Shown: positions 1 through 64,000 of the stretch, one piece after another
Layout: each line of letters starts with the position of its first letter
Numbering within the stretch: the first letter of the stretch is position 1
Assembly: GCF_012317045.1 (NCBI RefSeq)
Contig: NZ_CP051154.1
Location: 2,108,001-2,172,000 of the forward strand
From: Leifsonia sp. PS1209
GTDB lineage: Bacteria > Actinomycetota > Actinomycetes > Actinomycetales > Microbacteriaceae
Length of the DNA: 64,000 nt
Reading direction: 5' to 3'
Translations under genes and position numbers: made by a program
The notes under the pieces: generated by a model
The model's input: the letters and a program-made list of their open reading frames with translations, nothing else
Database searches by the model: none
Told to the model about the DNA's origin: nothing

Positions 1-824
1 CCGTCCTGCTCCTGCCGTGATGCGCCCTCCGGGATGTAGTCCTCGATGAACGGGACAGCCGAGGCCGACACCTCGATGGTCACCAGCAGGTCGTCCTCCG
101 TGCCCTCGAACAGGGTCTCCGGGAGGGTGACGTCGCCCGGCCGGTAGGTGATCGGCTGGTCGGTGGCCCGCAGGTCGTCGATGCGGTCGAGCCGGAAGGT
201 GCGGATCGCGGTGCGGAGGTGGTCCCAGCCGCGCAGGTACCAGTCCTGGTCGATGGACTCGATGCGCAGCGGGTCGACCCTGCGACGCTCCCGCTCACCG
301 CGGGAATTCAGGTAGTCGAAATCAAGCTGCGTGCCGCCGGCCACCGCATCCCGGATCACGGCGAGCGTGGCGTCGGTCTCCGAGCCGGCGACCGCCACCT
401 GGCTGGGCGCGGCGGAGGCACCGCGGGCGAGCTTGGCCATCAGCGAGCCGATCACATCGCGGTCGGCGTTCTCCGGGAGAGCCGAAAGGTACTGCAGCCC
501 GGCGATCAGCGCGGCGGCCTCCCGCGCGGAGAACCGCGGGGAGTCGTCGATGGCCACCTGGTGGGTGAGGACGATCTGGTCGTTGTCCTCGAAGTCGTCC
601 CAGGCGATGTCGAACAGGTCGCCCGGCTGGTACTGGTTGGTCTCCCCCGGCACGCCCGAGACGGCGATCAGCCGGACGGCGTCGCGCAGCTGCGCCTTCT
701 CGACGCCGAAGTGCTCCGCCGCCTCCGCGACGCTCACCCTGTCCCTGTCCATCAGGTACGGCACGAGGGCGAGCAGGAAGGCCAGCTTGTCCTGCGCCTG
801 CATGGGCTTGCGGCGCTCAGCCAC
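1..824 (-). CDS. pafC: WYL-domain regulator PafC, 3' end off the window
   Basis: Partial: about 274 codons are visible and the C-terminus lies left of base 1. I chose the GTG at 824, which overlaps the pafB stop by 8 nt (GTGGCTGA) and so suggests translational coupling. The N-terminal part reads as a winged-helix-like region. A WYL module follows, with text such as DFDYLNSRGERERRRVDPLRIE and WYLRGWDHLRTAIRTFRLDRI. In mycobacteria PafB and PafC together activate DNA-damage genes independently of LexA. That role here is inferred from family and gene order. An alternative start is the ATG at 803. Confidence 0.88.
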   Translation of the reverse strand, partial: MAERRKPMQAQDKLAFLLALVPYLMDRDRVSVAEAAEHFGVEKAQLRDAVRLIAVSGVPGETNQYQPGDLFDIAWDDFEDNDQIVLTHQVAIDDSPRFSAREAAALIAGLQYLSALPENADRDVIGSLMAKLARGASAAPSQVAVAGSETDATLAVIRDAVAGGTQLDFDYLNSRGERERRRVDPLRIESIDQDWYLRGWDHLRTAIRTFRLDRIDDLRATDQPITYRPGDVTLPETLFEGTEDDLLVTIEVSASAVPFIEDYIPEGASRQEQD

Positions 825-1845
825 GGTCGTTCCTCTCGTGGGCGGCCGCCGTGGCGACGAGACGGTCGCGCACGGCGTCGCGCAGCGCATCCGGAGCGAG
901 CACCAGCACCTCCGGGCCGAAGCTCGCGAGCTGGTCGGCCAGGATGTTGATGTCGGAGTAGTTGACGGTGAGCACGAACGACTCGCCGTCGCCCTTCGTC
1001 GGGACGGCGTCGCCGTAGCGCTTGCCGAGTCGCGTGGCCGCGTCCGTTCCCGCCGTCACCTCGATGGTCGCGACGTTGGCCTGCCAGATGCTCTCCAGGT
1101 CGGCCAGGGCCTTCGCGGCGAAATCGGAGCCCTCCGGCTCGAAGGTGCGGGCCGTGACCTTGACCGGTCCGACCATCCGCGAGAGCAGGAAGGTGCGCGA
1201 GCCGTGCGCATCCTGGTCGATGCCCTGCAGGTGCCACCGGCCCTGGTGCTGCACCAGGGCGAGCGGCGCGACCGTCCTGGTCCTGGATGCGCTCTCCCCC
1301 GGCTTGAGGTAGGGGAACTGCACGATGGCGTTGCGTTCGAGTGCCTGGCTCAGCGGGTCGAAGGCGCTGTCCCTCGCCCGCAGCCGTGGCGCGTATCCGA
1401 CGATCGGGTCGTTGGCCTCCACGCCGAGCGAACGCAGCTTCATCAGCGCCCTGCGGGACTCGCCGGACAGCGAGCCCTCCTTCCAGACCGTGGCGGCCAG
1501 TCCGAGCAGCGTGATCTCCTGCGGGGAGAACGTCACGTCGGCCGGAAGGTCGTATGCCCCCTTGGGAATGCGATAGCGCAGCAGCTGATTGTTTCCGGAG
1601 TCGCCCGGGGACTCCACGGTCTCGAGCGGGACGCCGAGCTCGCGGATGTCGTCTTTGTCGCGCTCGAACTGCCGCTCCAGGCTGCTGTTGTCACCGTGGG
1701 TGACGAAGCGCTGGCGGTAGCCCTGCACGGTCGAGAGGATCTCGTTCTTGGTCAGACCCGTCTCGGTCGCGAGCAGCGCGAGCACGAGGCTGAACAGCCG
1801 CTCTTCGACCGGCACACGGGAGGGCGAAGACGAGGACGGAGGCAC
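817..1845 (-). CDS. pafB: WYL-domain transcriptional regulator PafB
   Basis: 342 aa from a GTG start. The N-terminal helix-turn-helix begins VPVEERLFSLVLALLATETGLTKNEIL, typical of PafB. The WYL part lies around residues 160-240 (FPYLKPGE, RWHLQGIDQDAHGSRTFLLSR), with a WCX-like C-terminal domain after it. It is the first half of the pafBC pair. In known actinobacteria the pair forms a complex that activates recA and other repair genes after DNA damage. It lies 17 bp downstream of the FKBP lipoprotein gene, the usual order next to proteasome loci. The exact start among several GTGs near the N-terminus is uncertain. Confidence 0.92.
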   Translation of the reverse strand: MPPSSSSPSRVPVEERLFSLVLALLATETGLTKNEILSTVQGYRQRFVTHGDNSSLERQFERDKDDIRELGVPLETVESPGDSGNNQLLRYRIPKGAYDLPADVTFSPQEITLLGLAATVWKEGSLSGESRRALMKLRSLGVEANDPIVGYAPRLRARDSAFDPLSQALERNAIVQFPYLKPGESASRTRTVAPLALVQHQGRWHLQGIDQDAHGSRTFLLSRMVGPVKVTARTFEPEGSDFAAKALADLESIWQANVATIEVTAGTDAATRLGKRYGDAVPTKGDGESFVLTVNYSDINILADQLASFGPEVLVLAPDALRDAVRDRLVATAAAHERNDRG

Positions 1846-1862
1846 CCGTCCATCCTAATCGG

Positions 1863-2768
1863 CTAGCGCACTCCGAGGATGTCGACGACCCACGCTGCTG
1901 CCGGGATGCTGGAGTCCTTGGGCGTCTCGACGACCACCTGCGAGCCCACCTTCTGGCCGACGAGTTCCTTGAGCATCGCCTGCGGGAGGGCCTGGTTGGC
2001 GCTGGACTGACCGGACGCCATCGCCACGAGGTCGGGCGCGCCGTTCTGCCAGGTGCTGAACACGACGTTCTTGGCATCCCAGCCGACGGCCGTGTAGTGC
2101 AGGACGACGGTGCTGTCCTTCTTCACGGTCGCGCCGTCTCCGGCCTTCAGCGTCTCGCTGCGGACGGCCGTGGGGGCCGAGCCGGACGGGATGGTGATGC
2201 CGGGCTGGCCGGTGGGTGCGAGGACCACGGTCGGGAAGCCGGAGACCGACGGGCGCACGGCGCCGTCCGCCTTGGGCAGGAACGCGCCGACCAGGTCGAT
2301 CACGGCGACGACCGAGCTGGTTGCGCCGTCGGAGCCGCTGTCTTTCGGGGCGATCGCGATGGCGATGCGCGAGCCGACGGTGGCGCACTGCAACCCGTCG
2401 TTGATGCCGGGGATGTTCGTGGCGCCCACCGGGATGAGGGTCGGCTCGGACTTCGAGTACGAGCTCGCGCTGCCGGTCGCCCCGGTCTCGCCGTCGAGCA
2501 GCGTGTACTGGATCTCGACCATCTGGCCCTTGCGGACCTGCTCGCCGCTACCGTCGATGAGCGTGGTGCTCTGCGAGGTCTTGGTGTCGATCGGCGTCGG
2601 GAAGCTCACCTTCGGCTTCGAGCCGAGCTTTCCGGTCGCGGTGATGAGGTTGGATGCCGTACCCGGCTTGAGCGCGGTGTCGCAGTTCGCGTTCGGGTCT
2701 GACGAGCATCCCGTCAGCGTGACGGCCAGCAGTCCTGCTGCTACGACGAGTGCGGTAGCTCTGCGCAC
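1863..2768 (-). CDS. Lipoprotein with two FKBP-like peptidyl-prolyl isomerase modules
   Basis: 301 aa from a GTG preceded by GAGGA. A short lipoprotein signal ends in the lipobox LTGC, with Cys21 as the predicted lipidation site, so it should sit on the outer face of the membrane. Two FKBP-like modules are visible. One begins near VRKGQMVEIQYTLLDG. The better conserved one is C-terminal and runs from VKKDSTVVLHYTAVGW to AAAWVVDILGVR. It would catalyse cis-trans proline isomerisation of exported proteins. The actinobacterial gene normally sits between pafA and pafB. Here its upstream neighbour is trmI. Confidence 0.88.
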   Translation of the reverse strand: MRRATALVVAAGLLAVTLTGCSSDPNANCDTALKPGTASNLITATGKLGSKPKVSFPTPIDTKTSQSTTLIDGSGEQVRKGQMVEIQYTLLDGETGATGSASSYSKSEPTLIPVGATNIPGINDGLQCATVGSRIAIAIAPKDSGSDGATSSVVAVIDLVGAFLPKADGAVRPSVSGFPTVVLAPTGQPGITIPSGSAPTAVRSETLKAGDGATVKKDSTVVLHYTAVGWDAKNVVFSTWQNGAPDLVAMASGQSSANQALPQAMLKELVGQKVGSQVVVETPKDSSIPAAAWVVDILGVR

Positions 2769-2831
2769 GAGTCCTCTTTCGGTGCGATCGGTGGGATTCC
2801 GGACGACACGATGGTCGCCCGGCTCCCCATG

Positions 2832-3893
2832 CTAGTTGATGGTGGAGTCGTCCTCGTGCGCGGCGTCTTCCGCCGCTTCCGCGGAGCGGGCCTTCGCCAG
2901 CTCGGCGCTCGCGGCCGCCGCCCTGACCCGCTTGCGCAGGCTCTTCGGGCTCGACTGCCGCTCTCCGAGCGCTCCGGGCGTCCAGGCCTCGACGTCGTCG
3001 TCGCTGTAGTCGCTCTTGGACGGGCGGCGCTTCAGCTCGGGCAGGACGGAGCCGGGGGCGAGACGGCGCGCCGTGATGAGGAAGCCGGTGTGGCCGATCA
3101 TCCGGTGGTCAGGGCGCACGGCGAGTCCTTCGACGTGCCAGCCGCGCACCATCGTCTCGCTCGACTGCGGGTGCGTGTAGTCGCCGGAGGCGCGGATCGC
3201 CTCGGCGACGCGGGACAGCTGGGTGACCGTCGCGATGTAGCAGAGCAGCACGCCGCCCGGCTTGAGCGCGGCGGTGACCTCGTCGAGGCACTCCCACGGG
3301 GCGAGCATGTCGAGGACGACGCGGTCGACGCTCTGGTCGGTCACCGCATCCGGGAGCGCGTCCTGGAGGTCGCCGACGGTGACGGTCCAGTTCTCCGGGT
3401 CGTGGCCGAGGAAGGTGGCCGCGTTGGCGCGCGCCACGTCGGCGAACTCGTCCCTGCGCTCGAACGACCGCAGCGTGCCGGTGGGTCCGATGGCGCGCAG
3501 CAGCCAGAGCGAGAGGGCGCCGGAGCCGACGCCGGCCTCGACGACGTTCGCGCCGGGGAAGATGTCGGCGAGCGACAGGATCTGGGCGGCGTCCTTCGGG
3601 TAGATGATCGCGGCGCCACGCGGCATCGACATGACGAAGTCGCTGAGCAGCGGGCGGAGCGCGAGGTGCTCGACGCCGACGTTGTTGGTCACGACTGAAC
3701 CGTCGGGCAGGCCGATGATGGTGTCGTGCTCCAGGATGCCGCGGTGGGTGTGGAAGACCTTGCCCGGCTCGAGCGTGATGGTGTTGAGCTTGCCCTTCGG
3801 CCCCGTCAGCTGCACGCGGTCGCCCGCGCGGAACGGGCCGCTGTTCTGCGGCTGCGGCGCGTAGGTCGGCTGCGTGGTCGTCTCGTCGCTCAC
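2832..3893 (-). CDS. trmI: tRNA (adenine-58-N1)-methyltransferase TrmI
   Basis: 353 aa from a GTG. An N-terminal beta domain (FRAGDRVQLTGPKGKLNTITLEPG) is followed by a Rossmann methyltransferase fold. The SAM loop is VVEAGVGSGALSLWLL near residues 137-152, and RVVLDMLAPWE carries the second motif. The family methylates A58 in the tRNA T-loop. The charged tail from about residue 290 (KRRPSKSDYSDDDVEAW onward) is a common actinobacterial extension. The start overlaps the HAD gene stop in a GTGA, so the two are probably co-translated. Confidence 0.93.
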   Translation of the reverse strand: MSDETTTQPTYAPQPQNSGPFRAGDRVQLTGPKGKLNTITLEPGKVFHTHRGILEHDTIIGLPDGSVVTNNVGVEHLALRPLLSDFVMSMPRGAAIIYPKDAAQILSLADIFPGANVVEAGVGSGALSLWLLRAIGPTGTLRSFERRDEFADVARANAATFLGHDPENWTVTVGDLQDALPDAVTDQSVDRVVLDMLAPWECLDEVTAALKPGGVLLCYIATVTQLSRVAEAIRASGDYTHPQSSETMVRGWHVEGLAVRPDHRMIGHTGFLITARRLAPGSVLPELKRRPSKSDYSDDDVEAWTPGALGERQSSPKSLRKRVRAAAASAELAKARSAEAAEDAAHEDDSTIN

Positions 3894-4576
3894 AGGAGCG
3901 CTCCCTTCGCTGCGGCGACGGCCGCGATGTCGTCGGCGGTCTTGCCGTCGAGGGTGTCCCAGATGGTGTGCTGATCGCTCTCCGGGATGGCGACCATGTG
4001 CGGCACCCCGATGGTGGCCGCACCGGAGGCGACGGCGGAGCTGAGCCCGACCAGCGAGTCCTCGATGGCCACCGCATCCACCGGGTCGACGCCCAGCAGC
4101 TCAGCGGCGCGCAGGTACGGCTCGGGATGCGGCTTCGGCTCGGTGACCTCGTCGCCGCTGACGATCACGTCGAACGCCTCGAACGGGATGTGCGCGACGA
4201 TCTGCTCCGCCATCCGGCGCACGGACATGGTGACGAGGGCGGTCGGGATGCCGCGCTCACGCAGGTCGGCGAGCAGTTCCCGCGCGCCGGGACGCCACGG
4301 AACGCCGTCGCTGTCGAGCTTCTCCTGCACCCGGTTGGTGAGCCACTGCACGATCTCGTCCGCGGGCATGTCGACGCCGTGCGCGCGCAGGATCTCGGCG
4401 GAGTTCCAGAGGCCGAGGCCCACCATCTGCAGGCCGTCCTCGTGCGTCCAGACGCCGCCGAACGAGGAGACGAGCTCCACTTCGGAGGCCATCCAGTACG
4501 GTTCGGTGTCGACGAGGGTGCCGTCCATGTCCCAGAAAACGGCGGCCGGCGGGCTCGGAGGAGTCAGTGAGGTCAC
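3890..4576 (-). CDS. HAD-superfamily phosphatase, beta-phosphoglucomutase-like
   Basis: About 228 aa if the GTG at 4576 is used. A TTG at 4585 would add three residues. HAD motif I is FWDMDGTLVDTEPYW with both catalytic aspartates. Motif II is TALVTMS. Motifs III/IV are KPHPEPYLRAAELLG and AIEDSLVGLSSAVASGA. The cap domain is helical (subclass I). The substrate cannot be read from sequence; small phosphorylated sugars are typical. The gene heads the HAD-trmI pair and is divergent from the PAC2 gene. Confidence 0.9.
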   Translation of the reverse strand: MTSLTPPSPPAAVFWDMDGTLVDTEPYWMASEVELVSSFGGVWTHEDGLQMVGLGLWNSAEILRAHGVDMPADEIVQWLTNRVQEKLDSDGVPWRPGARELLADLRERGIPTALVTMSVRRMAEQIVAHIPFEAFDVIVSGDEVTEPKPHPEPYLRAAELLGVDPVDAVAIEDSLVGLSSAVASGAATIGVPHMVAIPESDQHTIWDTLDGKTADDIAAVAAAKGALL

Positions 4577-4664
4577 GGGCCACAAGCCTACCGGTGACCG
4601 GCGGGCCTATCCTGGATGGATGGCGTCCGCACGGTCGCTTGGAGAGGACAGAGGTACATCCACT

Positions 4665-5606
4665 GTGACTGACGGAAACGACTTCCTCGGCGGCCGCATC
4701 CTGGTCGTCGCCTTCGAGGGCTGGAACGACGCCGGAGAGGCAGCGAGCGGCGCCGTCAAGACGCTGAAGGACGTGCTCGACGTCGTGCCCATCTCCGAGG
4801 TCGATCCAGAGCTCTACTTCGACTTCCAGTTCAACCGGCCCGTCGTGACCGACGACGACGGGCACCGCCACCTCGTCTGGCCCTCGGCCGTGATGTACGG
4901 GCCTGCGCATCCCGGTGCTGCCGCCCACGACCTGGCGGGCGACCTCGCCGCCGACGCTGTGCGGGTGAGCGGCGACAACGTCGGCAACATCTACCTTCTG
5001 CTGGGCACGGAGCCGTCGCGCAGCTGGAAGAGTTTCACCGCCGAGATCCTGGATGCGGCCCTCGCGTCGGACATCGGCGTGATCGTCTTCCTCGGCGCGA
5101 TGCTGGCCGACGTGCCGCACACCCGCCCGATCTCGATCTTCGCGTCGAGCGAGAACGCCGCCGTGCGCGCCGAGCTGTCGATCGAGCGCTCCACCTACGA
5201 GGGCCCTGTCGGCATCCTGAGCGCCATCGCGGAGGGCGCGGAGGCGGTCGGCATCCCGACGGTGACGATCTGGGCGTCGGTCCCGCACTACGTGCACAAC
5301 GCGCCGAGTCCCAAGGCGATGCTGGCGCTCATCGACAAGCTCGAAGAGCTGGTGGATGTGACCATCCCGCGCGGCACGCTGGTCGACGAGGCTGCGGCGT
5401 GGGAGGCGGGCATCGACGCACTCGCGGCCGACGACGACGAGATGGCCGCGTACATCGAGCAGCTGGAGCAGGCGCGCGACACGGTCGACTCCCCCGAGGC
5501 GAGCGGCGAGGCGATCGCGCAGGAGTTCGAGCGCTACCTCCGCCGCCGCGGAGACGGCCGCGACGGCCAGGCCGGCGGACGCCCCGACGAGCCCTGGCGC
5601 TCCTGA
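4665..5606 (+). CDS. PAC2-family protein
   Basis: 313 aa from the GTG at 4665, about 10 nt after AGAGG. An in-frame ATG at 4620 is the alternative. The sequence (ILVVAFEGWNDAGEAASGAVKTL near the start; GAMLADVPHTRP; ISIFASS) matches the PAC2 family, named after a eukaryotic proteasome-assembly chaperone. Its bacterial function is not established. It stands alone, divergent from the HAD gene and convergent with uppP. Its presence beside a locus apparently lacking proteasome genes argues against a proteasome role here. Confidence 0.88.
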   Translation: MTDGNDFLGGRILVVAFEGWNDAGEAASGAVKTLKDVLDVVPISEVDPELYFDFQFNRPVVTDDDGHRHLVWPSAVMYGPAHPGAAAHDLAGDLAADAVRVSGDNVGNIYLLLGTEPSRSWKSFTAEILDAALASDIGVIVFLGAMLADVPHTRPISIFASSENAAVRAELSIERSTYEGPVGILSAIAEGAEAVGIPTVTIWASVPHYVHNAPSPKAMLALIDKLEELVDVTIPRGTLVDEAAAWEAGIDALAADDDEMAAYIEQLEQARDTVDSPEASGEAIAQEFERYLRRRGDGRDGQAGGRPDEPWRS

Positions 5607-5622
5607 CCCACCCCACAGCCCC

Positions 5623-5694
5623 AAGCCATCGAGCCGGGACTTGTGTACGCCCACACTCGGCGTGTCGCGTGCATAAGTCCCGGCTCGATTGCTT
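5623..5694. repeat. Long inverted repeat between convergent genes
   Basis: ATCGAGCCGGGACTT at 5628-5642 is perfectly repeated in inverse at 5675-5689. One mismatch lets the stem grow to about 20 bp (5623-5642 with 5675-5694). The 32-bp centre contains a smaller ACAC/GTGT pairing. It lies in the 108-bp gap between the PAC2 gene stop and the uppP stop. It could be a bidirectional terminator, although no T-tract follows, or a member of a dispersed palindromic repeat family. Confidence 0.75.
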
Positions 5695-5714
5695 CGGAGC
5701 GCGGGGACCGCGGG

Positions 5715-6578
5715 TCAGGCGGTCAGCACTCCGGTGGAGAGCAGGACGATGAGGAGCGCGCCGAGCGCGATCCGGTAGATCACGAACGGCAGGAAGCTGC
5801 GTCGTGAGATGTAGCCCATGAAGAACGCGATCACCACGAGGCCGACCACGAACGCCACGATGGTCGCCGCGGCGGTCTCCGCCGGGCCGAACACCTCGAC
5901 GGTGCAGGTGTGCGCCGCGGCCAGCGCCTCCGTGCACGGCTCCTTGATGGCCTTGTAGAGCTGGTAGAAACCACTGCCGAACACCGCGGGGATCGCCAGC
6001 AGGAACGAGTATCGCGCCGCCGCCCGCCGCTGGTAGCCCATGAACAGCCCGGCCGTGATCGTGCCGCCGGAGCGGGAGACGCCCGGGATGAGCGCGAGCG
6101 CCTGCGCGAGGCCGAAGATGATGCCGTGACCCCAGGTGAGCTCCTTGAGCCGCCTGGTCTTGCTGCCGACGTAGTCCGCGATCCCGAGCAGGATGCCGAA
6201 CACGATCAGCGTGACGGCCACGATCCAGAGCGAGCGGAACGTGGTCTCGATCGCGTCCTGGAAGAACAGGCCGAGCACGACGATCGGCACGCTGCCGAGG
6301 ATGACCAGCCAGCCCATCCGTGCATCCGGGTCGTTGCGCGGAACCTTGCCGAACAGCGAACGGAACCACTGCCCGATGATCCGGACGATGTCCTTCCAGA
6401 AGTACAGCAGCACCGCCGCCTCTGTGCCCAGCTGGATGATCGCGGTGAACCGGGCGCCGGGGTCGCCGCCCGTGCCGAGCAGTTCACCGACGATCCGGAT
6501 GTGCGCGCTCGACGAGATCGGGAGGAACTCGGTGAGCCCCTGGACGAGACCCAGGATGAGGGCGTTGATGAATTCCAT
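5715..6578 (-). CDS. uppP: Undecaprenyl-diphosphatase UppP (BacA)
   Basis: 287 aa, all membrane helices, starting at the ATG at 6578. Both family signatures are present: the N-terminal [13 protein letters not shown] and the central [14 protein letters not shown]. The enzyme dephosphorylates undecaprenyl diphosphate at the outer membrane face to recycle the lipid carrier for cell-wall synthesis. Overproduction is known to confer bacitracin resistance. The gene is followed on the minus strand by the large inverted repeat at 5623-5694. The length is normal for the family. Confidence 0.96.
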
Positions 6579-6614
6579 GCGGTGCTTTCGGTGCTGACGT
6601 GAGGCGGGGAACGG

Positions 6615-7928
6615 TCAGTAGCTGCGGAGGAGGTCGCGCAGCACGGACCTGCCAAACACTAGCGCGTCGAGGGGGACGCGCTCGTCGACGCCGTGGAACA
6701 TCCCGGGGAAGTCGAGCTCCTTCGGCAGCTGCAGGGGTGCGAAGCCGTATCCGGTGATCCCGAGCTTGCTCAGCGCCTTGTTGTCCGTTCCGCCGGAGAG
6801 CAGATACGGCAGCACGGGCGCGCCGGGGTCGTGCTCGCCGATGGTGGAGACGATCGCGTCGATCAGCGGGCCGCCGAACGCGGCCTCCAGGCCGACGTCG
6901 CGGTGCATGATCCTGATCTCGATGTCGTCGCCGACGATCTCCTGCACCTGGGCGAGCACGGCGTCCTCCTCGCCGGGCAGCGTGCGGATGTCGATGAGCG
7001 CCTCCGCCGTGTCCGGGATGACGTTGTGCTTGTATCCGGCGTCGAGGAGCGTCGGGTTCGTGGTGGTGCGGAGGGTCGCCAGGATGAACCCGGCGGCGGT
7101 GCCCGTGCGCAGCACGACCTCGTCCGGCCCGACCTGCTCCGGGTCGATGTCCAGGATGCGCGAGACCTCGGCCAGCAGCTGCGTGGTGGTATCGGTGAGC
7201 TGGATGGGCCACTCGCGGCGGCCGATGGCGACCACGGCCTCCGCGAGCCTGGTGATCGCGTTGTCCCGCACTAGGCGGGAGCCGTGGGATGCGCGGCCGC
7301 GGGCGATCAGCTTGATCCAGACGAGCGACTTCTCCCCCGTCTGCATCAGGTATGCGCGCTGGCCGTCGAGGTCGATCGAGTATCCGCCGACCTCGCTGAT
7401 GGCCTCCGTCGCTCCGGCGAACAGTTCGGGGTGGTTGTCGACGAGGAAGTGCGAGCCGCGTCGTCCTCCGTCCTCCTCGTCGGCGAAGAACGCCACGACG
7501 AGGTCGCGCTCCGGCTGCTCCCCCGCTGCGAGCAGATCGCCGACAGCGGTGAGGATCATCGCATCCATGTTCTTCATGTCGACGGCGCCGCGACCCCAGA
7601 GCAGGCCGTCCTTGATGACGCCGCCAAACGGGTCGACCGACCAGTTGCGCGGGTCGGCGGGCACGACGTCGAGGTGGCCGTGCACGACGAGCGCCGGCTT
7701 GTCCGCGTTGCGGCCGGGCACGCGTGCGACGACGCTGGTGCGGCCGGGGTCGGAGTCGAACAGCTGCGGCTCCAGGCCCATCCCGCGGAGGCGGGCCTCC
7801 ACGTACTCCGCGGCATCCGTCTCGCCGTTCGACTTCCCCTCACCGTAGTTGGTGGTGTCGAAGCGGATCAGATCGCGCGCGATGATGGCCGTCTCGTCCA
7901 GCTGCTCGTCGCTCAGGGCATCCGTCAT
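6615..7928 (-). CDS. M20 family metallopeptidase, probable dipeptidase
   Basis: 437 aa from the ATG at 7928 (MTDALSDEQLDETAIIARDLIRFDTTN). The frame stays open far upstream, but that part runs through the tRNA gene and is not coding. M20 metal-ligand motifs are visible: PALVVHGHLDVVPA, GRGAVDMKNMDA, AFFADEEDGG, and a late HGVDERVPLDAL. These fit a two-zinc exopeptidase or deacylase; the substrate is unknown. It lies 36 bp upstream of uppP in the same direction. Confidence 0.93.
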   Translation of the reverse strand: MTDALSDEQLDETAIIARDLIRFDTTNYGEGKSNGETDAAEYVEARLRGMGLEPQLFDSDPGRTSVVARVPGRNADKPALVVHGHLDVVPADPRNWSVDPFGGVIKDGLLWGRGAVDMKNMDAMILTAVGDLLAAGEQPERDLVVAFFADEEDGGRRGSHFLVDNHPELFAGATEAISEVGGYSIDLDGQRAYLMQTGEKSLVWIKLIARGRASHGSRLVRDNAITRLAEAVVAIGRREWPIQLTDTTTQLLAEVSRILDIDPEQVGPDEVVLRTGTAAGFILATLRTTTNPTLLDAGYKHNVIPDTAEALIDIRTLPGEEDAVLAQVQEIVGDDIEIRIMHRDVGLEAAFGGPLIDAIVSTIGEHDPGAPVLPYLLSGGTDNKALSKLGITGYGFAPLQLPKELDFPGMFHGVDERVPLDALVFGRSVLRDLLRSY

Positions 7929-8073
7929 ACGCCCAACGCTACCGGCGCTTCCGGCCGTCGCCAACGCGGAGCGCGACGCCACGCCCGGGATGCTCGGCCA
8001 GGTCGAGCATGTGCTTGCAGACGTGCTAATGTCTTTCTTCGGCGGCCGGTTCGGTCGCTGGAATGAAACACCT

Positions 8074-8158
8074 GTCCGGGTGGCGGAAATGGCAGACGCG
8101 CTAGCTTGAGGTGCTAGTGCCCGTATAGGGCGTGGGGGTTCAAGTCCCCCCTCGGACA
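8074..8158 (+). tRNA. tRNA-Leu (anticodon GAG)
   Basis: A type II tRNA. The acceptor arms GTCCGGG and CTCGGAC pair with one G-U. The anticodon stem is CTAGC/GCTAG around the loop TTGAGGT, giving GAG, which reads CUC and CUU. A long variable arm GCCC-GTATA-GGGC and a T-arm GGGGGTTCAAGTCCCCC follow. The discriminator base is A. CCA is not encoded, since CAC follows. A strong terminator lies immediately downstream. Confidence 0.97.
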
Positions 8159-8165
8159 CACAGAG

Positions 8166-8192
8166 AAACCCCGGTCGAAAGACCGGGGTTTT
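8166..8192 (+). terminator. Rho-independent terminator after tRNA-Leu
   Basis: A perfect stem AAACCCCGGTC / GACCGGGGTTT with a GAAA tetraloop, running into TTTT. It begins 7 bp after the tRNA end. Confidence 0.92.
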
Positions 8193-8241
8193 CGTCATTT
8201 CACGGGGCAGAACGGCCGCCGTGCGGATTACTGTTGCCGCT

Positions 8242-9183
8242 ATGCCGGACTCCCCCTCCTCATCGAGCCTCCTCACGGTCGTCATCGCGTTCGGCGCGAA
8301 CGTCGTCGTCGCCGTCGCGAAGACCATCGCGGCGGTGCTCACCGGATCGGCCTCGATGGTCGCCGAGGCCGCGCACTCCTGGGCAGATGCGGGCAATGAG
8401 GTGTTCCTGCTGCAGGCGGAGCGCTCGGCGTCCCGGCCGCGCGACTCGGCGCATCCGGGTGGGTACGGGCGCGAGGCGTATGTGTGGTCGCTGTTCGCGG
8501 CGGTCGGACTGTTCACGGCGGGCGCCGTGGTGTCGATCACGCACGGCGTCTCGGAGCTGGGCGCGACCGACCGCGGCGCGGACTACGCCGTCGCGTATGT
8601 CGTGCTCGCTGTCTCGTTCGTGTTCGAGGGGTTCTCGTTCGTGCAGTCGTACCGGCAGGCGCGCCGGGGCGCGGACGAGCGAAGCATCGGGACGCTCTCG
8701 CACGTGTTCCGCACGTCGAACCCGACGCTGCGCGCGGTGTTCTTCGAGGACGCCGCCGCGCTGATCGGTCTGCTGATCGCCTTCCTCGGCCTGCTGCTGC
8801 ACGAGCTGACCGGGAACGCGGTGTACGACGCGCTGGGCTCCATCCTGGTCGGCGTGCTGCTCGCCGTCGTCGCGCTCGTGCTGATCGACAGGAACCGGCG
8901 CTTCCTGCTCGGCGAGCAGGGCTCCGACCAGGCGACGCAGGCCGTGCTCGCTGCCCTGCTCGCGCATCCCGAGGTGGAGACGGTGACGTACCTGCACCTG
9001 GAGTACGTGGGGCCGGAGCGCATCTACGTGGTCGCCGCCGTCGATCTGGTCGGAAACGATCGCGAGTCGGACGTGGCCGCCGACCTCGTCGCCATCGGCG
9101 GGGCGCTGGAGGCGGACCCGCACGTCGCAGAGGCGATCCTCACCCTGTCCCGGCCGGGGGCGACGCCGCTCGTCCCGCACTGA
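8242..9183 (+). CDS. Cation diffusion facilitator (CDF) transporter
   Basis: 313 aa from the ATG at 8242; a GTG at 8221 is in frame but less likely. About six membrane helices are seen. The metal site in helix 2 is AAHSWADAGNE (HxxxD) and that in helix 5 is FFEDAAALIG. The cytoplasmic C-terminal domain lies near residues 220-313 (VETVTYLHLEYVGPERIYVVAAVDL). Family members export Zn, Mn, Fe or Co in exchange for protons; the metal cannot be told. No clear Shine-Dalgarno precedes the start. Confidence 0.92.
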   Translation: MPDSPSSSSLLTVVIAFGANVVVAVAKTIAAVLTGSASMVAEAAHSWADAGNEVFLLQAERSASRPRDSAHPGGYGREAYVWSLFAAVGLFTAGAVVSITHGVSELGATDRGADYAVAYVVLAVSFVFEGFSFVQSYRQARRGADERSIGTLSHVFRTSNPTLRAVFFEDAAALIGLLIAFLGLLLHELTGNAVYDALGSILVGVLLAVVALVLIDRNRRFLLGEQGSDQATQAVLAALLAHPEVETVTYLHLEYVGPERIYVVAAVDLVGNDRESDVAADLVAIGGALEADPHVAEAILTLSRPGATPLVPH

Positions 9184-9184
9184 G

Positions 9185-9213
9185 CGATTGCGGACACCGT
9201 TCGTCCGCAATCG
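9185..9213. promoter_or_regulatory. Perfect 11-bp inverted repeat, candidate operator
   Basis: CGATTGCGGAC, a 7-bp spacer ACCGTTC, then GTCCGCAATCG. It begins just after the CDF stop and ends 16 bp before the GTG of the WYL regulator. No T-tract follows, so an operator for the downstream helix-turn-helix protein is more likely than a terminator. This is an inference from position and symmetry. Confidence 0.6.
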
Positions 9214-9229
9214 GCGGGATGATGGCAGG

Positions 9230-10186
9230 GTGAACACCACGGGATCGCGCACTCTCCAACTGCTCTCCCTGCTGCAGACCCACCGCTTCTGGCCGGGCCC
9301 GGAGCTCGCGGCACGCCTGGAGGTGTCTCCGCGCACCCTGCGCCGCGACATCGACCGACTGCGCGACCTCGGGTACCCGGTGGATGCGAGCCGTGGCGTC
9401 GACGGCGGATACCAGCTGGCGGCCGGCGCCTCCCTTCCCCCGCTCGTGGTCGACGACGAGGAGGCCGTCGCGCTCGCTGTCGGCCTGCGGACGGCAGCGC
9501 AGTCCGGCATCGCCGGGATCGAGGACGCCTCCGTTCGTGCCCTCGCCAAGGTGGTGCAGGTGATGCCGTCCCGGCTGCGCAGCCGGGTGGATGCGCTCCG
9601 TTCCGCGACCGTCGCCGGTGCCATGCGGCAGGGGCCGAGCGTGGACGCTGGGGTGCTCACGGTGGTGGCGCAGGCCTGCAGGGACGAGGAGCGCATCCAC
9701 TTCGTGTACGTCAGCCGTGACGGGGAGCGCAGCGACCGCCACGTCGAGCCGCACCGGCTGGTATCTGTGGAGCGGCGCTGGTATCTGGTGGCGTACGACC
9801 TCGGCAGGTTCGACTGGCGCAGCTTCCGCCTCGACAGGCTCGCCGAGCCGCGGACGACCGGGCAACGGTTCCGGCCGCGTGCCCTGCCGGCCGACGACGC
9901 GGCCAGCTATGTCTCCGCATCCCTCGGCGCCGCGACGGAGACGCTCGCGGTCGACGCGATCGTGCACGCGCCCGTCGCGCAGGTCGAGAGCGCGATCGGC
10001 CGGTGGGCGACGGCCGAGGCCGTGGATGCCGAGACCACCCGCGTGCACCTGTCTGCGGACAGTGCGGAGTGGGCGCTGTTCGGACTGGCCGCCGCGGATG
10101 CGCCGTTCCAGGTGATCGCGCCGCCGGAGGTCGTCGAGCTGGCCAGGGTGTGGGGCGAACGGTTCAGCGGCGCATCCATCGCCTAG
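9230..10186 (+). CDS. YafY-type HTH/WYL transcriptional regulator
   Basis: 318 aa from the GTG at 9230. The winged helix-turn-helix is TLQLLSLLQTHRFWPGPELAARLEVSPRTLRRDIDRLRDLGYPVDASRG. The WYL domain (residues about 140-200) holds VEPHRLVSVERRWYLVAYD and WRSFRLDRL, and a WCX-like C-terminus follows. WYL domains bind ligands, often nucleic acid or small signals. Unlike PafB/PafC this is a stand-alone regulator. It sits right behind a perfect inverted repeat, consistent with autoregulation. The target genes are unknown. Confidence 0.93.
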   Translation: MNTTGSRTLQLLSLLQTHRFWPGPELAARLEVSPRTLRRDIDRLRDLGYPVDASRGVDGGYQLAAGASLPPLVVDDEEAVALAVGLRTAAQSGIAGIEDASVRALAKVVQVMPSRLRSRVDALRSATVAGAMRQGPSVDAGVLTVVAQACRDEERIHFVYVSRDGERSDRHVEPHRLVSVERRWYLVAYDLGRFDWRSFRLDRLAEPRTTGQRFRPRALPADDAASYVSASLGAATETLAVDAIVHAPVAQVESAIGRWATAEAVDAETTRVHLSADSAEWALFGLAAADAPFQVIAPPEVVELARVWGERFSGASIA

Positions 10187-10200
10187 ACTTTCCAACCGTT

Positions 10201-11301
10201 ATGACGACCGCAGCCGAGCGCAACCCGAGTCCAGCGGACATCCGCCGCTGGCGCCGCTACCTCGCCGACGAACGGGCGGAGGCCGCGGTCTACCGCGACC
10301 TCGCCGGACGCCGCACCGGCGAGGAGCGCGAGATCCTGCTCGCGCTCGCCGAGGCGGAGGGCAGGCACGAGCAGCACTGGCTCACCCTGCTCGGCGACGA
10401 CGTCGGCCGACCGCTGCGCGGGGACATCCGCACCCGGCTCCTCGGCCTCCTGGCCCGCCGGTTCGGCTCGGTCTTCGTGCTCGCGCTCGCGCAGCGCGCC
10501 GAGGCCCGCTCCCCCTACAGCGACGACGTGGATGCGACGCCGCAGATGGCCGCGGACGAGCAGATCCACGAGGAGGTCGTCCGCGCGCTCGCCGCCCGGG
10601 GACGGCAGCGGCTGTCCGGCACGTTCCGCGCCGCCGTGTTCGGCGCGAACGACGGGCTCGTCAGCAACCTCGCGCTCGTGCTCGGCATCAGCGCGAGCGG
10701 CGTCGCCACCCACGTGGTGCTGCTCACCGGCATCTCCGGCCTCCTCGCCGGCGCGCTGTCGATGGGCGCAGGCGAATACGTCTCCGTCCGGTCGCAGCGA
10801 GAACTGCTCGAAGCGTCCAGCCCCAACCCGGAGACGCGGTCTGCGCTGCCCGACCTCGACGTCGACGCCAACGAGCTCACGCTCGTCTACCGTGCGCGCG
10901 GGATGGCGCCGGACGAGGCGAAGGCGCACGCCGCCGAGGTGCTCGCCGGCCTGAATGCGCGCGCCGTGGAGACGGCGTCGGTGCAGGCCGTGACGGGCGA
11001 GGTGATCGACGAGCACGAGTCGGTCGGCACGGGCTGGAACGCTGCGCTCTCGAGTTTCTGCTTCTTCGCATCCGGAGCGCTCATCCCGATCCTGCCGTAC
11101 CTCTTCGGCCTGCAGGGCACGACGGCGGTGCTCGTGGCCGCGCTGCTGGTCGGGATCGTGCTGCTCGGGACGGGCGCCATCGTCGGGCTGCTGTCCGGGG
11201 CGTCCCCGCTCAAGCGCGCGCTGCGCCAGCTGGCGATCGGGTACGGGGCCGCCGCGGCGACGTACCTGCTCGGACTGCTGTTCGGCGCGACGGTCGGCTA
11301 G
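10201..11301 (+). CDS. Ferritin-like/VIT1 fusion, MbfA-type iron or manganese exporter
   Basis: 366 aa from the ATG at 10201, 14 bp after the WYL gene. Residues 1-130 form a ferritin-like helical domain with metal-ligand glutamates and histidines (ERAEAAVYRDLA, EAEGRHEQHW, DEQIHEEVV). Residues about 140-366 form a CCC1/VIT1 membrane domain (FGANDGLVSNLALVLGIS, LSMGAGEYVSVRSQRE) with about five helices. This architecture matches MbfA, a membrane-bound ferritin that exports iron in alphaproteobacteria. Transport here is inferred. A second VIT protein lacking the ferritin domain is at 20392-21120. Confidence 0.9.
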   Translation: MTTAAERNPSPADIRRWRRYLADERAEAAVYRDLAGRRTGEEREILLALAEAEGRHEQHWLTLLGDDVGRPLRGDIRTRLLGLLARRFGSVFVLALAQRAEARSPYSDDVDATPQMAADEQIHEEVVRALAARGRQRLSGTFRAAVFGANDGLVSNLALVLGISASGVATHVVLLTGISGLLAGALSMGAGEYVSVRSQRELLEASSPNPETRSALPDLDVDANELTLVYRARGMAPDEAKAHAAEVLAGLNARAVETASVQAVTGEVIDEHESVGTGWNAALSSFCFFASGALIPILPYLFGLQGTTAVLVAALLVGIVLLGTGAIVGLLSGASPLKRALRQLAIGYGAAAATYLLGLLFGATVG

Positions 11302-11311
11302 CGACGGTCGG

Positions 11312-11824
11312 TTAGCGGCGGTCGCGGCCTCTGCCGCCGTCCCCGCCGTAGACGAGCGCCCCGGCGATCGGGACCAGCAGGAACCAGAGCCAGCTGTACG
11401 CGTATCCCCACACCGAGCTCGTCACGAAGAACAGGATGAGCGCCACGAACGGCGCGATGGACACGATCGCGAGACCCCAGCGGCGGTCCCCGGTGCGTCC
11501 GGAGCGCTGCTCGTACGGGTCGGAGGGCGACTGCGCGGCGTAGTCGGGTGCCTGATAGGCGGCGCCTGCCCCAGCGCCTGCAGCAGCACCGGCACCTGCC
11601 GCGGCGCCCGTGCCGTCGAGGTCGACGCGCCCCGGGAGGTCGGCGAACAGCGGGGCGAGGTCGCCGCGCGTCACGGCGGAGCGGGCGGACTGCACGCGGG
11701 TCTGCACCTCGGCGTCGGTCAGGCGCCCCTGCGCCGCGTGGGCCTGCAGGGCGGCGACGGCGCGCTCCCGCTCGTCGTTGCTGAGTCGCAGGGCCGCGCC
11801 GGAAGGATCGGTCAGGTCGGTCAT
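11312..11824 (-). CDS. DUF1707 domain membrane protein
   Basis: 170 aa from the ATG at 11824. The N-terminal DUF1707 domain is ALRLSNDERERAVAALQAHAAQGRLTDAEVQTRVQSARSA. A Gly/Ala-rich linker with AAGAGA-type repeats follows at about residues 70-90. Two C-terminal membrane helices (LAIVSIAPFVALILFFV and SWLWFLLVPIAGALVYG) come last. Such proteins are common and uncharacterised in actinobacteria. An upstream in-frame ATG at 11848 would add eight residues. It is convergent with the MbfA-like gene and divergent from the LexA-boxed gene. Confidence 0.85.
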   Translation of the reverse strand: MTDLTDPSGAALRLSNDERERAVAALQAHAAQGRLTDAEVQTRVQSARSAVTRGDLAPLFADLPGRVDLDGTGAAAGAGAAAGAGAGAAYQAPDYAAQSPSDPYEQRSGRTGDRRWGLAIVSIAPFVALILFFVTSSVWGYAYSWLWFLLVPIAGALVYGGDGGRGRDRR

Positions 11825-11877
11825 GCACACAGTATGGCGCAGGTGCATTCGTCGGTCGATGGCTTTACACTCGTTAA

Positions 11878-11893
11878 TCGAACAAACGTTCGA
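11878..11893. promoter_or_regulatory. LexA (SOS) box upstream of the DUF6504-like gene
   Basis: TCGAACAAACGTTCGA is a perfect match to the actinobacterial LexA consensus TCGAAC-N4-GTTCGA. It lies 18 bp before the ATG at 11912 and 53 bp from the divergent DUF1707 start. Position favours control of the rightward gene. Confidence 0.88.
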
Positions 11894-11911
11894 ACGAGCG
11901 AGGTGAGAGGC

Positions 11912-12202
11912 ATGACCGACATCGGAGAGTCCGTCGCGGTGTGGACGACGGACGACGGCATCCCGACCAGGCTGGTGTGGCGGGCGACCAGATACCGCGT
12001 GACAGACACGCCGACGGTGTGGGCGGAGGTCTGCGCCTGGTGGCGGCCGTTCGGCGAGCACCGCTACGGCGTCGGCAGCCTGCCGAGGGAGATCGGCGGC
12101 TGGCGCTTCCAGGCCACCGACGACACGGGATGCGCGCACGTGTTCGACGTGCGGCACGACAACACCAGCCGCAGCTGGCACCTGGTGAGGATCTTCGACT
12201 GA
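11912..12202 (+). CDS. Small SOS-controlled protein, DUF6504-like
   Basis: 96 aa from the ATG at 11912, preceded by GAGGTGAGAGG. The pattern V-x-TDDGIPTRLVWRATRYRV near the start, a central AWWRPFG, and a closing VFDVRHDNTSRSWHLVRIFD recall what I know as DUF6504. In several actinobacteria that domain is encoded near ImuB-type Y-family polymerases. Its function is unknown. The C-terminus of ImuB in this window ends in a loosely similar W-x-L/EARYD pattern. A perfect LexA box 18 bp upstream puts it in the SOS regulon. It is separated from imuA' by DUF3097 and cspA. Confidence 0.82.
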   Translation: MTDIGESVAVWTTDDGIPTRLVWRATRYRVTDTPTVWAEVCAWWRPFGEHRYGVGSLPREIGGWRFQATDDTGCAHVFDVRHDNTSRSWHLVRIFD

Positions 12203-12249
12203 TGGCGTGGCTCCCCCTCCACCTCCCCCGCACCCTCTAGTCTCTCCGG

Positions 12250-13086
12250 GTGAACGACGACCGCTACGGAGCCGATGTGCTGGCGACCGACTGGAAGAAC
12301 GCGGGCCGCGTGGCCGTGCCCGAGGTCGAAGCGGTGCGCGACCTCGTCATCGAGGATGCCGTGAGCGGCTTCTGCGGCGCCGTCACCCGCATCGAAGGGC
12401 AGACCGTCGAGCTGGAGGACTACTTCGGCAAGAAGCGCGTCTTCCCGTTCAGCGGATCCTTCCTGATCGACGGTGCGCCCGTCACGCTGGTGCACGCCGC
12501 GAAGGGCGGAGGGGCGCGGGCGAGGACCGCATCCGGATCGTTCGCCGTCGCCGACCAGAAGGCCAGGGTCGCGCGCGCCAGCCGCATCTTCGTCGAAGGC
12601 CGGCACGACGCCGAGCTGGTGGAGAAGGTCTGGGGAGACGATCTGCGCGTGGAGGGCGTCGTCGTCGAATACCTGGAGGGCGTCGACGACCTGGATGCGA
12701 TCGTGCGCGAGTTCGCGCCGGACCGGTCCCGCCGCATCGGCGTGCTCGTCGACCACCTCGTGCCCGGCTCCAAGGAGAGCAGGATCGCCGACGCGGTGAA
12801 GCGCGGGCCGTACGGAGAGCACGTCCTGGTGGTCGGGCACCCGTACATCGACATCTGGCAGGCCGTGAAACCGGCGCGCGTCGGGCTGGACGCCTGGCCG
12901 AGCATCCCGCGCTCGATCGAGTGGAAGAAGGGGATCTGCGCCGCCCTCGGACTCCCCCACGAGACCCAGGCGGACACCGCCCGCGCCTGGAAACGCATCC
13001 TGGGCAGCGTCCGTAACTTCACCGATCTCGAGCCGGAACTGCTCGGCAGGGTGGAGCACCTGATCGACTTCGTCACCGAACCGTGA
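12250..13086 (+). CDS. DUF3097 protein with a Toprim-like core
   Basis: 278 aa from a GTG. The N-terminal part (YGADVLATDWKNAGRVAVPEV, FGKKRVFPF) and the central Toprim-like segment IFVEGRHDAELVEKVWGDDLR ... IGVLVDHLVPGSKESRIAD identify DUF3097, an actinobacterial family of unknown activity. The acidic Toprim residues (E in VEGRHD and D in LVDHLVPGS) are present, so nucleic-acid chemistry is possible. The terminal region has WKRILGSVRNFTDLEPELLGRVEHLIDFV. It starts 47 bp after the LexA-boxed gene with no LexA box of its own. Confidence 0.9.
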   Translation: MNDDRYGADVLATDWKNAGRVAVPEVEAVRDLVIEDAVSGFCGAVTRIEGQTVELEDYFGKKRVFPFSGSFLIDGAPVTLVHAAKGGGARARTASGSFAVADQKARVARASRIFVEGRHDAELVEKVWGDDLRVEGVVVEYLEGVDDLDAIVREFAPDRSRRIGVLVDHLVPGSKESRIADAVKRGPYGEHVLVVGHPYIDIWQAVKPARVGLDAWPSIPRSIEWKKGICAALGLPHETQADTARAWKRILGSVRNFTDLEPELLGRVEHLIDFVTEP

Positions 13087-13281
13087 CGAACCGCGACGGT
13101 CGGATTCTGCGTCACTGGTGTGTTTTTCGCGGTTGGCGGCTAGGCTAAGGCCAGTCGTGTGTTTTGCATGTGTTGGATAGGTGCGTCCCAAACCCGGAGC
13201 GTTGCCAGCTTTACAGGAGCAGGAGAACACGCGACGAGGCCCCGACAGTCGGGGTCGAGGAATATCGCTCCTGGAGGAGAT
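13087..13281 (+). other. Long untranslated leader upstream of the cold-shock gene
   Basis: 195 bp between the DUF3097 stop and the cspA ATG, with no open frame I would accept. It ends in the strong ribosome site CTGGAGGAGA. Long structured leaders are a hallmark of cold-shock mRNAs, so a thermosensing 5' UTR is possible. I could not fix a promoter or fold it by eye. Confidence 0.45.
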
Positions 13282-13485
13282 ATGGCTACTGGTACGGTCA
13301 AATGGTTCAACGCTGAAAAGGGCTTCGGCTTCATCGCTCCCGACGACGGCGGCGCTGATGTGTTCGCCCACTACTCGGCGATCGCTTCGAGCGGCTACCG
13401 CTCGCTCGAGGAGAACCAGAAGGTCGAGTTCGAGGTGACGCAGGGCCCCAAGGGCCTGCAGGCGGAGAACATCCGCCCGCTCTGA
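13282..13485 (+). CDS. cspA: Cold-shock protein CspA family
   Basis: 67 aa from the ATG at 13282 behind a strong GGAGGAG. The protein is a single five-stranded OB fold. RNP1 reads [11 protein letters not shown] and RNP2 reads DVFAHYSAI, both with the aromatic residues that stack on single-stranded nucleic acid. It begins [15 protein letters not shown] and ends QAENIRPL, normal for the family. It acts as an RNA chaperone at low temperature or generally in growth. A terminator follows at once, so it is monocistronic. Confidence 0.97.
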
Positions 13486-13498
13486 CCTGAGCTTCGAA

Positions 13499-13528
13499 CG
13501 GGGTCGCGCTTCGGCGCGGCCCCGTTTT
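13499..13528 (+). terminator. Rho-independent terminator after cspA
   Basis: CGGGGTCGCGC / GCGCGGCCCCG stem (one G-U) with a TTCG loop, then TTTT. Confidence 0.88.
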
Positions 13529-13563
13529 CGTTTGCCCGGCGCCGCCCGCTTTCCAGCCCTCAT

Positions 13564-13768
13564 CTCCGCTTGAGCGGAGTTTCCGGCGCCCCCCGGCCGC
13601 ATCTCCGCTTGAGCGGATGGATGCGCGGCGTGTCGCCACGCGCATCCGGTGTTGCGCGCGCCGCGGGTCTGCATCCGTTGCGCAGGAGATTCCCCTCGAC
13701 ACGCCGTCCGGCACTCCGCTGGAGCGGAGAAACGACGTGAAAGCGGCCAGTTCTCCGCCGGAGCGGAG
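13564..13768. repeat. Array of four 16-bp palindromes before the mutasome operon
   Basis: Copies at 13564-13579 (CTCCGCTTGAGCGGAG), 13603-13618, 13714-13729 (CTCCGCTGGAGCGGAG) and 13753-13768 (one arm mismatch). Consensus is CTCCGCT-NN-AGCGGAG. They come as two pairs, each with exactly 39 bp between copy starts; the pairs start 150 bp apart. They fill most of the 364-bp gene-free gap between cspA and imuA'. Either regulator binding sites or a dispersed palindromic repeat family would explain them. Confidence 0.8.
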
Positions 13769-13823
13769 TGCGCCGCGCGGGATGGGACGCGCCCGGCGCC
13801 GCCCGAAAATGCATTTGCCATCG

Positions 13824-13839
13824 TCGAACATATGTTCGA
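13824..13839 (+). promoter_or_regulatory. LexA (SOS) box of the imuA'-imuB-dnaE2 operon
   Basis: TCGAACATATGTTCGA is a perfect TCGAAC-N4-GTTCGA site ending 10 bp before the imuA' ATG. LexA bound here would block initiation or early elongation of the mutasome transcript. Confidence 0.93.
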
Positions 13840-13849
13840 AAATAGAGGC

Positions 13850-14545
13850 ATGCATTCTTCAGCAGCCACCGTCGCCGAGCCGGTCGTCGACCGCGCGCAG
13901 GTGCACGAGCTGCAGTCGCGCATCCGGCAGATGCAGGCCACCACGCTGGAGAGCAGGCGACTGGAGACGCACCCGGCGCTCTCCCCTCTGCTGCCCGGCG
14001 GTGCCTTGAAGGCCGGTGCCGCATACGCGGTGCGCGGGTCGACGACGCTCGTGATGGCCATGCTGGCCGGCCCGAGCGCATCCGGTGCGTGGTGCGGCGT
14101 GGTCGGGATGCCGGACTTCGGGGCGGAGGCGGCAGGGCGGTTCGGGATCGACCTCGACCGGCTCGTGCTCGTCCCGCACCCCGGCGAGCAGTGGCTGACC
14201 GTCACCGCCGCCGTGGTGGATGTGCTGAGCGTCGTGGTCGTCGCCCCCACCAGCCGGGCGCGCGACGGCGACATCGCCAGGCTCAACGCCCGGCTGCGGC
14301 AGCGGGAGGCCACCCTGATCGTGGTGGGAGACTGGCCGCAGGTCGAGGCGACGCTCACGGTCTCCCGCAGCGGCTGGGACGGGCTCGGAGGCGGAACCGG
14401 CTACCTCTCCTCCCGCCGCGTGACCGTCGAATCCGCTCCGCGCGGCGGCTCCGGCCAGCTCCGCCGCGCGGAGCTCTGGCTGCCGGCCCTCGACGAGAGC
14501 TTCCGCTCGGCGTCCGGCACCACGCGCCTGGAAGCGGTGAGCTGA
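13850..14545 (+). CDS. imuA': ImuA', SOS mutasome accessory protein
   Basis: 231 aa from the ATG at 13850, behind a LexA box and TAGAGG. It resembles a reduced RecA fold (LSPLLPGGALKAGAAYAVRGSTTLVMAMLAGPSA; ATLIVVGDWPQVEATL) without a convincing Walker A lysine. In mycobacteria ImuA' pairs with ImuB and DnaE2 to carry out error-prone translesion synthesis. The stop and the imuB ATG are separated by 1 nt, indicating one operon. Confidence 0.9.
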   Translation: MHSSAATVAEPVVDRAQVHELQSRIRQMQATTLESRRLETHPALSPLLPGGALKAGAAYAVRGSTTLVMAMLAGPSASGAWCGVVGMPDFGAEAAGRFGIDLDRLVLVPHPGEQWLTVTAAVVDVLSVVVVAPTSRARDGDIARLNARLRQREATLIVVGDWPQVEATLTVSRSGWDGLGGGTGYLSSRRVTVESAPRGGSGQLRRAELWLPALDESFRSASGTTRLEAVS

Positions 14546-14546
14546 G

Positions 14547-16097
14547 ATGCCGGCCGTCACCCGCGCGATCGTGCTGTGGTGCCCGGACTGGCCGGTGATC
14601 GCCGCCCTGCAGGCCGGCGACCTGCCGCAGGACACCCCGCTGGCGCTCCTCGACCGCAACCTCGTGTTCGCCTGCTCCGCCGCAGCGCGCGCGGAGGGCG
14701 TCACGCGCGGCCTGCGCATCCGGGAGGCCCAGGCGCGCTGCACCCAGTTGCAGGTGCTGCCGTACGATCCCGTCCTGGATGCGCGGGCCTTCGACCCCGT
14801 GCTCGCCGCGATCGAGGAGATCACCCCCGGCGTCCAGCCCATCCGGCCCGGCACCTGCGTGCTGCGCGCCCGCGGTCCAGCCCGCTACTACGGCGGAGAG
14901 GAGCAGGCCGCCGCCGAACTGCTGCGCTGCCTCGAAGGGCTCGGCATCCCGGACGCGCGCATCGGCATCGCGGACGGCCCGTTCGCCGCCGAGCAGGCGG
15001 CCCGCACGACCGGTGCAGAGCGCATCAGGGTCATCCCGCCCGGCGACTCCCCCGCGTTCCTCTCCCCCCTGCCCATCGCGCAGCTCGGGCAGGACGAGCT
15101 GACGCCGCTGTTCCGCAGGCTGGGCATCCACACCCTCGGCCACCTGGCCGCGCTCGGGGCGACGGATGTGCGGGAACGGTTCGGGGAGCGTGGCGCCTGG
15201 TGCCACACCATCGCGAGCGGGCTCGACAGCACGGCGGTGGTGCCGCGCACGCCGCCGAAGCAGCTGGAACGCGCGATCGAGTTCGAGCCGCCGCTCGACA
15301 GGGTGGACCAGGTGACGTTCGCGTTCCGGGGAACGGCGGAGGCGTTCATCGGCGGTCTCACCAAGGCGGGGCTGGTGTGCACGGCGCTGCGCATCGAGGT
15401 GACGGACGAGTCCGGCAAGGTGAGCGAGCGCAGCTGGCTGCACCCCCGGCTGTTCTCGGCGGCCGACGTGGTCGACAGGGTGCGCTGGCAGCTGCAGGGC
15501 TCCGGCAGCATCGAGAGCGGGCTCGGCTCCCCGATCGCGCGGGTGCTGGTGGAGCCGGAGGCCGTCGACGACATCGGCCACCACGAGGAGGGGCTGTGGG
15601 GCGGGGGCGCGGACGAGCGCATCCATCACGGGCTGTCGCGGGTGCAGAGCATCCTGGGCCACGACGCGGTGCTCACGGCGACCATCGGCGGCGGGCGTGG
15701 GCTCGCGGAGCGGCAGGTACTCGTGCCGTGGGGCGACCGCGCCGTCGGGGTGGCGCGCGCCGACCAGCCGTGGCCGGGCAGCCTGCCGGCCCCGGCGCCG
15801 TCGACCGTGTTCGAGGCGCCGCGTCCCGTGGTGGTGCTCGGTGCGGACGGCGAGCAGGTCGGGGTGACGGGGCGCGGCGTCGTCACGGAGCCGATCGTCC
15901 GGTTCTCGTCGACGGGCACGGCACGGGATGCGCGCCCCGTCGACTCCTGGGCGGGCCCGTGGCCGGTGCGGGAACGCTGGTGGGATGCTGCCGCCTCGCG
16001 CACGGCGCATCGCTTCCAGGTGGTCGACGCTGACGGGAACGCGTGGCTGCTGGTGCTCGCGGACGGCGCGTGGCAGGCGGAGGCGCGGTATGACTGA
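14547..16097 (+). CDS. imuB: ImuB, catalytically inactive Y-family polymerase homologue
   Basis: 516 aa from the ATG at 14547. The fold is that of Y-family polymerases, but the catalytic acidic motifs are lost. The first motif reads LWCPDWPVIAAL instead of a DxDxFFA type, and the second reads RGPARYYGGEE. ImuB is therefore an adaptor that docks DnaE2, ImuA' and the beta clamp. The C-terminal tail ends WLLVLADGAWQAEARYD. Its last codons overlap an apparent micro-ORF (ATGACTGA). Length and order are standard for the cassette. Confidence 0.94.
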   Translation: MPAVTRAIVLWCPDWPVIAALQAGDLPQDTPLALLDRNLVFACSAAARAEGVTRGLRIREAQARCTQLQVLPYDPVLDARAFDPVLAAIEEITPGVQPIRPGTCVLRARGPARYYGGEEQAAAELLRCLEGLGIPDARIGIADGPFAAEQAARTTGAERIRVIPPGDSPAFLSPLPIAQLGQDELTPLFRRLGIHTLGHLAALGATDVRERFGERGAWCHTIASGLDSTAVVPRTPPKQLERAIEFEPPLDRVDQVTFAFRGTAEAFIGGLTKAGLVCTALRIEVTDESGKVSERSWLHPRLFSAADVVDRVRWQLQGSGSIESGLGSPIARVLVEPEAVDDIGHHEEGLWGGGADERIHHGLSRVQSILGHDAVLTATIGGGRGLAERQVLVPWGDRAVGVARADQPWPGSLPAPAPSTVFEAPRPVVVLGADGEQVGVTGRGVVTEPIVRFSSTGTARDARPVDSWAGPWPVRERWWDAAASRTAHRFQVVDADGNAWLLVLADGAWQAEARYD

Positions 16098-16179
16098 CCT
16101 GCCGCGCATGGCTGACCTGCCGCGCATGGCTGACCCGGGCGGGATGGCTGACCTGCCGGGTAAGACTGACCCGGGCGGA
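16090..16179 (+). repeat. 18-bp tandem repeat, five units
   Basis: Units at 16090-16107, 16108-16125, 16126-16143, 16144-16161 and 16162-16179. The first two differ only at the second codon. The later units diverge but keep the GAC and CCG/GGC positions and the 18-bp phase. Confidence 0.8.
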
Positions 16180-16188
16180 GAACGCTGA
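16090..16188 (+). CDS. Putative 32-aa hexapeptide-repeat micro-ORF coupling imuB to dnaE2
   Basis: Start ATG at 16090 has GGAGG 6 nt upstream and overlaps the imuB stop by 8 nt. Its TGA overlaps the dnaE2 ATG by one base (TGATG). The peptide is five six-residue units (MTDLPR, MADLPR, MADPGG, MADLPG, KTDPGG) plus ER, encoded by five 18-bp DNA units. It has no recognised family. It may be translated only to carry ribosomes across the 90-nt gap, or it may be a real small protein. A non-coding slippage repeat is the alternative. Confidence 0.5.
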   Translation: MTDLPRMADLPRMADPGGMADLPGKTDPGGER

Positions 16189-19100
16189 TGGGCTGGAACA
16201 ACCCGCCGATCCCGTGGTCGGAGTTCGAGCGGAGGCTCTCCGGCCGGCGCACGAGCGAGCAGGCCGACGAGCGGCCGTCGTCCAGGAAACGACCGGCGTA
16301 CACCCCGGCCCCGATCGTGCAGGAGGAGGAGCCGGACGGCCACGTGCCGTACGCCGAGCTGCACGCGCACACCAACTTCAGCTTCCTCGACGGTGCGAGC
16401 TCGCCGGAGGAACTGCTGGAGGAGGCGACCAGGCTGCGGCTGCACGGCCTCGCCGTCACCGACCACGACGGCCTGTACGGGGTCGTCCACCTGGCGGAGG
16501 CCGCCGAGGCGTACGAGCGGGTCAAGACCGTGTTCGGCGCCGAGCTGTCGCTGGAGCTCAGCCGCCCGCAGAACGGAGAGGCCGATCCGGAGGGCAGCCA
16601 CCTCGTCGTGCTCGCCAAGAAGCAGGAGGGCTACCACCGGCTGGCGGCGGCGATCACCGACGGCCAGCTCGCCGGCGAGGAGAAGGGGCGGCCGGTCTAC
16701 GACGTCGCTGAGCTGGCGCGGCGCGCATCCGGAGAGTGGATGGTGCTCACCGGCTGCCGCAAAGGAGACGTGCGGCTCGCCCTCGCCTCCGACGGCGAAC
16801 GGGCCGCTGAGCGGGAGGTGGCGCGGCTCGGCGAGCTGTTCGGCCGCGACAACGTGCTGGTCGAGCTGATCGACCACGGCAACCCGCGCGACACCACGGA
16901 CAACGACGTGCTCGCCCGCATCGCCGCCCGGCTCGGGATGCCCGTGGTCGCCACCAACAACGTGCACTACGCCTCCCCCGCCCAATACCCGCTGGCCTCC
17001 GCGCTGTCCGCCGTGCGCGCCCGCCGAAGCCTCGACGAGATGGACGGCTGGCTGCCCGCCTCCGACGCGGCGCACCTGCGCTCCGGCCGCGAGATGGCGA
17101 CGCGGTTCGCCCGCTACCCCGGCGCCGTCGAGCGCACGGTGGAGGTCGCGGACGATCTCGAGTTCCGGCTGCGCAGCGCCCGCCCGAAGCTGCCGAAGCA
17201 GGAGGTGCCGGACGGCCACACCCCGATGAGCTGGCTGCGCGAGCTCACCTGGCGCGGCGCGGAGGAGCGCTACCCGGACATCGCCACCGACCAGGCCAAG
17301 CGGGAGCGCATCGCCAGGGAGCTGGACGTGATCGAGGCCAAAGACTTCCCCGGCTACTTCCTCATCGTCTACGACATCGTGCGGTTCGCCCGCAGCCAGG
17401 GCATCCTCTGCCAGGGTCGTGGCTCCGCCGCCAACTCCGCCGTCTGCTACCTGCTCGGGATCACCGCCGTCGACTCGATCAAGTACGCGCTGCCGTTCGA
17501 GCGCTTCCTGTCGAGCATGCGCGAGGAGGAGCCGGACATCGACGTCGACTTCGACTCCGACCGGCGCGAGGAGGTCATCCAGTACGTCTACCGCAAGTAC
17601 GGCAGGCACAACGCTGCGCAGGTGGCGAACGTCATCACCTACCGGCCGAAGAACGCGGTGCGCGACATGGCGAAGGCGCTCGGATACTCCACCGGGCAGC
17701 AGGACGGCTGGTCGAAGCAGATCGACTCGTGGGGTTCCATCCAGCCGACGGCCGACCACGACATCCCGGATGCGGTGGTCGGCCTGGCCAGCCAGGTGCT
17801 CAAGTTCCCCAGGCACCTCGGCATCCACTCCGGCGGCATGGTGCTCACCGACCGCCCGGTCGGCGAAGTCTGCCCGATCGAGCACGCCCGCATGGAGAAC
17901 CGCACCGTGCTGCAGTGGGACAAAGACGACTGCGCCTGGATGGGCCTGGTCAAGTTCGACCTGCTCGGCCTCGGGATGCTGAGCGCCATCGACTACGCCA
18001 TGTCGACCATCGCGCAGTCGCTCGGCGAGCAGTGGACGCTCGACAGCATCCCGAAGGAGGAGCAGGGGGTGTACGACATGCTCTGCCGCGCGGACTCGAT
18101 CGGCGTGTTCCAGGTGGAGAGCAGGGCGCAGATCGGCACGCTGCCCCGCCTGCAGCCGCGCGCGTTCTACGACCTGGTGATCGAGATCGCGCTCATCCGT
18201 CCCGGCCCCATCCAGGGCGGCGCCGTGCACCCGTACATCCGCAGGAAGCTCGGCCAGGAGGAGGTGACCTACCTGCATCCGGCGCTGGTGCCCGTGCTGG
18301 AACGCACGATGGGGGTGCCGCTGTTCCAGGAGCAGCTGATGCAGATGGCGGTCGCCGTCGGCGACTGCACGGCGGAGGACGCCGACCTGCTGCGGAGGGC
18401 GATGGGGTCGAAGCGCGGGCAGGAGAAGATCGGCTCGCTGCGCGACAAACTGTATGCGGGGATGGCGGGCAACGGCATCGTCGGCGACGACGCCGACGCC
18501 ATCTACGCCAAGATCGAGGCGTTCGCGAACTTCGGCTTCGCAGAGAGCCACGCGATCAGTTTCGCGCTGCTCGTCTACGTGAGCTCGTGGCTGAAACTGC
18601 ACTACCCGGGCGCGTTCCTCGCCGCCCTGCTGCGGGCGCAGCCGATGGGGTTCTACTCGCCGCGCACCCTCACCGCCGACGCGCGCAGGCACGGCGTGGT
18701 GGTCGAGCGGCCGGACATCGAACGCTCGATGGTGTTCCCCGTGCTCGAACCGATGGATGCGGCCGCCGCCGGCCCGACGGGGACCGACCCGTGCCTGGAC
18801 CACGACCAGCCGGAGATCGCCCCGTTCGACCGCAGCGTGCCGCTCGACCACGCGCTGCACCGCAGGGACGCCGGCCATGTGGTGCGGCTGGGACTCGCGG
18901 GGGTGACGACCATCGGCGAGAAGCTGGCGGAGCGCATCGTCGCCGAGCGCGCATCCGGTGGCCGCTACCTGAGCCTCGGCGACCTGGCTCGGCGCGTCGG
19001 GCTGAACGTGGCCCAGCTGGAGGCGCTCGCCGCTGCCGGAGCGTTCGAGAGCTTCGGGCTGAGCCGCCGCCAGGCGATCTGGGAGGCGGGGAACGCCGCC

Positions 19101-19580
19101 CAGGAGAAGCCGGAGTACCTGGCGGGCACCTCGATCTCCGTGCAGCCTCCCCTGCTGCCGATGCTGAGCCCGGCCGAACAGCTGGCGAGCGACCTGTGGG
19201 CCACCGGCATCTCCACCGACGACCACCCGATCGGCTTCCTCCGCCCGCACCTGCGCGCCCGCGGCGTCTACTCGGCCGACGGCCTCGCCACGGCGGAGTC
19301 CGGCAGACGCATCGAGGTCGGCGGCGTGGTCACCCACCGGCAGCGTCCGGCGACGGCGGCCGGGGTCACCTTCCTCAACCTGGAAGACGAGACCGGCCTG
19401 ATCAACGTGATCTGCCCCGTCGGCGTCTGGAACCGCTACCGCCGCGTCGCCCGCGAGGCCCCGGCCATGATCATCCGGGGCATGCTGGAACGCAGCGAGG
19501 AAGGCGTCGTCAACGTGATCGCCGACCGCCTGGAGCCGCTCGACGCCGGGATGCGCACGGTGTCGCGCGACTTCCGGTAG
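16188..19580 (+). CDS. dnaE2: Error-prone DNA polymerase DnaE2
   Basis: 1130 aa from the ATG at 16188 (GGAG 7 nt upstream). The PHP domain lies at residues about 50-260 (YAELHAHTNFSFLDGAS; VTDHDGLYG). The polymerase core has the catalytic PDIDVDFDSDRREEVIQYV near residue 450. The fingers/thumb carry GRGSAANSAVCYLLG and HLGIHSGGMVL. A C-terminal OB fold (IEVGGVVTHRQRPATAAGVTFLNLEDETG) ends the chain. It is a C-family polymerase lacking proofreading. With ImuA' and ImuB it makes damage-induced mutations. It is the last gene of the LexA-controlled operon. Confidence 0.96.
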   Translation: MGWNNPPIPWSEFERRLSGRRTSEQADERPSSRKRPAYTPAPIVQEEEPDGHVPYAELHAHTNFSFLDGASSPEELLEEATRLRLHGLAVTDHDGLYGVVHLAEAAEAYERVKTVFGAELSLELSRPQNGEADPEGSHLVVLAKKQEGYHRLAAAITDGQLAGEEKGRPVYDVAELARRASGEWMVLTGCRKGDVRLALASDGERAAEREVARLGELFGRDNVLVELIDHGNPRDTTDNDVLARIAARLGMPVVATNNVHYASPAQYPLASALSAVRARRSLDEMDGWLPASDAAHLRSGREMATRFARYPGAVERTVEVADDLEFRLRSARPKLPKQEVPDGHTPMSWLRELTWRGAEERYPDIATDQAKRERIARELDVIEAKDFPGYFLIVYDIVRFARSQGILCQGRGSAANSAVCYLLGITAVDSIKYALPFERFLSSMREEEPDIDVDFDSDRREEVIQYVYRKYGRHNAAQVANVITYRPKNAVRDMAKALGYSTGQQDGWSKQIDSWGSIQPTADHDIPDAVVGLASQVLKFPRHLGIHSGGMVLTDRPVGEVCPIEHARMENRTVLQWDKDDCAWMGLVKFDLLGLGMLSAIDYAMSTIAQSLGEQWTLDSIPKEEQGVYDMLCRADSIGVFQVESRAQIGTLPRLQPRAFYDLVIEIALIRPGPIQGGAVHPYIRRKLGQEEVTYLHPALVPVLERTMGVPLFQEQLMQMAVAVGDCTAEDADLLRRAMGSKRGQEKIGSLRDKLYAGMAGNGIVGDDADAIYAKIEAFANFGFAESHAISFALLVYVSSWLKLHYPGAFLAALLRAQPMGFYSPRTLTADARRHGVVVERPDIERSMVFPVLEPMDAAAAGPTGTDPCLDHDQPEIAPFDRSVPLDHALHRRDAGHVVRLGLAGVTTIGEKLAERIVAERASGGRYLSLGDLARRVGLNVAQLEALAAAGAFESFGLSRRQAIWEAGNAAQEKPEYLAGTSISVQPPLLPMLSPAEQLASDLWATGISTDDHPIGFLRPHLRARGVYSADGLATAESGRRIEVGGVVTHRQRPATAAGVTFLNLEDETGLINVICPVGVWNRYRRVAREAPAMIIRGMLERSEEGVVNVIADRLEPLDAGMRTVSRDFR

Positions 19581-19585
19581 GGGCG

Positions 19586-22650
<3,065 letters not shown>

Positions 22651-22670
22651 GCGGCACGCGCATCCGGAAC

Positions 22671-22710
22671 TGCCAGACGGGCGGTCGCGCACTGCGGCCG
22701 CCCGTTGGCA
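22671..22710 (+). terminator. Hairpin downstream of gdhA
   Basis: TGCCAGACGGGCGG pairs with CCGCCCGTTGGCA with a single bulge, around a 13-nt loop. No T-run follows, so termination is only probable. Confidence 0.55.
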
Positions 22711-22743
22711 TACTGGGGGCACTCAGACGGAGAGGAGCACCAC

Positions 22744-23331
22744 GTGGGCTCGGTGGTCATGTACGCCTCGGTGTCGACGGACGGCTTCATCGCCGACAGC
22801 GACGACCAGCCTGGGCCGCTGTTCGACTGGCTCACCAGCGGGGACGTGCCCCTGGATGAGAGCGGCGTGCTGTTGGTGTCTCGGGCGTCGTACGACTACG
22901 TCCGGCCGTACTGGGACAGCATCGCGGTGACGATCGTCGGACGCCACGTCTTCGACCTGACGGACGGCTGGGACGGCCGGCCGCCCAGCGGCGTCGACCA
23001 CGTGGTCGTCGTGACGCACCGGCCGGCACCGGACGGCTGGGATCCCGCAGCGCCCTTCCACTTCGTCCACGACATCGAGACCGCTGTGGCCACGGCGCAG
23101 CGGCTCGCCGGCGATCGCGTCGTCGAGGTGGCCGCCGGGGACGTGGGCGGCCAGGTCTTCGCCGCCGGGCTGGTCGACGAGGTGCGGATGGACGTCGCGC
23201 CCGCGGTGTTCGGAACGGGCAAGCGCTATTTCGGCGCGGCCGACGCGCACCGCCTGCTGGACGACCCCGCGGTGATCCAGGGCGACCGCGTGCTCCATCT
23301 GCGCTACCGCGTGCGCGGCCCGCTGGACTGA
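22744..23331 (+). CDS. Dihydrofolate-reductase-fold protein (RibD C-terminal type)
   Basis: 195 aa from the GTG at 22744 behind GGAGAGGAG. Motifs: MYASVSTDGFIAD near the start, GVLLVSRASYDYV, and VVEVAAGDVGGQVFAAGLVDEVRMDVAPAVFGTGKRYF. This is the RibD C-terminal/YyaP branch of the DHFR fold, which binds NADPH. The true substrate is unknown; many relatives are annotated only as reductases. It is convergent with the helicase gene, 10 bp away. Confidence 0.85.
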   Translation: MGSVVMYASVSTDGFIADSDDQPGPLFDWLTSGDVPLDESGVLLVSRASYDYVRPYWDSIAVTIVGRHVFDLTDGWDGRPPSGVDHVVVVTHRPAPDGWDPAAPFHFVHDIETAVATAQRLAGDRVVEVAAGDVGGQVFAAGLVDEVRMDVAPAVFGTGKRYFGAADAHRLLDDPAVIQGDRVLHLRYRVRGPLD

Positions 23332-23341
23332 GCGCGACCGG

Positions 23342-25159
23342 CTACGCGCGTCCGAGCCGCTTGCGCAGGTAGTCGATGCGGGCCTGCAGCTGGGTCACGC
23401 TCGCCTGCGCGACGGCGGGGCCGCCGCAGACGCGGCGCAGCTCGGCGTGGATGAGCCCGTGCGGCTCCCCCGTGTTCTTCGAGTACAGCCCGACCAGGCT
23501 GTTCAGCAGGCTGCGCTGCTCCTTGAGGTTGCGGTACAGCGGCGCGGGCGGGTGTCCCTCCGCGGACTGCGGGCGGGAGCTGGTGCGGCGCGCCTGCCGC
23601 TGCTGCCGCTGCGTGAGCAGTTCGTGCACTTGCTCGGGTTCCAGGATGCCCGGCAGCCCGATGAAGTCGAGCTCCTCGTCGCTGCCAGGAACGGCGAAGC
23701 TGCCGAACTCCTGCCCGTCGTAGAGCACCCTGTCGAAGTTGGCCTCGGAACCGAGCGCTTCGAACGAGAACTCGTCCATCAGGCCCTCGGACGCGCGCTC
23801 CTGCCGGTTCGCCTCCGCCATCATGGCGTCTTCCGGGTTGAAGAAGTCGCCCTCGGCGTTCTCGTCGGTCGGCCGGTCGAGCGCGTGGTCGCGCTCCAGT
23901 TCGAGCGCGTTCGCCAGCGCCATCAGCGTCGGGACGTTCGGCAGGAACACCGACGCCGTTTCGCCGCGACGCCTGGCCCGCACGAAGCGTCCAATCGCCT
24001 GCGCGAAGAACAACGGGGTGGATGCGCTGGTCGCGTACACGCCCACGGCCAGCCGCGGCACGTCGACGCCCTCCGACACCATCCGCACCGCGACCATCCA
24101 CCGGGAGGTGCCTGCGGCGAACGCCGCGATCCTGTCGCTCGCCTCCTTCTCGTCGGAGAGCACGACCGTGACCGGCTCCCCCGAGATCTGTTGCAGCAGG
24201 TCGGCGTACGCGCGCGCCGCGTAGTGGTCGGTGGCGATGACAAGGCCGCCGGCATCCGGGATGGCGTTGCGCACCTCGGTGAGGCGCCGGTCCGCAGCGT
24301 TCAGCACGGCCGGGATCCACTCGCCGCGCGGATCGAGGGCGGTGCGCCAGGCCTGCGAGGTGATGTCTTTGGTGTTGCCCTCGCCGAGTCGCGCCTCCAT
24401 CTCGTCGCCGGTCTTGGTGCGCCAGCGCATGTGCCCGGCGTAGACGAGGAAGATCACCGGACGCACGACGCCGTCGGCGAGAGCGCGGCCGTAGCCGTAG
24501 TTGTAGTCGGTGAGGGAGGTGCGAATGCCCGCCTTGTCTGGCAGGTAGGTCACGAACGGGATGGGCGCCGTGTCGGAGCGGAACGGCGTACCCGTGAGCG
24601 AGAGCCGCCTGGTGGCTCGCTCGAACGCCTCCCGGATGCCGTCTCCCCAGCTGAGCGCATCCCCGCCGTGGTGCACCTCGTCGAGGATGACCAGGGTGCG
24701 GTAGTTCTCGGTGATGTCTTTGTGCAGGCTGGGCCGCATCGCGACCTGCGCGTACGTGACGGCGACGCCCTTGAAGTGGCGGGCGTACCGGCCGTCGGAG
24801 TTCTTGAACTCGGGGTCGAGGTGCAGGCCGACACGCTCGGCCGCCTCCGCCCACTGCCGCTTCAGATGCTCGGTCGGGGCGACGACGGTGATCCGCTCGA
24901 CGACGCGCCGTGCGAGCAGTTCGGTGGCGAGACGGAGCGCGAACGTGGTCTTTCCTGCGCCGGGGGTCGCCGCCGCGAGGAAGTCGCGGGGTTCGTTCTC
25001 GAAGTACGCGTCGAGGGCCTCGGCTTGCCACGCACGCAGTTTTCCCGCTGTTCCCCAGGCCGCGCGCTCCGGGAAGGAGGGCGACAGGTGTTCAGCAGCG
25101 AAGGTTCCGGCGTGCGCACCAGGGCGAAGCGAGGTATCGGGTTCGGTCGGCTGTTCCAC
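23342..25159 (-). CDS. DEAD/DEAH-box superfamily 2 helicase
   Basis: 605 aa from the GTG at 25159; a TTG at 25168 is possible. Walker A is AATPGAGKTTFALRLA and the Walker B variant is VILDEVHHGGDAL. Motif III is SLTGTPFRS and motif VI is QAIGRFVRARRRGE. The C-terminal region (residues about 480-605) is charged and coiled-coil-like (LLTQRQQRQARRTSSRPQ). It is of the UvrB/RecG-like family commonly annotated as ATP-dependent helicase in actinobacteria. Its nucleic-acid target is unknown. It is divergent from the SGNH hydrolase. Confidence 0.9.
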   Translation of the reverse strand: MEQPTEPDTSLRPGAHAGTFAAEHLSPSFPERAAWGTAGKLRAWQAEALDAYFENEPRDFLAAATPGAGKTTFALRLATELLARRVVERITVVAPTEHLKRQWAEAAERVGLHLDPEFKNSDGRYARHFKGVAVTYAQVAMRPSLHKDITENYRTLVILDEVHHGGDALSWGDGIREAFERATRRLSLTGTPFRSDTAPIPFVTYLPDKAGIRTSLTDYNYGYGRALADGVVRPVIFLVYAGHMRWRTKTGDEMEARLGEGNTKDITSQAWRTALDPRGEWIPAVLNAADRRLTEVRNAIPDAGGLVIATDHYAARAYADLLQQISGEPVTVVLSDEKEASDRIAAFAAGTSRWMVAVRMVSEGVDVPRLAVGVYATSASTPLFFAQAIGRFVRARRRGETASVFLPNVPTLMALANALELERDHALDRPTDENAEGDFFNPEDAMMAEANRQERASEGLMDEFSFEALGSEANFDRVLYDGQEFGSFAVPGSDEELDFIGLPGILEPEQVHELLTQRQQRQARRTSSRPQSAEGHPPAPLYRNLKEQRSLLNSLVGLYSKNTGEPHGLIHAELRRVCGGPAVAQASVTQLQARIDYLRKRLGRA

Positions 25160-25297
25160 TTGGATCAAATCTACCGGCTCCCACCGACACTCGCTCACCG
25201 GGCGGAACGGCCCGGGCGTGCCGTCTGCGTGCCTCCTGCGTCCCGTCTGAGTGCGGCCCGAACGTGCGCCCAGGATGCCAAGGTGCAGAATGAAGGT

Positions 25298-26080
25298 ATG
25301 TCCGAAGCGCAGCATCCGTGGTCCCGCTACGTCGCCATCGGCGATTCGTTCACGGAAGGGATCGGCGACCCTGAGCCGGGCAGCCCCGGCGGACACCGCG
25401 GCTGGGCCGACCGCGTCGCCGAGGTGCTGAGCAGCCAGACCGACGACTTCGCATACGCCAACCTCGCCGTGCGCGGCAAGCTGATCAAGCAGATCCTGGA
25501 TGAGCAGGTCGCCCCGGCGGTCGCCCTGCGTCCCGACCTGATCACCATCTCCGCCGGCGGCAACGACGTCATCCGGCCCGGCACGGACCCCGACCAGATC
25601 GCCGCGCTGTTCGACCAGGCCGTCTCACAGCTCAGCGCCGACGGGGCGACCGTCGTCGTGTTCACCGGTGTCGACGTCGGCTTCTCCCCCGTGTTCCGCG
25701 GCATCCGCGGCAAGGTCGCGATCTACAACGAGAACGTGCGCGCCGTCGCGGCCAAGTACGACGCGATCGTGGCCGACCAGTGGTCGCTGACCGAGATCCA
25801 GGACCAGCGGATGTGGGCGCCGGACCGCCTGCACCTCGCCCCGCTCGGGCACCACACCGTCGCCCGCATGGTGCTCGCGGCGCTCAACGTCGACAACGAC
25901 CTGCAGCCGTTGCAGCCGGAGCCGCTGCCGCCGCGCACCTGGCGCCAGGCGCGCTCGGAAGACATCTCCTGGGCGCGCGAATACCTCGTGCCCTGGGTGG
26001 TCCGGCGCATCCGCCACCAGTCCTCCGGCGACCACGTCCTCCCCAAGCGTCCGGACGCGGGCCCCTTCCGCCTCCCCTAG
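25298..26080 (+). CDS. SGNH/GDSL-family hydrolase
   Basis: 260 aa from the ATG at 25298. Block I is VAIGDSFTEGIGDP with the nucleophile Ser. Block III is ISAGGNDVIRPG with the oxyanion Asn. Block V is APDRLHLAPLGHH with catalytic Asp and His. No signal peptide is seen, so it is probably cytoplasmic. Esterase or lipase activity on an unknown small ester is the family expectation. It is convergent with the D,D-carboxypeptidase gene, 30 bp away. Confidence 0.92.
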   Translation: MSEAQHPWSRYVAIGDSFTEGIGDPEPGSPGGHRGWADRVAEVLSSQTDDFAYANLAVRGKLIKQILDEQVAPAVALRPDLITISAGGNDVIRPGTDPDQIAALFDQAVSQLSADGATVVVFTGVDVGFSPVFRGIRGKVAIYNENVRAVAAKYDAIVADQWSLTEIQDQRMWAPDRLHLAPLGHHTVARMVLAALNVDNDLQPLQPEPLPPRTWRQARSEDISWAREYLVPWVVRRIRHQSSGDHVLPKRPDAGPFRLP

Positions 26081-26110
26081 CCCCACCGATCGAGCTGAGG
26101 CGCGCGCGGG

Positions 26111-27352
26111 TCAGGCGCCGAGGCCGCCCGGGTGGGCGAGGCGCCAGCCGAGGCCGGGGTCAGGGACGTCCTTCGCGAGCGCGAGCTGGGCGGTCTGGGT
26201 CTTGCCGTTGAGGGTGAAGGTCACCTGACCGACGACGTCGCCCTTGCGGCCCGACTGGATGGTGCGCGTCTGCATGTCCACCTGGATGGGCGTGTCCGAC
26301 CACACGACGAAGCTCTTCGTCGAGGTGGAGACGAGGGCGGATTTCGCTCCCCAGGGGGTCGAGTACGTGCCGTACTGCTGCCCGACGGTCGACGCATCCA
26401 CTTGGTGGAAGCCGCCCTTCATGCTGACAAGCAGCGCCTTGACGGCCGCCCACAGGTCGTCGTGGGTCGGTGCGCCGAGCACGGCGCCGACCACGCGCAC
26501 CTTGTTGCTTCCCACGCCGATCTCCGCGGAGAACAGGAGGCAGTTGCCCGCCTCGTCGGTGTTGCCCGTCTTGATCCCGTCGATGCCCTCGAAGCCGAGC
26601 AGCGTGTTCGTGTTGTCCTGCGCGCCTGCGCCGGGGAGGGTCGCGGACTTCTGCGACACGATCGAGGAGAGCACGGGGTCGGCGAGCACGAGCTTGCCTA
26701 TGCCGATCAGGTCTTTCGTGGTGCTGACGCTGCCGGGGTCCAGGCCGTCCGGGCTGGTGAGGCGGGTGCCGGTGAACTTCTTGTCCGCCAGCCACCCGTT
26801 CGCCGCTTTCACGAACTTGTCCGTGGAGCCGTACGCCCAGTTGGCCAGCGAGATCGCGTAGTTGTTCGCCGACGGGAGCAGCATCGCGGTGAGCGCCTGC
26901 TTCTCGGTCATCGAGGTGCCGGCCACGACCGGCGCCCACGATCCGCCGTCGGCGATCACCCGGTTCCAGATGTCGACGTCCTTTTGGGTGAAGTCGATCG
27001 TCGGGCCTTCCGACCCTCCACTGATCGGCTTCGCGTCGAGCACGACGAGCGCGGTGATCGTCTTCGTCACGCTCGCGATCGGCAAGCTCTTGTCGCTGCC
27101 GTGGTATTCGGTGGCGCCGTCCACATCCGGTGCGGAGATGGCGCTCGCACCCCATCCCGGCCAAGCCAGCTGGGCCGCCGGCTGCGCGATGCTCTTCTCG
27201 TGCTGCACCACGGCGGCGGTCGCAGGCACCGGCCCGAACAGCGAGCCGGACAGGTACATCAGGCTGGCGAGGACGACCCCGACGAGGCTGAAGACGACGA
27301 TCCGGCGACGGCGGTACACCTGGGGGGACACACGGCGAGGCTGGTCTGACAC
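26111..27352 (-). CDS. D-alanyl-D-alanine carboxypeptidase (peptidase S11)
   Basis: 413 aa from a GTG. An uncleaved-type N-terminal membrane anchor (RRIVVFSLVGVVLASLMYLSGSLFG) follows a basic patch. The three penicillin-binding motifs are S94-V-T-K97, S161-A-N163 and K261-T-G263. The enzyme trims the terminal D-Ala from peptidoglycan stem peptides outside the membrane. The C-terminal third (residues about 320-413) is a beta-rich domain. It lies 48 bp upstream of the SpoU methyltransferase start region, tail to head. Confidence 0.94.
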   Translation of the reverse strand: MSDQPRRVSPQVYRRRRIVVFSLVGVVLASLMYLSGSLFGPVPATAAVVQHEKSIAQPAAQLAWPGWGASAISAPDVDGATEYHGSDKSLPIASVTKTITALVVLDAKPISGGSEGPTIDFTQKDVDIWNRVIADGGSWAPVVAGTSMTEKQALTAMLLPSANNYAISLANWAYGSTDKFVKAANGWLADKKFTGTRLTSPDGLDPGSVSTTKDLIGIGKLVLADPVLSSIVSQKSATLPGAGAQDNTNTLLGFEGIDGIKTGNTDEAGNCLLFSAEIGVGSNKVRVVGAVLGAPTHDDLWAAVKALLVSMKGGFHQVDASTVGQQYGTYSTPWGAKSALVSTSTKSFVVWSDTPIQVDMQTRTIQSGRKGDVVGQVTFTLNGKTQTAQLALAKDVPDPGLGWRLAHPGGLGA

Positions 27353-27400
27353 CCGAGAATTGTATGCGGGGCTACCGAGGCGTCGGCTGAGAACGCGCGG

Positions 27401-28204
27401 TCAACGCGTCAACGCCCAGAGTGCGACGGCACTCGCCGACGCCACGTTGAGCGAGTCGACCCCGTGCAGCATCGGGATGGTCACCACCGTGTCCGCCGCG
27501 GCCAGCGCCCTCCTGCTCAGCCCGTCGCCCTCCGACCCGAGCACGAGCGCCACCCGTTCGGGAGCGTCCGACGCGTACGCCGCGAGCTCGACGGCGTCGT
27601 CGGCGAGAGCGAGCGCCGCGATCTCGAACCCGGCGTCGTGCAGGATCGGCGCTGCCTCGTCCCACTCCGGGATGCGCGTCCACGGCACCTGCAGCACCGT
27701 GCCCATGCTGACGCGCACGCTCCTGCGGTACAGCGGGTCCGCGCAGCGCGGGCTCACCAGCACGGCGTCGGCGCCGAGGCCGGCGACCGAGCGGAAGATC
27801 GCCCCGACGTTCGTGTGGTCGACGATGTCCTCCAGCACCACGACGCGCCGCGCATCCCTGAGCAGGTCGGCGGGATCGGGCAGCACCGGCCGATGCATCG
27901 CCGCCAGGGCCCCACGGTGCAGGTGGTAGCCTGTGAGCTCTTCGAGCACGCCGCTCTCTCCGACGAACACCGGCACGTCCGGGTATTCGGCCAGTAGCGG
28001 TTCGATGTCTGGTAGCCACTGCTCCTGCAGCAGCACGGAGCGCGGGCGGTGCCCGGCCGCCAGTGCGCGCGTGATCACCTTCGACGACTCCGCGATGTAC
28101 AGGCCTCCCTCCGGCTCGCTGACGCGGCGCAGGGCCACGTCGGTGAGCCGCGAGTAGTCGGCGAGCCCGTCGGCTGTCAGGTCGGTGATGCGGTGGATGC
28201 GCAC
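27401..28204 (-). CDS. SpoU/TrmH-family RNA 2'-O-methyltransferase
   Basis: 267 aa from the ATG at 28204. The N-terminal substrate-binding domain has EGGLYIAESSKVITRALAAGHRP. The SPOUT catalytic domain has motif 1 VDHTNVGAIFRSVAGLGADAV, motif 2 ALVLGSEGDGLS and motif 3 IPMLHGVDSLNVASA. This knotted fold methylates ribose in rRNA or tRNA; the site cannot be read from sequence. It is divergent from the Sir2 gene, with a 115-bp promoter gap. Confidence 0.94.
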   Translation of the reverse strand: MRIHRITDLTADGLADYSRLTDVALRRVSEPEGGLYIAESSKVITRALAAGHRPRSVLLQEQWLPDIEPLLAEYPDVPVFVGESGVLEELTGYHLHRGALAAMHRPVLPDPADLLRDARRVVVLEDIVDHTNVGAIFRSVAGLGADAVLVSPRCADPLYRRSVRVSMGTVLQVPWTRIPEWDEAAPILHDAGFEIAALALADDAVELAAYASDAPERVALVLGSEGDGLSRRALAAADTVVTIPMLHGVDSLNVASASAVALWALTR

Positions 28205-28319
28205 GGCTGGTGCCTCTCTTCCTGCGCCGGAGAATCGCGGTGCAGCTTACAGATTGCCAGTCGTCGGAAACATTCCGGAAAACTCGCGTGTTTAGACTTC
28301 TGACAGAACCGACTGGAGG

Positions 28320-29171
28320 ATGCCTGTGGCAACGGTGACGACGGAGCTCTCTCCCGAACTGGCCAGAGACCTGGACGCGACGGTCGACCTGCTGAGCGGC
28401 CGCCGCTTCGCCATGCTCACCGGGGCCGGCGTCTCGACGGACTCCGGCATCCCCGACTACCGCGGCGAGGGCGCTCCGAAGCGCACGCCGATGACGTTCC
28501 AGCAGTTCCTCGCCGACGACGGTTTCCGCAAGCGGTACTGGGCGGGCAGCCACCTGGGCTACCGCCGGTTCGCCGCGGCGGCCCCGAACGACGGCCACCG
28601 CGCCATCGCGGCGCTCGAGCTCGGCGGCGCGGCCAACGGCGTCATCACCCAGAACGTCGACGGCCTGCACAAGCAGGCGGGCTCCCGCAAGGTGGTCGAC
28701 CTACACGGCGCGATGGATCGCGTTCTCTGCCTGGTCTGCGGCCAGATCTTCGCCCGTGAGGCCATCGCCGCGCGCATCGAGAAGGCCAACCCGTGGCTGG
28801 ATGCGGATGGCGCCGTCGAGATCGCCCCGGACGGCGACGCGATCGTCACGGACGTGGATGCGTTCCAGGTTCCGGACTGCACGGTCTGCGGCGGCCGCCT
28901 CAAGCCGGACGTGGTGTTCTTCGGCGAGTTCATCCCTGCGGAGAAATACCGGGAAGCGAGCGCGCTCGTCCGCAGCTCGGAGGCGCTGATCATCGCCGGG
29001 TCGTCCCTGGCGGTCAACTCGGGCATCCGGTTGCTGGAGGAGGCGAGGCGGCGCAAGCTGCCCATCGTCATCATCAACAGGGGCGACACCAAGGGCGACG
29101 GTCGCGCGACCATTAAGCTGAACGCAGGGACGACGGAGACACTCGTCGAACTCGCCGCCAGGCTCACCTAG
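28320..29171 (+). CDS. Sir2-family NAD-dependent protein deacylase
   Basis: 283 aa from the ATG at 28320, with GGAGG just upstream. The NAD site is MLTGAGVSTDSGIPDYRGEG. The catalytic segment is ITQNVDGLHKQAGS and the proton-acceptor His lies in VVDLHGA. Four zinc cysteines are in LCLVCG and DCTVCGG. GSSLAVNSG is the late Rossmann loop. This is a complete CobB/SIR2 deacylase that removes acyl groups from lysines. It lies 38 bp before the histidine phosphatase and may be co-transcribed with it. Confidence 0.95.
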   Translation: MPVATVTTELSPELARDLDATVDLLSGRRFAMLTGAGVSTDSGIPDYRGEGAPKRTPMTFQQFLADDGFRKRYWAGSHLGYRRFAAAAPNDGHRAIAALELGGAANGVITQNVDGLHKQAGSRKVVDLHGAMDRVLCLVCGQIFAREAIAARIEKANPWLDADGAVEIAPDGDAIVTDVDAFQVPDCTVCGGRLKPDVVFFGEFIPAEKYREASALVRSSEALIIAGSSLAVNSGIRLLEEARRRKLPIVIINRGDTKGDGRATIKLNAGTTETLVELAARLT

Positions 29172-29209
29172 CCCAGCCGCCTCCGCGTCCTCGCAGTGAA
29201 AGGACGCGC

Positions 29210-29809
29210 GTGACCAGAATCTCCCTTGTTCGCCACGGTCAGACCGACTGGAACCTCGCCAAACGCATCCAGGGGTCGAGCGACATCCCGCTGAACGACA
29301 CGGGGCGCGAGCAGGCGGAGGCCACGGGCCGCGCGCTCGCCGGCGGCAGCTACGACGCCATCTACGCGAGCCCGCTGAGCCGCGCGAGCGAGACGGCCAG
29401 CATCATCGCGTCGCACACCGGTCTGGATGCTCCCCTGCCGCTCCCCGAGGTCGCGGAGCGCAGCTACGGCGACGCGGAGGGCCTCACCGGCGCCGAAATC
29501 CTGGCCCGCTGGCCGGAGGGCACGCCCGTGCCCGGCCGCGAATCCCGCGACCAGGTCGTCGAGCGCGCCCTCCCCGCCCTGCTGGAGCTCGGGGAGCGGC
29601 ACCAGGGCGAGTCCGTCATCGTGGTCAGCCACGGCGGCGTGATCGGCTCCCTGGTGCGCCACGTCACCGATCACGCGCTGCCCGGCCCCGGCGAGGTCAT
29701 CCCGAACGGCTCCGTGCACGAGTTCGTCTACGAGGACGGCACGCTCACGCTCGACCGCTTCAACCTCCACCCGGAGGACAGGGACCTGTTCACGGCGTCG
29801 GTGCTCTGA
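29210..29809 (+). CDS. Histidine phosphatase / phosphoglycerate-mutase-like protein
   Basis: 199 aa from a GTG. The phosphohistidine motif is LVRHGQTDWNLAKRIQG (RHG near residues 8-10) and the second catalytic His is in VVSHGGVIGSLVRH. The fold is branch-1 histidine phosphatase; the substrate is unknown (phosphoglycerate, sugar phosphates or a cofactor). The last 93 bases of this gene, plus 18 bp beyond it, are repeated at 31523-31633. The coding sequence here is intact and full length, so the insertion preserved function. Confidence 0.93.
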   Translation: MTRISLVRHGQTDWNLAKRIQGSSDIPLNDTGREQAEATGRALAGGSYDAIYASPLSRASETASIIASHTGLDAPLPLPEVAERSYGDAEGLTGAEILARWPEGTPVPGRESRDQVVERALPALLELGERHQGESVIVVSHGGVIGSLVRHVTDHALPGPGEVIPNGSVHEFVYEDGTLTLDRFNLHPEDRDLFTASVL

Positions 29810-29827
29810 GCCGCGCTCAGCCCTCCG
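29717..29827 (+). repeat. Left 111-bp direct repeat of the island
   Basis: Covers the last 31 codons of the histidine phosphatase gene (from HEFVYEDG), its stop and 18 bp beyond. The copy at 31523-31633 differs only at base 29803 (G here, A at 31609). It contains the palindrome CTGAGC-CGC-GCTCAG at 29806-29820, which overlaps the stop codon. Confidence 0.97.
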
Positions 29828-30079
29828 GTGTCCGAGATTCGGTCGACAGCCACGCAGATTCTGGTGTCGTGGGGGCCCGTACGCCGTGCATCACTGAACT
29901 GCCGTGAAGCGAATCGGCATGAGGCGTCCAACTCGATCACCACACCTGGTAGCACCCTGCGTCCGACAAAGGGTGCCTCGATGAAGTGCGCGGCCGAGAA
30001 GGTCACTCCCGGCCCTTTGCCCATGGACGCGGACTTCCCAAATGGGTTCAACGCCGAACCACAACCAGTCCACATCTAA
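29828..30079 (+). CDS. Short open frame of unknown status, possible gene remnant
   Basis: 83 aa from a GTG that begins exactly where the repeat ends, in the same frame as the phosphatase stop. No clear ribosome site, domain or membrane segment. Text such as TPGSTLRPTKGASMKCAAEKV and DADFPNGFNAEPQPVHI is not recognised. It could be the 3' piece of a gene cut off at the island boundary. Its stop overlaps the tail of the convergent membrane-protein gene by 4 bp. Confidence 0.3.
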   Translation: MSEIRSTATQILVSWGPVRRASLNCREANRHEASNSITTPGSTLRPTKGASMKCAAEKVTPGPLPMDADFPNGFNAEPQPVHI

Positions 30080-31389
30080 CTTCTTGGACGTCGGCTGCTG
30101 AAAGGCTTCCGGACGTGGAGTACCTTCACGCGTTTGGGCACGCGACTCGAATTGAAGTTTCGAGGACCTGTCGATCGCGCTCGCAGACGGTCCCGCCTAT
30201 TTCCAAAGAGTTCTTTCTGAACCTCGATTCGGTGTGTAAGTCGGTCCGCCTTCCTCAATTCGAATCCGACGCGGGCGAAGCGAGCAGCCCCACGAGGTGT
30301 CCAGCCAGACTTCGACCCACGCGACAGCCAGGCCAGAGGCGACGCAACCATGGCCTGAGTAGCGAAGCAGCCCACGGATAGAAGCACTCCAATTGTCACC
30401 TGCAAGGACTCTTCACCCGATTGCGTAGCAACCACGAGACCACCAGGCCCAGTTAAGACGAGGACTGCAACACTTGGCGTCCAACGGAGGACGTTTATGC
30501 AGCCCTTCTCGCGGGCATTCGGTACCAAGATAACTATCTCGGCAAGAACCGCGGCTACGAAGATTAACAGGCACCACACGAAGAAGATCGCCACCACTAG
30601 TCCAATGGACGCAGAAACCGCCTGTGTAGGCCAAGCCGAGAGTCCGTAATGTGTGGTGATGGCAGCCGTCGCACTGCCGACTGTGAGGACGAACACCAAA
30701 GCAAGCCACCCCGCGGCGATCAGAACGTAACGAAGGACCGGGGGACGGCTGCCTGGTGCCTGGTCGACCTTTCTCTCAAGCCGACTTGCTTCTAGAGGAA
30801 ACGTTTGGCGCACCGAGGCAAGAACCGCTTGTCTTTCTCGGACGAGTTGGTTCCTGGTATCGGCTTGCAAGCTTCGGGAGGCCGCGACGCACGCAAATGC
30901 CAAAATCAAACCGCAAGCGAGGACGGCGCACGTCACGAAGCTCACATTCGATCGGATTTGCGCAAGCAACATTAGCCCGAGGTTGAGTGTGACGAAGCCG
31001 ATGAACTGCGCGAGAGCACGCAGCTGTCGCAGGCTGCGCCGCGCGAGCTCGCTGTCGGAACGTTCAACGCCGAGCGTTGCTATCGCGAGCGCGACGATAC
31101 AGGACGACAAGACAAGGATTAGATCCCAGACATCGTCGCTACGGATCTGGCGAGCCCAACGCAGCGGCACCTGTGCAGCAGCCGCCCCCAACGACAGGAC
31201 ACCACCTTCCGAAAGAGAACTCCTCGATTCGCCATCGAACGCGCGGGCAAATCCACCGAAGATCCCGATGAGGACAGCTAGTAGATTCAGAAGTATCGCG
31301 TCAAGAGCAAGGGTGATCCGTAGGATGCCCCAAAATTGCCGCAGAGCTCCCGTCGCCCTGATCGCATGCTGCGCACTTTGGCCTCTCAT
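30076..31389 (-). CDS. Unknown polytopic membrane protein carried by the island
   Basis: 437 aa from the ATG at 31389. I do not recognise the family. About eight hydrophobic segments are seen near residues 25-47, 88-107, 125-145, 150-170, 222-248, 262-292, 306-322 and 330-352. An internal basic loop (about 172-215, with RNQLVRERQAVLASVRQTF) and a strongly basic C-terminal tail (about 375-437, RIEVQKELFGNRRDRLRARS onward) are probably cytoplasmic. No catalytic motif is apparent. Composition is less GC-rich than neighbouring genes, consistent with transfer. It is the only sizeable gene on the island, so it is the likely cargo. It could be a defence, toxin or transport protein; none can be argued from sequence. 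Confidence 0.65.
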   Translation of the reverse strand: MRGQSAQHAIRATGALRQFWGILRITLALDAILLNLLAVLIGIFGGFARAFDGESRSSLSEGGVLSLGAAAAQVPLRWARQIRSDDVWDLILVLSSCIVALAIATLGVERSDSELARRSLRQLRALAQFIGFVTLNLGLMLLAQIRSNVSFVTCAVLACGLILAFACVAASRSLQADTRNQLVRERQAVLASVRQTFPLEASRLERKVDQAPGSRPPVLRYVLIAAGWLALVFVLTVGSATAAITTHYGLSAWPTQAVSASIGLVVAIFFVWCLLIFVAAVLAEIVILVPNAREKGCINVLRWTPSVAVLVLTGPGGLVVATQSGEESLQVTIGVLLSVGCFATQAMVASPLAWLSRGSKSGWTPRGAARFARVGFELRKADRLTHRIEVQKELFGNRRDRLRARSTGPRNFNSSRVPKRVKVLHVRKPFSSRRPRS

Positions 31390-31522
31390 GGCTTACGCAG
31401 GTCCGCGGCACGCTCTCGCCTAACCTCACGTTCGAAGCATTGAACTATTAGCGTCAACTCGTTGAAATACTTCACGCTAACGCAGGATACATGCTCAAAA
31501 CGAGTTCGTCTCCGCCGAATCT

Positions 31523-31633
31523 CACGAGTTCGTCTACGAGGACGGCACGCTCACGCTCGACCGCTTCAACCTCCACCCGGAGGACAGGGACCTGTTCACG
31601 GCGTCGGTACTCTGAGCCGCGCTCAGCCCTCCG
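31523..31633 (+). repeat. Right 111-bp direct repeat, 3' fragment of the phosphatase gene
   Basis: Second copy of 29717-29827 with one mismatch. It encodes the last 31 codons and stop of the phosphatase in frame but has no start, so it is a gene fragment. Immediately before it, ACGAGTTCGTCT occurs at 31500-31511 and again inside the repeat at 31524-31535, a 12-bp match at the junction. Confidence 0.95.
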
Positions 31634-33685
31634 CTACATCCCTCCGCACGGCGTGAGCCCCTCGACCGCCGTTGTCAGGACGGTCGGGCCACCGATCAGG
31701 GTGACGGTACGGACGCCGAGGCGGCCCATGTCGGCCAGCACGCCAGTCGGCACGCAGCTGCCGGGAGCGAGGAACAGCGGCGAGGACGTCTTGCCTGCCC
31801 AGCTGCTCGCCGCGAGGGCATCCGGGTAGCCGAAGCCGGTGGCGATGATCGCCGTGGATGCGGTGGGGTACGTGGTCACGTTGACCGCCTCCGCCGTGGA
31901 GTACCTGTCCGATCCGGCGAGACGGCTGACCGCGAAGCCGCTCTGCGTCAGCGAGTACTCGACGCCGCTCGAGATCACCGACGTTCCGCCGACCAGTTCG
32001 ACCTTCGTCGCCCCGAGCGACCTCAGCAGCGCCGTCGTCGCCGCGTCAGCGGAGTCCGCAGCGCCGTTGACGAGCAGCACGGGAGCGCCCTTCGACCCCG
32101 CAGCCCCTCCGGCCGACAGCGCATCCGGGAAGTTCAGCCCGGAGGCCAGGTACACGGTGGTCGCGGACGAGAACGCCCCCGTCACCACGGAGCGCGAGGT
32201 GGAGAAGCGGTCGTCGCCCGCTGCGCGGCTCACCGTCGCCGACGGCGCCGCCGAGCGCAGCTGGCTCAGCACGTGGTCGGAGACGGATGCTGCGCCACCG
32301 GCGACCACGATCTTCGCCGGCTTGAGCCGTGCAACCTCCGCCGCGACATCCGGCGTGAGCCCGGTCGGCGGTGTGAGCAGCAGCGGGCCGCCGCGCTTCA
32401 CCGCTGCCGGTCCTGCCGCCAGCGCATCCGGATAGTTCAGGCCGGAGGCGACGTAGACGACCGGCGCCGTGCCGGGGAACGCCTTCTTCGAGACGGCCAC
32501 CGAGGTCGCGAAGCGGTCGCTGCCCGCCACCCGGTCGGTGGTGATCTTCCGCACCACGGACACGAGCGTGTTGCCCGAGTTCGCACCGGAGACGTACACG
32601 GACCCTGTCGCCTGGTTCACGGCGAGACCGGCGGGCGTCGGCACGGGGACATAGCCGACCACCGTCTTCGACGCGGTGGTGACCGCGAGCACCGCGTTCG
32701 CGGTTCCGCCCTCGAACGGCTGCGAGACGGCGACGTAGAGCGTGCCGGCCGTCTGGTCGACCTGGAGCGCCTCCGCCTGGGCGGGAAGGCCGATGGTCGC
32801 GGTCACGGCCGAGCCCCCGCGGGGCACGATCGCCAGCTCGTACGCGGACGAGAACGCCGACGTGCGACGGGAGACGTACACGGTGCCGGTGGACGGGTCG
32901 ACCGTCGTGACGTGCGCGATCCCCGTCAGCGGCACGGTGCGTGTCACCGTGTTCGTCGCCGTGCTGAGCGAGAACAGCGTGGAGTCCGTCGGCGACGACG
33001 TCACCGCGTACACGACGCCGCCAGCGGGGTCGATGGCGATCCCGGCCGGTTGCTGCTGTGTGGCCGGGAGCGCGACCGGCGTCGGCGTGACAGCCGTACC
33101 GCCGACCGCGGTGGCGATCTGCGCGGCGGTCAGCACCAGGAAGGATGGCGTCTGAGCTGCGCCCACCTGCCGGTCCCCGACGACGTAGACCGAGCCCGTC
33201 GCGGTGTCGACGGCGATCCCGCTGTCCCCGCTGGAACCGATCAGATGCACAGCGCCGAGCTGGATGGTCGCCACCTGCGTCAGGCTCGTGGTGCTGAACA
33301 CCGCGAGCGAGGTGGTCCCGGCGTTCAGGTCCTCGACCGTGACGTAGACGAGGTGCCGCGCCTCGTCGATGGCGACCCCCAGCGGGATGACCGGCAGAGG
33401 CAGCGTCTTCGTCAGAGAGCCGTCGGTGAGGTCGAGCACGGAGAGGTCGCTGTGCGCGCGTTCCGTCACCAGCGCGAACAGGGTGTTCGTGCCCTGGTCG
33501 ACCGCCATGGTGGGGATGGTCGCCATCCCGTCGCCACCACCGGGAACCACAGGGATCGTGTTCACCACCCCGTACAGGTCCTGGCTCGCGTTCGCGGGCA
33601 GCGCCCCCAACACGGCTCCCGCCATCGCGGTCACCGCCACGATCCCGACGGCAGCGGCCGTCCTCCCCCAGCGTCGCATCGACAT
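31634..33685 (-). CDS. Secreted protein: YncE-like propeller plus cell-wall-binding repeats
   Basis: 683 aa from the ATG at 33685. Signal peptide: RRWGRTAAAVGIVAVTAMAGAVLGALPANASQ. Residues about 35-390 repeat the pattern (V/A)D-x-x-T-G-(T/S)-V-Y-V, for example VDTATGSVYVVGDRQVG and NQATGSVYVSGANSG, typical of a YVTN/YncE beta-propeller. Residues about 395-683 hold three cell-wall-binding-2 repeats (RVAGSDRFATSVAVS, RAAGDDRFSTSRSVV, RLAGSDRYSTAEAVN). It should be exported and held on the wall. Its stop lies directly at the island's right repeat, and the glycosyltransferase gene is 55 bp upstream. Confidence 0.9.
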   Translation of the reverse strand: MSMRRWGRTAAAVGIVAVTAMAGAVLGALPANASQDLYGVVNTIPVVPGGGDGMATIPTMAVDQGTNTLFALVTERAHSDLSVLDLTDGSLTKTLPLPVIPLGVAIDEARHLVYVTVEDLNAGTTSLAVFSTTSLTQVATIQLGAVHLIGSSGDSGIAVDTATGSVYVVGDRQVGAAQTPSFLVLTAAQIATAVGGTAVTPTPVALPATQQQPAGIAIDPAGGVVYAVTSSPTDSTLFSLSTATNTVTRTVPLTGIAHVTTVDPSTGTVYVSRRTSAFSSAYELAIVPRGGSAVTATIGLPAQAEALQVDQTAGTLYVAVSQPFEGGTANAVLAVTTASKTVVGYVPVPTPAGLAVNQATGSVYVSGANSGNTLVSVVRKITTDRVAGSDRFATSVAVSKKAFPGTAPVVYVASGLNYPDALAAGPAAVKRGGPLLLTPPTGLTPDVAAEVARLKPAKIVVAGGAASVSDHVLSQLRSAAPSATVSRAAGDDRFSTSRSVVTGAFSSATTVYLASGLNFPDALSAGGAAGSKGAPVLLVNGAADSADAATTALLRSLGATKVELVGGTSVISSGVEYSLTQSGFAVSRLAGSDRYSTAEAVNVTTYPTASTAIIATGFGYPDALAASSWAGKTSSPLFLAPGSCVPTGVLADMGRLGVRTVTLIGGPTVLTTAVEGLTPCGGM

Positions 33686-33740
33686 TCCCCGTCCCCCTCA
33701 TTCGAAGTGTGCACCACTGCACATCGACGCGATTATGACA

Positions 33741-34832
33741 TCAATCGAGCTTTCGTTTCGCCCTTGCAGCCGCCGCGGTGAGCACCGTGAGAAGATGTTC
33801 AGACGACGCGTCCCAGGTGAAGCGCTCCGCTTCGCGTTTCGACGCGGCCGATCGGGCGGCCCAGACGCCCTCCTCCTCCAGGTGCCGGATGCGCGCGGCG
33901 GCCTGCTCGGCGGAGTCCGGTTCGAAGAACAGCGCGGCCTCTCCCCCGATCTCCCGGAAGATCGGGATGTCGCTGACCACCACGGGCGTGCCGAGGGTCA
34001 TCGCCTCGACCAGCGGGATGCCGAACCCCTCGTCGTGCGACGCCGACACCAGGGCCGTCGCCGCAGCGACCGTGTCCGCATACTCCTCGTCGCTCGCCCC
34101 GTTGTGGAACACGATCCGCGCCTCCGGGGCGACAGCGGCCAGCCTGGCACGCTCCGCGTCGCTCACCCTGCTCATCAGGTGCAGCTCGTAGTCGGGAAGC
34201 AGCGCTGCGGCGCGCACGAGCGTCTCGACGTTCTTGTACGGCATGAACGAGCCCATGTAGACCAGCGATTTCGTCTCCGGGCTGGTACGGGATGCGCGGA
34301 CAGGGTCGAGCTCCGGCATGTCGGCCGCGTTCGGCACCACGTGCACGGGCCGCCTGGTCAGCTTGTGCTCGGCGATCAGCTGCTTGGTGGTCTGCGAGAC
34401 CGTCACCACCGCATCCGACCGGTTGAGCAGCAGCCGCTGCGGCCACCAGGCCAGGTGGTACAGCCGCCAGAGCAACCGGATGGGCGCTGGCAGATCGCGC
34501 GGTGGCGTGCGGTTTCGGTAGTAGATGAGGTCGTGCACAGTGAGCACCAGCCGGTAGCGGCGGCCCCAGCCGCCCATCGTCTGCATCGGCGTGAACACCA
34601 CGTCCGGCTTCAGCCGGTTGACCTGCTTGGCCACCCACGGCTCTCCCGCGCTGGTCGGAGAACCGATCAGCTCCCACGGCAGGTTCGGCAGCATCTCCAG
34701 CTGGCGGTGGTCGCTGATCAGCATGGTGACGGGGTGGCGTTTCGCCAGGGCTCCGACGAGCCCGGCCGTGTAGCGGCTGATCCCGTCGTGGCGGCCGATT
34801 CTGGTGTAACGGCAGTCGAACACGATCTTCAT
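33741..34832 (-). CDS. GT4-family glycosyltransferase
   Basis: 363 aa from the ATG at 34832, overlapping the hydrolase stop by 4 nt (ATGA). GT-B fold with an N-terminal KIVFDCRYTRIGRHDGISRYTAGLVGAL. The C-terminal nucleotide-sugar site includes YMGSFMPYKNVETLVRAAALLPDY and SASHDEGFGIPLVEAMTLGTPVVVSDIPIFREIGG with the E-x7-E signature. The acceptor is unknown. Coupling to an alpha/beta hydrolase and closeness to a cell-wall-binding protein hint at envelope glycan work, but this is inference. Confidence 0.92.
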   Translation of the reverse strand: MKIVFDCRYTRIGRHDGISRYTAGLVGALAKRHPVTMLISDHRQLEMLPNLPWELIGSPTSAGEPWVAKQVNRLKPDVVFTPMQTMGGWGRRYRLVLTVHDLIYYRNRTPPRDLPAPIRLLWRLYHLAWWPQRLLLNRSDAVVTVSQTTKQLIAEHKLTRRPVHVVPNAADMPELDPVRASRTSPETKSLVYMGSFMPYKNVETLVRAAALLPDYELHLMSRVSDAERARLAAVAPEARIVFHNGASDEEYADTVAAATALVSASHDEGFGIPLVEAMTLGTPVVVSDIPIFREIGGEAALFFEPDSAEQAAARIRHLEEEGVWAARSAASKREAERFTWDASSEHLLTVLTAAAARAKRKLD

Positions 34833-35743
34833 GCCAGGAAGTCCTCGATCGCTCTGGCGGCCTCTGCCGGGGTCTCGTAGTGGATGAGGTGGCCGACGCC
34901 GGGGATGACGACGAGCCGCGCATCCGGGAACAGCTTCTGCAGCCGGTACTGGGCGGAGATGGGCGTGATGTCGTCCTTCTGCGCCGCCACCAGCAGCGTC
35001 CGCTCCGGGATGCGCGCCGCGTACTCGCTGACGTCGTGCGACACCGAGGCGGTGAACGCGTCGAGCACCACATCCCTGTCGCTGAACGCGCTGAAGTAGC
35101 GGTCGTGCTGGTCGTGGATCCAGCGCCGAAGCGATCTGTCCTTGGTCTTCGCCATCGTCACGCTCATCACGCGCACGATCGCGCGGTTGCGCAGCAGGCC
35201 GAAGCCGAGGCCACGGGGCAGCGCAGCAGCGAGCCAGTAGTAGAAGATCGCGAGGCGCGTCATGATGCCGCGCGGTCCTTCGAGCGCCGGCTGGCCGATC
35301 GGGTTGACCAGGACGACGTCGTTCGGGTGCAGCGCATCCGGTGCCGCCTCGTCCGCCAGGGCCGCCGACACCACGATGGAACCGAACGAGTGGCCGAGCA
35401 GCACGAACCTGCCGTCGATCCCGAGCGACCCGGCGAACGCCCGCAGCCAGCGCGCATACCCGTCGATGTCGTGCTTCGCCTGCGTCAGAGGGGTGGATGC
35501 TCCGAAGCCCGGCAGATCGGGTGAGATCATCCGCACGCCGGGCAGCTGGGCGACCACCGGCTCCAGGCCGTGGTGGTCGCCGCGGAAGCCGTGGACCAGC
35601 ACGAGCGTCGTCGGCGCCGACGGGTCTCCGTAGTCCCAGTACCGGGTGGTGCCGCCGAGGATCGACACCTCGGCCGTGCGCACCGGTAGACGGTCGAGCG
35701 CGTCGGCGTATGGTGAAGCAGTATGTGCGGAGGAAGGGCTCAT
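34829..35743 (-). CDS. Alpha/beta-fold hydrolase
   Basis: 304 aa from the ATG at 35743. HGFRGDH after strand 3 forms the oxyanion hole. The nucleophile elbow is LLGHSFGSIVVS. A late Asp is in AAQKDDITP and the catalytic His is in PGVGHLIHYETP. No signal peptide. The substrate is unknown. Translationally coupled to the downstream glycosyltransferase. It is divergent from trehalose synthase across a 134-bp gap. Confidence 0.92.
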   Translation of the reverse strand: MSPSSAHTASPYADALDRLPVRTAEVSILGGTTRYWDYGDPSAPTTLVLVHGFRGDHHGLEPVVAQLPGVRMISPDLPGFGASTPLTQAKHDIDGYARWLRAFAGSLGIDGRFVLLGHSFGSIVVSAALADEAAPDALHPNDVVLVNPIGQPALEGPRGIMTRLAIFYYWLAAALPRGLGFGLLRNRAIVRVMSVTMAKTKDRSLRRWIHDQHDRYFSAFSDRDVVLDAFTASVSHDVSEYAARIPERTLLVAAQKDDITPISAQYRLQKLFPDARLVVIPGVGHLIHYETPAEAARAIEDFLA

Positions 35744-35836
35744 CGCAGACCAGTCTAGGCAGCGCGGATGCCACCCCCGGCAATGTGCTCGCAGGACTGG
35801 ACACGGCACTATCGCGACCACCTAGACTCGACTGGT

Positions 35837-35850
35837 TGTAATCGCTTGCA
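35837..35850. promoter_or_regulatory. LacI-family operator upstream of treS
   Basis: TGTAATCGCTTGCA fits the LacI/GalR-type palindrome TGnAAnCGnTTnCA exactly, with the central CG. It lies 27 bp before the treS GTG. A sugar-responsive repressor is suggested; none is encoded in the window. Confidence 0.65.
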
Positions 35851-35877
35851 GTCGGCCACCGTGCCGGAAGGAGAACC

Positions 35878-37587
35878 GTGAGTTTCACTGCGCCCATCAC
35901 GCTGCCCGGGCTCACCCTCGACCCGCAGTGGTACCGCCGGTCGGTGTTCTACGAGGTCATGGTGCGGTCGTTCGTCGACAGCAACGGAGACGGGTCCGGT
36001 GACCTCGCCGGGCTCACCTCGAAACTCGACTACCTGCAGTGGCTCGGCATCGACGCGCTCTGGCTCCCGCCGTTCTTCCAGTCGCCGCTGCGCGACGGTG
36101 GATACGACGTGTCGGACTTCCGCGCGATCCTCCCCGAGTTCGGCACGATCGACGAGTTCCGCGACCTCGTGACCAAGGCCCACGAGCGCAACATGCGCAT
36201 CATCATCGACCTGCCGATGAACCACACGTCCGACCAGCACGAGTGGTTCCAGCAGTCCCGCTCCGACCCGGAGGGGCCGTACGGCGACTTCTACGTCTGG
36301 AACGACACCGACGACAAGTGGCCGGACATCCGCATCATCTTCGTCGACACCGAGGACTCCAACTGGGCGTTCGACGAGGCGCGCCGCCAGTACTACTTCC
36401 ACCGCTTCTTCTCGCACCAGCCCGACCTCAACTTCGAGAACCCGGCCGTGCACGAGGCGATGTTCGACATCGTCCGGTTCTGGCTCGACCTCGGCGTCGA
36501 CGGCTTCCGGCTGGATGCGATCCCCTACCTCTACGAGTCCGACGAGGGCAACGGCGAGGGCGAGCCGAAGACGCACGACTTCATCAAGAAGCTGCGCGAG
36601 ATGGTCGACCGCGAGTACCCGGGCCGCATGATGGTCGCCGAGGCGAACCAGTGGCCGCGCGAGGTCGCCGCGTTCTTCGGAACGGAGGAGGAGCCGGAGT
36701 GCCACATGGCGTTCGACTTCCCCGTCATGCCGCGCATCTTCTATGCGCTGCGCTCGCAGCAGTCCGCCGAGCTGGTGAGGGTGCTGTCCGAGACGCTCGA
36801 CGTGCCGGACGGCTCCGCCTGGGGCGTCTTCCTCCGCAACCACGACGAACTGACGCTCGAGATGGTCAGCGAGGAGTACCGGCAGGCCATGTACGGCTGG
36901 TATGCGTACGACCCACGGATGCGCGCCAACATCGGCATCCGGCGCCGCCTCGCTCCCCTGCTCGACAACTCGCGCGCCGAGCTCGAACTGGCGCACGCCC
37001 TGCTGTTCTCCCTCCCAGGCAGCCCGTTCCTCTACTACGGCGACGAAATCGGGATGGGCGACAACATCTGGCTGCCCGACCGCGACAGCTCCCGCACGCC
37101 GATGCAGTGGACGCCGGACCGCAACGCCGGCTTCTCCACCGCAGACCCCGGCAAGCTCTTCCTGCCCGTCGTCCAGTCGCTGGTGTACCACTACAACCAG
37201 GTGAACGTGGAGGCCCAGCTCGCCCAGTCGCGCTCGCTGCTGCACTGGATCCGCAACGTGATCCACGTGCGGAAGGCGCATCCGGTGTTCGGGCTCGGCA
37301 CGATCCGGGTGCTGCAGACCAACCACGAGTCCGTGCTGGCGTTCGTGCGCTCGTACGAGGGCAGCGGTTCGCACTTCGGCGACCAGCCGGAGGACGTGCT
37401 GTGCGTGTTCTCGTTCGCGCACAACCCGGTGTCGGTCTCGCTGGAGGCGCCGGAGTTCGCCGGAGCGACGCTGTACGACCTGTTCGGCGGCGCGGAGTTC
37501 CCGACCGTCGCGGAGGACGGCCGGTTCACGCTGACGCTCGGCACGCAGAACTTCTACTGGCTGCACATCGAGCCCCGCCACAGCTGA
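35878..37587 (+). CDS. treS: Maltose alpha-D-glucosyltransferase (trehalose synthase)
   Basis: 569 aa from a GTG behind GGAAGGAGA. GH13 subfamily 16. The opening WYRRSVFYEVMVRSFVDSNGDGSGDLAGL, the nucleophile segment DGFRLDAIPYLYE and RNHDELTLEMV are diagnostic. It interconverts maltose and trehalose. In actinobacteria this links glycogen and trehalose pools, which fits the glgA/glgC pair 2.4 kb away. No maltokinase fusion or gene is seen. The length is normal. A LacI-type operator precedes it. Confidence 0.95.
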   Translation: MSFTAPITLPGLTLDPQWYRRSVFYEVMVRSFVDSNGDGSGDLAGLTSKLDYLQWLGIDALWLPPFFQSPLRDGGYDVSDFRAILPEFGTIDEFRDLVTKAHERNMRIIIDLPMNHTSDQHEWFQQSRSDPEGPYGDFYVWNDTDDKWPDIRIIFVDTEDSNWAFDEARRQYYFHRFFSHQPDLNFENPAVHEAMFDIVRFWLDLGVDGFRLDAIPYLYESDEGNGEGEPKTHDFIKKLREMVDREYPGRMMVAEANQWPREVAAFFGTEEEPECHMAFDFPVMPRIFYALRSQQSAELVRVLSETLDVPDGSAWGVFLRNHDELTLEMVSEEYRQAMYGWYAYDPRMRANIGIRRRLAPLLDNSRAELELAHALLFSLPGSPFLYYGDEIGMGDNIWLPDRDSSRTPMQWTPDRNAGFSTADPGKLFLPVVQSLVYHYNQVNVEAQLAQSRSLLHWIRNVIHVRKAHPVFGLGTIRVLQTNHESVLAFVRSYEGSGSHFGDQPEDVLCVFSFAHNPVSVSLEAPEFAGATLYDLFGGAEFPTVAEDGRFTLTLGTQNFYWLHIEPRHS

Positions 37588-37648
37588 GCATCCTGGCGAG
37601 GGCCGTGTCGGTCCCTGGCCTGACGGTGGTCGCTCATACGCTGAATCC

Positions 37649-38335
37649 ATGAGTACGTGGCATCAGGAATTGGGCGTCTTCGATCTGGAGACCACCGGCA
37701 TCGATGTGGAGACGGCGCGCATCGTCACAGCGCACGTCGGACTCCTCGACCACACCGGCACGATCGTGCAGCGCCAGGACTGGCTCGTCGACCCCGGCGT
37801 GGAGATCCCGGCCGGCGCCACGGCCGTACACGGCATCACCACCGAGCACGCCTCCACCAACGGGATGCCCGCCGCCGTCGCGACCGCCCAGATCGTGGAT
37901 GCGCTGCGGGAGCTCTTCAGCCGCGGCATCCCGGTGGTGGCGTACAACGCGCCGTACGACTTCACCCTGCTCGACCGCGAGGCGCGTCGTCACGGCGTCT
38001 CCCCGCTCGTCTCCCCCGGCCCCATCGTCGACCCGCTCGTGATCGACAAGGCGGTCGACAAGTACCGCAGGGGCAAGCGCACCCTCGAGGTCACGGCCAC
38101 GTACTACGGCGTCGACCTGACCGACGCCCACGACGCGGGAGCCGACGCCATCGCCGCCGGACGGGTCGCCCAGGCGCTCGCCCGCGTGCACACCGAGGCG
38201 CTCGCCTTCGAGGCCGCCGAGCTGCACCGGATGCAGGTGGACTGGTGCCGCGAGCAGGCCGCAGACTTCCAGGAGTACATGCGCCGCGTGCGCGACCCCG
38301 GCTTCACGACCTCTGGAGCCTGGCCACTCCGCTGA
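37649..38335 (+). CDS. DEDDh 3'-5' exonuclease (DnaQ-like)
   Basis: 228 aa from an ATG. ExoI motif FDLETTGID, ExoII VAYNAPYDFTLLDRE, and ExoIII HDAGADAIAAGRVAQAL with the histidine of the DEDDh type. The family covers the polymerase III epsilon subunit and stand-alone proofreading or RNA-processing nucleases. The role here is unknown. It follows treS by 61 bp but shows no functional link. Confidence 0.92.
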   Translation: MSTWHQELGVFDLETTGIDVETARIVTAHVGLLDHTGTIVQRQDWLVDPGVEIPAGATAVHGITTEHASTNGMPAAVATAQIVDALRELFSRGIPVVAYNAPYDFTLLDREARRHGVSPLVSPGPIVDPLVIDKAVDKYRRGKRTLEVTATYYGVDLTDAHDAGADAIAAGRVAQALARVHTEALAFEAAELHRMQVDWCREQAADFQEYMRRVRDPGFTTSGAWPLR

Positions 38336-38365
38336 GGTCCATGCCTCTACATGTATTTCTGTCGG

Positions 38366-38394
38366 TTGGCTTAGAATCTGCTGATTGGTACCAT
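38366..38394 (+). promoter_or_regulatory. Sigma-70-type promoter for a leaderless mRNA
   Basis: TTGGCT (38366-38371), 17-bp spacer, TACCAT (38389-38394). The expected start site falls at about 38401-38402, on the ATG of the next gene, and no ribosome-binding site precedes that ATG. Leaderless initiation is common in actinobacteria. Confidence 0.6.
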
Positions 38395-38401
38395 AACGGG
38401 T

Positions 38402-38734
38402 ATGAGCGATTCAAACCTCAACCCGCAGCCACTTCCTCCTGAGCAGCAGCCGCAGAGCCAGCAGCCATACCAGCAGCCGTACCAGGGCGCTCCGGCCGCC
38501 CGCGGCTACAACACGATGGCGATCGTCGGCTTCATCCTGGCGTTCTTCGTCAACATCGTCGGCATCATCCTCGGCTTCGTCGCCCTCTCGCAGATCAAGC
38601 GCACCGGTGAGCAGGGCCGTGGCCTCGCCATCGCGGCGATCATCATCGGCTTCGCCGAGATCATCCTCGGCATCATCTTCTTCGTGATCCTCGTCGCGGT
38701 CGTCGCGGCGAACCCCAACACGTACACCTACTGA
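38402..38734 (+). CDS. DUF4190 membrane protein
   Basis: 110 aa. The first 35 residues are rich in Pro and Gln (QPLPPEQQPQSQQPYQQPYQ). Two membrane helices follow, MAIVGFILAFFVNIVGIILGFVAL and GLAIAAIIIGFAEIILGIIFFVIL, joined by the loop SQIKRTGEQGR that marks DUF4190. Function is unknown; such proteins are abundant in actinobacterial membranes. It probably has a leaderless transcript, and a terminator shared with rpmE2 follows. Confidence 0.9.
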   Translation: MSDSNLNPQPLPPEQQPQSQQPYQQPYQGAPAARGYNTMAIVGFILAFFVNIVGIILGFVALSQIKRTGEQGRGLAIAAIIIGFAEIILGIIFFVILVAVVAANPNTYTY

Positions 38735-38753
38735 TCCACCGACCAGAACGACG

Positions 38754-38782
38754 AAGGCCCCGACCGTAACGGTCGGGGCCTT
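38754..38782. terminator. Bidirectional terminator between DUF4190 gene and rpmE2
   Basis: A perfect 13-bp stem AAGGCCCCGACCG / CGGTCGGGGCCTT with a TAA loop between two convergent genes. It has AA on one side and TT on the other. Confidence 0.88.
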
Positions 38783-38797
38783 CCTCGTTGGCGTGAG

Positions 38798-39049
38798 TTA
38801 CTTGCCGAAGTTCTTGTAGCGCGAGTTGAACTTCTCGACGCGACCGGCGGAGTCCATGATGCGCTGCTTGCCCGTGTAGAACGGGTGCGACTCGGACGAG
38901 ATCTCGACGTCGATCACCGGGTAAACGGTGCCGTCTTCCCACTCGATCGTCTTCTCGCTCGTGACGGTCGAACGGGTGAGGAACACCGCACCCGAGGCCA
39001 GGTCGCGGAAAACCACCGGAGCGTAGTCGGGGTGGATGTCAGTCTTCAT
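38798..39049 (-). CDS. rpmE2: Ribosomal protein L31 type B
   Basis: 83 aa from the ATG at 39049, preceded by AAGGAAGTCCTG. The sequence [16 protein letters not shown] ... [30 protein letters not shown] is the zinc-free type B form, with no CxxC pairs. In many bacteria the type B gene replaces or backs up the zinc form under zinc limitation via Zur. No convincing Zur site was found in the 118-bp upstream gap. Confidence 0.97.
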
Positions 39050-39167
39050 CAGGACTTCCTTGTTGCGTAGTGAATTGTCGGTTGTGGCCTGAGCATCGAA
39101 GGAATGCATCGAGCCCAGCGCGGAAAGTAGGTCGGCTGGTGGGCCAGCTATCGAGTTTAGCAGATGT

Positions 39168-39965
39168 TCAGTCAGCGGAGCCGCGACGCGCACGAACGCT
39201 GTAGCGTCCGTCCAGTTCGGTCAGCTCCACGTCCACGCCGAACGTCTCACCGAGACGCTCCGCCGTGATGACCTCGTCGAGCGTGCCCTGCGCGGCCACG
39301 CCCCCGTTGGCCAGCAGGAGTGCCCTGTTGAAGCCGAGCGGAATCTCCTCGACGTGGTGGGTGACCATCACGATCGCCGGAGAGCTCGGGTCGCTCGCGT
39401 ATCCGCCGAGCAGCTGCAGCAGCTCCTCGCGACCGCCGAGGTCGAGGCTGGCCGCCGGCTCGTCGAGCAGCAGGATCTCGGGGTCGGTCATCACCGACCG
39501 CGCGATCTGCACGCGCTTCTGCTCTCCGTCGCTCAGGCTGCCGAAAGTGCGCTCCGCGAGGTGGTCGAGGTTCCACTCGCCGAGGACGCGGCGGGCGCGC
39601 CTCTCGTCGATCTCCTCGTACTCCTCGTTCCAGCGACCGGTCACGGCGTACGCGGCGGTCATCACCACGTCGAGCACCGTCTCCGTGCGCGGGATGCGCC
39701 GGGCGAGCGCGCTCGACGCGAAGCCGAGGCGCGGGCGCAGCTCCGACAGGTCGCTGTGACCGATCGGCTCGCCGAGCACTTCCGCCTCACCGGAGGTGGG
39801 GTGCAGCGCGGCGGCGGCGATCTGCAGCAGCGTCGTCTTGCCTGCGCCGTTCGGGCCGAGGACGACCCACCGTTCGTCGGGCTCCACCGTCCAGTTCACC
39901 GAATCGAGAACCGCATTCCCGTCGCGGACGACGGACACATCGTGAAGCTGAAGAACGCTGGACAT
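39168..39965 (-). CDS. Stand-alone ABC ATPase
   Basis: 265 aa from the ATG at 39965. Walker A is [14 protein letters not shown], the signature is [13 protein letters not shown] (a variant of LSGGQ), Walker B is [13 protein letters not shown], and the switch His is in MVTHHVEE. No permease gene is adjacent. It resembles the ModF/PhnC-like orphan ATPases frequent in Microbacteriaceae. Partner and substrate unknown. Confidence 0.92.
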
Positions 39966-39987
39966 ACCCTCTAGCCTAGCGGCGCGA

Positions 39988-41172
39988 TCAGGCCAGGACG
40001 GACCGGTACAGCTCCCGTGTCTGCTCCGCGATGGAGGCCCAGCTGAACGCCGTTTCGGCCCGCAGCCGGCCGGCGCTGCCCATCAGAGCCGCACGCTCCG
40101 GGTCGCCGACCACCTCGGTCAGCGCCGCTGCCAGGTCGGCGACGAACGCATCCGGATCGGTGGGCGTCCCCGTGCCGTCCGTGGCCTGCTCGATGGGCAC
40201 CAGCCGTCCCGTCACGCCGTCCACGATCACCTCGGGGATGCCTCCCGTCGCCGTGCCGACCACCGGCAGCCCGCAGGCCATCGCCTCGAGGTTCACGATG
40301 CCGAGCGGCTCGTAGATGGACGGGCAGACGAACACGGTGGACGCGGTCAGCGCCACCCGCAGCTCCTCCTGTGACAGCAGCCTGTCGATCCAGACCACGC
40401 CGTCGCGCTCCGCCTGCAGCTGCTCGACGCCCCTGCTGACCTCCGCCATGATCTCCGGCGTGTCCGGCGCTCCAGCGCAGAGGATGACCTGCACCTCCTT
40501 CGGCAGCATCCGGGCGGCGCGCAGCAGGTACGGCAGGCCCTTCTGCCTGGTGATCCTGCCGACGAAGATCACGGCGGGACGGTCGGGATCGATGCCGAGC
40601 GCTCTCGCCCGGTCGTCGTCGTCGAGCGGCTGCCAGCGGTCGAGGTCGATGCCGTTGTAGATCACGGTCACCCGCTCGGGGTCGAGCGCGGGGTATGCGG
40701 CCAGGATGTCGCGGCGCATCCCCTCGCTCACCGCGATCACGCGGTCCGCGGCCTCGAACGCCGTCTTCTCCGCCCAGCTCGACACGCGGTATCCGCCGCC
40801 GAGCTGCTCGGCCTTCCAGGGCCGCAGCGGCTCCAGGCTGTGCGCGGTGACGATGTGCGGGATGCCGTGCAGCAGCTTCGCGAGGTGGCCGCCGCTGTTC
40901 GCGTACCAGGTGTGCGAGTGCACCAGGTCGGCTCCCCCGCAGTCCTGCGCCATCTGCAGGTCGACGCCGAGTGTGCTGATCGCGGCATTCGCGCCGGCGA
41001 GTTCATGCGGCACGCGGTATGCGTGCACGTCCTCTTCGGTGCGCGGCTCGCCGAAACAGCGCACCTGCACCTCCGTGTCCGTGCGCAACGCCCGGACGAG
41101 TTCGGTGACGTGCACACCGGCTCCGCCATAGATGTCCGGCGGGTATTCCCGGGTCAGAAGATCAACGCGCAT
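39988..41172 (-). CDS. glgA: Actinobacterial glycogen synthase (GT4 GlgA/GlgM type)
   Basis: 394 aa from the ATG at 41172. N-terminal VDLLTREYPPDIYGGAGVHVTELVRAL, middle VIYNGIDLDRWQP, nucleotide site IFVGRITRQKGLPYLLRA and E-x7-E in CPSIYEPLGIVNLEAMACGLPVVGT. This is the GT4-type actinobacterial enzyme rather than the GT5 enzyme of E. coli. The mycobacterial relative makes maltose-1-phosphate from ADP-glucose (GlgM). Which reaction applies here is not decided by sequence. It is divergent from glgC across only 46 bp, so shared control is likely. Confidence 0.93.
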   Translation of the reverse strand: MRVDLLTREYPPDIYGGAGVHVTELVRALRTDTEVQVRCFGEPRTEEDVHAYRVPHELAGANAAISTLGVDLQMAQDCGGADLVHSHTWYANSGGHLAKLLHGIPHIVTAHSLEPLRPWKAEQLGGGYRVSSWAEKTAFEAADRVIAVSEGMRRDILAAYPALDPERVTVIYNGIDLDRWQPLDDDDRARALGIDPDRPAVIFVGRITRQKGLPYLLRAARMLPKEVQVILCAGAPDTPEIMAEVSRGVEQLQAERDGVVWIDRLLSQEELRVALTASTVFVCPSIYEPLGIVNLEAMACGLPVVGTATGGIPEVIVDGVTGRLVPIEQATDGTGTPTDPDAFVADLAAALTEVVGDPERAALMGSAGRLRAETAFSWASIAEQTRELYRSVLA

Positions 41173-41218
41173 GTCGTGAACGCTAGTACAGGTCGCATGT
41201 TGCCTCTACTGTGGTGGC

Positions 41219-42460
41219 ATGGCAGGCAAGAAGATCTTCGGCATTGTTCTCGCGGGTGGCGAAGGGAAGCGGTTGATGCCGTTGACGGCAGACCGCGCGA
41301 AGCCGGCCGTTCCGTTCGGCGGGCAGTATCGACTCATCGACTTCGCGCTCTCGAATCTCATCAATTCGCAGCTGCGCCAGATCGTCGTCCTGACCCAGTA
41401 CAAGTCGCACAGCCTCGACAGGCACGTCTCGCAGACCTGGCGGCTCGACGGGATGCTCAACTCGTACATCGCGTCCGTGCCCGCCCAGCAGCGCCTCGGA
41501 AAGCGCTGGTTCAGCGGCTCGGCCGACGCGATCCTGCAGAGCCTCAACCTGCTGCGCGACGAGAAGCCGGACATCGTGGTCGTCGTCGGCGCCGACCACG
41601 TCTACCGGATGGACTTCGGCCAGATGATCGAGGCGCACATCGCATCCGGCGCTCCCGCGTCCGTCGCGGCGATCCGCCAGCCGATCGGCCTGGCCGACCA
41701 GTTCGGCGTGATCGAGGTCGACCCGGAGCGCCCGGACAGGATCGGCGCGTTCCGCGAGAAGCCGAGCGACCCGATCGGGCTGCCGGACTCGCCCGGCGAG
41801 GTGCTCGCCTCGATGGGCAACTACGTCTTCGACGCCGACGCGCTGATCGACGCGGTCGTGCGCGACGGCGACCGGCCGGACTCCAACCACGACATGGGTG
41901 GAGACATCATCCCCGACTTCGTGGCGCGCGACGAGGCGGCCGTCTACGACTTCAACCGCAACGACGTTCCGGGCTCGACCGACCGCGACCGCTACTACTG
42001 GCGGGATGTGGGAACGATCGACTCGTTCTTCGAGGCCCACCAAGACCTGATCTCCGCCCTCCCGGTGTTCAACCTCTACAACCGCGAGTGGCCGATCTTC
42101 AGCCAGGTGCTCAACTCGCCCCCGGCGAAGATCGTGCGCGACGGCCGCGGAGCGCTCGGCACGACCATCGACTCGATCGTGTCGCTCGGCTCCGTGATCT
42201 CGGGCGCCCACCTGGAGCGCAGTGTGCTCGGACCGTGGGCGACCGTCGACTCCGGCGCCAAGGTCGTCGACTCTGTGGTCTTCGAGCGCGCGGTGATCGG
42301 CGCGAACGCGTTCGTCGGCCGCGCGATCCTGGACAAGGACGTGGTGGTCGCGGAAGGCGCATCCATCGGGGTCGACCCCGAGCGCGACCGCGCACGCGGC
42401 TTCACCGTCACCGACTCCGGGCTCACCGTTGTCGGCAAGGGAGTGCACGTCGTTCCATGA
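41219..42460 (+). CDS. glgC: Glucose-1-phosphate adenylyltransferase
   Basis: 413 aa from the ATG at 41219. The N-terminal transferase site is [39 protein letters not shown]. Further marks are DHVYRMDF, the Asp of GADHVY, and [10 protein letters not shown]-terminal left-handed beta-helix ([33 protein letters not shown]) carries allosteric control. It makes ADP-glucose for glycogen synthesis. Its stop overlaps serB in ATGA. Confidence 0.97.
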
Positions 42461-43125
42461 CCGGGAGGAGCACCACAGCAACAACAGCAGCACGTTTCCT
42501 CGTCGTCCTCGACGCAGACTCGACCCTCATCCACGACGAGGTCATCGAGCTGCTGGCCGAGGAGGCCGGCGCACGCCAGGAGGTGGCGGAGGTCACCGAA
42601 CGCGCGATGCGCGGAGAACTGGACTTCGAGCAGAGCCTGCGCGAGCGCGTCAAGACACTCGCCGGACTGCCGTCCTCCGTGTTCTCGCGGGTCGGTGAGC
42701 GCATCACGGTGACGGACGGCGTCCCAGAGCTGATCGCCGGGGTGCACGCGGCGGGCGGGGTGGTGGGCGTCGTCTCCGGCGGCTTCCACGAGACGCTCGA
42801 CCCGCTGGGCGAACGCCTCGGCCTCGACCACTGGCGCGCCAACCGGCTGGAGGTCGTCGACGGCGTCCTCACCGGAGCCGTGACCGGCGGGGTCGTGGAT
42901 GCGGAGGCCAAAGCGTCCGCGCTGCGCGCGTGGGCGGAGGACGCCGGCATCCCGCTGGCTCAGACCGTCGCGATCGGCGACGGCGCGAACGACCTCCGGA
43001 TGATGGCGGTGGCCGGGCTGTCCGTCGCGTTCAACGCGAAGCCGGCGGTGCGGGCAGCGGCCGATGTGGTGGTGGACCGCCAGGATCTGTCCCAGGTGCT
43101 TCCGCTGCTCGGGCTGCGAGGCTGA
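42457..43125 (+). CDS. serB: Phosphoserine phosphatase SerB
   Basis: 222 aa from the ATG at 42457, coupled to glgC by a 4-nt overlap. HAD motif [25 protein letters not shown], cap residues [15 protein letters not shown], motif [10 protein letters not shown], motif [18 protein letters not shown]. It catalyses the last step of serine synthesis. It lacks the N-terminal ACT domain of some homologues. The last 95 bp overlap the convergent signal peptidase gene. Confidence 0.94.
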
Positions 43126-43666
43126 TCCACGTCGCGCGCCGGGTGGCGCGCGCGGATGCACGCTTCTTCGCCCGGTGCCTGGCGCGCCTCGTCGGCACGG
43201 CGATCAGCGCCAGCAGCGCGATCAGCCCGACGAACAGCCACGGGCTCCGGATGCTCGCCATCGCCTCCCCGACGCCCGGCACCGACCACACCAGTCGCTG
43301 GGCGCCGTCCGTCACGTCGTACGGGGTGGCGTCCTCCGCCTCGTTGGCATCGCCGCGCATCCGGATGAGCCGGAGGTCGCCGTGGCGCTCTGCACCGACC
43401 ACGCGGTGCGTCACGAGCTTCCCGTCGCCGACGCGCGGCGCGCCGACGACGTCTCCCACCAGGATGTCGTCGGCGGTGACGGGCACGGTCAGCGCCAAGG
43501 AGCCCGCCGGAATGCCCGGCGCCATCGACCCGGTCTGGAAGATGATCGGACGCACCCCGGTGACGAACGCGACGGCGCCGACCACCACGCAGAGCACCCC
43601 GGCGACGGCGGCGGCGTTGAGCGTGATCCGTGCGATCCGCCCGAGCGGCCTCTGCCGTCTCGGCAT
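43031..43666 (-). CDS. sipW: ER-type (SipW-like) signal peptidase I
   Basis: 211 aa from the ATG at 43666 (TGATG junction with the RCC1 gene). An N-terminal membrane helix near residues 15-38. The catalytic Ser47 is in TGSMAP, and His87 (LVTHRVV) replaces the bacterial-type Lys, as in SipW. Asp105 lies in RGDANEAED. A second helix is near residue 145. Family members process TasA/CalY-type precursors, exactly the type encoded upstream. The basic and Pro-rich tail runs antisense into the end of serB for 95 bp. Confidence 0.9.
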   Translation of the reverse strand: MPRRQRPLGRIARITLNAAAVAGVLCVVVGAVAFVTGVRPIIFQTGSMAPGIPAGSLALTVPVTADDILVGDVVGAPRVGDGKLVTHRVVGAERHGDLRLIRMRGDANEAEDATPYDVTDGAQRLVWSVPGVGEAMASIRSPWLFVGLIALLALIAVPTRRARHRAKKRASARATRRATWISLAARAAEAPGTDPGGPPPHRPLPAPPASR

Positions 43667-44835
43667 CACGGCCACCGGTGGACGACGATCGGTGAGCTGA
43701 ACGAGTTCCTGCCGACGGTGTCGTGCGTGCCGAGCTGCCCGGCCGTGTTCGACCCGGCCGCCGAATAGACGCCGTCGGTGCCGATGAGCAGCGAGTGCTG
43801 ATTGCCCTCCGCGACATCGCCCACATCCATTCCGCCGGGTAGCGGCACAGGGGTCGGCGTCGCACGGTCGACGGAGTCGCCGAGGCCGAGCTGCCCCGAG
43901 CTGTTCAGCCCCCAGCCGTAGAGCACATGGTCGTCGCCCCACGCGAAGAATGAGCTCGGGCCCGACTGGGGCAGGCTGGCGACGGCGTGCCGGATGGGGA
44001 CGCCGGAGAGGGTGGCGTTCTGGGCGAACACGAACGTGCCGTCGCAGCTGTACAGGCGCCCGTCGGCCATCCAGGCGAACACGAAGGCGTCCCCGGCGTT
44101 GACGCCCGCGACCGTCCCGTCGGCCGGGAGTCCGCTGAACGTCACGCCGAGCTGGTTGTTGAAGAACGACCCCCAGCCCAGCACGGTCGTTCCGTCGTCG
44201 GTGACCGCGGTGCCGAAGTGCCTCCCCGCCGCCGCGCTGGTCACGAACCGGCCGGCGAGGCCCTGCGCCGTCACCTGCTCCGGGACGGGCAGCACTCCCG
44301 CGCCTGCCCGCCCGAGCCGTCCTCCGCCGTTGTTCCCCCACGAGAACAGCCGTCCGTCGCTCGTCCACGCCAGGAAGTAGAACCCGCCGGCCGAGACGCC
44401 GATCACGTCCTGCCCCGAGAGTTCGGGGATGAGCCCGGGGACGGCCCCGCTCGGCGCGTACTCGCTGTTGCCCCAGGTGTACACATCCCCCGTATCGGTC
44501 AGCGCCACGGAGCCGTCGACCCCCGCAGACGCGGACACCACCGCGGCGCCGCCGGGAATGGCCACACTGGTCGGCACATCCCGGGCGACGGTGTCGCCGA
44601 GGCCGAGCTGCCCGAGGCCGTTGGTTCCCCACGAGTACAGCTGCCCCGCCGCCGTCCAGCCGAGGGAGAAGTCCACTCCGGCCTCGACGCCGGCGAACAG
44701 CACCGGTACCCCCGCGGTGGACGCGAAGCGCGTCTCCACGCTCCCGCCGTCGACGAACCCCGCCGACGAGGCGGGAGTCAGCGCGGCTAACAGCAGCCCG
44801 GCCACGGCCAGGAGGTGGACACGCCGTGGTGCCAT
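43666..44835 (-). CDS. Secreted RCC1-repeat protein with SipW-type signal
   Basis: 389 aa from the ATG at 44835. Signal: RRVHLLAVAGLLLAALTPASSAGF. The mature N-terminus F27-V-D-G-G-S-V-E-T-R-F37 matches the TasA-like protein's motif (F-x-D-x-G-x-V-E-T-x-F). About six to seven RCC1 blades follow (SLGWTAAGQLYSWGTNGLGQLGLGDTV, FFAWGDDHVLYGWGLNSSGQLGLGDSV), enough for a seven-bladed propeller. Outside the cell this would act as a binding scaffold; the ligand is unknown. It is coupled at both ends by TGATG overlaps. Confidence 0.88.
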   Translation of the reverse strand: MAPRRVHLLAVAGLLLAALTPASSAGFVDGGSVETRFASTAGVPVLFAGVEAGVDFSLGWTAAGQLYSWGTNGLGQLGLGDTVARDVPTSVAIPGGAAVVSASAGVDGSVALTDTGDVYTWGNSEYAPSGAVPGLIPELSGQDVIGVSAGGFYFLAWTSDGRLFSWGNNGGGRLGRAGAGVLPVPEQVTAQGLAGRFVTSAAAGRHFGTAVTDDGTTVLGWGSFFNNQLGVTFSGLPADGTVAGVNAGDAFVFAWMADGRLYSCDGTFVFAQNATLSGVPIRHAVASLPQSGPSSFFAWGDDHVLYGWGLNSSGQLGLGDSVDRATPTPVPLPGGMDVGDVAEGNQHSLLIGTDGVYSAAGSNTAGQLGTHDTVGRNSFSSPIVVHRWP

Positions 44836-45392
44836 CACTCGTGCTCCCTCCGTCCTTCCCTCCGCCGGAACGCCGCCCGTGCCGCGACGCCGAGCACGAG
44901 CAGGGCGACGGCCAGCACGACCACCCCGGACACCTCGATCCCGGTGTTCGGCAAGTGCGGTGGCGTGTCCGCGCGCGGGGGCCGCGCGACGACCGCGCCG
45001 TCGCACTGCTGCGGCGCGACCTGCGTCGCCGTGAAGAACAGCGTCGCCGTTCCGCTCTGCGCCTGGTACTCGTTCCCCGCCTCAGGGGGAAAGGCGGCGC
45101 TGACGTGCACGGTCACCGTGGCGTGAGCGGGCAGCGCGTCGTCCAGCGCTGCGCACCGGGCGCTGCCCGCATCCGGGGTCACGGTGAACGACACGACGAG
45201 GGGATGCGCGCCCTGGAAGAGCTGGCCGTCACGTGTCACGTGATCGCTCAGACGGACCGGGTACGGTGCGCTGTTGGTCACGGTGACCGTCGCGTCCACC
45301 GAGTCGCCGGGCTTCAGGTCTCCGAACACCAGCCCCGGCGGGTCTGAGATCAGCGACGCCCGCTGGGCCGGCAGGTCTGCCTCCATGGTCAT
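44835..45392 (-). CDS. LPNTG sortase-anchored protein lacking a signal peptide
   Basis: 185 aa from the ATG at 45392, behind GAGGAGG. Residues about 20-125 look like an immunoglobulin-type beta domain (GLVFGDLKPGDSVDATVTVTNSAPYPV). At the end are LPNTG (147-151), a membrane helix (VSGVVVLAVALLVLGVAARAA) and the basic tail RRREGRREHE: a full sortase signal. No N-terminal export signal exists, and the upstream frame hits the TasA stop at once. It may use an unusual start, be non-secreted, or have lost its 5' end. Four operon genes surround and include it. Confidence 0.78.
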   Translation of the reverse strand: MTMEADLPAQRASLISDPPGLVFGDLKPGDSVDATVTVTNSAPYPVRLSDHVTRDGQLFQGAHPLVVSFTVTPDAGSARCAALDDALPAHATVTVHVSAAFPPEAGNEYQAQSGTATLFFTATQVAPQQCDGAVVARPPRADTPPHLPNTGIEVSGVVVLAVALLVLGVAARAAFRRREGRREHE

Positions 45393-45422
45393 CCCCTCGT
45401 CCTCCTCGTCGTCGCTGCCGGC

Positions 45423-45977
45423 CTACGCCTGCGATGCAGTGAAGGGGAACACCACCGATACGCTCTGGCCGGCGACATCGGTGGCTGCCGTCGGGTCGAG
45501 CGTGACTTCGAGATGCAGCGTGCGCCCGTTGACCGATCCCCCGGAGGCGATGTCGAGCGCCGAGAACGCCGCGGCCGTCAGCGGTCCGCTGTAGAGCGTC
45601 GACGCGTCGCTCGTGTCGGTGATCACGATGCTCAGGCTGTCCTCCAGCGCGGCAGCCGGTGCGCCGGCGTCGTTCGTGATCTGGGGCACGCCGAGGTCGA
45701 GGTTCGCGTCGATCGTGCCGGAGTTGAAGACCTGCAGGTCGCGCTCGACCGTGTCACCCGGGGCCAGGTTGTCGAAGCCCGCGCTGAAGTCCACCAGGTA
45801 GTTGGTGGGATTGCCGTCCTGATCCGCGTCGAACTTCAGGTCGAGCGAGCCCGACGTGAACTGCGTCTCCACGTTGCCGGTGTCCGTGAACGCCGCGAGC
45901 GTCATGCCGATGCCCGCCGTCAGGACGATGCCCATGGCCGCTAGGACCTTGACTCTGGGCGTGAGCGTCTTCGCCAT
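45423..45977 (-). CDS. TasA/CalY-like SipW-dependent secreted protein
   Basis: 184 aa from the ATG at 45977. Signal VKVLAAMGIVLTAGIGMTLAAF, then the mature start F30-T-D-T-G-N-V-E-T-Q-F40, the SipW-dependent pattern. The body is beta-rich (FDNLAPGDTVERDLQVFNSGTIDANLDLGV) like TasA fibre subunits of Bacillus biofilms. Fibre formation is not shown for this organism. It heads the four-gene operon ending in the SipW-like peptidase. A 160-bp upstream gap with AT-rich patches probably holds the promoter. Confidence 0.88.
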   Translation of the reverse strand: MAKTLTPRVKVLAAMGIVLTAGIGMTLAAFTDTGNVETQFTSGSLDLKFDADQDGNPTNYLVDFSAGFDNLAPGDTVERDLQVFNSGTIDANLDLGVPQITNDAGAPAAALEDSLSIVITDTSDASTLYSGPLTAAAFSALDIASGGSVNGRTLHLEVTLDPTAATDVAGQSVSVVFPFTASQA

Positions 45978-46137
45978 TGTTGTGCCACCTCTGAATCGAG
46001 CGCTGTCGCGCTGTACGGGATGCGGAGGTGCCGGCGAAGATTCGCCGTCCGCATCCCGATTGCGCGTCAACCTATCCCGCGGGGTGACCACAGAGCTAGT
46101 TACATTGCCATTTGTATGTCAGTATTCCGATATAGGT

Positions 46138-46872
<735 letters not shown>

Positions 46873-46908
46873 TCACCAGTTTATGGACGTAGTCTTGGTG
46901 GAACGCAC

Positions 46909-47223
46909 ATGAAGCAACCACACCCGTCGATCACGAATCTTCCGCTCTCCCCCGACGAAGAGCGACGACACCGGATGATCAAGTATTCGGTCGCCATGGG
47001 CATCCGTGTGGTCTGCATCTTCGCGATCCTGTTCGTTCCGGGCTGGTGGGCGATCATCCCGCTGATCGGCGCCATTTTCCTGCCGTACTTCGCCGTGGTC
47101 GTCGCGAACGTCTCGACCGACCCGCGTCGAGCGGAAGTTCAGCGTCCGGGGAATATCCTTCCCATGACCCCTCCACCATCGGCGGGACGCGCAGACGACG
47201 ATTCGAGAGGCACGCACGAGTGA
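46909..47223 (+). CDS. DUF3099 membrane protein
   Basis: 104 aa from an ATG. Begins MKQPHPSITNLPLSPDEERRHRM, then two membrane segments, IRVVCIFAILFVPGWWAIIPLIGAIFLPYFAVVVAN, and a Pro/Arg-rich tail. This is the actinobacterial DUF3099 pattern; function unknown. Its stop overlaps the next gene in GTGA, and the following SURF1 gene is coupled the same way, giving a three-gene operon. Confidence 0.9.
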   Translation: MKQPHPSITNLPLSPDEERRHRMIKYSVAMGIRVVCIFAILFVPGWWAIIPLIGAIFLPYFAVVVANVSTDPRRAEVQRPGNILPMTPPPSAGRADDDSRGTHE

Positions 47224-47453
47224 TCGGCTTCGGTGAACCGGAACCCCTGACGTGCTCGCGCGCGGGCTGCCGTGAGCAGGCCGCCTGGCGCATCGAATGG
47301 CGCAACCCGAAGATCCACTCGGAAGACCGCGTGAAGGTCTGGCTCGCCTGCGACGAGCACGTCGACTATCTGAGAGAGTTCCTGGGCGCGCGGGACTTCC
47401 CACTGAGCGTGCATCCCGTCGTGCCCCCGGTGGCCGAGAGGACGACGGCGTGA
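47220..47453 (+). CDS. Small Cys/His protein, possible zinc binder
   Basis: 77 aa from a GTG, overlapping both neighbours (GTGA at each end). Residues Cys12 and Cys17 (TCSRAGC) with Cys44 and His47 (ACDEHVDYL) form a likely CxxxxC ... CxxH zinc site. It has no membrane segment. It is conserved in this position in Microbacteriaceae as far as I recall, but has no assigned function. Being coupled to SURF1, it may assist cytochrome oxidase assembly, which is inference. Confidence 0.8.
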   Translation: MIGFGEPEPLTCSRAGCREQAAWRIEWRNPKIHSEDRVKVWLACDEHVDYLREFLGARDFPLSVHPVVPPVAERTTA

Positions 47454-48307
47454 GCGGCAGCGGTGGCTGGCGGTTCGCGTTCTCCCGTCGCTGGCTGGGC
47501 TACCTGGCGTTCGCCGTCGCGTTCGCGATCGCCTGCGGCTGCCTGTCCGCCTGGCAGCTCGCCCGCAGCAAGGAGGCGGCGGCGGCCAACGCGCTGATCT
47601 CCGACAACTTCTACTCGAAGCCCGTCCCGCTCACCGACGAGCTCGGCTCCCTCAACGCGTACTCCCCGAAGCAGGAGTGGACGCGCGTGCAGGTCACCGG
47701 CACGTACCAGAAGGACGACGAGCTGCTGGTGCGCAACCGCCCGTTCAACGGCAGCCCCGGGTTCGAGGTGCTCACGCCCCTGCGCACGGCAGACGGCGCC
47801 CTGTTCATGATCGACCGCGGCTGGGTGCCGACCGGCAACACCACGGATGCGCCGGACAGCGTCCCCGCCGCCCCGTCCGGCACCGTCACCGTCGTCGCCC
47901 GCCTCAAGGCCAGCGAGCCGGCCATCCCGGGCCGCACGGCCGTCGGCCGTCAGGTGGGCACCATCCAGCTCTCCGTTGTGAAGCAGAAGCTCGGCACCGA
48001 CGACGTGTACACGGGCGCGTACGGCCTGCTCGACTCGCAGAAGCCGTCACCGGCGTCGACGCCGACCCCCACGGTCACCGACCCGCCCACCCAGGATGAG
48101 GGACTGCACTGGTCGTACATGATCCAGTGGATCATCTTCGCCCTGATCGGCTTCTTCGGCCTCGGCTACGCGCTGCTCACGGAGTACCGCAAGCGCAACG
48201 AGCACACCCCGGAGGAGCAGGCGAAGGCCGCCGAGCGCCAGCGGAAGCGGGCGCTCAAGCGGACGGACTCCGACGTGGAGGACGAACTGATCGACGCGAC
48301 CCGCTAG
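47450..48307 (+). CDS. SURF1-family cytochrome oxidase assembly protein
   Basis: 285 aa from a GTG. Membrane helices near residues 14-34 (LGYLAFAVAFAIACGCLSAWQ) and 228-250 (MIQWIIFALIGFFGLGYALL) bracket an external domain. Family marks are LSAWQLARSKE, VTGTYQKDDELLVRNRPFNGSPGFEVLTPL and MIDRGWVPTG. SURF1 helps place heme A into subunit I of cytochrome c oxidase. CtaA and CtaB in the same window make the heme. A charged C-terminal tail follows the second helix. Confidence 0.94.
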   Translation: MSGSGGWRFAFSRRWLGYLAFAVAFAIACGCLSAWQLARSKEAAAANALISDNFYSKPVPLTDELGSLNAYSPKQEWTRVQVTGTYQKDDELLVRNRPFNGSPGFEVLTPLRTADGALFMIDRGWVPTGNTTDAPDSVPAAPSGTVTVVARLKASEPAIPGRTAVGRQVGTIQLSVVKQKLGTDDVYTGAYGLLDSQKPSPASTPTPTVTDPPTQDEGLHWSYMIQWIIFALIGFFGLGYALLTEYRKRNEHTPEEQAKAAERQRKRALKRTDSDVEDELIDATR

Positions 48308-48317
48308 ACGCGACGCG

Positions 48318-49922
48318 CTAGGCCAGCGAGATCAGTTCCAGGTAGTCCCTGTTCCAGTGGTCCTCGACGCCGTCGGGCAGGATGAGGACGCGCTCGGGGT
48401 TCAGCGCCTCGACGGCACCCTCGTCGTGACTGACCAGGACGACGGCGCCCTCGTAGTGCGCCAGCGCATCCAGGATCTCCTCGCGGCTCGCGGGGTCGAG
48501 GTTGTTCGTCGGCTCGTCGAGGAGCAGCACGTTCGCACCGGAGACGACGATCATCGCGAGGGCGAGACGCGTCTTCTCCCCACCGGACAGCACGCCGGCC
48601 GGCTTGTGCGAGTCGTCGCCGGTGAACAGGAACGAGCCGAGCACGCGGCGCGCCTCCGTCTCGGCCAGATTCGGTGACGCGGACATCATGTTCTGCAGAA
48701 CGGAGCGGTCGACGTCGATCGTCTCGTGCTCCTGCGCGTAGTAGCCGATGCGAAGGCCGTGACCGGGCTCCACCTGGCCGGTGTCCGGCTTGTCGACGCC
48801 GGCGAGCATCCGGAGCAGCGTGGTCTTCCCCGCGCCGTTCAGCCCGAGGACGACCACCTTGGAGCCGCGGTCGATCGCGAGGTCGACGGCGGTGAAGATC
48901 TCCAGAGAGCCGTAGCTCTTGGAGAGATCGCTGGCCTGCAGCGGGGTGCGGCCGCAGGGTGCGGGCGTCGGGAAGCGCAGCTTGGCCACGCGGTCGACGG
49001 CGCGCACGTCCTCGAGCCCGGCCAGCAGCTTCTCCGCGCGCGCGACCATCTGGTGCGCAGCGGCGGCCTTGCTCGCCTTCGCGCCGAACTTGGCGGCCTG
49101 CAGCTGCAGGACCCCCGCCTTCTTCTCCGCGTTGGCGCGCTCCTTCTTGCGGCGCTCCTCGTCGGCGGCGCGCTGGCGCTGGTAGTGCTTCCAGCCCATG
49201 TTGTAGATGTCGATGACCTGACGGTTCGCATCCAGGTAGAAGACGCGGTTGACGGTCTCCCCCACCAGCTCCACATCGTGCGAGATGACGATGAAACCGC
49301 CGGTGTAGTTCTTCAGGAACTCACGAAGCCAGATCACCGAGTCCGCGTCGAGGTGGTTGGTCGGCTCGTCGAGGATCATCGTGCGCGCGTCGGAGAACAG
49401 GATGCGTGCCAGCTCGATGCGACGCCGCTGACCACCGGACAGCGTCTTCAGCGGCTGGTCCAGGATGCGGTCCGGCAGGTTCAGGTTGCTCGCGATCGAC
49501 GCGGCCTCCGCCTCGGCGGCATACCCGCCGAGCATCTGGAAGCGCTCCTCCAGCGACCCGTACTTCTTCATTCCGGCGGCGGACACCTTCTCGTCCGAGC
49601 TCGCCATGTCGAGCGTCGCCTGCTGCATCCCGAGCACGATCGACCCGAGGCCGCGGGCGTCCAGGATGCGGGTGCGCGCCAGGTCTTCCAGGTTGCCGGA
49701 ACGCGGGTCCTGCGGCAGGTAGCCGAGCTCCTCCGTGCGATCGACCTTTCCGCCGTTCGGCAGCAGGTCGCCGGCCAGCACCTTGGTGAGCGTGGTCTTC
49801 CCCGCTCCGTTGCGGCCGACGAGACCGATCTTGTCGCCGGGCGCGACTCGGAAGCTCACGTTCTCCATGAGCAACCGGGCTCCGACTCGGAGCTCGAGGT
49901 CTTGCACGGCAAGCACAGTCAA
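48318..49922 (-). CDS. ABC-F family ATPase
   Basis: 534 aa from a TTG at 49922, with a GTG two codons later as an alternative. Two complete ATPase domains and no membrane segment. The first has [30 protein letters not shown] and MILDEPTNHLD; the second has [29 protein letters not shown] and LLLDEPTNNLD. The linker between them (about residues 245-300) is basic and helical (EERRKKERANAEKKAG). ABC-F proteins act on ribosomes, in translation control or drug protection. The leader holds a tandem repeat and a long hairpin. Confidence 0.93.
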   Translation of the reverse strand: MTVLAVQDLELRVGARLLMENVSFRVAPGDKIGLVGRNGAGKTTLTKVLAGDLLPNGGKVDRTEELGYLPQDPRSGNLEDLARTRILDARGLGSIVLGMQQATLDMASSDEKVSAAGMKKYGSLEERFQMLGGYAAEAEAASIASNLNLPDRILDQPLKTLSGGQRRRIELARILFSDARTMILDEPTNHLDADSVIWLREFLKNYTGGFIVISHDVELVGETVNRVFYLDANRQVIDIYNMGWKHYQRQRAADEERRKKERANAEKKAGVLQLQAAKFGAKASKAAAAHQMVARAEKLLAGLEDVRAVDRVAKLRFPTPAPCGRTPLQASDLSKSYGSLEIFTAVDLAIDRGSKVVVLGLNGAGKTTLLRMLAGVDKPDTGQVEPGHGLRIGYYAQEHETIDVDRSVLQNMMSASPNLAETEARRVLGSFLFTGDDSHKPAGVLSGGEKTRLALAMIVVSGANVLLLDEPTNNLDPASREEILDALAHYEGAVVLVSHDEGAVEALNPERVLILPDGVEDHWNRDYLELISLA

Positions 49923-49933
49923 TCCATTCGTTC

Positions 49934-49963
49934 GTTCGGGAAGGTGTCGTTCGGGAAGGCGTC
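49934..49963. repeat. 15-bp tandem duplication in the ABC-F leader
   Basis: GTTCGGGAAGGTGTC followed directly by GTTCGGGAAGGCGTC, one mismatch, 12 bp upstream of the ABC-F start. Confidence 0.75.
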
Positions 49964-49972
49964 GTTCACGCC

Positions 49973-50023
49973 AGTGGTCCCGGAGCGCGCGCGAGCTGCT
50001 GCTCGCGGCGGTCCGGGACCACT
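49973..50023. other. Long hairpin between sufT and the ABC-F gene
   Basis: AGTGGTCCCGGA (49973-49984) pairs perfectly with TCCGGGACCACT (50012-50023); the interior also folds (CGCGAGC / GCTCGCG). It lies 15 bp past the sufT stop, 51 bp before the ABC-F start. No T-run follows. It could be a suf operon end structure or an attenuator for the ABC-F gene. Confidence 0.6.
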
Positions 50024-50037
50024 CGCACGGTGTCTTG

Positions 50038-50367
50038 CTAGATGGCGAAGCCGAGCGCGCGCATCATGTCGCGCCCGTCGTCGGTGATCCGCTCGGGACC
50101 CCACGGCGGCATCCACACCCAGTTGATGCGGAACGCCTCGACGATGCCGTCGAGCGACTCTGCGGTCTGCTCCTCCAGCACGTCGGTGAGCGGGCAGCCT
50201 GCGCTCGTCAGGGTCATCGAGATGATGAGGGCGTTGTTCTCGTCATCCCAGGCCAGGTCGTAGATGAGGCCCAGGTCGACGACATTGATCCCGAGCTCGG
50301 GGTCCATGACGTTCTTCAGCGCCTCTTCGACCTGGTCGAAGAGCGCGGAGCTCAGCGTGGCGGGCAT
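50038..50367 (-). CDS. sufT: SufT-like metal-sulfur cluster assembly factor (DUF59/MIP18)
   Basis: 109 aa from the ATG at 50367. The MIP18 pattern is complete: LKNVMDPELGINVVDLGLIYD, MTLTSAGCPLTDVLEEQ with the conserved Cys, and VWMPPWGPERITDDGRDMM. The family helps mature Fe-S proteins. Last gene of the suf operon, 9 bp after sufC. Confidence 0.94.
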   Translation of the reverse strand: MPATLSSALFDQVEEALKNVMDPELGINVVDLGLIYDLAWDDENNALIISMTLTSAGCPLTDVLEEQTAESLDGIVEAFRINWVWMPPWGPERITDDGRDMMRALGFAI

Positions 50368-50376
50368 ACCGGAAGC

Positions 50377-51171
50377 CTACGCCTCTGTCAGCTCGGCGGC
50401 GTCGGCCTTGGCCGGCTCCGGAGCATCCACGAAACGGTCGTAGCCCTCTTCCTCGAGCCGCTCTGCGAGCTCGGGGCCGCCCTGCTCCGCCACACGGCCG
50501 GCGACGAAGACGTGCACGAAGTCCGGCTTGATGTAGCGCAGGATGCGCGTGTAGTGCGTGATCAGGAGGATGCCGAGGCCGGTGTTCTCCTTGGCGCGGT
50601 TGACGCCCTCGGAGACAACCTTGAGCGCATCCACGTCGAGGCCGGAGTCGGTCTCGTCGAGCACGGCGAACTTCGGCTTCAGGAGCTCGAGCTGCAGGAT
50701 CTCGTTGCGCTTCTTCTCTCCGCCGGAGAAGCCCTCGTTGACGTTGCGCTCTGCGAAGGACGAGTCCATCCTGAGCTTGCCCATCGACTCGCGGACGTCC
50801 TTGACCCAGGAGCGGATCGACGGAGCCTCGCCGTCGATAGCCGTCTTGGCGGTGCGCAGGAAGTTGGTGTTGGTGACTCCCGGGATCTCGACCGGGTACT
50901 GCATGGCCAGGAAGAGGCCGGCGCGGGCGCGCTCGTCGACGGTCATCGCGAGGACGTCTTCGCCGTCGAGCGTGATGGTGCCGCCGGTGACGGTGTACTT
51001 CGGGTGCCCGGCGATCGTGTACGCGAGAGTGGACTTGCCCGACCCGTTCGGGCCCATGATCGCGTGGATCTCGCCTTCGCGGATGGTCAGGTCGACGCCG
51101 TTCAGGATGGGCTTGACGCCCTGCTCCGTCTCGACGGTGACGTGGAGGTCGCGGATCTCAAGGACTGACAT
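50377..51171 (-). CDS. sufC: Fe-S assembly ATPase SufC
   Basis: 264 aa from the ATG at 51171. Walker A IMGPNGSGKSTLAYTIAGHPKYTVTGG, signature FSGGEKKRNEILQLELLKPKFAVLDETDSGLDVDAL with Walker B, and the switch LLITHYTRIL. It drives the SufBCD scaffold. It starts 3 bp after the Rieske gene stop. Confidence 0.97.
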   Translation of the reverse strand: MSVLEIRDLHVTVETEQGVKPILNGVDLTIREGEIHAIMGPNGSGKSTLAYTIAGHPKYTVTGGTITLDGEDVLAMTVDERARAGLFLAMQYPVEIPGVTNTNFLRTAKTAIDGEAPSIRSWVKDVRESMGKLRMDSSFAERNVNEGFSGGEKKRNEILQLELLKPKFAVLDETDSGLDVDALKVVSEGVNRAKENTGLGILLITHYTRILRYIKPDFVHVFVAGRVAEQGGPELAERLEEEGYDRFVDAPEPAKADAAELTEA

Positions 51172-51174
51172 GGA

Positions 51175-51498
51175 CTAAATCTCTTTCGTTGCGTTCGGGT
51201 CGATGTAGACGTCACCGTCGATGAGCTCGACCTGGTAGACGGGGACCGGCTCGTACGCCGGTAGGTTCATGGGCTTGCCGGTGAGCAGGGAGAACTGCGA
51301 GCCGTGCGCCCAGCACTCGAGCGTGTCGCCCTCGACGAAACCCTCGGACAGCGAGATCTCGCCGTGCGTGCAGGTGTCTCCGATGGCGTGGATGTCTCCC
51401 GCCGAGTCCTTGACGACGGCGATGGGGGTGCCGTCGACGACGACGCGGGTGGCCTGGTCGACCACCAGCTCGTCGGCGGAGCAGACGCGCGTGCCCAT
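51175..51498 (-). CDS. Rieske-type [2Fe-2S] ferredoxin in the suf operon
   Basis: 107 aa from the ATG at 51498, joined to the sufD stop as TGATG. Cluster ligands are in CTHGEISL and CWAHGSQF (C-x-H ... C-x2-H), the Rieske spacing. It is usually annotated as a non-heme oxygenase ferredoxin. Insertion between sufD and sufC is common in actinobacteria. An electron donor role in cluster assembly is the inference. Confidence 0.92.
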   Translation of the reverse strand: MGTRVCSADELVVDQATRVVVDGTPIAVVKDSAGDIHAIGDTCTHGEISLSEGFVEGDTLECWAHGSQFSLLTGKPMNLPAYEPVPVYQVELIDGDVYIDPNATKEI

Positions 51499-52685
51499 CA
51501 GCTCCCCACCGTGACGATGGACGAGAGCTCGGCCTCGATGGCGTCCTGCAGACGCTCCTGCAGCGCGGGAGAGCCGATCTGCTGCACGATCTCGCCGAGG
51601 AAGCCGCGCACGACCAGTCGGCGTGCCTCGTCCTCCGTGATCCCGCGGGACTGCAGGTAGAACAGCTGCTCGTCGTCGAAACGGCCGGTCGCGCTGGCGT
51701 GGCCCGCCCCGACGATGTCGCCCGTCTCGATCTCCAGGTTCGGCACGGAGTCTGCGCGGGCGCCGTCGGTGAGCACGAGGTTGCGGTTCTGCTCGTAGGT
51801 GTCGGTGCCGACGGCCTTCGGGCCGATCAGCACGTCGCCGATCCACACGGTGCGCGCTCCGTCGCCCTGCAGCGCGCCCTTGTACGTGACACGGCTGCGG
51901 GTGGCCGGTGCGTCGTGGAAGACGTACACCTGCTGTTCGAGGTGCTGGCCGGCGTCGGCGAAGTATGCGCCGAACAGTTCGGCGTCCGCCCGCTCGCCCG
52001 CGAGGTGCGCGGACGGGTTGAGCCGCACCACGCCGCCGCCGAGGGTGACCGCGACGTGCTTGAGCAGCGCATCCTGGCCGATGGTGGCGAAGTGGGTGGC
52101 GACGTGCAGTGCGTCGTCGTCCCACTCCTGCACGGTCACGACGGTGAGCTGGGCGCCTGCGCCGAGCAGGAACTCGACGTTCTCGGTGAGGTGCGCCGCC
52201 CCGCTGTTCTGGAGGATGAGCGTCGCGCGGCTGCCTGGGGCCGCCTCGACGATGGTGTGCGCTGCGCGGGGTGCGCCGCCCAGGGCGGACCTGGTGAGGG
52301 TGAACTCCTTGGCGTCGTCTCCCGTGACGGAGATGAGCAGCGCCTCCTGGAAGGCGGTCCAGGCGTTGGCGGACGCGCGGTCTTCCGGGATTCCTGCGCT
52401 GCCGATGCGGGCGTCGTCGCGACCGACCCACTCGGCGGTGACGCCGGGTGCGACGCTCGCGTCGAACACGTACGGCGCGCCGTCCAGCTCGCCGGAGATG
52501 AGCTCGGCGAGACGGGCGACCGGCGTGTACTTCCAGACGGCCTCGCGGCCGGTGACGTCCGGGAACTCGGAGACGACGGTGGACTTGAAACGGTCGGAGC
52601 GGGTCTGAACGGGCACAGCGCTGCGCATGTGCTTCGGCGCTGCCGTTCCCTCGGTTTCGATTGTCTTCGGGGTGGCGGTGGTCAT
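51498..52685 (-). CDS. sufD: Fe-S assembly protein SufD
   Basis: 395 aa; the ATG at 52685 follows the sufB stop with no gap. A right-handed beta-helix scaffold core (ARTVWIGDVLIGPKAVGTDTYEQNRNLVL, PNLEIETGDIVGAGHASATGRFDDEQLFYLQSRGITEDEARRLVVRGF) is shared with SufB. SufD pairs with SufB and SufC to build clusters. N-terminal 30 residues are variable. Confidence 0.95.
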   Translation of the reverse strand: MTTATPKTIETEGTAAPKHMRSAVPVQTRSDRFKSTVVSEFPDVTGREAVWKYTPVARLAELISGELDGAPYVFDASVAPGVTAEWVGRDDARIGSAGIPEDRASANAWTAFQEALLISVTGDDAKEFTLTRSALGGAPRAAHTIVEAAPGSRATLILQNSGAAHLTENVEFLLGAGAQLTVVTVQEWDDDALHVATHFATIGQDALLKHVAVTLGGGVVRLNPSAHLAGERADAELFGAYFADAGQHLEQQVYVFHDAPATRSRVTYKGALQGDGARTVWIGDVLIGPKAVGTDTYEQNRNLVLTDGARADSVPNLEIETGDIVGAGHASATGRFDDEQLFYLQSRGITEDEARRLVVRGFLGEIVQQIGSPALQERLQDAIEAELSSIVTVGS

Positions 52686-54104
52686 TTAGCCGACAGAGCC
52701 TTCCATGCCCATCTCGATGAGCTTGTTGAGTTCGAGTGCGTATTCCATCGGGAGCTCCCTGGCGATCGGCTCGATGAACCCGCGCACGATCATGGCCATG
52801 GCCTCGTCCTCCGGAAGCCCACGGGACATCAGGTAGAAGAGCTGCTCCTCGCTCACGCGCGACACGGTCGCCTCGTGGCCGAGCTGCACGTCGTCGACGC
52901 GGATGTCGATGGCCGGATACGTGTCCGAACGGGAGATCGAGTCGACGAGCAACGCGTCGCAGCGCACGGTGTTCGCGGCGTGGTGCGCGTTCGCATCCAC
53001 CCGCACCTCACCGCGGTAGCCTGCGCGGCCGCCTCCGCGGGCGATCGACTTGGAGACGATCGACGACTGCGTATACGGAGCCATGTGGATCATCTTCGCG
53101 CCGGCGTCCTGGTGCTGGCCGGGGCCGGCGAACGCGACGGACAGGGTCTCGCCCTTGGCGTGCTCCCCCATCAGGTAGATCGACGGGTACTTCATCGTGA
53201 CCTTGGACCCGATGTTGCCGTCGATCCACTCCATCGTCGCGCCCTCAGCGGCCGTTGCACGCTTGGTGACGAGGTTGTAGACGTTGTTCGACCAGTTCTG
53301 GATGGTCGTGTACCGGACGCGCGCGTTCTTCTTCACGATGATCTCGACCACGGCGGAGTGCAGCGAGTCGGACTTGTAGATCGGGGCCGTGCATCCCTCG
53401 ATGTAGTGCACGTAGCTGCCCTCGTCCGCGATGATCAGGGTGCGCTCGAACTGCCCCATGTTCTCGGTGTTGATGCGGAAGTACGCCTGCAGCGGGATCT
53501 CGACGTGGACGCCCTTGGGGACGTAGACGAACGAGCCGCCCGACCAGACGGCCGTGTTCAGCGCGGCGAACTTGTTGTCGCCGGCCGGGATGACCGTTCC
53601 GAAGTACTCCTGGAAGATCTCCGGGTGCTGCTTGAGAGCGGTGTCGGTGTCGAGGAAGATGACGCCCTGCTGCTCCAGGTCCTCGCGGATCTGGTGGTAG
53701 ACCACCTCGGACTCGTACTGGGCGGCGACACCGGCGACGAGACGCTGGCGCTCCGCCTCGGGGATGCCGAGCTTCTCGTAGGTGTTGCGGATGTCCTCCG
53801 GCAGGTCTTCCCAGGTCTGGGCCTGCTTCTCGGTGGACCGCACGAAGTACTTGATGTTGTCGAAGTCGATCTCGGAGAGATCGGCGCCCCAAGTGGGCAT
53901 CGGCTTGCGCTCGAAGAGCTGCAGCGCCTTGAGGCGACGCTCGCGCATCCAGTCCGGCTCGTTCTTGAGCGCGGAGATATCGGTCACCACCTCTGGCGAG
54001 ATCCCTCGGCGCGCGGACTGCCCGGCTGCGTCGGAGTCCGCCCAGCCGAACTCGTATTGCCCAAGGCTGTCGAGTTCGGGGCGGTCGATCAGGATGTCTG
54101 ACAT
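52686..54104 (-). CDS. sufB: Fe-S assembly scaffold SufB
   Basis: 472 aa from the ATG at 54104. Diagnostic stretches: [22 protein letters not shown], FSAGxx-equivalent [34 protein letters not shown] with the conserved Cys, and [21 protein letters not shown]. It is the cluster scaffold and the head of sufB-sufD-Rieske-sufC-sufT. There is no sufR, sufS or sufU in this operon, so the sulfur donor and the regulator are elsewhere. Confidence 0.97.
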
Positions 54105-54396
54105 ATCTACCTCGTTTCCTTCCACTCGTAACCGGCTATCATTCCGGCTCATTCCCCCCGCCCCGGTCGAATTCACGACTGGCACGAGTGTCCTGATTGT
54201 GCGGGTGGCTGGTGTGCGTACCTAAACTGTTCGGAGACTCAGGCATCGTCGCCCCGGCTGCATGGCACTGCAGGCACGCGCGTTTCCAGCGCGTTTCTCG
54301 AACCCACCAATTCTACAGGTGCAGACCGGTAATAGTAGAGACGCGCCTGCGCGTTGCCCGAGTATCCGATCCAGAAGCAAGGAAACCAGACCCAGA
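54105..54396. other. Divergent gap between sufB and ctaA
   Basis: 292 bp with no accepted gene. It must hold both promoters. TTCTAC and TAATAG on the plus strand near 54310-54340 are a weak candidate pair for ctaA. I found no clear operator such as a SufR site. Confidence 0.4.
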
Positions 54397-55344
54397 ATGA
54401 ACCGCATCATCGCCTGGCTGCCCGACCGTGTCGATGTCCGGCTCAAGGTCATCGCGTGGATCTACCTCGTCGGGCAGATCATCCTGGTCGGCACGGGTGG
54501 TCTGGTGCGTCTGACGTCGAGCGGCCTCGGCTGCCCGACGTGGCCCAAGTGCACGGCCGACTCGCTGGTCAACACACCCGAGATGGGCATCCACGGTGTC
54601 ATCGAGTTCGGCAACCGACTTCTCGGCGTCCTGCTCGGGATCGTCGCCATCGTCGCGTTCGTCGCCATCCTGCGGCTGCGCAAGGAGCGCCCGGACCTGT
54701 TCTGGCTCACCCTGCTCGCCGGGCTCGGCATCCCGGCCCAGGCGGTCATCGGCGGTCTGAGCGTCCTCACCGACCTGAACCCGTACGTCGTCGGACTGCA
54801 CTTCGTGGTGTCCATCGTTCTCGTCGCCCTGTGCACGACCTTCCTCTTCCGGCTCTACACGACACCCGGCCCCCGGATGCGCGCCGTGCCCGCCTGGTTC
54901 GCCATCGTCACCCACATCACCAGCTTCGTGGTCGCCGTCACGATCCTGGTCGGCATCCTCACCACGGGATCCGGCCCGCACGCCGGAGACGCGAAGGCGC
55001 CCCGCAACAACCTGAACCCCGAGATCCTGCAGCATGTGCACGCCATCCCGGCCTACGTCACGTTCGCGCTGACGCTGGTGCTCGTCATCGCGTCCCTGCG
55101 CTTCACCGCCACCAAGGTCCGTCGCTACGCCGCCCTTCTTCTCGTAGTGGAGCTGGTGCAGATCGCGGTCGGCCTGATCCAAGCCAACACCGGGCTGCCC
55201 GGCGTGCTGGTCGGGGTCCACATGATGCTGGCCGCGAGCCTCGCCGCGGCGATGACGGCCGTGGTGCTGTCGCTGAAAGCGCCCGTCGCGGGCAACGCCG
55301 CGGCGGACGCAACGTCAGTCGAGCGCGGGGCCGCTGTCGCCTGA
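54397..55344 (+). CDS. ctaA: Heme A synthase CtaA (COX15)
   Basis: 315 aa from the ATG at 54397; upstream in-frame codons lack family similarity. Eight membrane helices. Conserved pieces are GGLVRLTSSGLGCPTWPKC, IHGVIEFGNRLLG with a heme-ligand His, VGLHFVVSI, HVHAIPAYV and GVHMMLAA. The enzyme converts heme O to heme A for cytochrome oxidase. Divergent from sufB and convergent with the acetyltransferase. Confidence 0.95.
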   Translation: MNRIIAWLPDRVDVRLKVIAWIYLVGQIILVGTGGLVRLTSSGLGCPTWPKCTADSLVNTPEMGIHGVIEFGNRLLGVLLGIVAIVAFVAILRLRKERPDLFWLTLLAGLGIPAQAVIGGLSVLTDLNPYVVGLHFVVSIVLVALCTTFLFRLYTTPGPRMRAVPAWFAIVTHITSFVVAVTILVGILTTGSGPHAGDAKAPRNNLNPEILQHVHAIPAYVTFALTLVLVIASLRFTATKVRRYAALLLVVELVQIAVGLIQANTGLPGVLVGVHMMLAASLAAAMTAVVLSLKAPVAGNAAADATSVERGAAVA

Positions 55345-55872
55345 CGCCGGTCGTTCGAGCACGCCGAACAGCGCCTCCCTGGCGTCGCCGCGGATGTCCA
55401 CGGCGTGCGGGCTGCGCTCGTCGAACGCGAAGCCCACCGCGGTCGCGAGGCGCTTGCTCGCCTCGTTGCCGACCAGGTACTCCCAGCGCAGGCGGGTGAG
55501 GCCCAGTCCCTCCGGGGCGAAGGCGTACGACAGGATGCGCGCGAGCGCCTCCCGCATGTAGCCGTGACCCCGCGCATCCGGTGCCTGCCAGCAGCCGACG
55601 GAGGCGGAGCCCGTGGCCTCGTCCCTGCGCACCTCGATCGTGCCGAGCAGCGGTCCGTCGTCGATCCGGAGCGCCCAGACGCAGAAGCGTCCGCTCGCCG
55701 CGCCGTGCGGCACGTAGCTGCGGACGAAGAACTCCGCGTCCTCCCGCGTGTACGGAGACGGGATCGGGATCCATTGCTGCACGACGGCGTCGCTGCACGC
55801 AGCGAAGACCGCGTCGATGTCCGACTCGCGCGGCGCATCCAGAACGAGGCGTTCCGTGCGCAGCGCGGTCAT
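55315..55872 (-). CDS. GNAT acetyltransferase, RimJ/RimL type
   Basis: 185 aa from the ATG at 55872. The acetyl-CoA segment CWQAPDARGHGYMREALARILSYAF and the strand region LRWEYLVGNEASKRLATAVGF fit the RimJ/RimL branch that acetylates protein N-termini or small amines. The substrate is unknown. Its final 30 bp overlap the end of ctaA, and it lies 2 bp after the ctaB stop, so it is likely co-transcribed with ctaB. Confidence 0.9.
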   Translation of the reverse strand: MTALRTERLVLDAPRESDIDAVFAACSDAVVQQWIPIPSPYTREDAEFFVRSYVPHGAASGRFCVWALRIDDGPLLGTIEVRRDEATGSASVGCWQAPDARGHGYMREALARILSYAFAPEGLGLTRLRWEYLVGNEASKRLATAVGFAFDERSPHAVDIRGDAREALFGVLERPASGDSGPALD

Positions 55873-55874
55873 GG

Positions 55875-56795
55875 TCAGAACGGCAGCAGCGGGTCGATCG
55901 CGACGGCCAGGAAGATCAGCGTCAGGTAGGCGATGGAGCCGTGGAACACGCGCATCGGCGAGACGGCGGCGTGGCGGATCGCCAGGTTGTACAGCCGGTG
56001 CGACTCGTAGAGGAACCAGCCGCCGACCACCACGGAGATCGTGGTGTAGACGAGACCCATGTGCGCCACCGGGATGAGCAGCAGCGAGCAGGCGACCATC
56101 GCCCAGGCGTAGAGGATGACCTGCAGGCCGACCACGGCGCGGCCGCGGACGACGGCGAGCATGGGGACGCCCGCCTCCTTGTAGTCGTCGCGGTACTTCA
56201 TCGACAGCGGCCAGTAGTGCGGTGGCGTCCAGAGGAAGATGACGCCGAACAGGATGAACGCCGGCCAGTCGAGCGAGCCGGTCACGGCCGCCCAGCCGAT
56301 CAGCACGGGCATGCAGCCCGCGATGCCGCCCCAGACGATGTTCTGCGGGGTGCGGCGCTTGAGGATCAGCGTGTAGAAGACCACGTAGAGCAGGATCGCG
56401 ACGAGCGAGAGCCCCGCTGCGAGCCAGTTCGTGAAGAAGCCGAGGACCAGCACGGAGGCGACGCCGAGCGCGTATGCGAAGACCAGCGCCTCGCGGTCGC
56501 TGAGCTCTCCGGTGACGAGCGGGCGGTTCTTCGTGCGCTTCATCACGCGGTCGATGTCGCGGTCGATGTAGCAGTTGAACGCCCCGGCAGAACCGGCGGA
56601 CATGTATCCGCCGACCACCGTCGCGAGCACAAGCAGCAGGTTCGGGATGCCGTGGCCGGCGAGGATCATCGTCGGCACCGTCGTCACGAGAAGTAACTCG
56701 ACGACACGCGGTTTCGTCAGCGAGAAGTAGGCCTTGACCTTGCGGGCGACGCCGATTCGGCCCGATTCGACACGGCTTTCTACAGCGACGTCCAT
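55875..56795 (-). CDS. ctaB: Protoheme IX farnesyltransferase (heme O synthase)
   Basis: 306 aa from the ATG at 56795. UbiA prenyltransferase fold with about nine helices. First Asp-rich motif is [24 protein letters not shown]; the second region is [24 protein letters not shown]. It adds the farnesyl group to heme B, the step before CtaA. Divergent from tkt. Confidence 0.95.
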
Positions 56796-57090
56796 TGCTC
56801 CTCTAACGATTCGTCCGACTCCCCCAGTGATTCTAGGATACCCGTCCGATGACTCCTCCCCCGCCTACTCCGGGGACGGGTTATCCACAACCGGCTGAGG
56901 GAACACCCCACGTTTCGGGTGTGTTACCTATACTTGGAGGTGCTCGCCAGCCGGACCCGAACATCCATGCATCCTTTTGTAGGAGTCGCACGGATGCAGT
57001 CCGGCGCCGATGACGTCCACGGCGCGCACTACCTACACCGGTGCGGGACCACGACGGCCCTCACCATATCTACGAAGGGTCAGTTTTCAC
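56796..57090. other. Divergent promoter gap between ctaB and tkt
   Basis: 295 bp with no gene. It contains a perfect DnaA box at 56881-56889 and a good -10 candidate TATACT at 56929-56934 (no matching -35), which would give tkt a leader of about 150 nt. Nothing else stands out. Confidence 0.45.
56881..56889 (+). promoter_or_regulatory. Perfect DnaA box
   Basis: TTATCCACA is the exact high-affinity 9-mer, isolated in the ctaB-tkt gap, 40 bp upstream of the -10 candidate of tkt. A single box points to DnaA regulation or titration, or chance, not to an origin. Confidence 0.5.
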
Positions 57091-59184
57091 GTGGCAGCTC
57101 TGCAATGGGATCCCATTGACAACAAGGCAGTAGACACCGCTCGCGTTCTCGCGGCGGACGCGGTGGAGAAGGTGGGCAACGGGCATCCCGGAACCGCCAT
57201 GAGCCTCGCTCCGGCCGCTTACCTGCTGTTCCAGAAGGTGATGCGCCGCGATCCGCACGACCAGCACTGGCTCGGACGCGACCGCTTCATCCTCTCGGCG
57301 GGCCACAGCTCGCTGACCCAGTACATCCAGCTGTACTTCGGCGGATACGGCCTCGAGCTCGACGACCTCGAGAAGCTCCGCACCTGGGGCTCCCTCACGC
57401 CGGGCCACCCCGAGGTCGGCCACACCGACGGCGTCGAGATCACCACCGGCCCGCTCGGCCAGGGCATCTCGTCCTCCGTCGGTTTCGCATACGCGAGCCG
57501 CTTCGAGCGCGGCCTGTTCGACCCGGACGCAGAGGCGGGCACGAGCCCGTTCGACCACTTCGTCTACGTCATCGCCGGCGACGGCGACCTGCAGGAGGGC
57601 GTGAGCAGCGAGGCATCCTCGCTCGCCGGCCACCAGCAGCTCGGCAACCTCATCGCGATCTACGACAGCAACCAGATCTCGATCGAGGACGACACCAACA
57701 TCGCCTTCACCGAAGACGTCAAGGCGCGCTACGAGGCGTACCACTGGCACGTCCAGGTCGTCGACTGGAAGAAGACGGGCGTCTACGAGGAAGACGTGCA
57801 GGAGCTGCACGACGCCATCGAGGCGGCCAAGGCCGTCACCGACAAGCCCTCGCTGATCATCCTCAAGACGATCATCGGCTGGCCGGCCCCGAAAAAGCAG
57901 AACACGGGCAAGATCCACGGTTCGGCTCTCGGCACCGACGAGCTGCGCGCCGTCAAAGAGGTTCTCGGCTTCGACCCCGACAAGAACTTCGACGTCGCCC
58001 CCGAGGTCATCGAGCACACCCGCAAGGCCGTCGAGCGCGGCGCGGAGCAGCGTGCGGAGTGGCAGAAGGGCTTCGACACCTGGGCGGCAGCGAACCCGGA
58101 GCGCAAGCAGCTCCTCGACCGCCTGCTCACCGGAGAACTCCCCGAGGGCGTCGAGGCTGCCCTCCCGGTGTTCGAGGCCGGCAAGGACATCTCGACCCGC
58201 GCGGCGAGCGGCAAGGTGCTCAACGCACTCGGACCGATCATCCCCGAGCTGTGGGGCGGTTCGGCCGACCTCGCAGAGTCGAACAACACGACCATCGAGG
58301 GAGCGGCGTCGTTCGTCCCGTCCGAGCACTCGACGCACGAGTGGACGGGCAACCCGTACGGTCGCGTCCTGCACTTCGGCATCCGTGAGCACGCGATGGC
58401 GGCCATCCTGAACGGCATCGTGCTGCACGGCCCGACGCGTCCGTTCGGCGGCACGTTCCTGATCTTCAGCGACTACATGCGCCCCGCCGTCCGTCTGGCA
58501 GCGCTCATGAAGGCGCCGTCGATCTTCGTCTGGACGCACGACTCCGTCGCCCTCGGCGAGGACGGCCCGACGCACCAGCCGATCGAGCAGCTCTCGACGC
58601 TCCGCGCCATCCCGCAGCTCGACGTGGTGCGCCCCGGCGACGCCAACGAGGTCGCGTACGCCTGGAAGACCATCCTGGAACGCCGCAAGGGACCGGCCGG
58701 CATCGCGCTGACCCGTCAGAACATCCCGGTGTTCGAGCGCGGTGACGGCGAGGCGAGCGGCGACACGTTCGCGTCCGCCGCCAACGTCTCCAAGGGCGCG
58801 TACGTGCTCGCCGAGGCGCCGAACGGCACCCCGGACGTGCTGCTGATCGCCACGGGCTCCGAGCTCCAGATCGCCGTCGAGACCCGCGAGGTCCTGCGTG
58901 GAGAGGGCATCAACGCCCGCGTCATCTCCGCACCGAGCCTCGAGTGGTTCGAAGAGCAGAGCGACGAGTACAAGGAATCCGTGCTGCCCTCCGCCGTCAA
59001 GGCCCGCGTCTCGATCGAGGCAGGCCTCGCGCTCAGCTGGCGCTCGTACGTGGGCGACCACGGCCGCAGCGTCTCGATCGAGCACTTCGGCGCATCGGCC
59101 GACTACAAGACGCTGTTCCGCGAGTTCGGGATGACCACCGAGCACGCCGTCGCCGCAGCCAAGGAATCGCTCGCGTCGCTCTGA
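57091..59184 (+). CDS. tkt: Transketolase
   Basis: 697 aa from the GTG at 57091, with GAAGGG upstream. Thiamine-diphosphate site GDGDLQEGVSSEASSLAG to NQISIEDD, plus GNGHPGTAMSLAPAAYLLF and GLTPGHPE-type SLTPGHPEVGHTDGVE early. The late GPTHQPIEQL and FGGTFLIFSDYMRP segments complete the family. It moves two-carbon units in the pentose-phosphate pathway. First gene of tkt-tal-pgi-zwf-opcA. Confidence 0.97.
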   Translation: MAALQWDPIDNKAVDTARVLAADAVEKVGNGHPGTAMSLAPAAYLLFQKVMRRDPHDQHWLGRDRFILSAGHSSLTQYIQLYFGGYGLELDDLEKLRTWGSLTPGHPEVGHTDGVEITTGPLGQGISSSVGFAYASRFERGLFDPDAEAGTSPFDHFVYVIAGDGDLQEGVSSEASSLAGHQQLGNLIAIYDSNQISIEDDTNIAFTEDVKARYEAYHWHVQVVDWKKTGVYEEDVQELHDAIEAAKAVTDKPSLIILKTIIGWPAPKKQNTGKIHGSALGTDELRAVKEVLGFDPDKNFDVAPEVIEHTRKAVERGAEQRAEWQKGFDTWAAANPERKQLLDRLLTGELPEGVEAALPVFEAGKDISTRAASGKVLNALGPIIPELWGGSADLAESNNTTIEGAASFVPSEHSTHEWTGNPYGRVLHFGIREHAMAAILNGIVLHGPTRPFGGTFLIFSDYMRPAVRLAALMKAPSIFVWTHDSVALGEDGPTHQPIEQLSTLRAIPQLDVVRPGDANEVAYAWKTILERRKGPAGIALTRQNIPVFERGDGEASGDTFASAANVSKGAYVLAEAPNGTPDVLLIATGSELQIAVETREVLRGEGINARVISAPSLEWFEEQSDEYKESVLPSAVKARVSIEAGLALSWRSYVGDHGRSVSIEHFGASADYKTLFREFGMTTEHAVAAAKESLASL

Positions 59185-59210
59185 CGCGAGACAAGAGGAG
59201 ATAGAAGAAA

Positions 59211-60323
59211 ATGACAGACTCCACCCCCACCGCCCAGCTTTCGGCCGCAGGCGTCAGCATCTGGCTCGACGACCTGTCGCGTGAGCGCATCAACTCCGGC
59301 GGACTGCAGAAGCTCATCGCGGAGAAGAACGTGGTCGGCGTGACCACCAACCCGACGATCTTCGCAACGGCACTGTCCAACGGAGAGGCGTACGACGCGC
59401 AGGTGCGCGAGCTCGCAGCGGCCGGCACCAGCGTCACCGACGCGGTCTTCGAGATCACGACGGACGACGTCGCCACCGCCAGCGACATCTTCAACGAGGT
59501 CTTCGAGCAGACCGAGGGAACCGACGGCCGCGTGTCGATCGAGGTCGAGCCCGGCCTCGCGCACGACGCAGCGGGCACCATCGCCGAGGCCAAGAAGCTC
59601 GCGGCCAAGGTGAACAAGCCCAACGTGCTCATCAAGATCCCCGCGACCGTCGAGGGCCTCGAGGCCATCACGGAGACCATCGGAGCCGGGATCAGCGTCA
59701 ACGTCACGCTGATCTTCAGCCTCGACCGCTACCGCGGCGTGATCGAGGCGTACCTCGCCGGTCTCGAGAAGGCTCAGGCCGCAGGCATCGACCTCTCCGG
59801 CATCCAGTCGGTCGCCTCGTTCTTCGTGTCGCGCGTCGACACCGAGATCGACAAGCGCCTGACCGCGATCGGCACCGACGAGGCGCTCGCGCTCAAGAGC
59901 AAGGCGGGCGTCGCGAACGCACGCCTCGCGTACCAGGTCTACGAGGAGGCGTTCGCGACCGACCGTGCCAAGGCACTCGTCGCGGCGGGCGCCAACGAGC
60001 AGCGCCCGCTCTGGGCGTCCACCGGCGTCAAGGACCCGAGCCTGCCCGACACCCTGTACGTCACCGAGCTCGTCGCCCCGAACACGGTCAACACCATGCC
60101 GGAGAAGACGCTCGACGCGACCTTCGACCACGGCGTGATCACCGGCGACACCGTCACCGGCAACTACGCGGACGCGCAGGGCGTGCTCGACAAGCTCGCA
60201 GCGCTCGGCGTGGACTACGACGATGTCACCGCCGTCCTCGAGAAGGAGGGCGTCGAGAAGTTCGTCGTCTCCTGGAACGAGCTGCTGGACACCGTGACCG
60301 CAGCTCTCGAGGCAGCGAAGTGA
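59211..60323 (+). CDS. tal: Transaldolase
   Basis: 370 aa from the ATG at 59211 behind AGGAGATAG. Conserved [31 protein letters not shown] with the Schiff-base Lys, [12 protein letters not shown] and the late [12 protein letters not shown]. It is the long actinobacterial form. It exchanges three-carbon units with sedoheptulose-7-phosphate. It lies 26 bp after tkt and overlaps pgi in GTGA. Confidence 0.97.
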
Positions 60324-61930
60324 CGTTCCGCATCCACGTCACCGGCGCCACCGCCGATGCCGTGAAGGCCGTGGTCCCGCAGCTCGTCGCAGACCGCGTC
60401 GCGTCCGGGATCACCGCACAGGACCCCGCGCTGTGGGGCCCTGCTGCCGAAGCCGAGGCGGCCAAGCGCCTCGGCTGGACGGAGGCCGTCGCGATCTCCC
60501 GTCCGCTGGTCGCCGAGATCACCGCCCTGCGCGAGGAGCTCCACGCCAAGGGTGTCGACCACATCGTGCTCGGCGGCATGGGCGGCTCGTCGCTCGCTCC
60601 GGAGGTCATCACCAGGACGGCCGAGGCCGAGCTGACCGTGCTCGACTCCACCGACCCCGGCCAGGTGCTCTCCGCGCTGCGCGACCGCCTCGCCGCGACC
60701 GCCGTCGTCATCTCGAGCAAGTCGGGTTCGACCCTCGAGACCGACAGCCAGCGTCGCGTCTACGAGAAGTGGTTCCGCGACGCAGGCATCGACCCCGCTG
60801 AGCGCATCGTCGTCGTCACCGACCCCGGATCGCCGCTGGATGTCTCCGCCCGTGAGGCCGGCTACCGCGTCTTCAACGCCGACCCCAACGTCGGCGGACG
60901 ATACTCGGCGCTCACCGCGTTCGGCCTCGTGCCGTCCGGGCTCGCCGGTGTCGACATCGCCGAGCTGCTCGACGAGGCAGAGGCCACACTGATCGAGCTC
61001 GCCGTCGACAACGACGAGAACCCGGGCCTCGTGCTCGGCGCCGCGATCGCCGGTACGAACCCGCTCAAGGACAAGCTCGGCATCATCGCCGACGGCACGC
61101 ACATCGTCGGCTTCGCCGACTGGGCAGAGCAGCTGATCGCGGAATCGACGGGCAAGGAAGGCACCGGCCTCCTCCCCGTGGTCCTCGACCCGCTCTCCCC
61201 CGAGGTCGGAGAGAACCTCCCCGACCTGCAGATCGTGCGGCTCGTCGACAACGCGGAGGCTCACCACCTGTTCCCCGCGAACCGCCACGACGGCGAGATC
61301 CTCGTCTCCGGCAGCCTCGGCGCGCAGCTCATCGTCTGGGAGTACGCCGTTGCCGTCGCCGGCCGCCTGCTCGGGATCAACCCGTTCGACCAGCCCGACG
61401 TGGAGGCCGCCAAGGTCGCCGCACGCGCACTGCTCGACAACCGTCCGGAGCCCGCCGCCCCCGCGTTCGTCGCGAACGGCGTCGAGGTCCGCACCACGGG
61501 CGACTTCCTGAACGGCGCGACCACCCTCGATGCCGCAGTGGATGCGCTGCTCGCCCAGCTCGGACCGGACGGCTACGTCTCCATCCAGGCATACGTCGAC
61601 CGTCTCGCCCTCCCGCAGCTCGCCGGGATGCGCGACCTCCTCGCCGCCAAGGCCAAGCGTCCGGTGACGTTCGGCTGGGGACCCCGCTTCCTGCACTCCA
61701 CCGGCCAGTTCCACAAGGGCGGCCCCGCCGTCGGCGTGTTCCTGCAGATCACGGCCGACGCGCCGGAAGACCTGGAGATCCCCGACCGTCCGTTCACCTT
61801 CGGCCAGCTCATCCAGGCCCAGGCGGCAGGCGACGCGAGCGTGCTCGGCGAGCACGGCCGTCCCGTCCTGACCCTGAACCTGACGAACCCCGAGGCGAGT
61901 GTCGTCTCGCTGTTCGAGGCCGTCAACTAA
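60320..61930 (+). CDS. pgi: Glucose-6-phosphate isomerase
   Basis: 536 aa from a GTG overlapping the tal stop. The SIS fold is marked by [17 protein letters not shown] and [16 protein letters not shown], with [22 protein letters not shown]. It interconverts glucose-6-phosphate and fructose-6-phosphate. The isomerase joining this operon puts all glucose-6-phosphate branching steps together. It is of the actinobacterial type found between tal and zwf. Confidence 0.95.
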
Positions 61931-61958
61931 CAGCGTCATCGTCCTGACTAGGAGCTCA

Positions 61959-63500
61959 ATGTCCCCGGTGGAAATCACCCCGGAGTTCAATCCCCTGCGG
62001 TTGCCCTCCGATCGCCGACTGAATCGCATCGCCGGCCCGAGCAGCCTCATCATCTTCGGCGTGACAGGTGACCTGTCGCGCAAGAAGCTGATGCCGGCTG
62101 TCTACGACCTCGCCAACCGTGGCCTGCTGCCGCCTGGCTTCTCGCTCGTCGGGTTCGCCCGCCGCGACTGGGAGGACCAGGACTTCGAGAAGGTCGTCTA
62201 CGACGCCGTGAAGCAGTACGCTCGCACGCCGTTCGAAGACGACGTCTGGAAGCAGCTGGCCCAGGGCATCCGGTTCGTGCCGGGTGAGTTCGACGACGAC
62301 GCCGCGTTCGAGCGTCTCAAGAACACGGTCGAGGAGCTCGACAAGGAACGCGGAACGATGGGCAACCACGCGTTCTACCTGTCGATCCCCCCGAAGGCGT
62401 TCCCGCTCGTCACCGAGCAGCTGCGCAAGTCCGGCCTCGCCGACCAGTCGGAGACCGGCTGGCGCCGCGTCGTCATCGAGAAGCCCTTCGGAAGCGACCT
62501 CAAGACGGCACGCGAGCTCAACGCCGTCGTCGAGTCGGTCTTCCCGGCCGACTCGGTGTTCCGCATCGACCACTACCTCGGCAAAGAGACGGTCCAGAAC
62601 ATCCTGGCGCTGCGCTTCGCGAACGAGCTGTACGAGCCGATCTGGAACGCCAACTACGTCGACCACGTGCAGATCACGATGGCGGAGGACATCGGCGTCG
62701 GCGGCCGGGCAGGGTATTACGACGGAATCGGCGCCGCCCGCGACGTCATCCAGAACCACCTGCTCCAGCTGCTCGCGCTGACCGCGATGGAGGAGCCCAT
62801 CTCCTTCGACGCGGCCGACCTGCGCGCCGAGAAGGAGAAGATCCTCGCGGCGGTGCGCCTGCCGAAGGATCTGGGCACCTCCACCGCCCGCGGTCAGTAT
62901 TCCAGCGGGTGGCAGGGCGGCGAGAAGGTCGTCGGCTTCCTGGAAGAGGACGGGATGAACCCGGAGTCCACCACGGAGACCTACGCGGCGATCAAGCTGG
63001 AGATCGGCACCCGCCGCTGGGCCGGCGTGCCGTTCTACCTGCGTGCAGGCAAGCGGCTCGGCCGCCGTGTGACCGAGATCGCCGTCGTCTTCAAGCGCGC
63101 TCCGCAGCAGCTGTTCGCGGAGAGCCAGACGTCGGCCCTTGGTCAGAACGCGCTCGTCATCCGCGTGCAGCCGGATGAGGGTGTCACCATCCGCTTCGGC
63201 TCCAAGGTTCCCGGCGCCGGCATGCAGGTGCGCGACGTGAGCATGGACTTCGGCTACGGCCACGCGTTCACCGAGGCGAGCCCCGAGGCGTACGAGAGGC
63301 TCATCCTGGATGTGCTGCTCGGCGACCCGCCCCTGTTCCCCCGTCATGAGGAGGTCGAGCTCTCCTGGAAGATCCTCGACCCGATCGAAGAATTCTGGGC
63401 GACCCAGGGCCAGCCGGAGCAGTACCGGCCCGGCACCTGGGGCCCGAGCTCCGCGGACGAGCTTCTCGCCCGCGACGGCCGCGTTTGGAGGCGTCCATGA
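61959..63500 (+). CDS. zwf: Glucose-6-phosphate 1-dehydrogenase
   Basis: 513 aa from the ATG at 61959 behind TAGGAGCTCA. NADP loop IIFGVTGDLSRKKLMPAVYDL, substrate site RIDHYLGKETVQNIL and VIEKPFG. It makes 6-phosphogluconolactone and NADPH, the entry to the oxidative pentose-phosphate path. The stop overlaps opcA in ATGA, fitting OpcA's role as its assembly partner. Confidence 0.97.
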   Translation: MSPVEITPEFNPLRLPSDRRLNRIAGPSSLIIFGVTGDLSRKKLMPAVYDLANRGLLPPGFSLVGFARRDWEDQDFEKVVYDAVKQYARTPFEDDVWKQLAQGIRFVPGEFDDDAAFERLKNTVEELDKERGTMGNHAFYLSIPPKAFPLVTEQLRKSGLADQSETGWRRVVIEKPFGSDLKTARELNAVVESVFPADSVFRIDHYLGKETVQNILALRFANELYEPIWNANYVDHVQITMAEDIGVGGRAGYYDGIGAARDVIQNHLLQLLALTAMEEPISFDAADLRAEKEKILAAVRLPKDLGTSTARGQYSSGWQGGEKVVGFLEEDGMNPESTTETYAAIKLEIGTRRWAGVPFYLRAGKRLGRRVTEIAVVFKRAPQQLFAESQTSALGQNALVIRVQPDEGVTIRFGSKVPGAGMQVRDVSMDFGYGHAFTEASPEAYERLILDVLLGDPPLFPRHEEVELSWKILDPIEEFWATQGQPEQYRPGTWGPSSADELLARDGRVWRRP

Positions 63501-64000
63501 TCGTCGATCTGCCCGATACCACCACGAGCAACATCTCGAAGGCCCTCGTCAAGATCCGTGAGGAGGGCGGCGCCGTTGCTCTCGGCCGCGTGCTCACCCT
63601 GGTGATCGCGACGCACCTCGGCCAGGAGGAGGAGGCCATCGAGGCCGCCAACGACGCCTCTCGCGAGCACCCGATGCGCGTGATCGTCGTCTCCACCGAG
63701 GAGGAGCGCACCTCCAACGGCGACGGCAGGCTCGACGCGCAGATCCGCGTCGGCGGAGACGCCGGCGCGAGCGAGGTCATCGTGCTCCGTGCATACGGAG
63801 AGACCGCCAGCGACGAGGAGGGCCTCGTGACGGGGCTCCTGCTCCCGGATGCCCCTGTGGTCGTCTGGTGGCCCGGGATCGCCCCGGAGGTGGTCTCGAA
63901 GTCTCCGCTCGGCCGCATAGCGACCCGCCGCATTACGGACGCCTCAGCGCAGCCGGACCCGCAGTCCGCTCTGCGTCACCTGTCGAAGACGTACGCCCCC
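63497..64000 (+). CDS. opcA: OpcA, glucose-6-phosphate dehydrogenase assembly protein, 3' end off the window
   Basis: 168 codons visible from the ATG at 63497; the rest lies beyond base 64000. MIVDLPDTTTSNISKALVKIREEGG, REHPMRVIVVST and LLLPDAPVVVWWPG match OpcA, needed for active Zwf in actinobacteria and cyanobacteria. It overlaps zwf by 4 nt. Confidence 0.93.
   Translation, partial: MIVDLPDTTTSNISKALVKIREEGGAVALGRVLTLVIATHLGQEEEAIEAANDASREHPMRVIVVSTEEERTSNGDGRLDAQIRVGGDAGASEVIVLRAYGETASDEEGLVTGLLLPDAPVVVWWPGIAPEVVSKSPLGRIATRRITDASAQPDPQSALRHLSKTYAP

Follow-up and report, generated by a model that had tools for sequence, protein, structure and literature searches.

The sequence comparisons support a recent insertion of foreign DNA directly after a histidine phosphatase gene, at a site that is empty in relatives. 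The insert lies in the window (the whole 64-kb stretch of DNA that was analysed, positions 2108001-2172000 of a genome that forms a single contig of 4,091,164 bases) and is framed by two 111-bp direct repeats of the gene's 3' end. We favour, at about an even chance, an insertion with long target duplication by repair, illegitimate recombination or template switching. A cargo-only remnant of an integrative element, inserted by a recombinase, keeps about a third of our belief.

Layout of the repeats and the insert

The features of the locus are as follows (positions in the window).

29210..29809, + strand: complete histidine phosphatase gene whose end lies in the left repeat copy (His_Phos_1, E 4e-49; 95% identical protein in G006, the nearest genome)
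29717..29827, + strand: left copy of the 111-bp direct repeat, with codons 170-199, stop codon and 18 bp (repeat comparison)
29828..31522, no strand: putative inserted foreign DNA, 1,695 bp, 58.5% GC (composition; absent from G006 and G011 by DNA search)
30076..31389, − strand: 437-aa ORF, predicted all-helical membrane protein with no known relatives (third-position GC 0.61)
31500..31514, + strand: partial third copy of the repeat start, 14 of 15 bases (sequence comparison and simulation)
31523..31633, + strand: right repeat copy, a start-less phosphatase gene fragment with a silent difference at 31609 (repeat comparison)
31634..33685, − strand: cell-wall-binding repeat protein gene, intact, the right neighbour of the empty site in G006 (CW_binding_2, E 5.3e-47; 75% identical over the full length in G006)

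By two methods, it was found that 110 of the 111 bases of the left copy recur in the right copy with a single mismatch, in agreement with an earlier sequence-only reading, which had described an insert of about 1.7 kb framed in this way. A search of the 4.09-Mb genome returned exactly two copies of the repeat (E = 4.5e-51 for the second). The first base of the repeat is also that of codon 170 in the phosphatase gene, and the repeat ends one base before position 31634, at which the stop codon of the convergent cell-wall-binding gene lies. The earlier description of its content as 31 codons, the stop and 18 bp was right for the stop and the 18 bp, and the codons were corrected to 30 sense codons. 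The mismatch was silent (GTG in the left copy, GTA in the right), and the 18 non-coding bases past the stop were identical in both copies. The closest named relatives of the phosphatase were Leifsonia proteins.

The lower GC content noticed earlier was borne out by measurement, since 36 other segments of 1,695 bp, taken from the 64 kb without overlap, had a mean of 69.2% (sd 2.1, minimum 65.9%). The third-position GC of the one long ORF of the insert was also low, compared with 0.88-0.94 in four neighbouring genes. Together, these values make the insert look foreign.

The ORF product was, as had been proposed, a predicted membrane protein without a family match in Pfam, NCBIfam or PADLOC. Two PHROG matches (E 0.066 and 0.35) and three PDB matches (E 0.59 or worse) were judged to be due to chance. 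The structure model was helical and of low confidence (mean pLDDT 50.5). The protein was found in none of the 27 other same-genus genomes. Among 398 genomes of the family it matched its own genome and, weakly, one other genome (30% over 67 aa, E 9e-4), which was also regarded as chance, and among 7,997 candidates scored from 5.8 billion proteins it matched only itself. The cluster of the insert protein had 1 member, compared with 15 for the phosphatase and 9 for the nearest cell-wall-protein cluster (representative 94% identical); these counts, which come from 90% clusters that may mix species and from redundant collections, hint that the insert is rare among close strains. At the DNA level, no further copy of the insert was found in its own genome and none in G006 or G011. 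The search for a phage or plasmid source gave no match at the DNA or protein level, and two stretches of viral contigs that fit a peptide pattern did not encode a relative.

The empty site and the age of the insertion

An empty site with one repeat copy, which had been suggested as a check, was found in G006, where the phosphatase gene (95% aa identity) is followed after 45 bp by the same cell-wall-binding gene (75% aa identity), without the insert. The empty-site comparison rests on this nearest genome, from which the exact ancestral junction is not visible: its 45-bp gap compares with 18 bp here, and the gap sequence differs. The BLAST alignment to the repeat ended 3 bases past the stop codon in G006 and 1 base past it in G011, and the longest reach into the repeat among the relatives was to position 108 of 111 (L013).

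The second suggested check, for other occupants at the same site, gave a negative answer. No second repeat copy was observed in 29 relative loci with 1.5-kb flanks (28 matched the repeat once, and L031 had no match), nor in 80 further loci, mostly from distant genera, of which 76 were effectively tested. Two copies around conserved DNA of the same composition as the flanks, shared by all relatives, were not what was found: G006 is empty and the insert is foreign in GC.

The two copies were 99% alike, whereas G006 was 88.5% identical to the repeat over the 96 nt aligned by BLAST (11.5% different). Together with the identity of the 18 non-coding bases, this indicates that the second copy was made recently from DNA of this species itself. 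At the mismatch position, the 18 loci that were read of the 29 (11 were not read) had G in 13 cases, C in four and T in one. Because none of them had A, the A of the right copy is probably the derived state, which is what one would expect in a fragment that serves no purpose.

A variable spot behind the phosphatase gene

The cell-wall gene after the phosphatase gene is common to the studied genome and G006. Among the 27 same-genus relatives, 21 have a glycosyltransferase gene no more than 1.5 kb from the phosphatase gene, with no cell-wall gene found in that space, so the cell-wall-binding gene (31634-33685) was also gained or lost at this spot. Several other arrangements were seen in the relatives. 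In G005, the phosphatase and glycosyltransferase genes are separated by a 454-aa ORF (L035:1205-2569), which overlaps the final phosphatase codons on the other strand. In G020, G001 and G008 (L036, L037 and L038), the 3' end of the phosphatase gene stands tail to tail with a gene whose place in the window is upstream of the phosphatase gene, and this marks a rearrangement breakpoint. In G017, the phosphatase gene is split by ~1.1 kb with 31-bp inverted repeats (93.5%), resembling an insertion sequence (L039:7768-9477). Repeated breakage at this spot would suit an origin by break repair without being proof of it.

A partial repeat at the right junction

The partial third copy at 31500-31514, 24 bp ahead of the right copy, matches the start of the 111-bp unit; it had escaped the earlier reading. 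An echo of this quality was equalled by only one of 200,000 simulated 60-base ends and by none of the 2,102 other 60-base windows of the 64 kb. At the left junction, the best match was 8 of 15 bases. The echo at the right junction is beyond chance. We read it as a start of copying into the repeat that was then aborted; a remnant of some previous recombination is another possibility.

Insertion with long target duplication would account for the locus in a few steps. A break, or staggered nicks ~111 bp apart, would have arisen in the host DNA, both ends would have been filled in, and a captured fragment would have been joined by end joining or by template switching during synthesis, with the echo as the trace of a false copying start. 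Both neighbour genes would have stayed intact because the duplicated stretch spans the 3' end of one gene and the intergenic gap. Once present, the 111-bp repeats would permit precise loss of the insert, or its transfer from strain to strain, by ordinary homologous recombination. The break, the joining pathway and the later mobility are what we infer here. End joining is possible because a Ku gene is present in the genome; this gene is only permissive and does not demonstrate end joining. Ku-based joining is weakened by the statement, in the accessible part of PMC2884548, that end joining is almost absent in prokaryotes.

Duplication or integrative element

The sequence-only reading had noted that the left copy keeps the gene whole and that the right copy is a start-less fragment, and had taken the locus for an integrative element in a gene's 3' end, decayed or moved by a recombinase in trans. 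The arrangement itself was seen again. It does not separate the two explanations, because a duplication and an integrative element both leave a whole left gene and a start-less right fragment; a whole left gene is expected of any insertion whose duplication covers the gene end. Finding a whole gene next to a start-less copy of its 3' end does not, on its own, prove that an integrase acted.

According to the integrative explanation, which resembles CIMEs, a recombinase inserted at the 3' end of the phosphatase gene an element carrying its own copy of the last 111 bp, and the integrase was lost or acts from elsewhere. The topology of the repeat and the gene end fits this, and the insertion at a gene 3' end, as for integrative elements, weakens the duplication reading. 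The genome has 8 tyrosine recombinase matches that might act in trans, two of which we take to be probably XerC and XerD. None of the 8 lies in the window. When the insert was read in six frames with stops as X, no Pfam family was found at E up to 1, and neither a recombinase nor a transposase, as had been claimed. Searching with Phage_integrase, the family of tyrosine recombinases, and comparing distances by eye, no match was found within 50 kb of the phosphatase gene among the matches listed for 28 same-genus genomes, the nearest listed one being ~58 kb away in G010. The site of a recombinase is often shared by other elements, and the enzyme or a remnant of it is often found close by; no other occupied site was present in the relative loci. 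Except when an element originates from the same species as its host, its copy of the gene end usually shows silent differences from that of the host. The copies here agree at silent and non-coding positions with the exception of one base, so an element from the same species would be needed. Of the earlier interpretation, the recent foreign insertion at an empty site stands and the topology fits, while the recombinase was missing both from the insert and from the neighbourhood of the site among the matches listed.

Long target duplication is favoured because the copies agree down to the non-coding bases, no second occupied site was seen, no listed integrase is nearby and the insert contains no recombinase. 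The earlier argument that a transposon target duplication would be far shorter than 111 bp is sound as general knowledge. It does not extend to other insertions, for which long target duplications are described in the accessible parts of the sources cited below.

Other direct repeats in the genome

For recurrence, 40 segments of 20 kb each (two next to the window, six at integrase matches and 32 spaced) were sampled, or 800 kb of the 4.09 Mb, and direct repeats of at least 25 bp and at least 90% identity with a spacer above 400 bp were collected. The scan yielded two further direct repeats, at a tRNA-Gly gene (L142) and in L147, and no second clean case was found in this sample.

At ~1.91 Mb, an identical 45-bp repeat (L142:9005-9049 and 11320-11364) corresponds to the 3' part of tRNA-Gly. 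The repeats enclose ~2.27 kb (about 2,270 bp) with 60% GC, two ORFs without a Pfam family and what is left of a resolvase (Resolvase and HTH_7 domains). Beside these remains is what we take, by eye from its motif, to be the first ~40 residues of a tyrosine integrase; Pfam did not report a match. Like the studied locus, this remnant (L142:9005-11364) consists of DNA of low GC enclosed by direct repeats that match the 3' portion of a gene, and no intact integrase was seen. Unlike it, the remnant uses a tRNA site, its 45-bp repeat ends at the tRNA end, and a resolvase remnant lies inside. Because it is an example, from this genome, of a remnant that lacks an intact integrase, the integrative explanation retains the share given above, and the duplication reading is weakened.

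At ~3.91 Mb, a 51-bp repeat (94%; L147:10508-10558 and 11052-11102) surrounds 493 bp with an 80-aa ORF, flanked by what are presumably a LacI-type gene and a cold-shock gene. It was rejected as a clean case, because G006 becomes similar at the right copy: the left copy is matched weakly (72% over 50 bp), and the remaining sequence on the left has no match. At ~0.8 Mb (L159:1-7355), ~7 kb aligns with itself at an offset of 696 bp with 91% identity and is followed by 104-bp repeats 120 bp apart; this 7-kb stretch is probably one very long repetitive protein. The repeats of L159 and L161 were set aside for short or negative spacers, as was one inverted pair in L132.

A broader proposal, that Ku-bearing actinobacteria may capture single foreign genes by a repair process that regularly duplicates ~100 bp of the target, is in our estimate unlikely. 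If it were true, the duplication would shield the gene that is hit, and the cassette could be excised or passed on by homologous recombination, which would amount to mobility without a mobility gene.

Correctness of the assembly and further explanations

Repeats are a usual cause of misassembly, and the two-copy layout might accordingly be an artefact. This is very unlikely: the genome is a single contig, the insert has a foreign composition and yet an intact ORF, and a separate database contig matches the layout. The insert protein in the protein database sits on a contig of 1,780 bp. In a k = 31 graph of the window, a unitig of exactly 1,780 bp was obtained around the insert (29773-31552), while 14 other k values gave other lengths and two copies without the mismatch would, by arithmetic, give 1,755 bp. 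The contig presumably comes from Logan, as other rows of the same searches carry the tag 'lgn', which we took as Logan. As described in the accessible part of PMC12424806, Logan assemblies consist of distinct 31-mers by construction. It is the equality of this contig with the unitig predicted from two copies and their mismatch that makes an artefact unlikely. Very probably, both the two-copy layout and its mismatch are present in some short-read set, which may come from this very strain. A 10,887-bp contig of the phosphatase cluster was rejected as evidence, because its protein differs by one residue and the repeats do not predict where the contig starts.

The layout might also have formed in another strain of the species and been imported by homologous recombination, through transformation, conjugation or a single crossover of a one-copy circle. 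The 111-bp repeats could serve as homology, and the layout is shown in some short-read set, perhaps this strain's own, by the database contig, whose length is exactly as predicted. Such an import would merely move the origin elsewhere, and we consider it distinctly improbable.

In a diversity-generating retroelement, the right copy would be the template and the left copy the variable repeat. The length of the repeat, its position at a gene 3' end and the A (right) versus G (left) difference agree with this. There is one silent change only, and no reverse transcriptase match (PF00078, RVT_1) was found in the genome, while 3 of 14 control genomes gave a match. This explanation was given almost no weight.

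Two further candidates were rejected. The recombination site of an integron cassette is strongly folding, and the repeat folds like its own shuffles (z 0.05). For an insertion sequence or transposon, no transposase family was found, and no inverted pair joins the two ends of the insert among 25 of 31 pairs.

Comparison with known systems

Many small strain-specific bacterial genes have no visible mobility gene, and their route of entry is poorly known. The present locus is young enough that its junctions, the duplicated target and the copying trace are still readable, which makes it a test case for break repair versus a recombinase.

CIMEs are described in the accessible part of PMC7563491 as cargo-only, cis-mobilizable elements of 1.2-13 kb, and related elements use the 3' ends of protein genes; the existence of such elements speaks for the integrative explanation. 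The size range, the recombinase-free cargo and the flanking repeats are shared with the locus. In contrast to CIMEs, no related element or listed nearby integrase was found here at the site in the genomes examined, and both copies are same-species DNA, including the non-coding part.

In E. coli, illegitimate recombination is regarded as likely for most small variable segments, of which 10-18% are repeat-flanked, mostly by repeats below 30 bp (PMC2884548, in the part accessible). Transposed genes of Arabidopsis resemble the locus in having flanking direct repeats of host, non-transposon sequence that is also present at the empty orthologous site. They differ in belonging to a plant, and the accessible part of the same source (PMC2869330) also offers homologous integration of a repeat-bearing circle.

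In Helicobacter pylori, the name 'insertion with long target duplication' is given to a pattern that often involves restriction-modification genes (Nobusato et al. 2000, Gene 259:99, as reported in excerpts of PMC1643837, PMC4978471, PMC2749054 and PMC3154945). Judged from these excerpts, the likeness lies in a gene that is present in one genome, absent from a close relative and bordered on both sides by long direct copies of the target. Three features of the pattern were present here: a flanking repeat of 111 bp and 99% identity, a single copy at the empty site of G006, and no transposase or integrase in the insert. As to whether the repeat is duplicated resident DNA, the closer likeness between the copies (99%) than to G006 (88.5%) would also fit an import from the same species. 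Restriction-modification cargo, which is frequent in this pattern and not strictly defining, was not found, as the insert encodes a membrane protein. Compared with the H. pylori cases as excerpted, the locus thus has a membrane protein without known relatives in place of the frequent restriction-modification cargo, stands in an actinobacterium and shows an extra partial repeat at one junction. The locus most likely belongs to a kind of insertion that has been seen before; the partial repeat echo at one junction is unusual, and the cargo gene has no known relatives.
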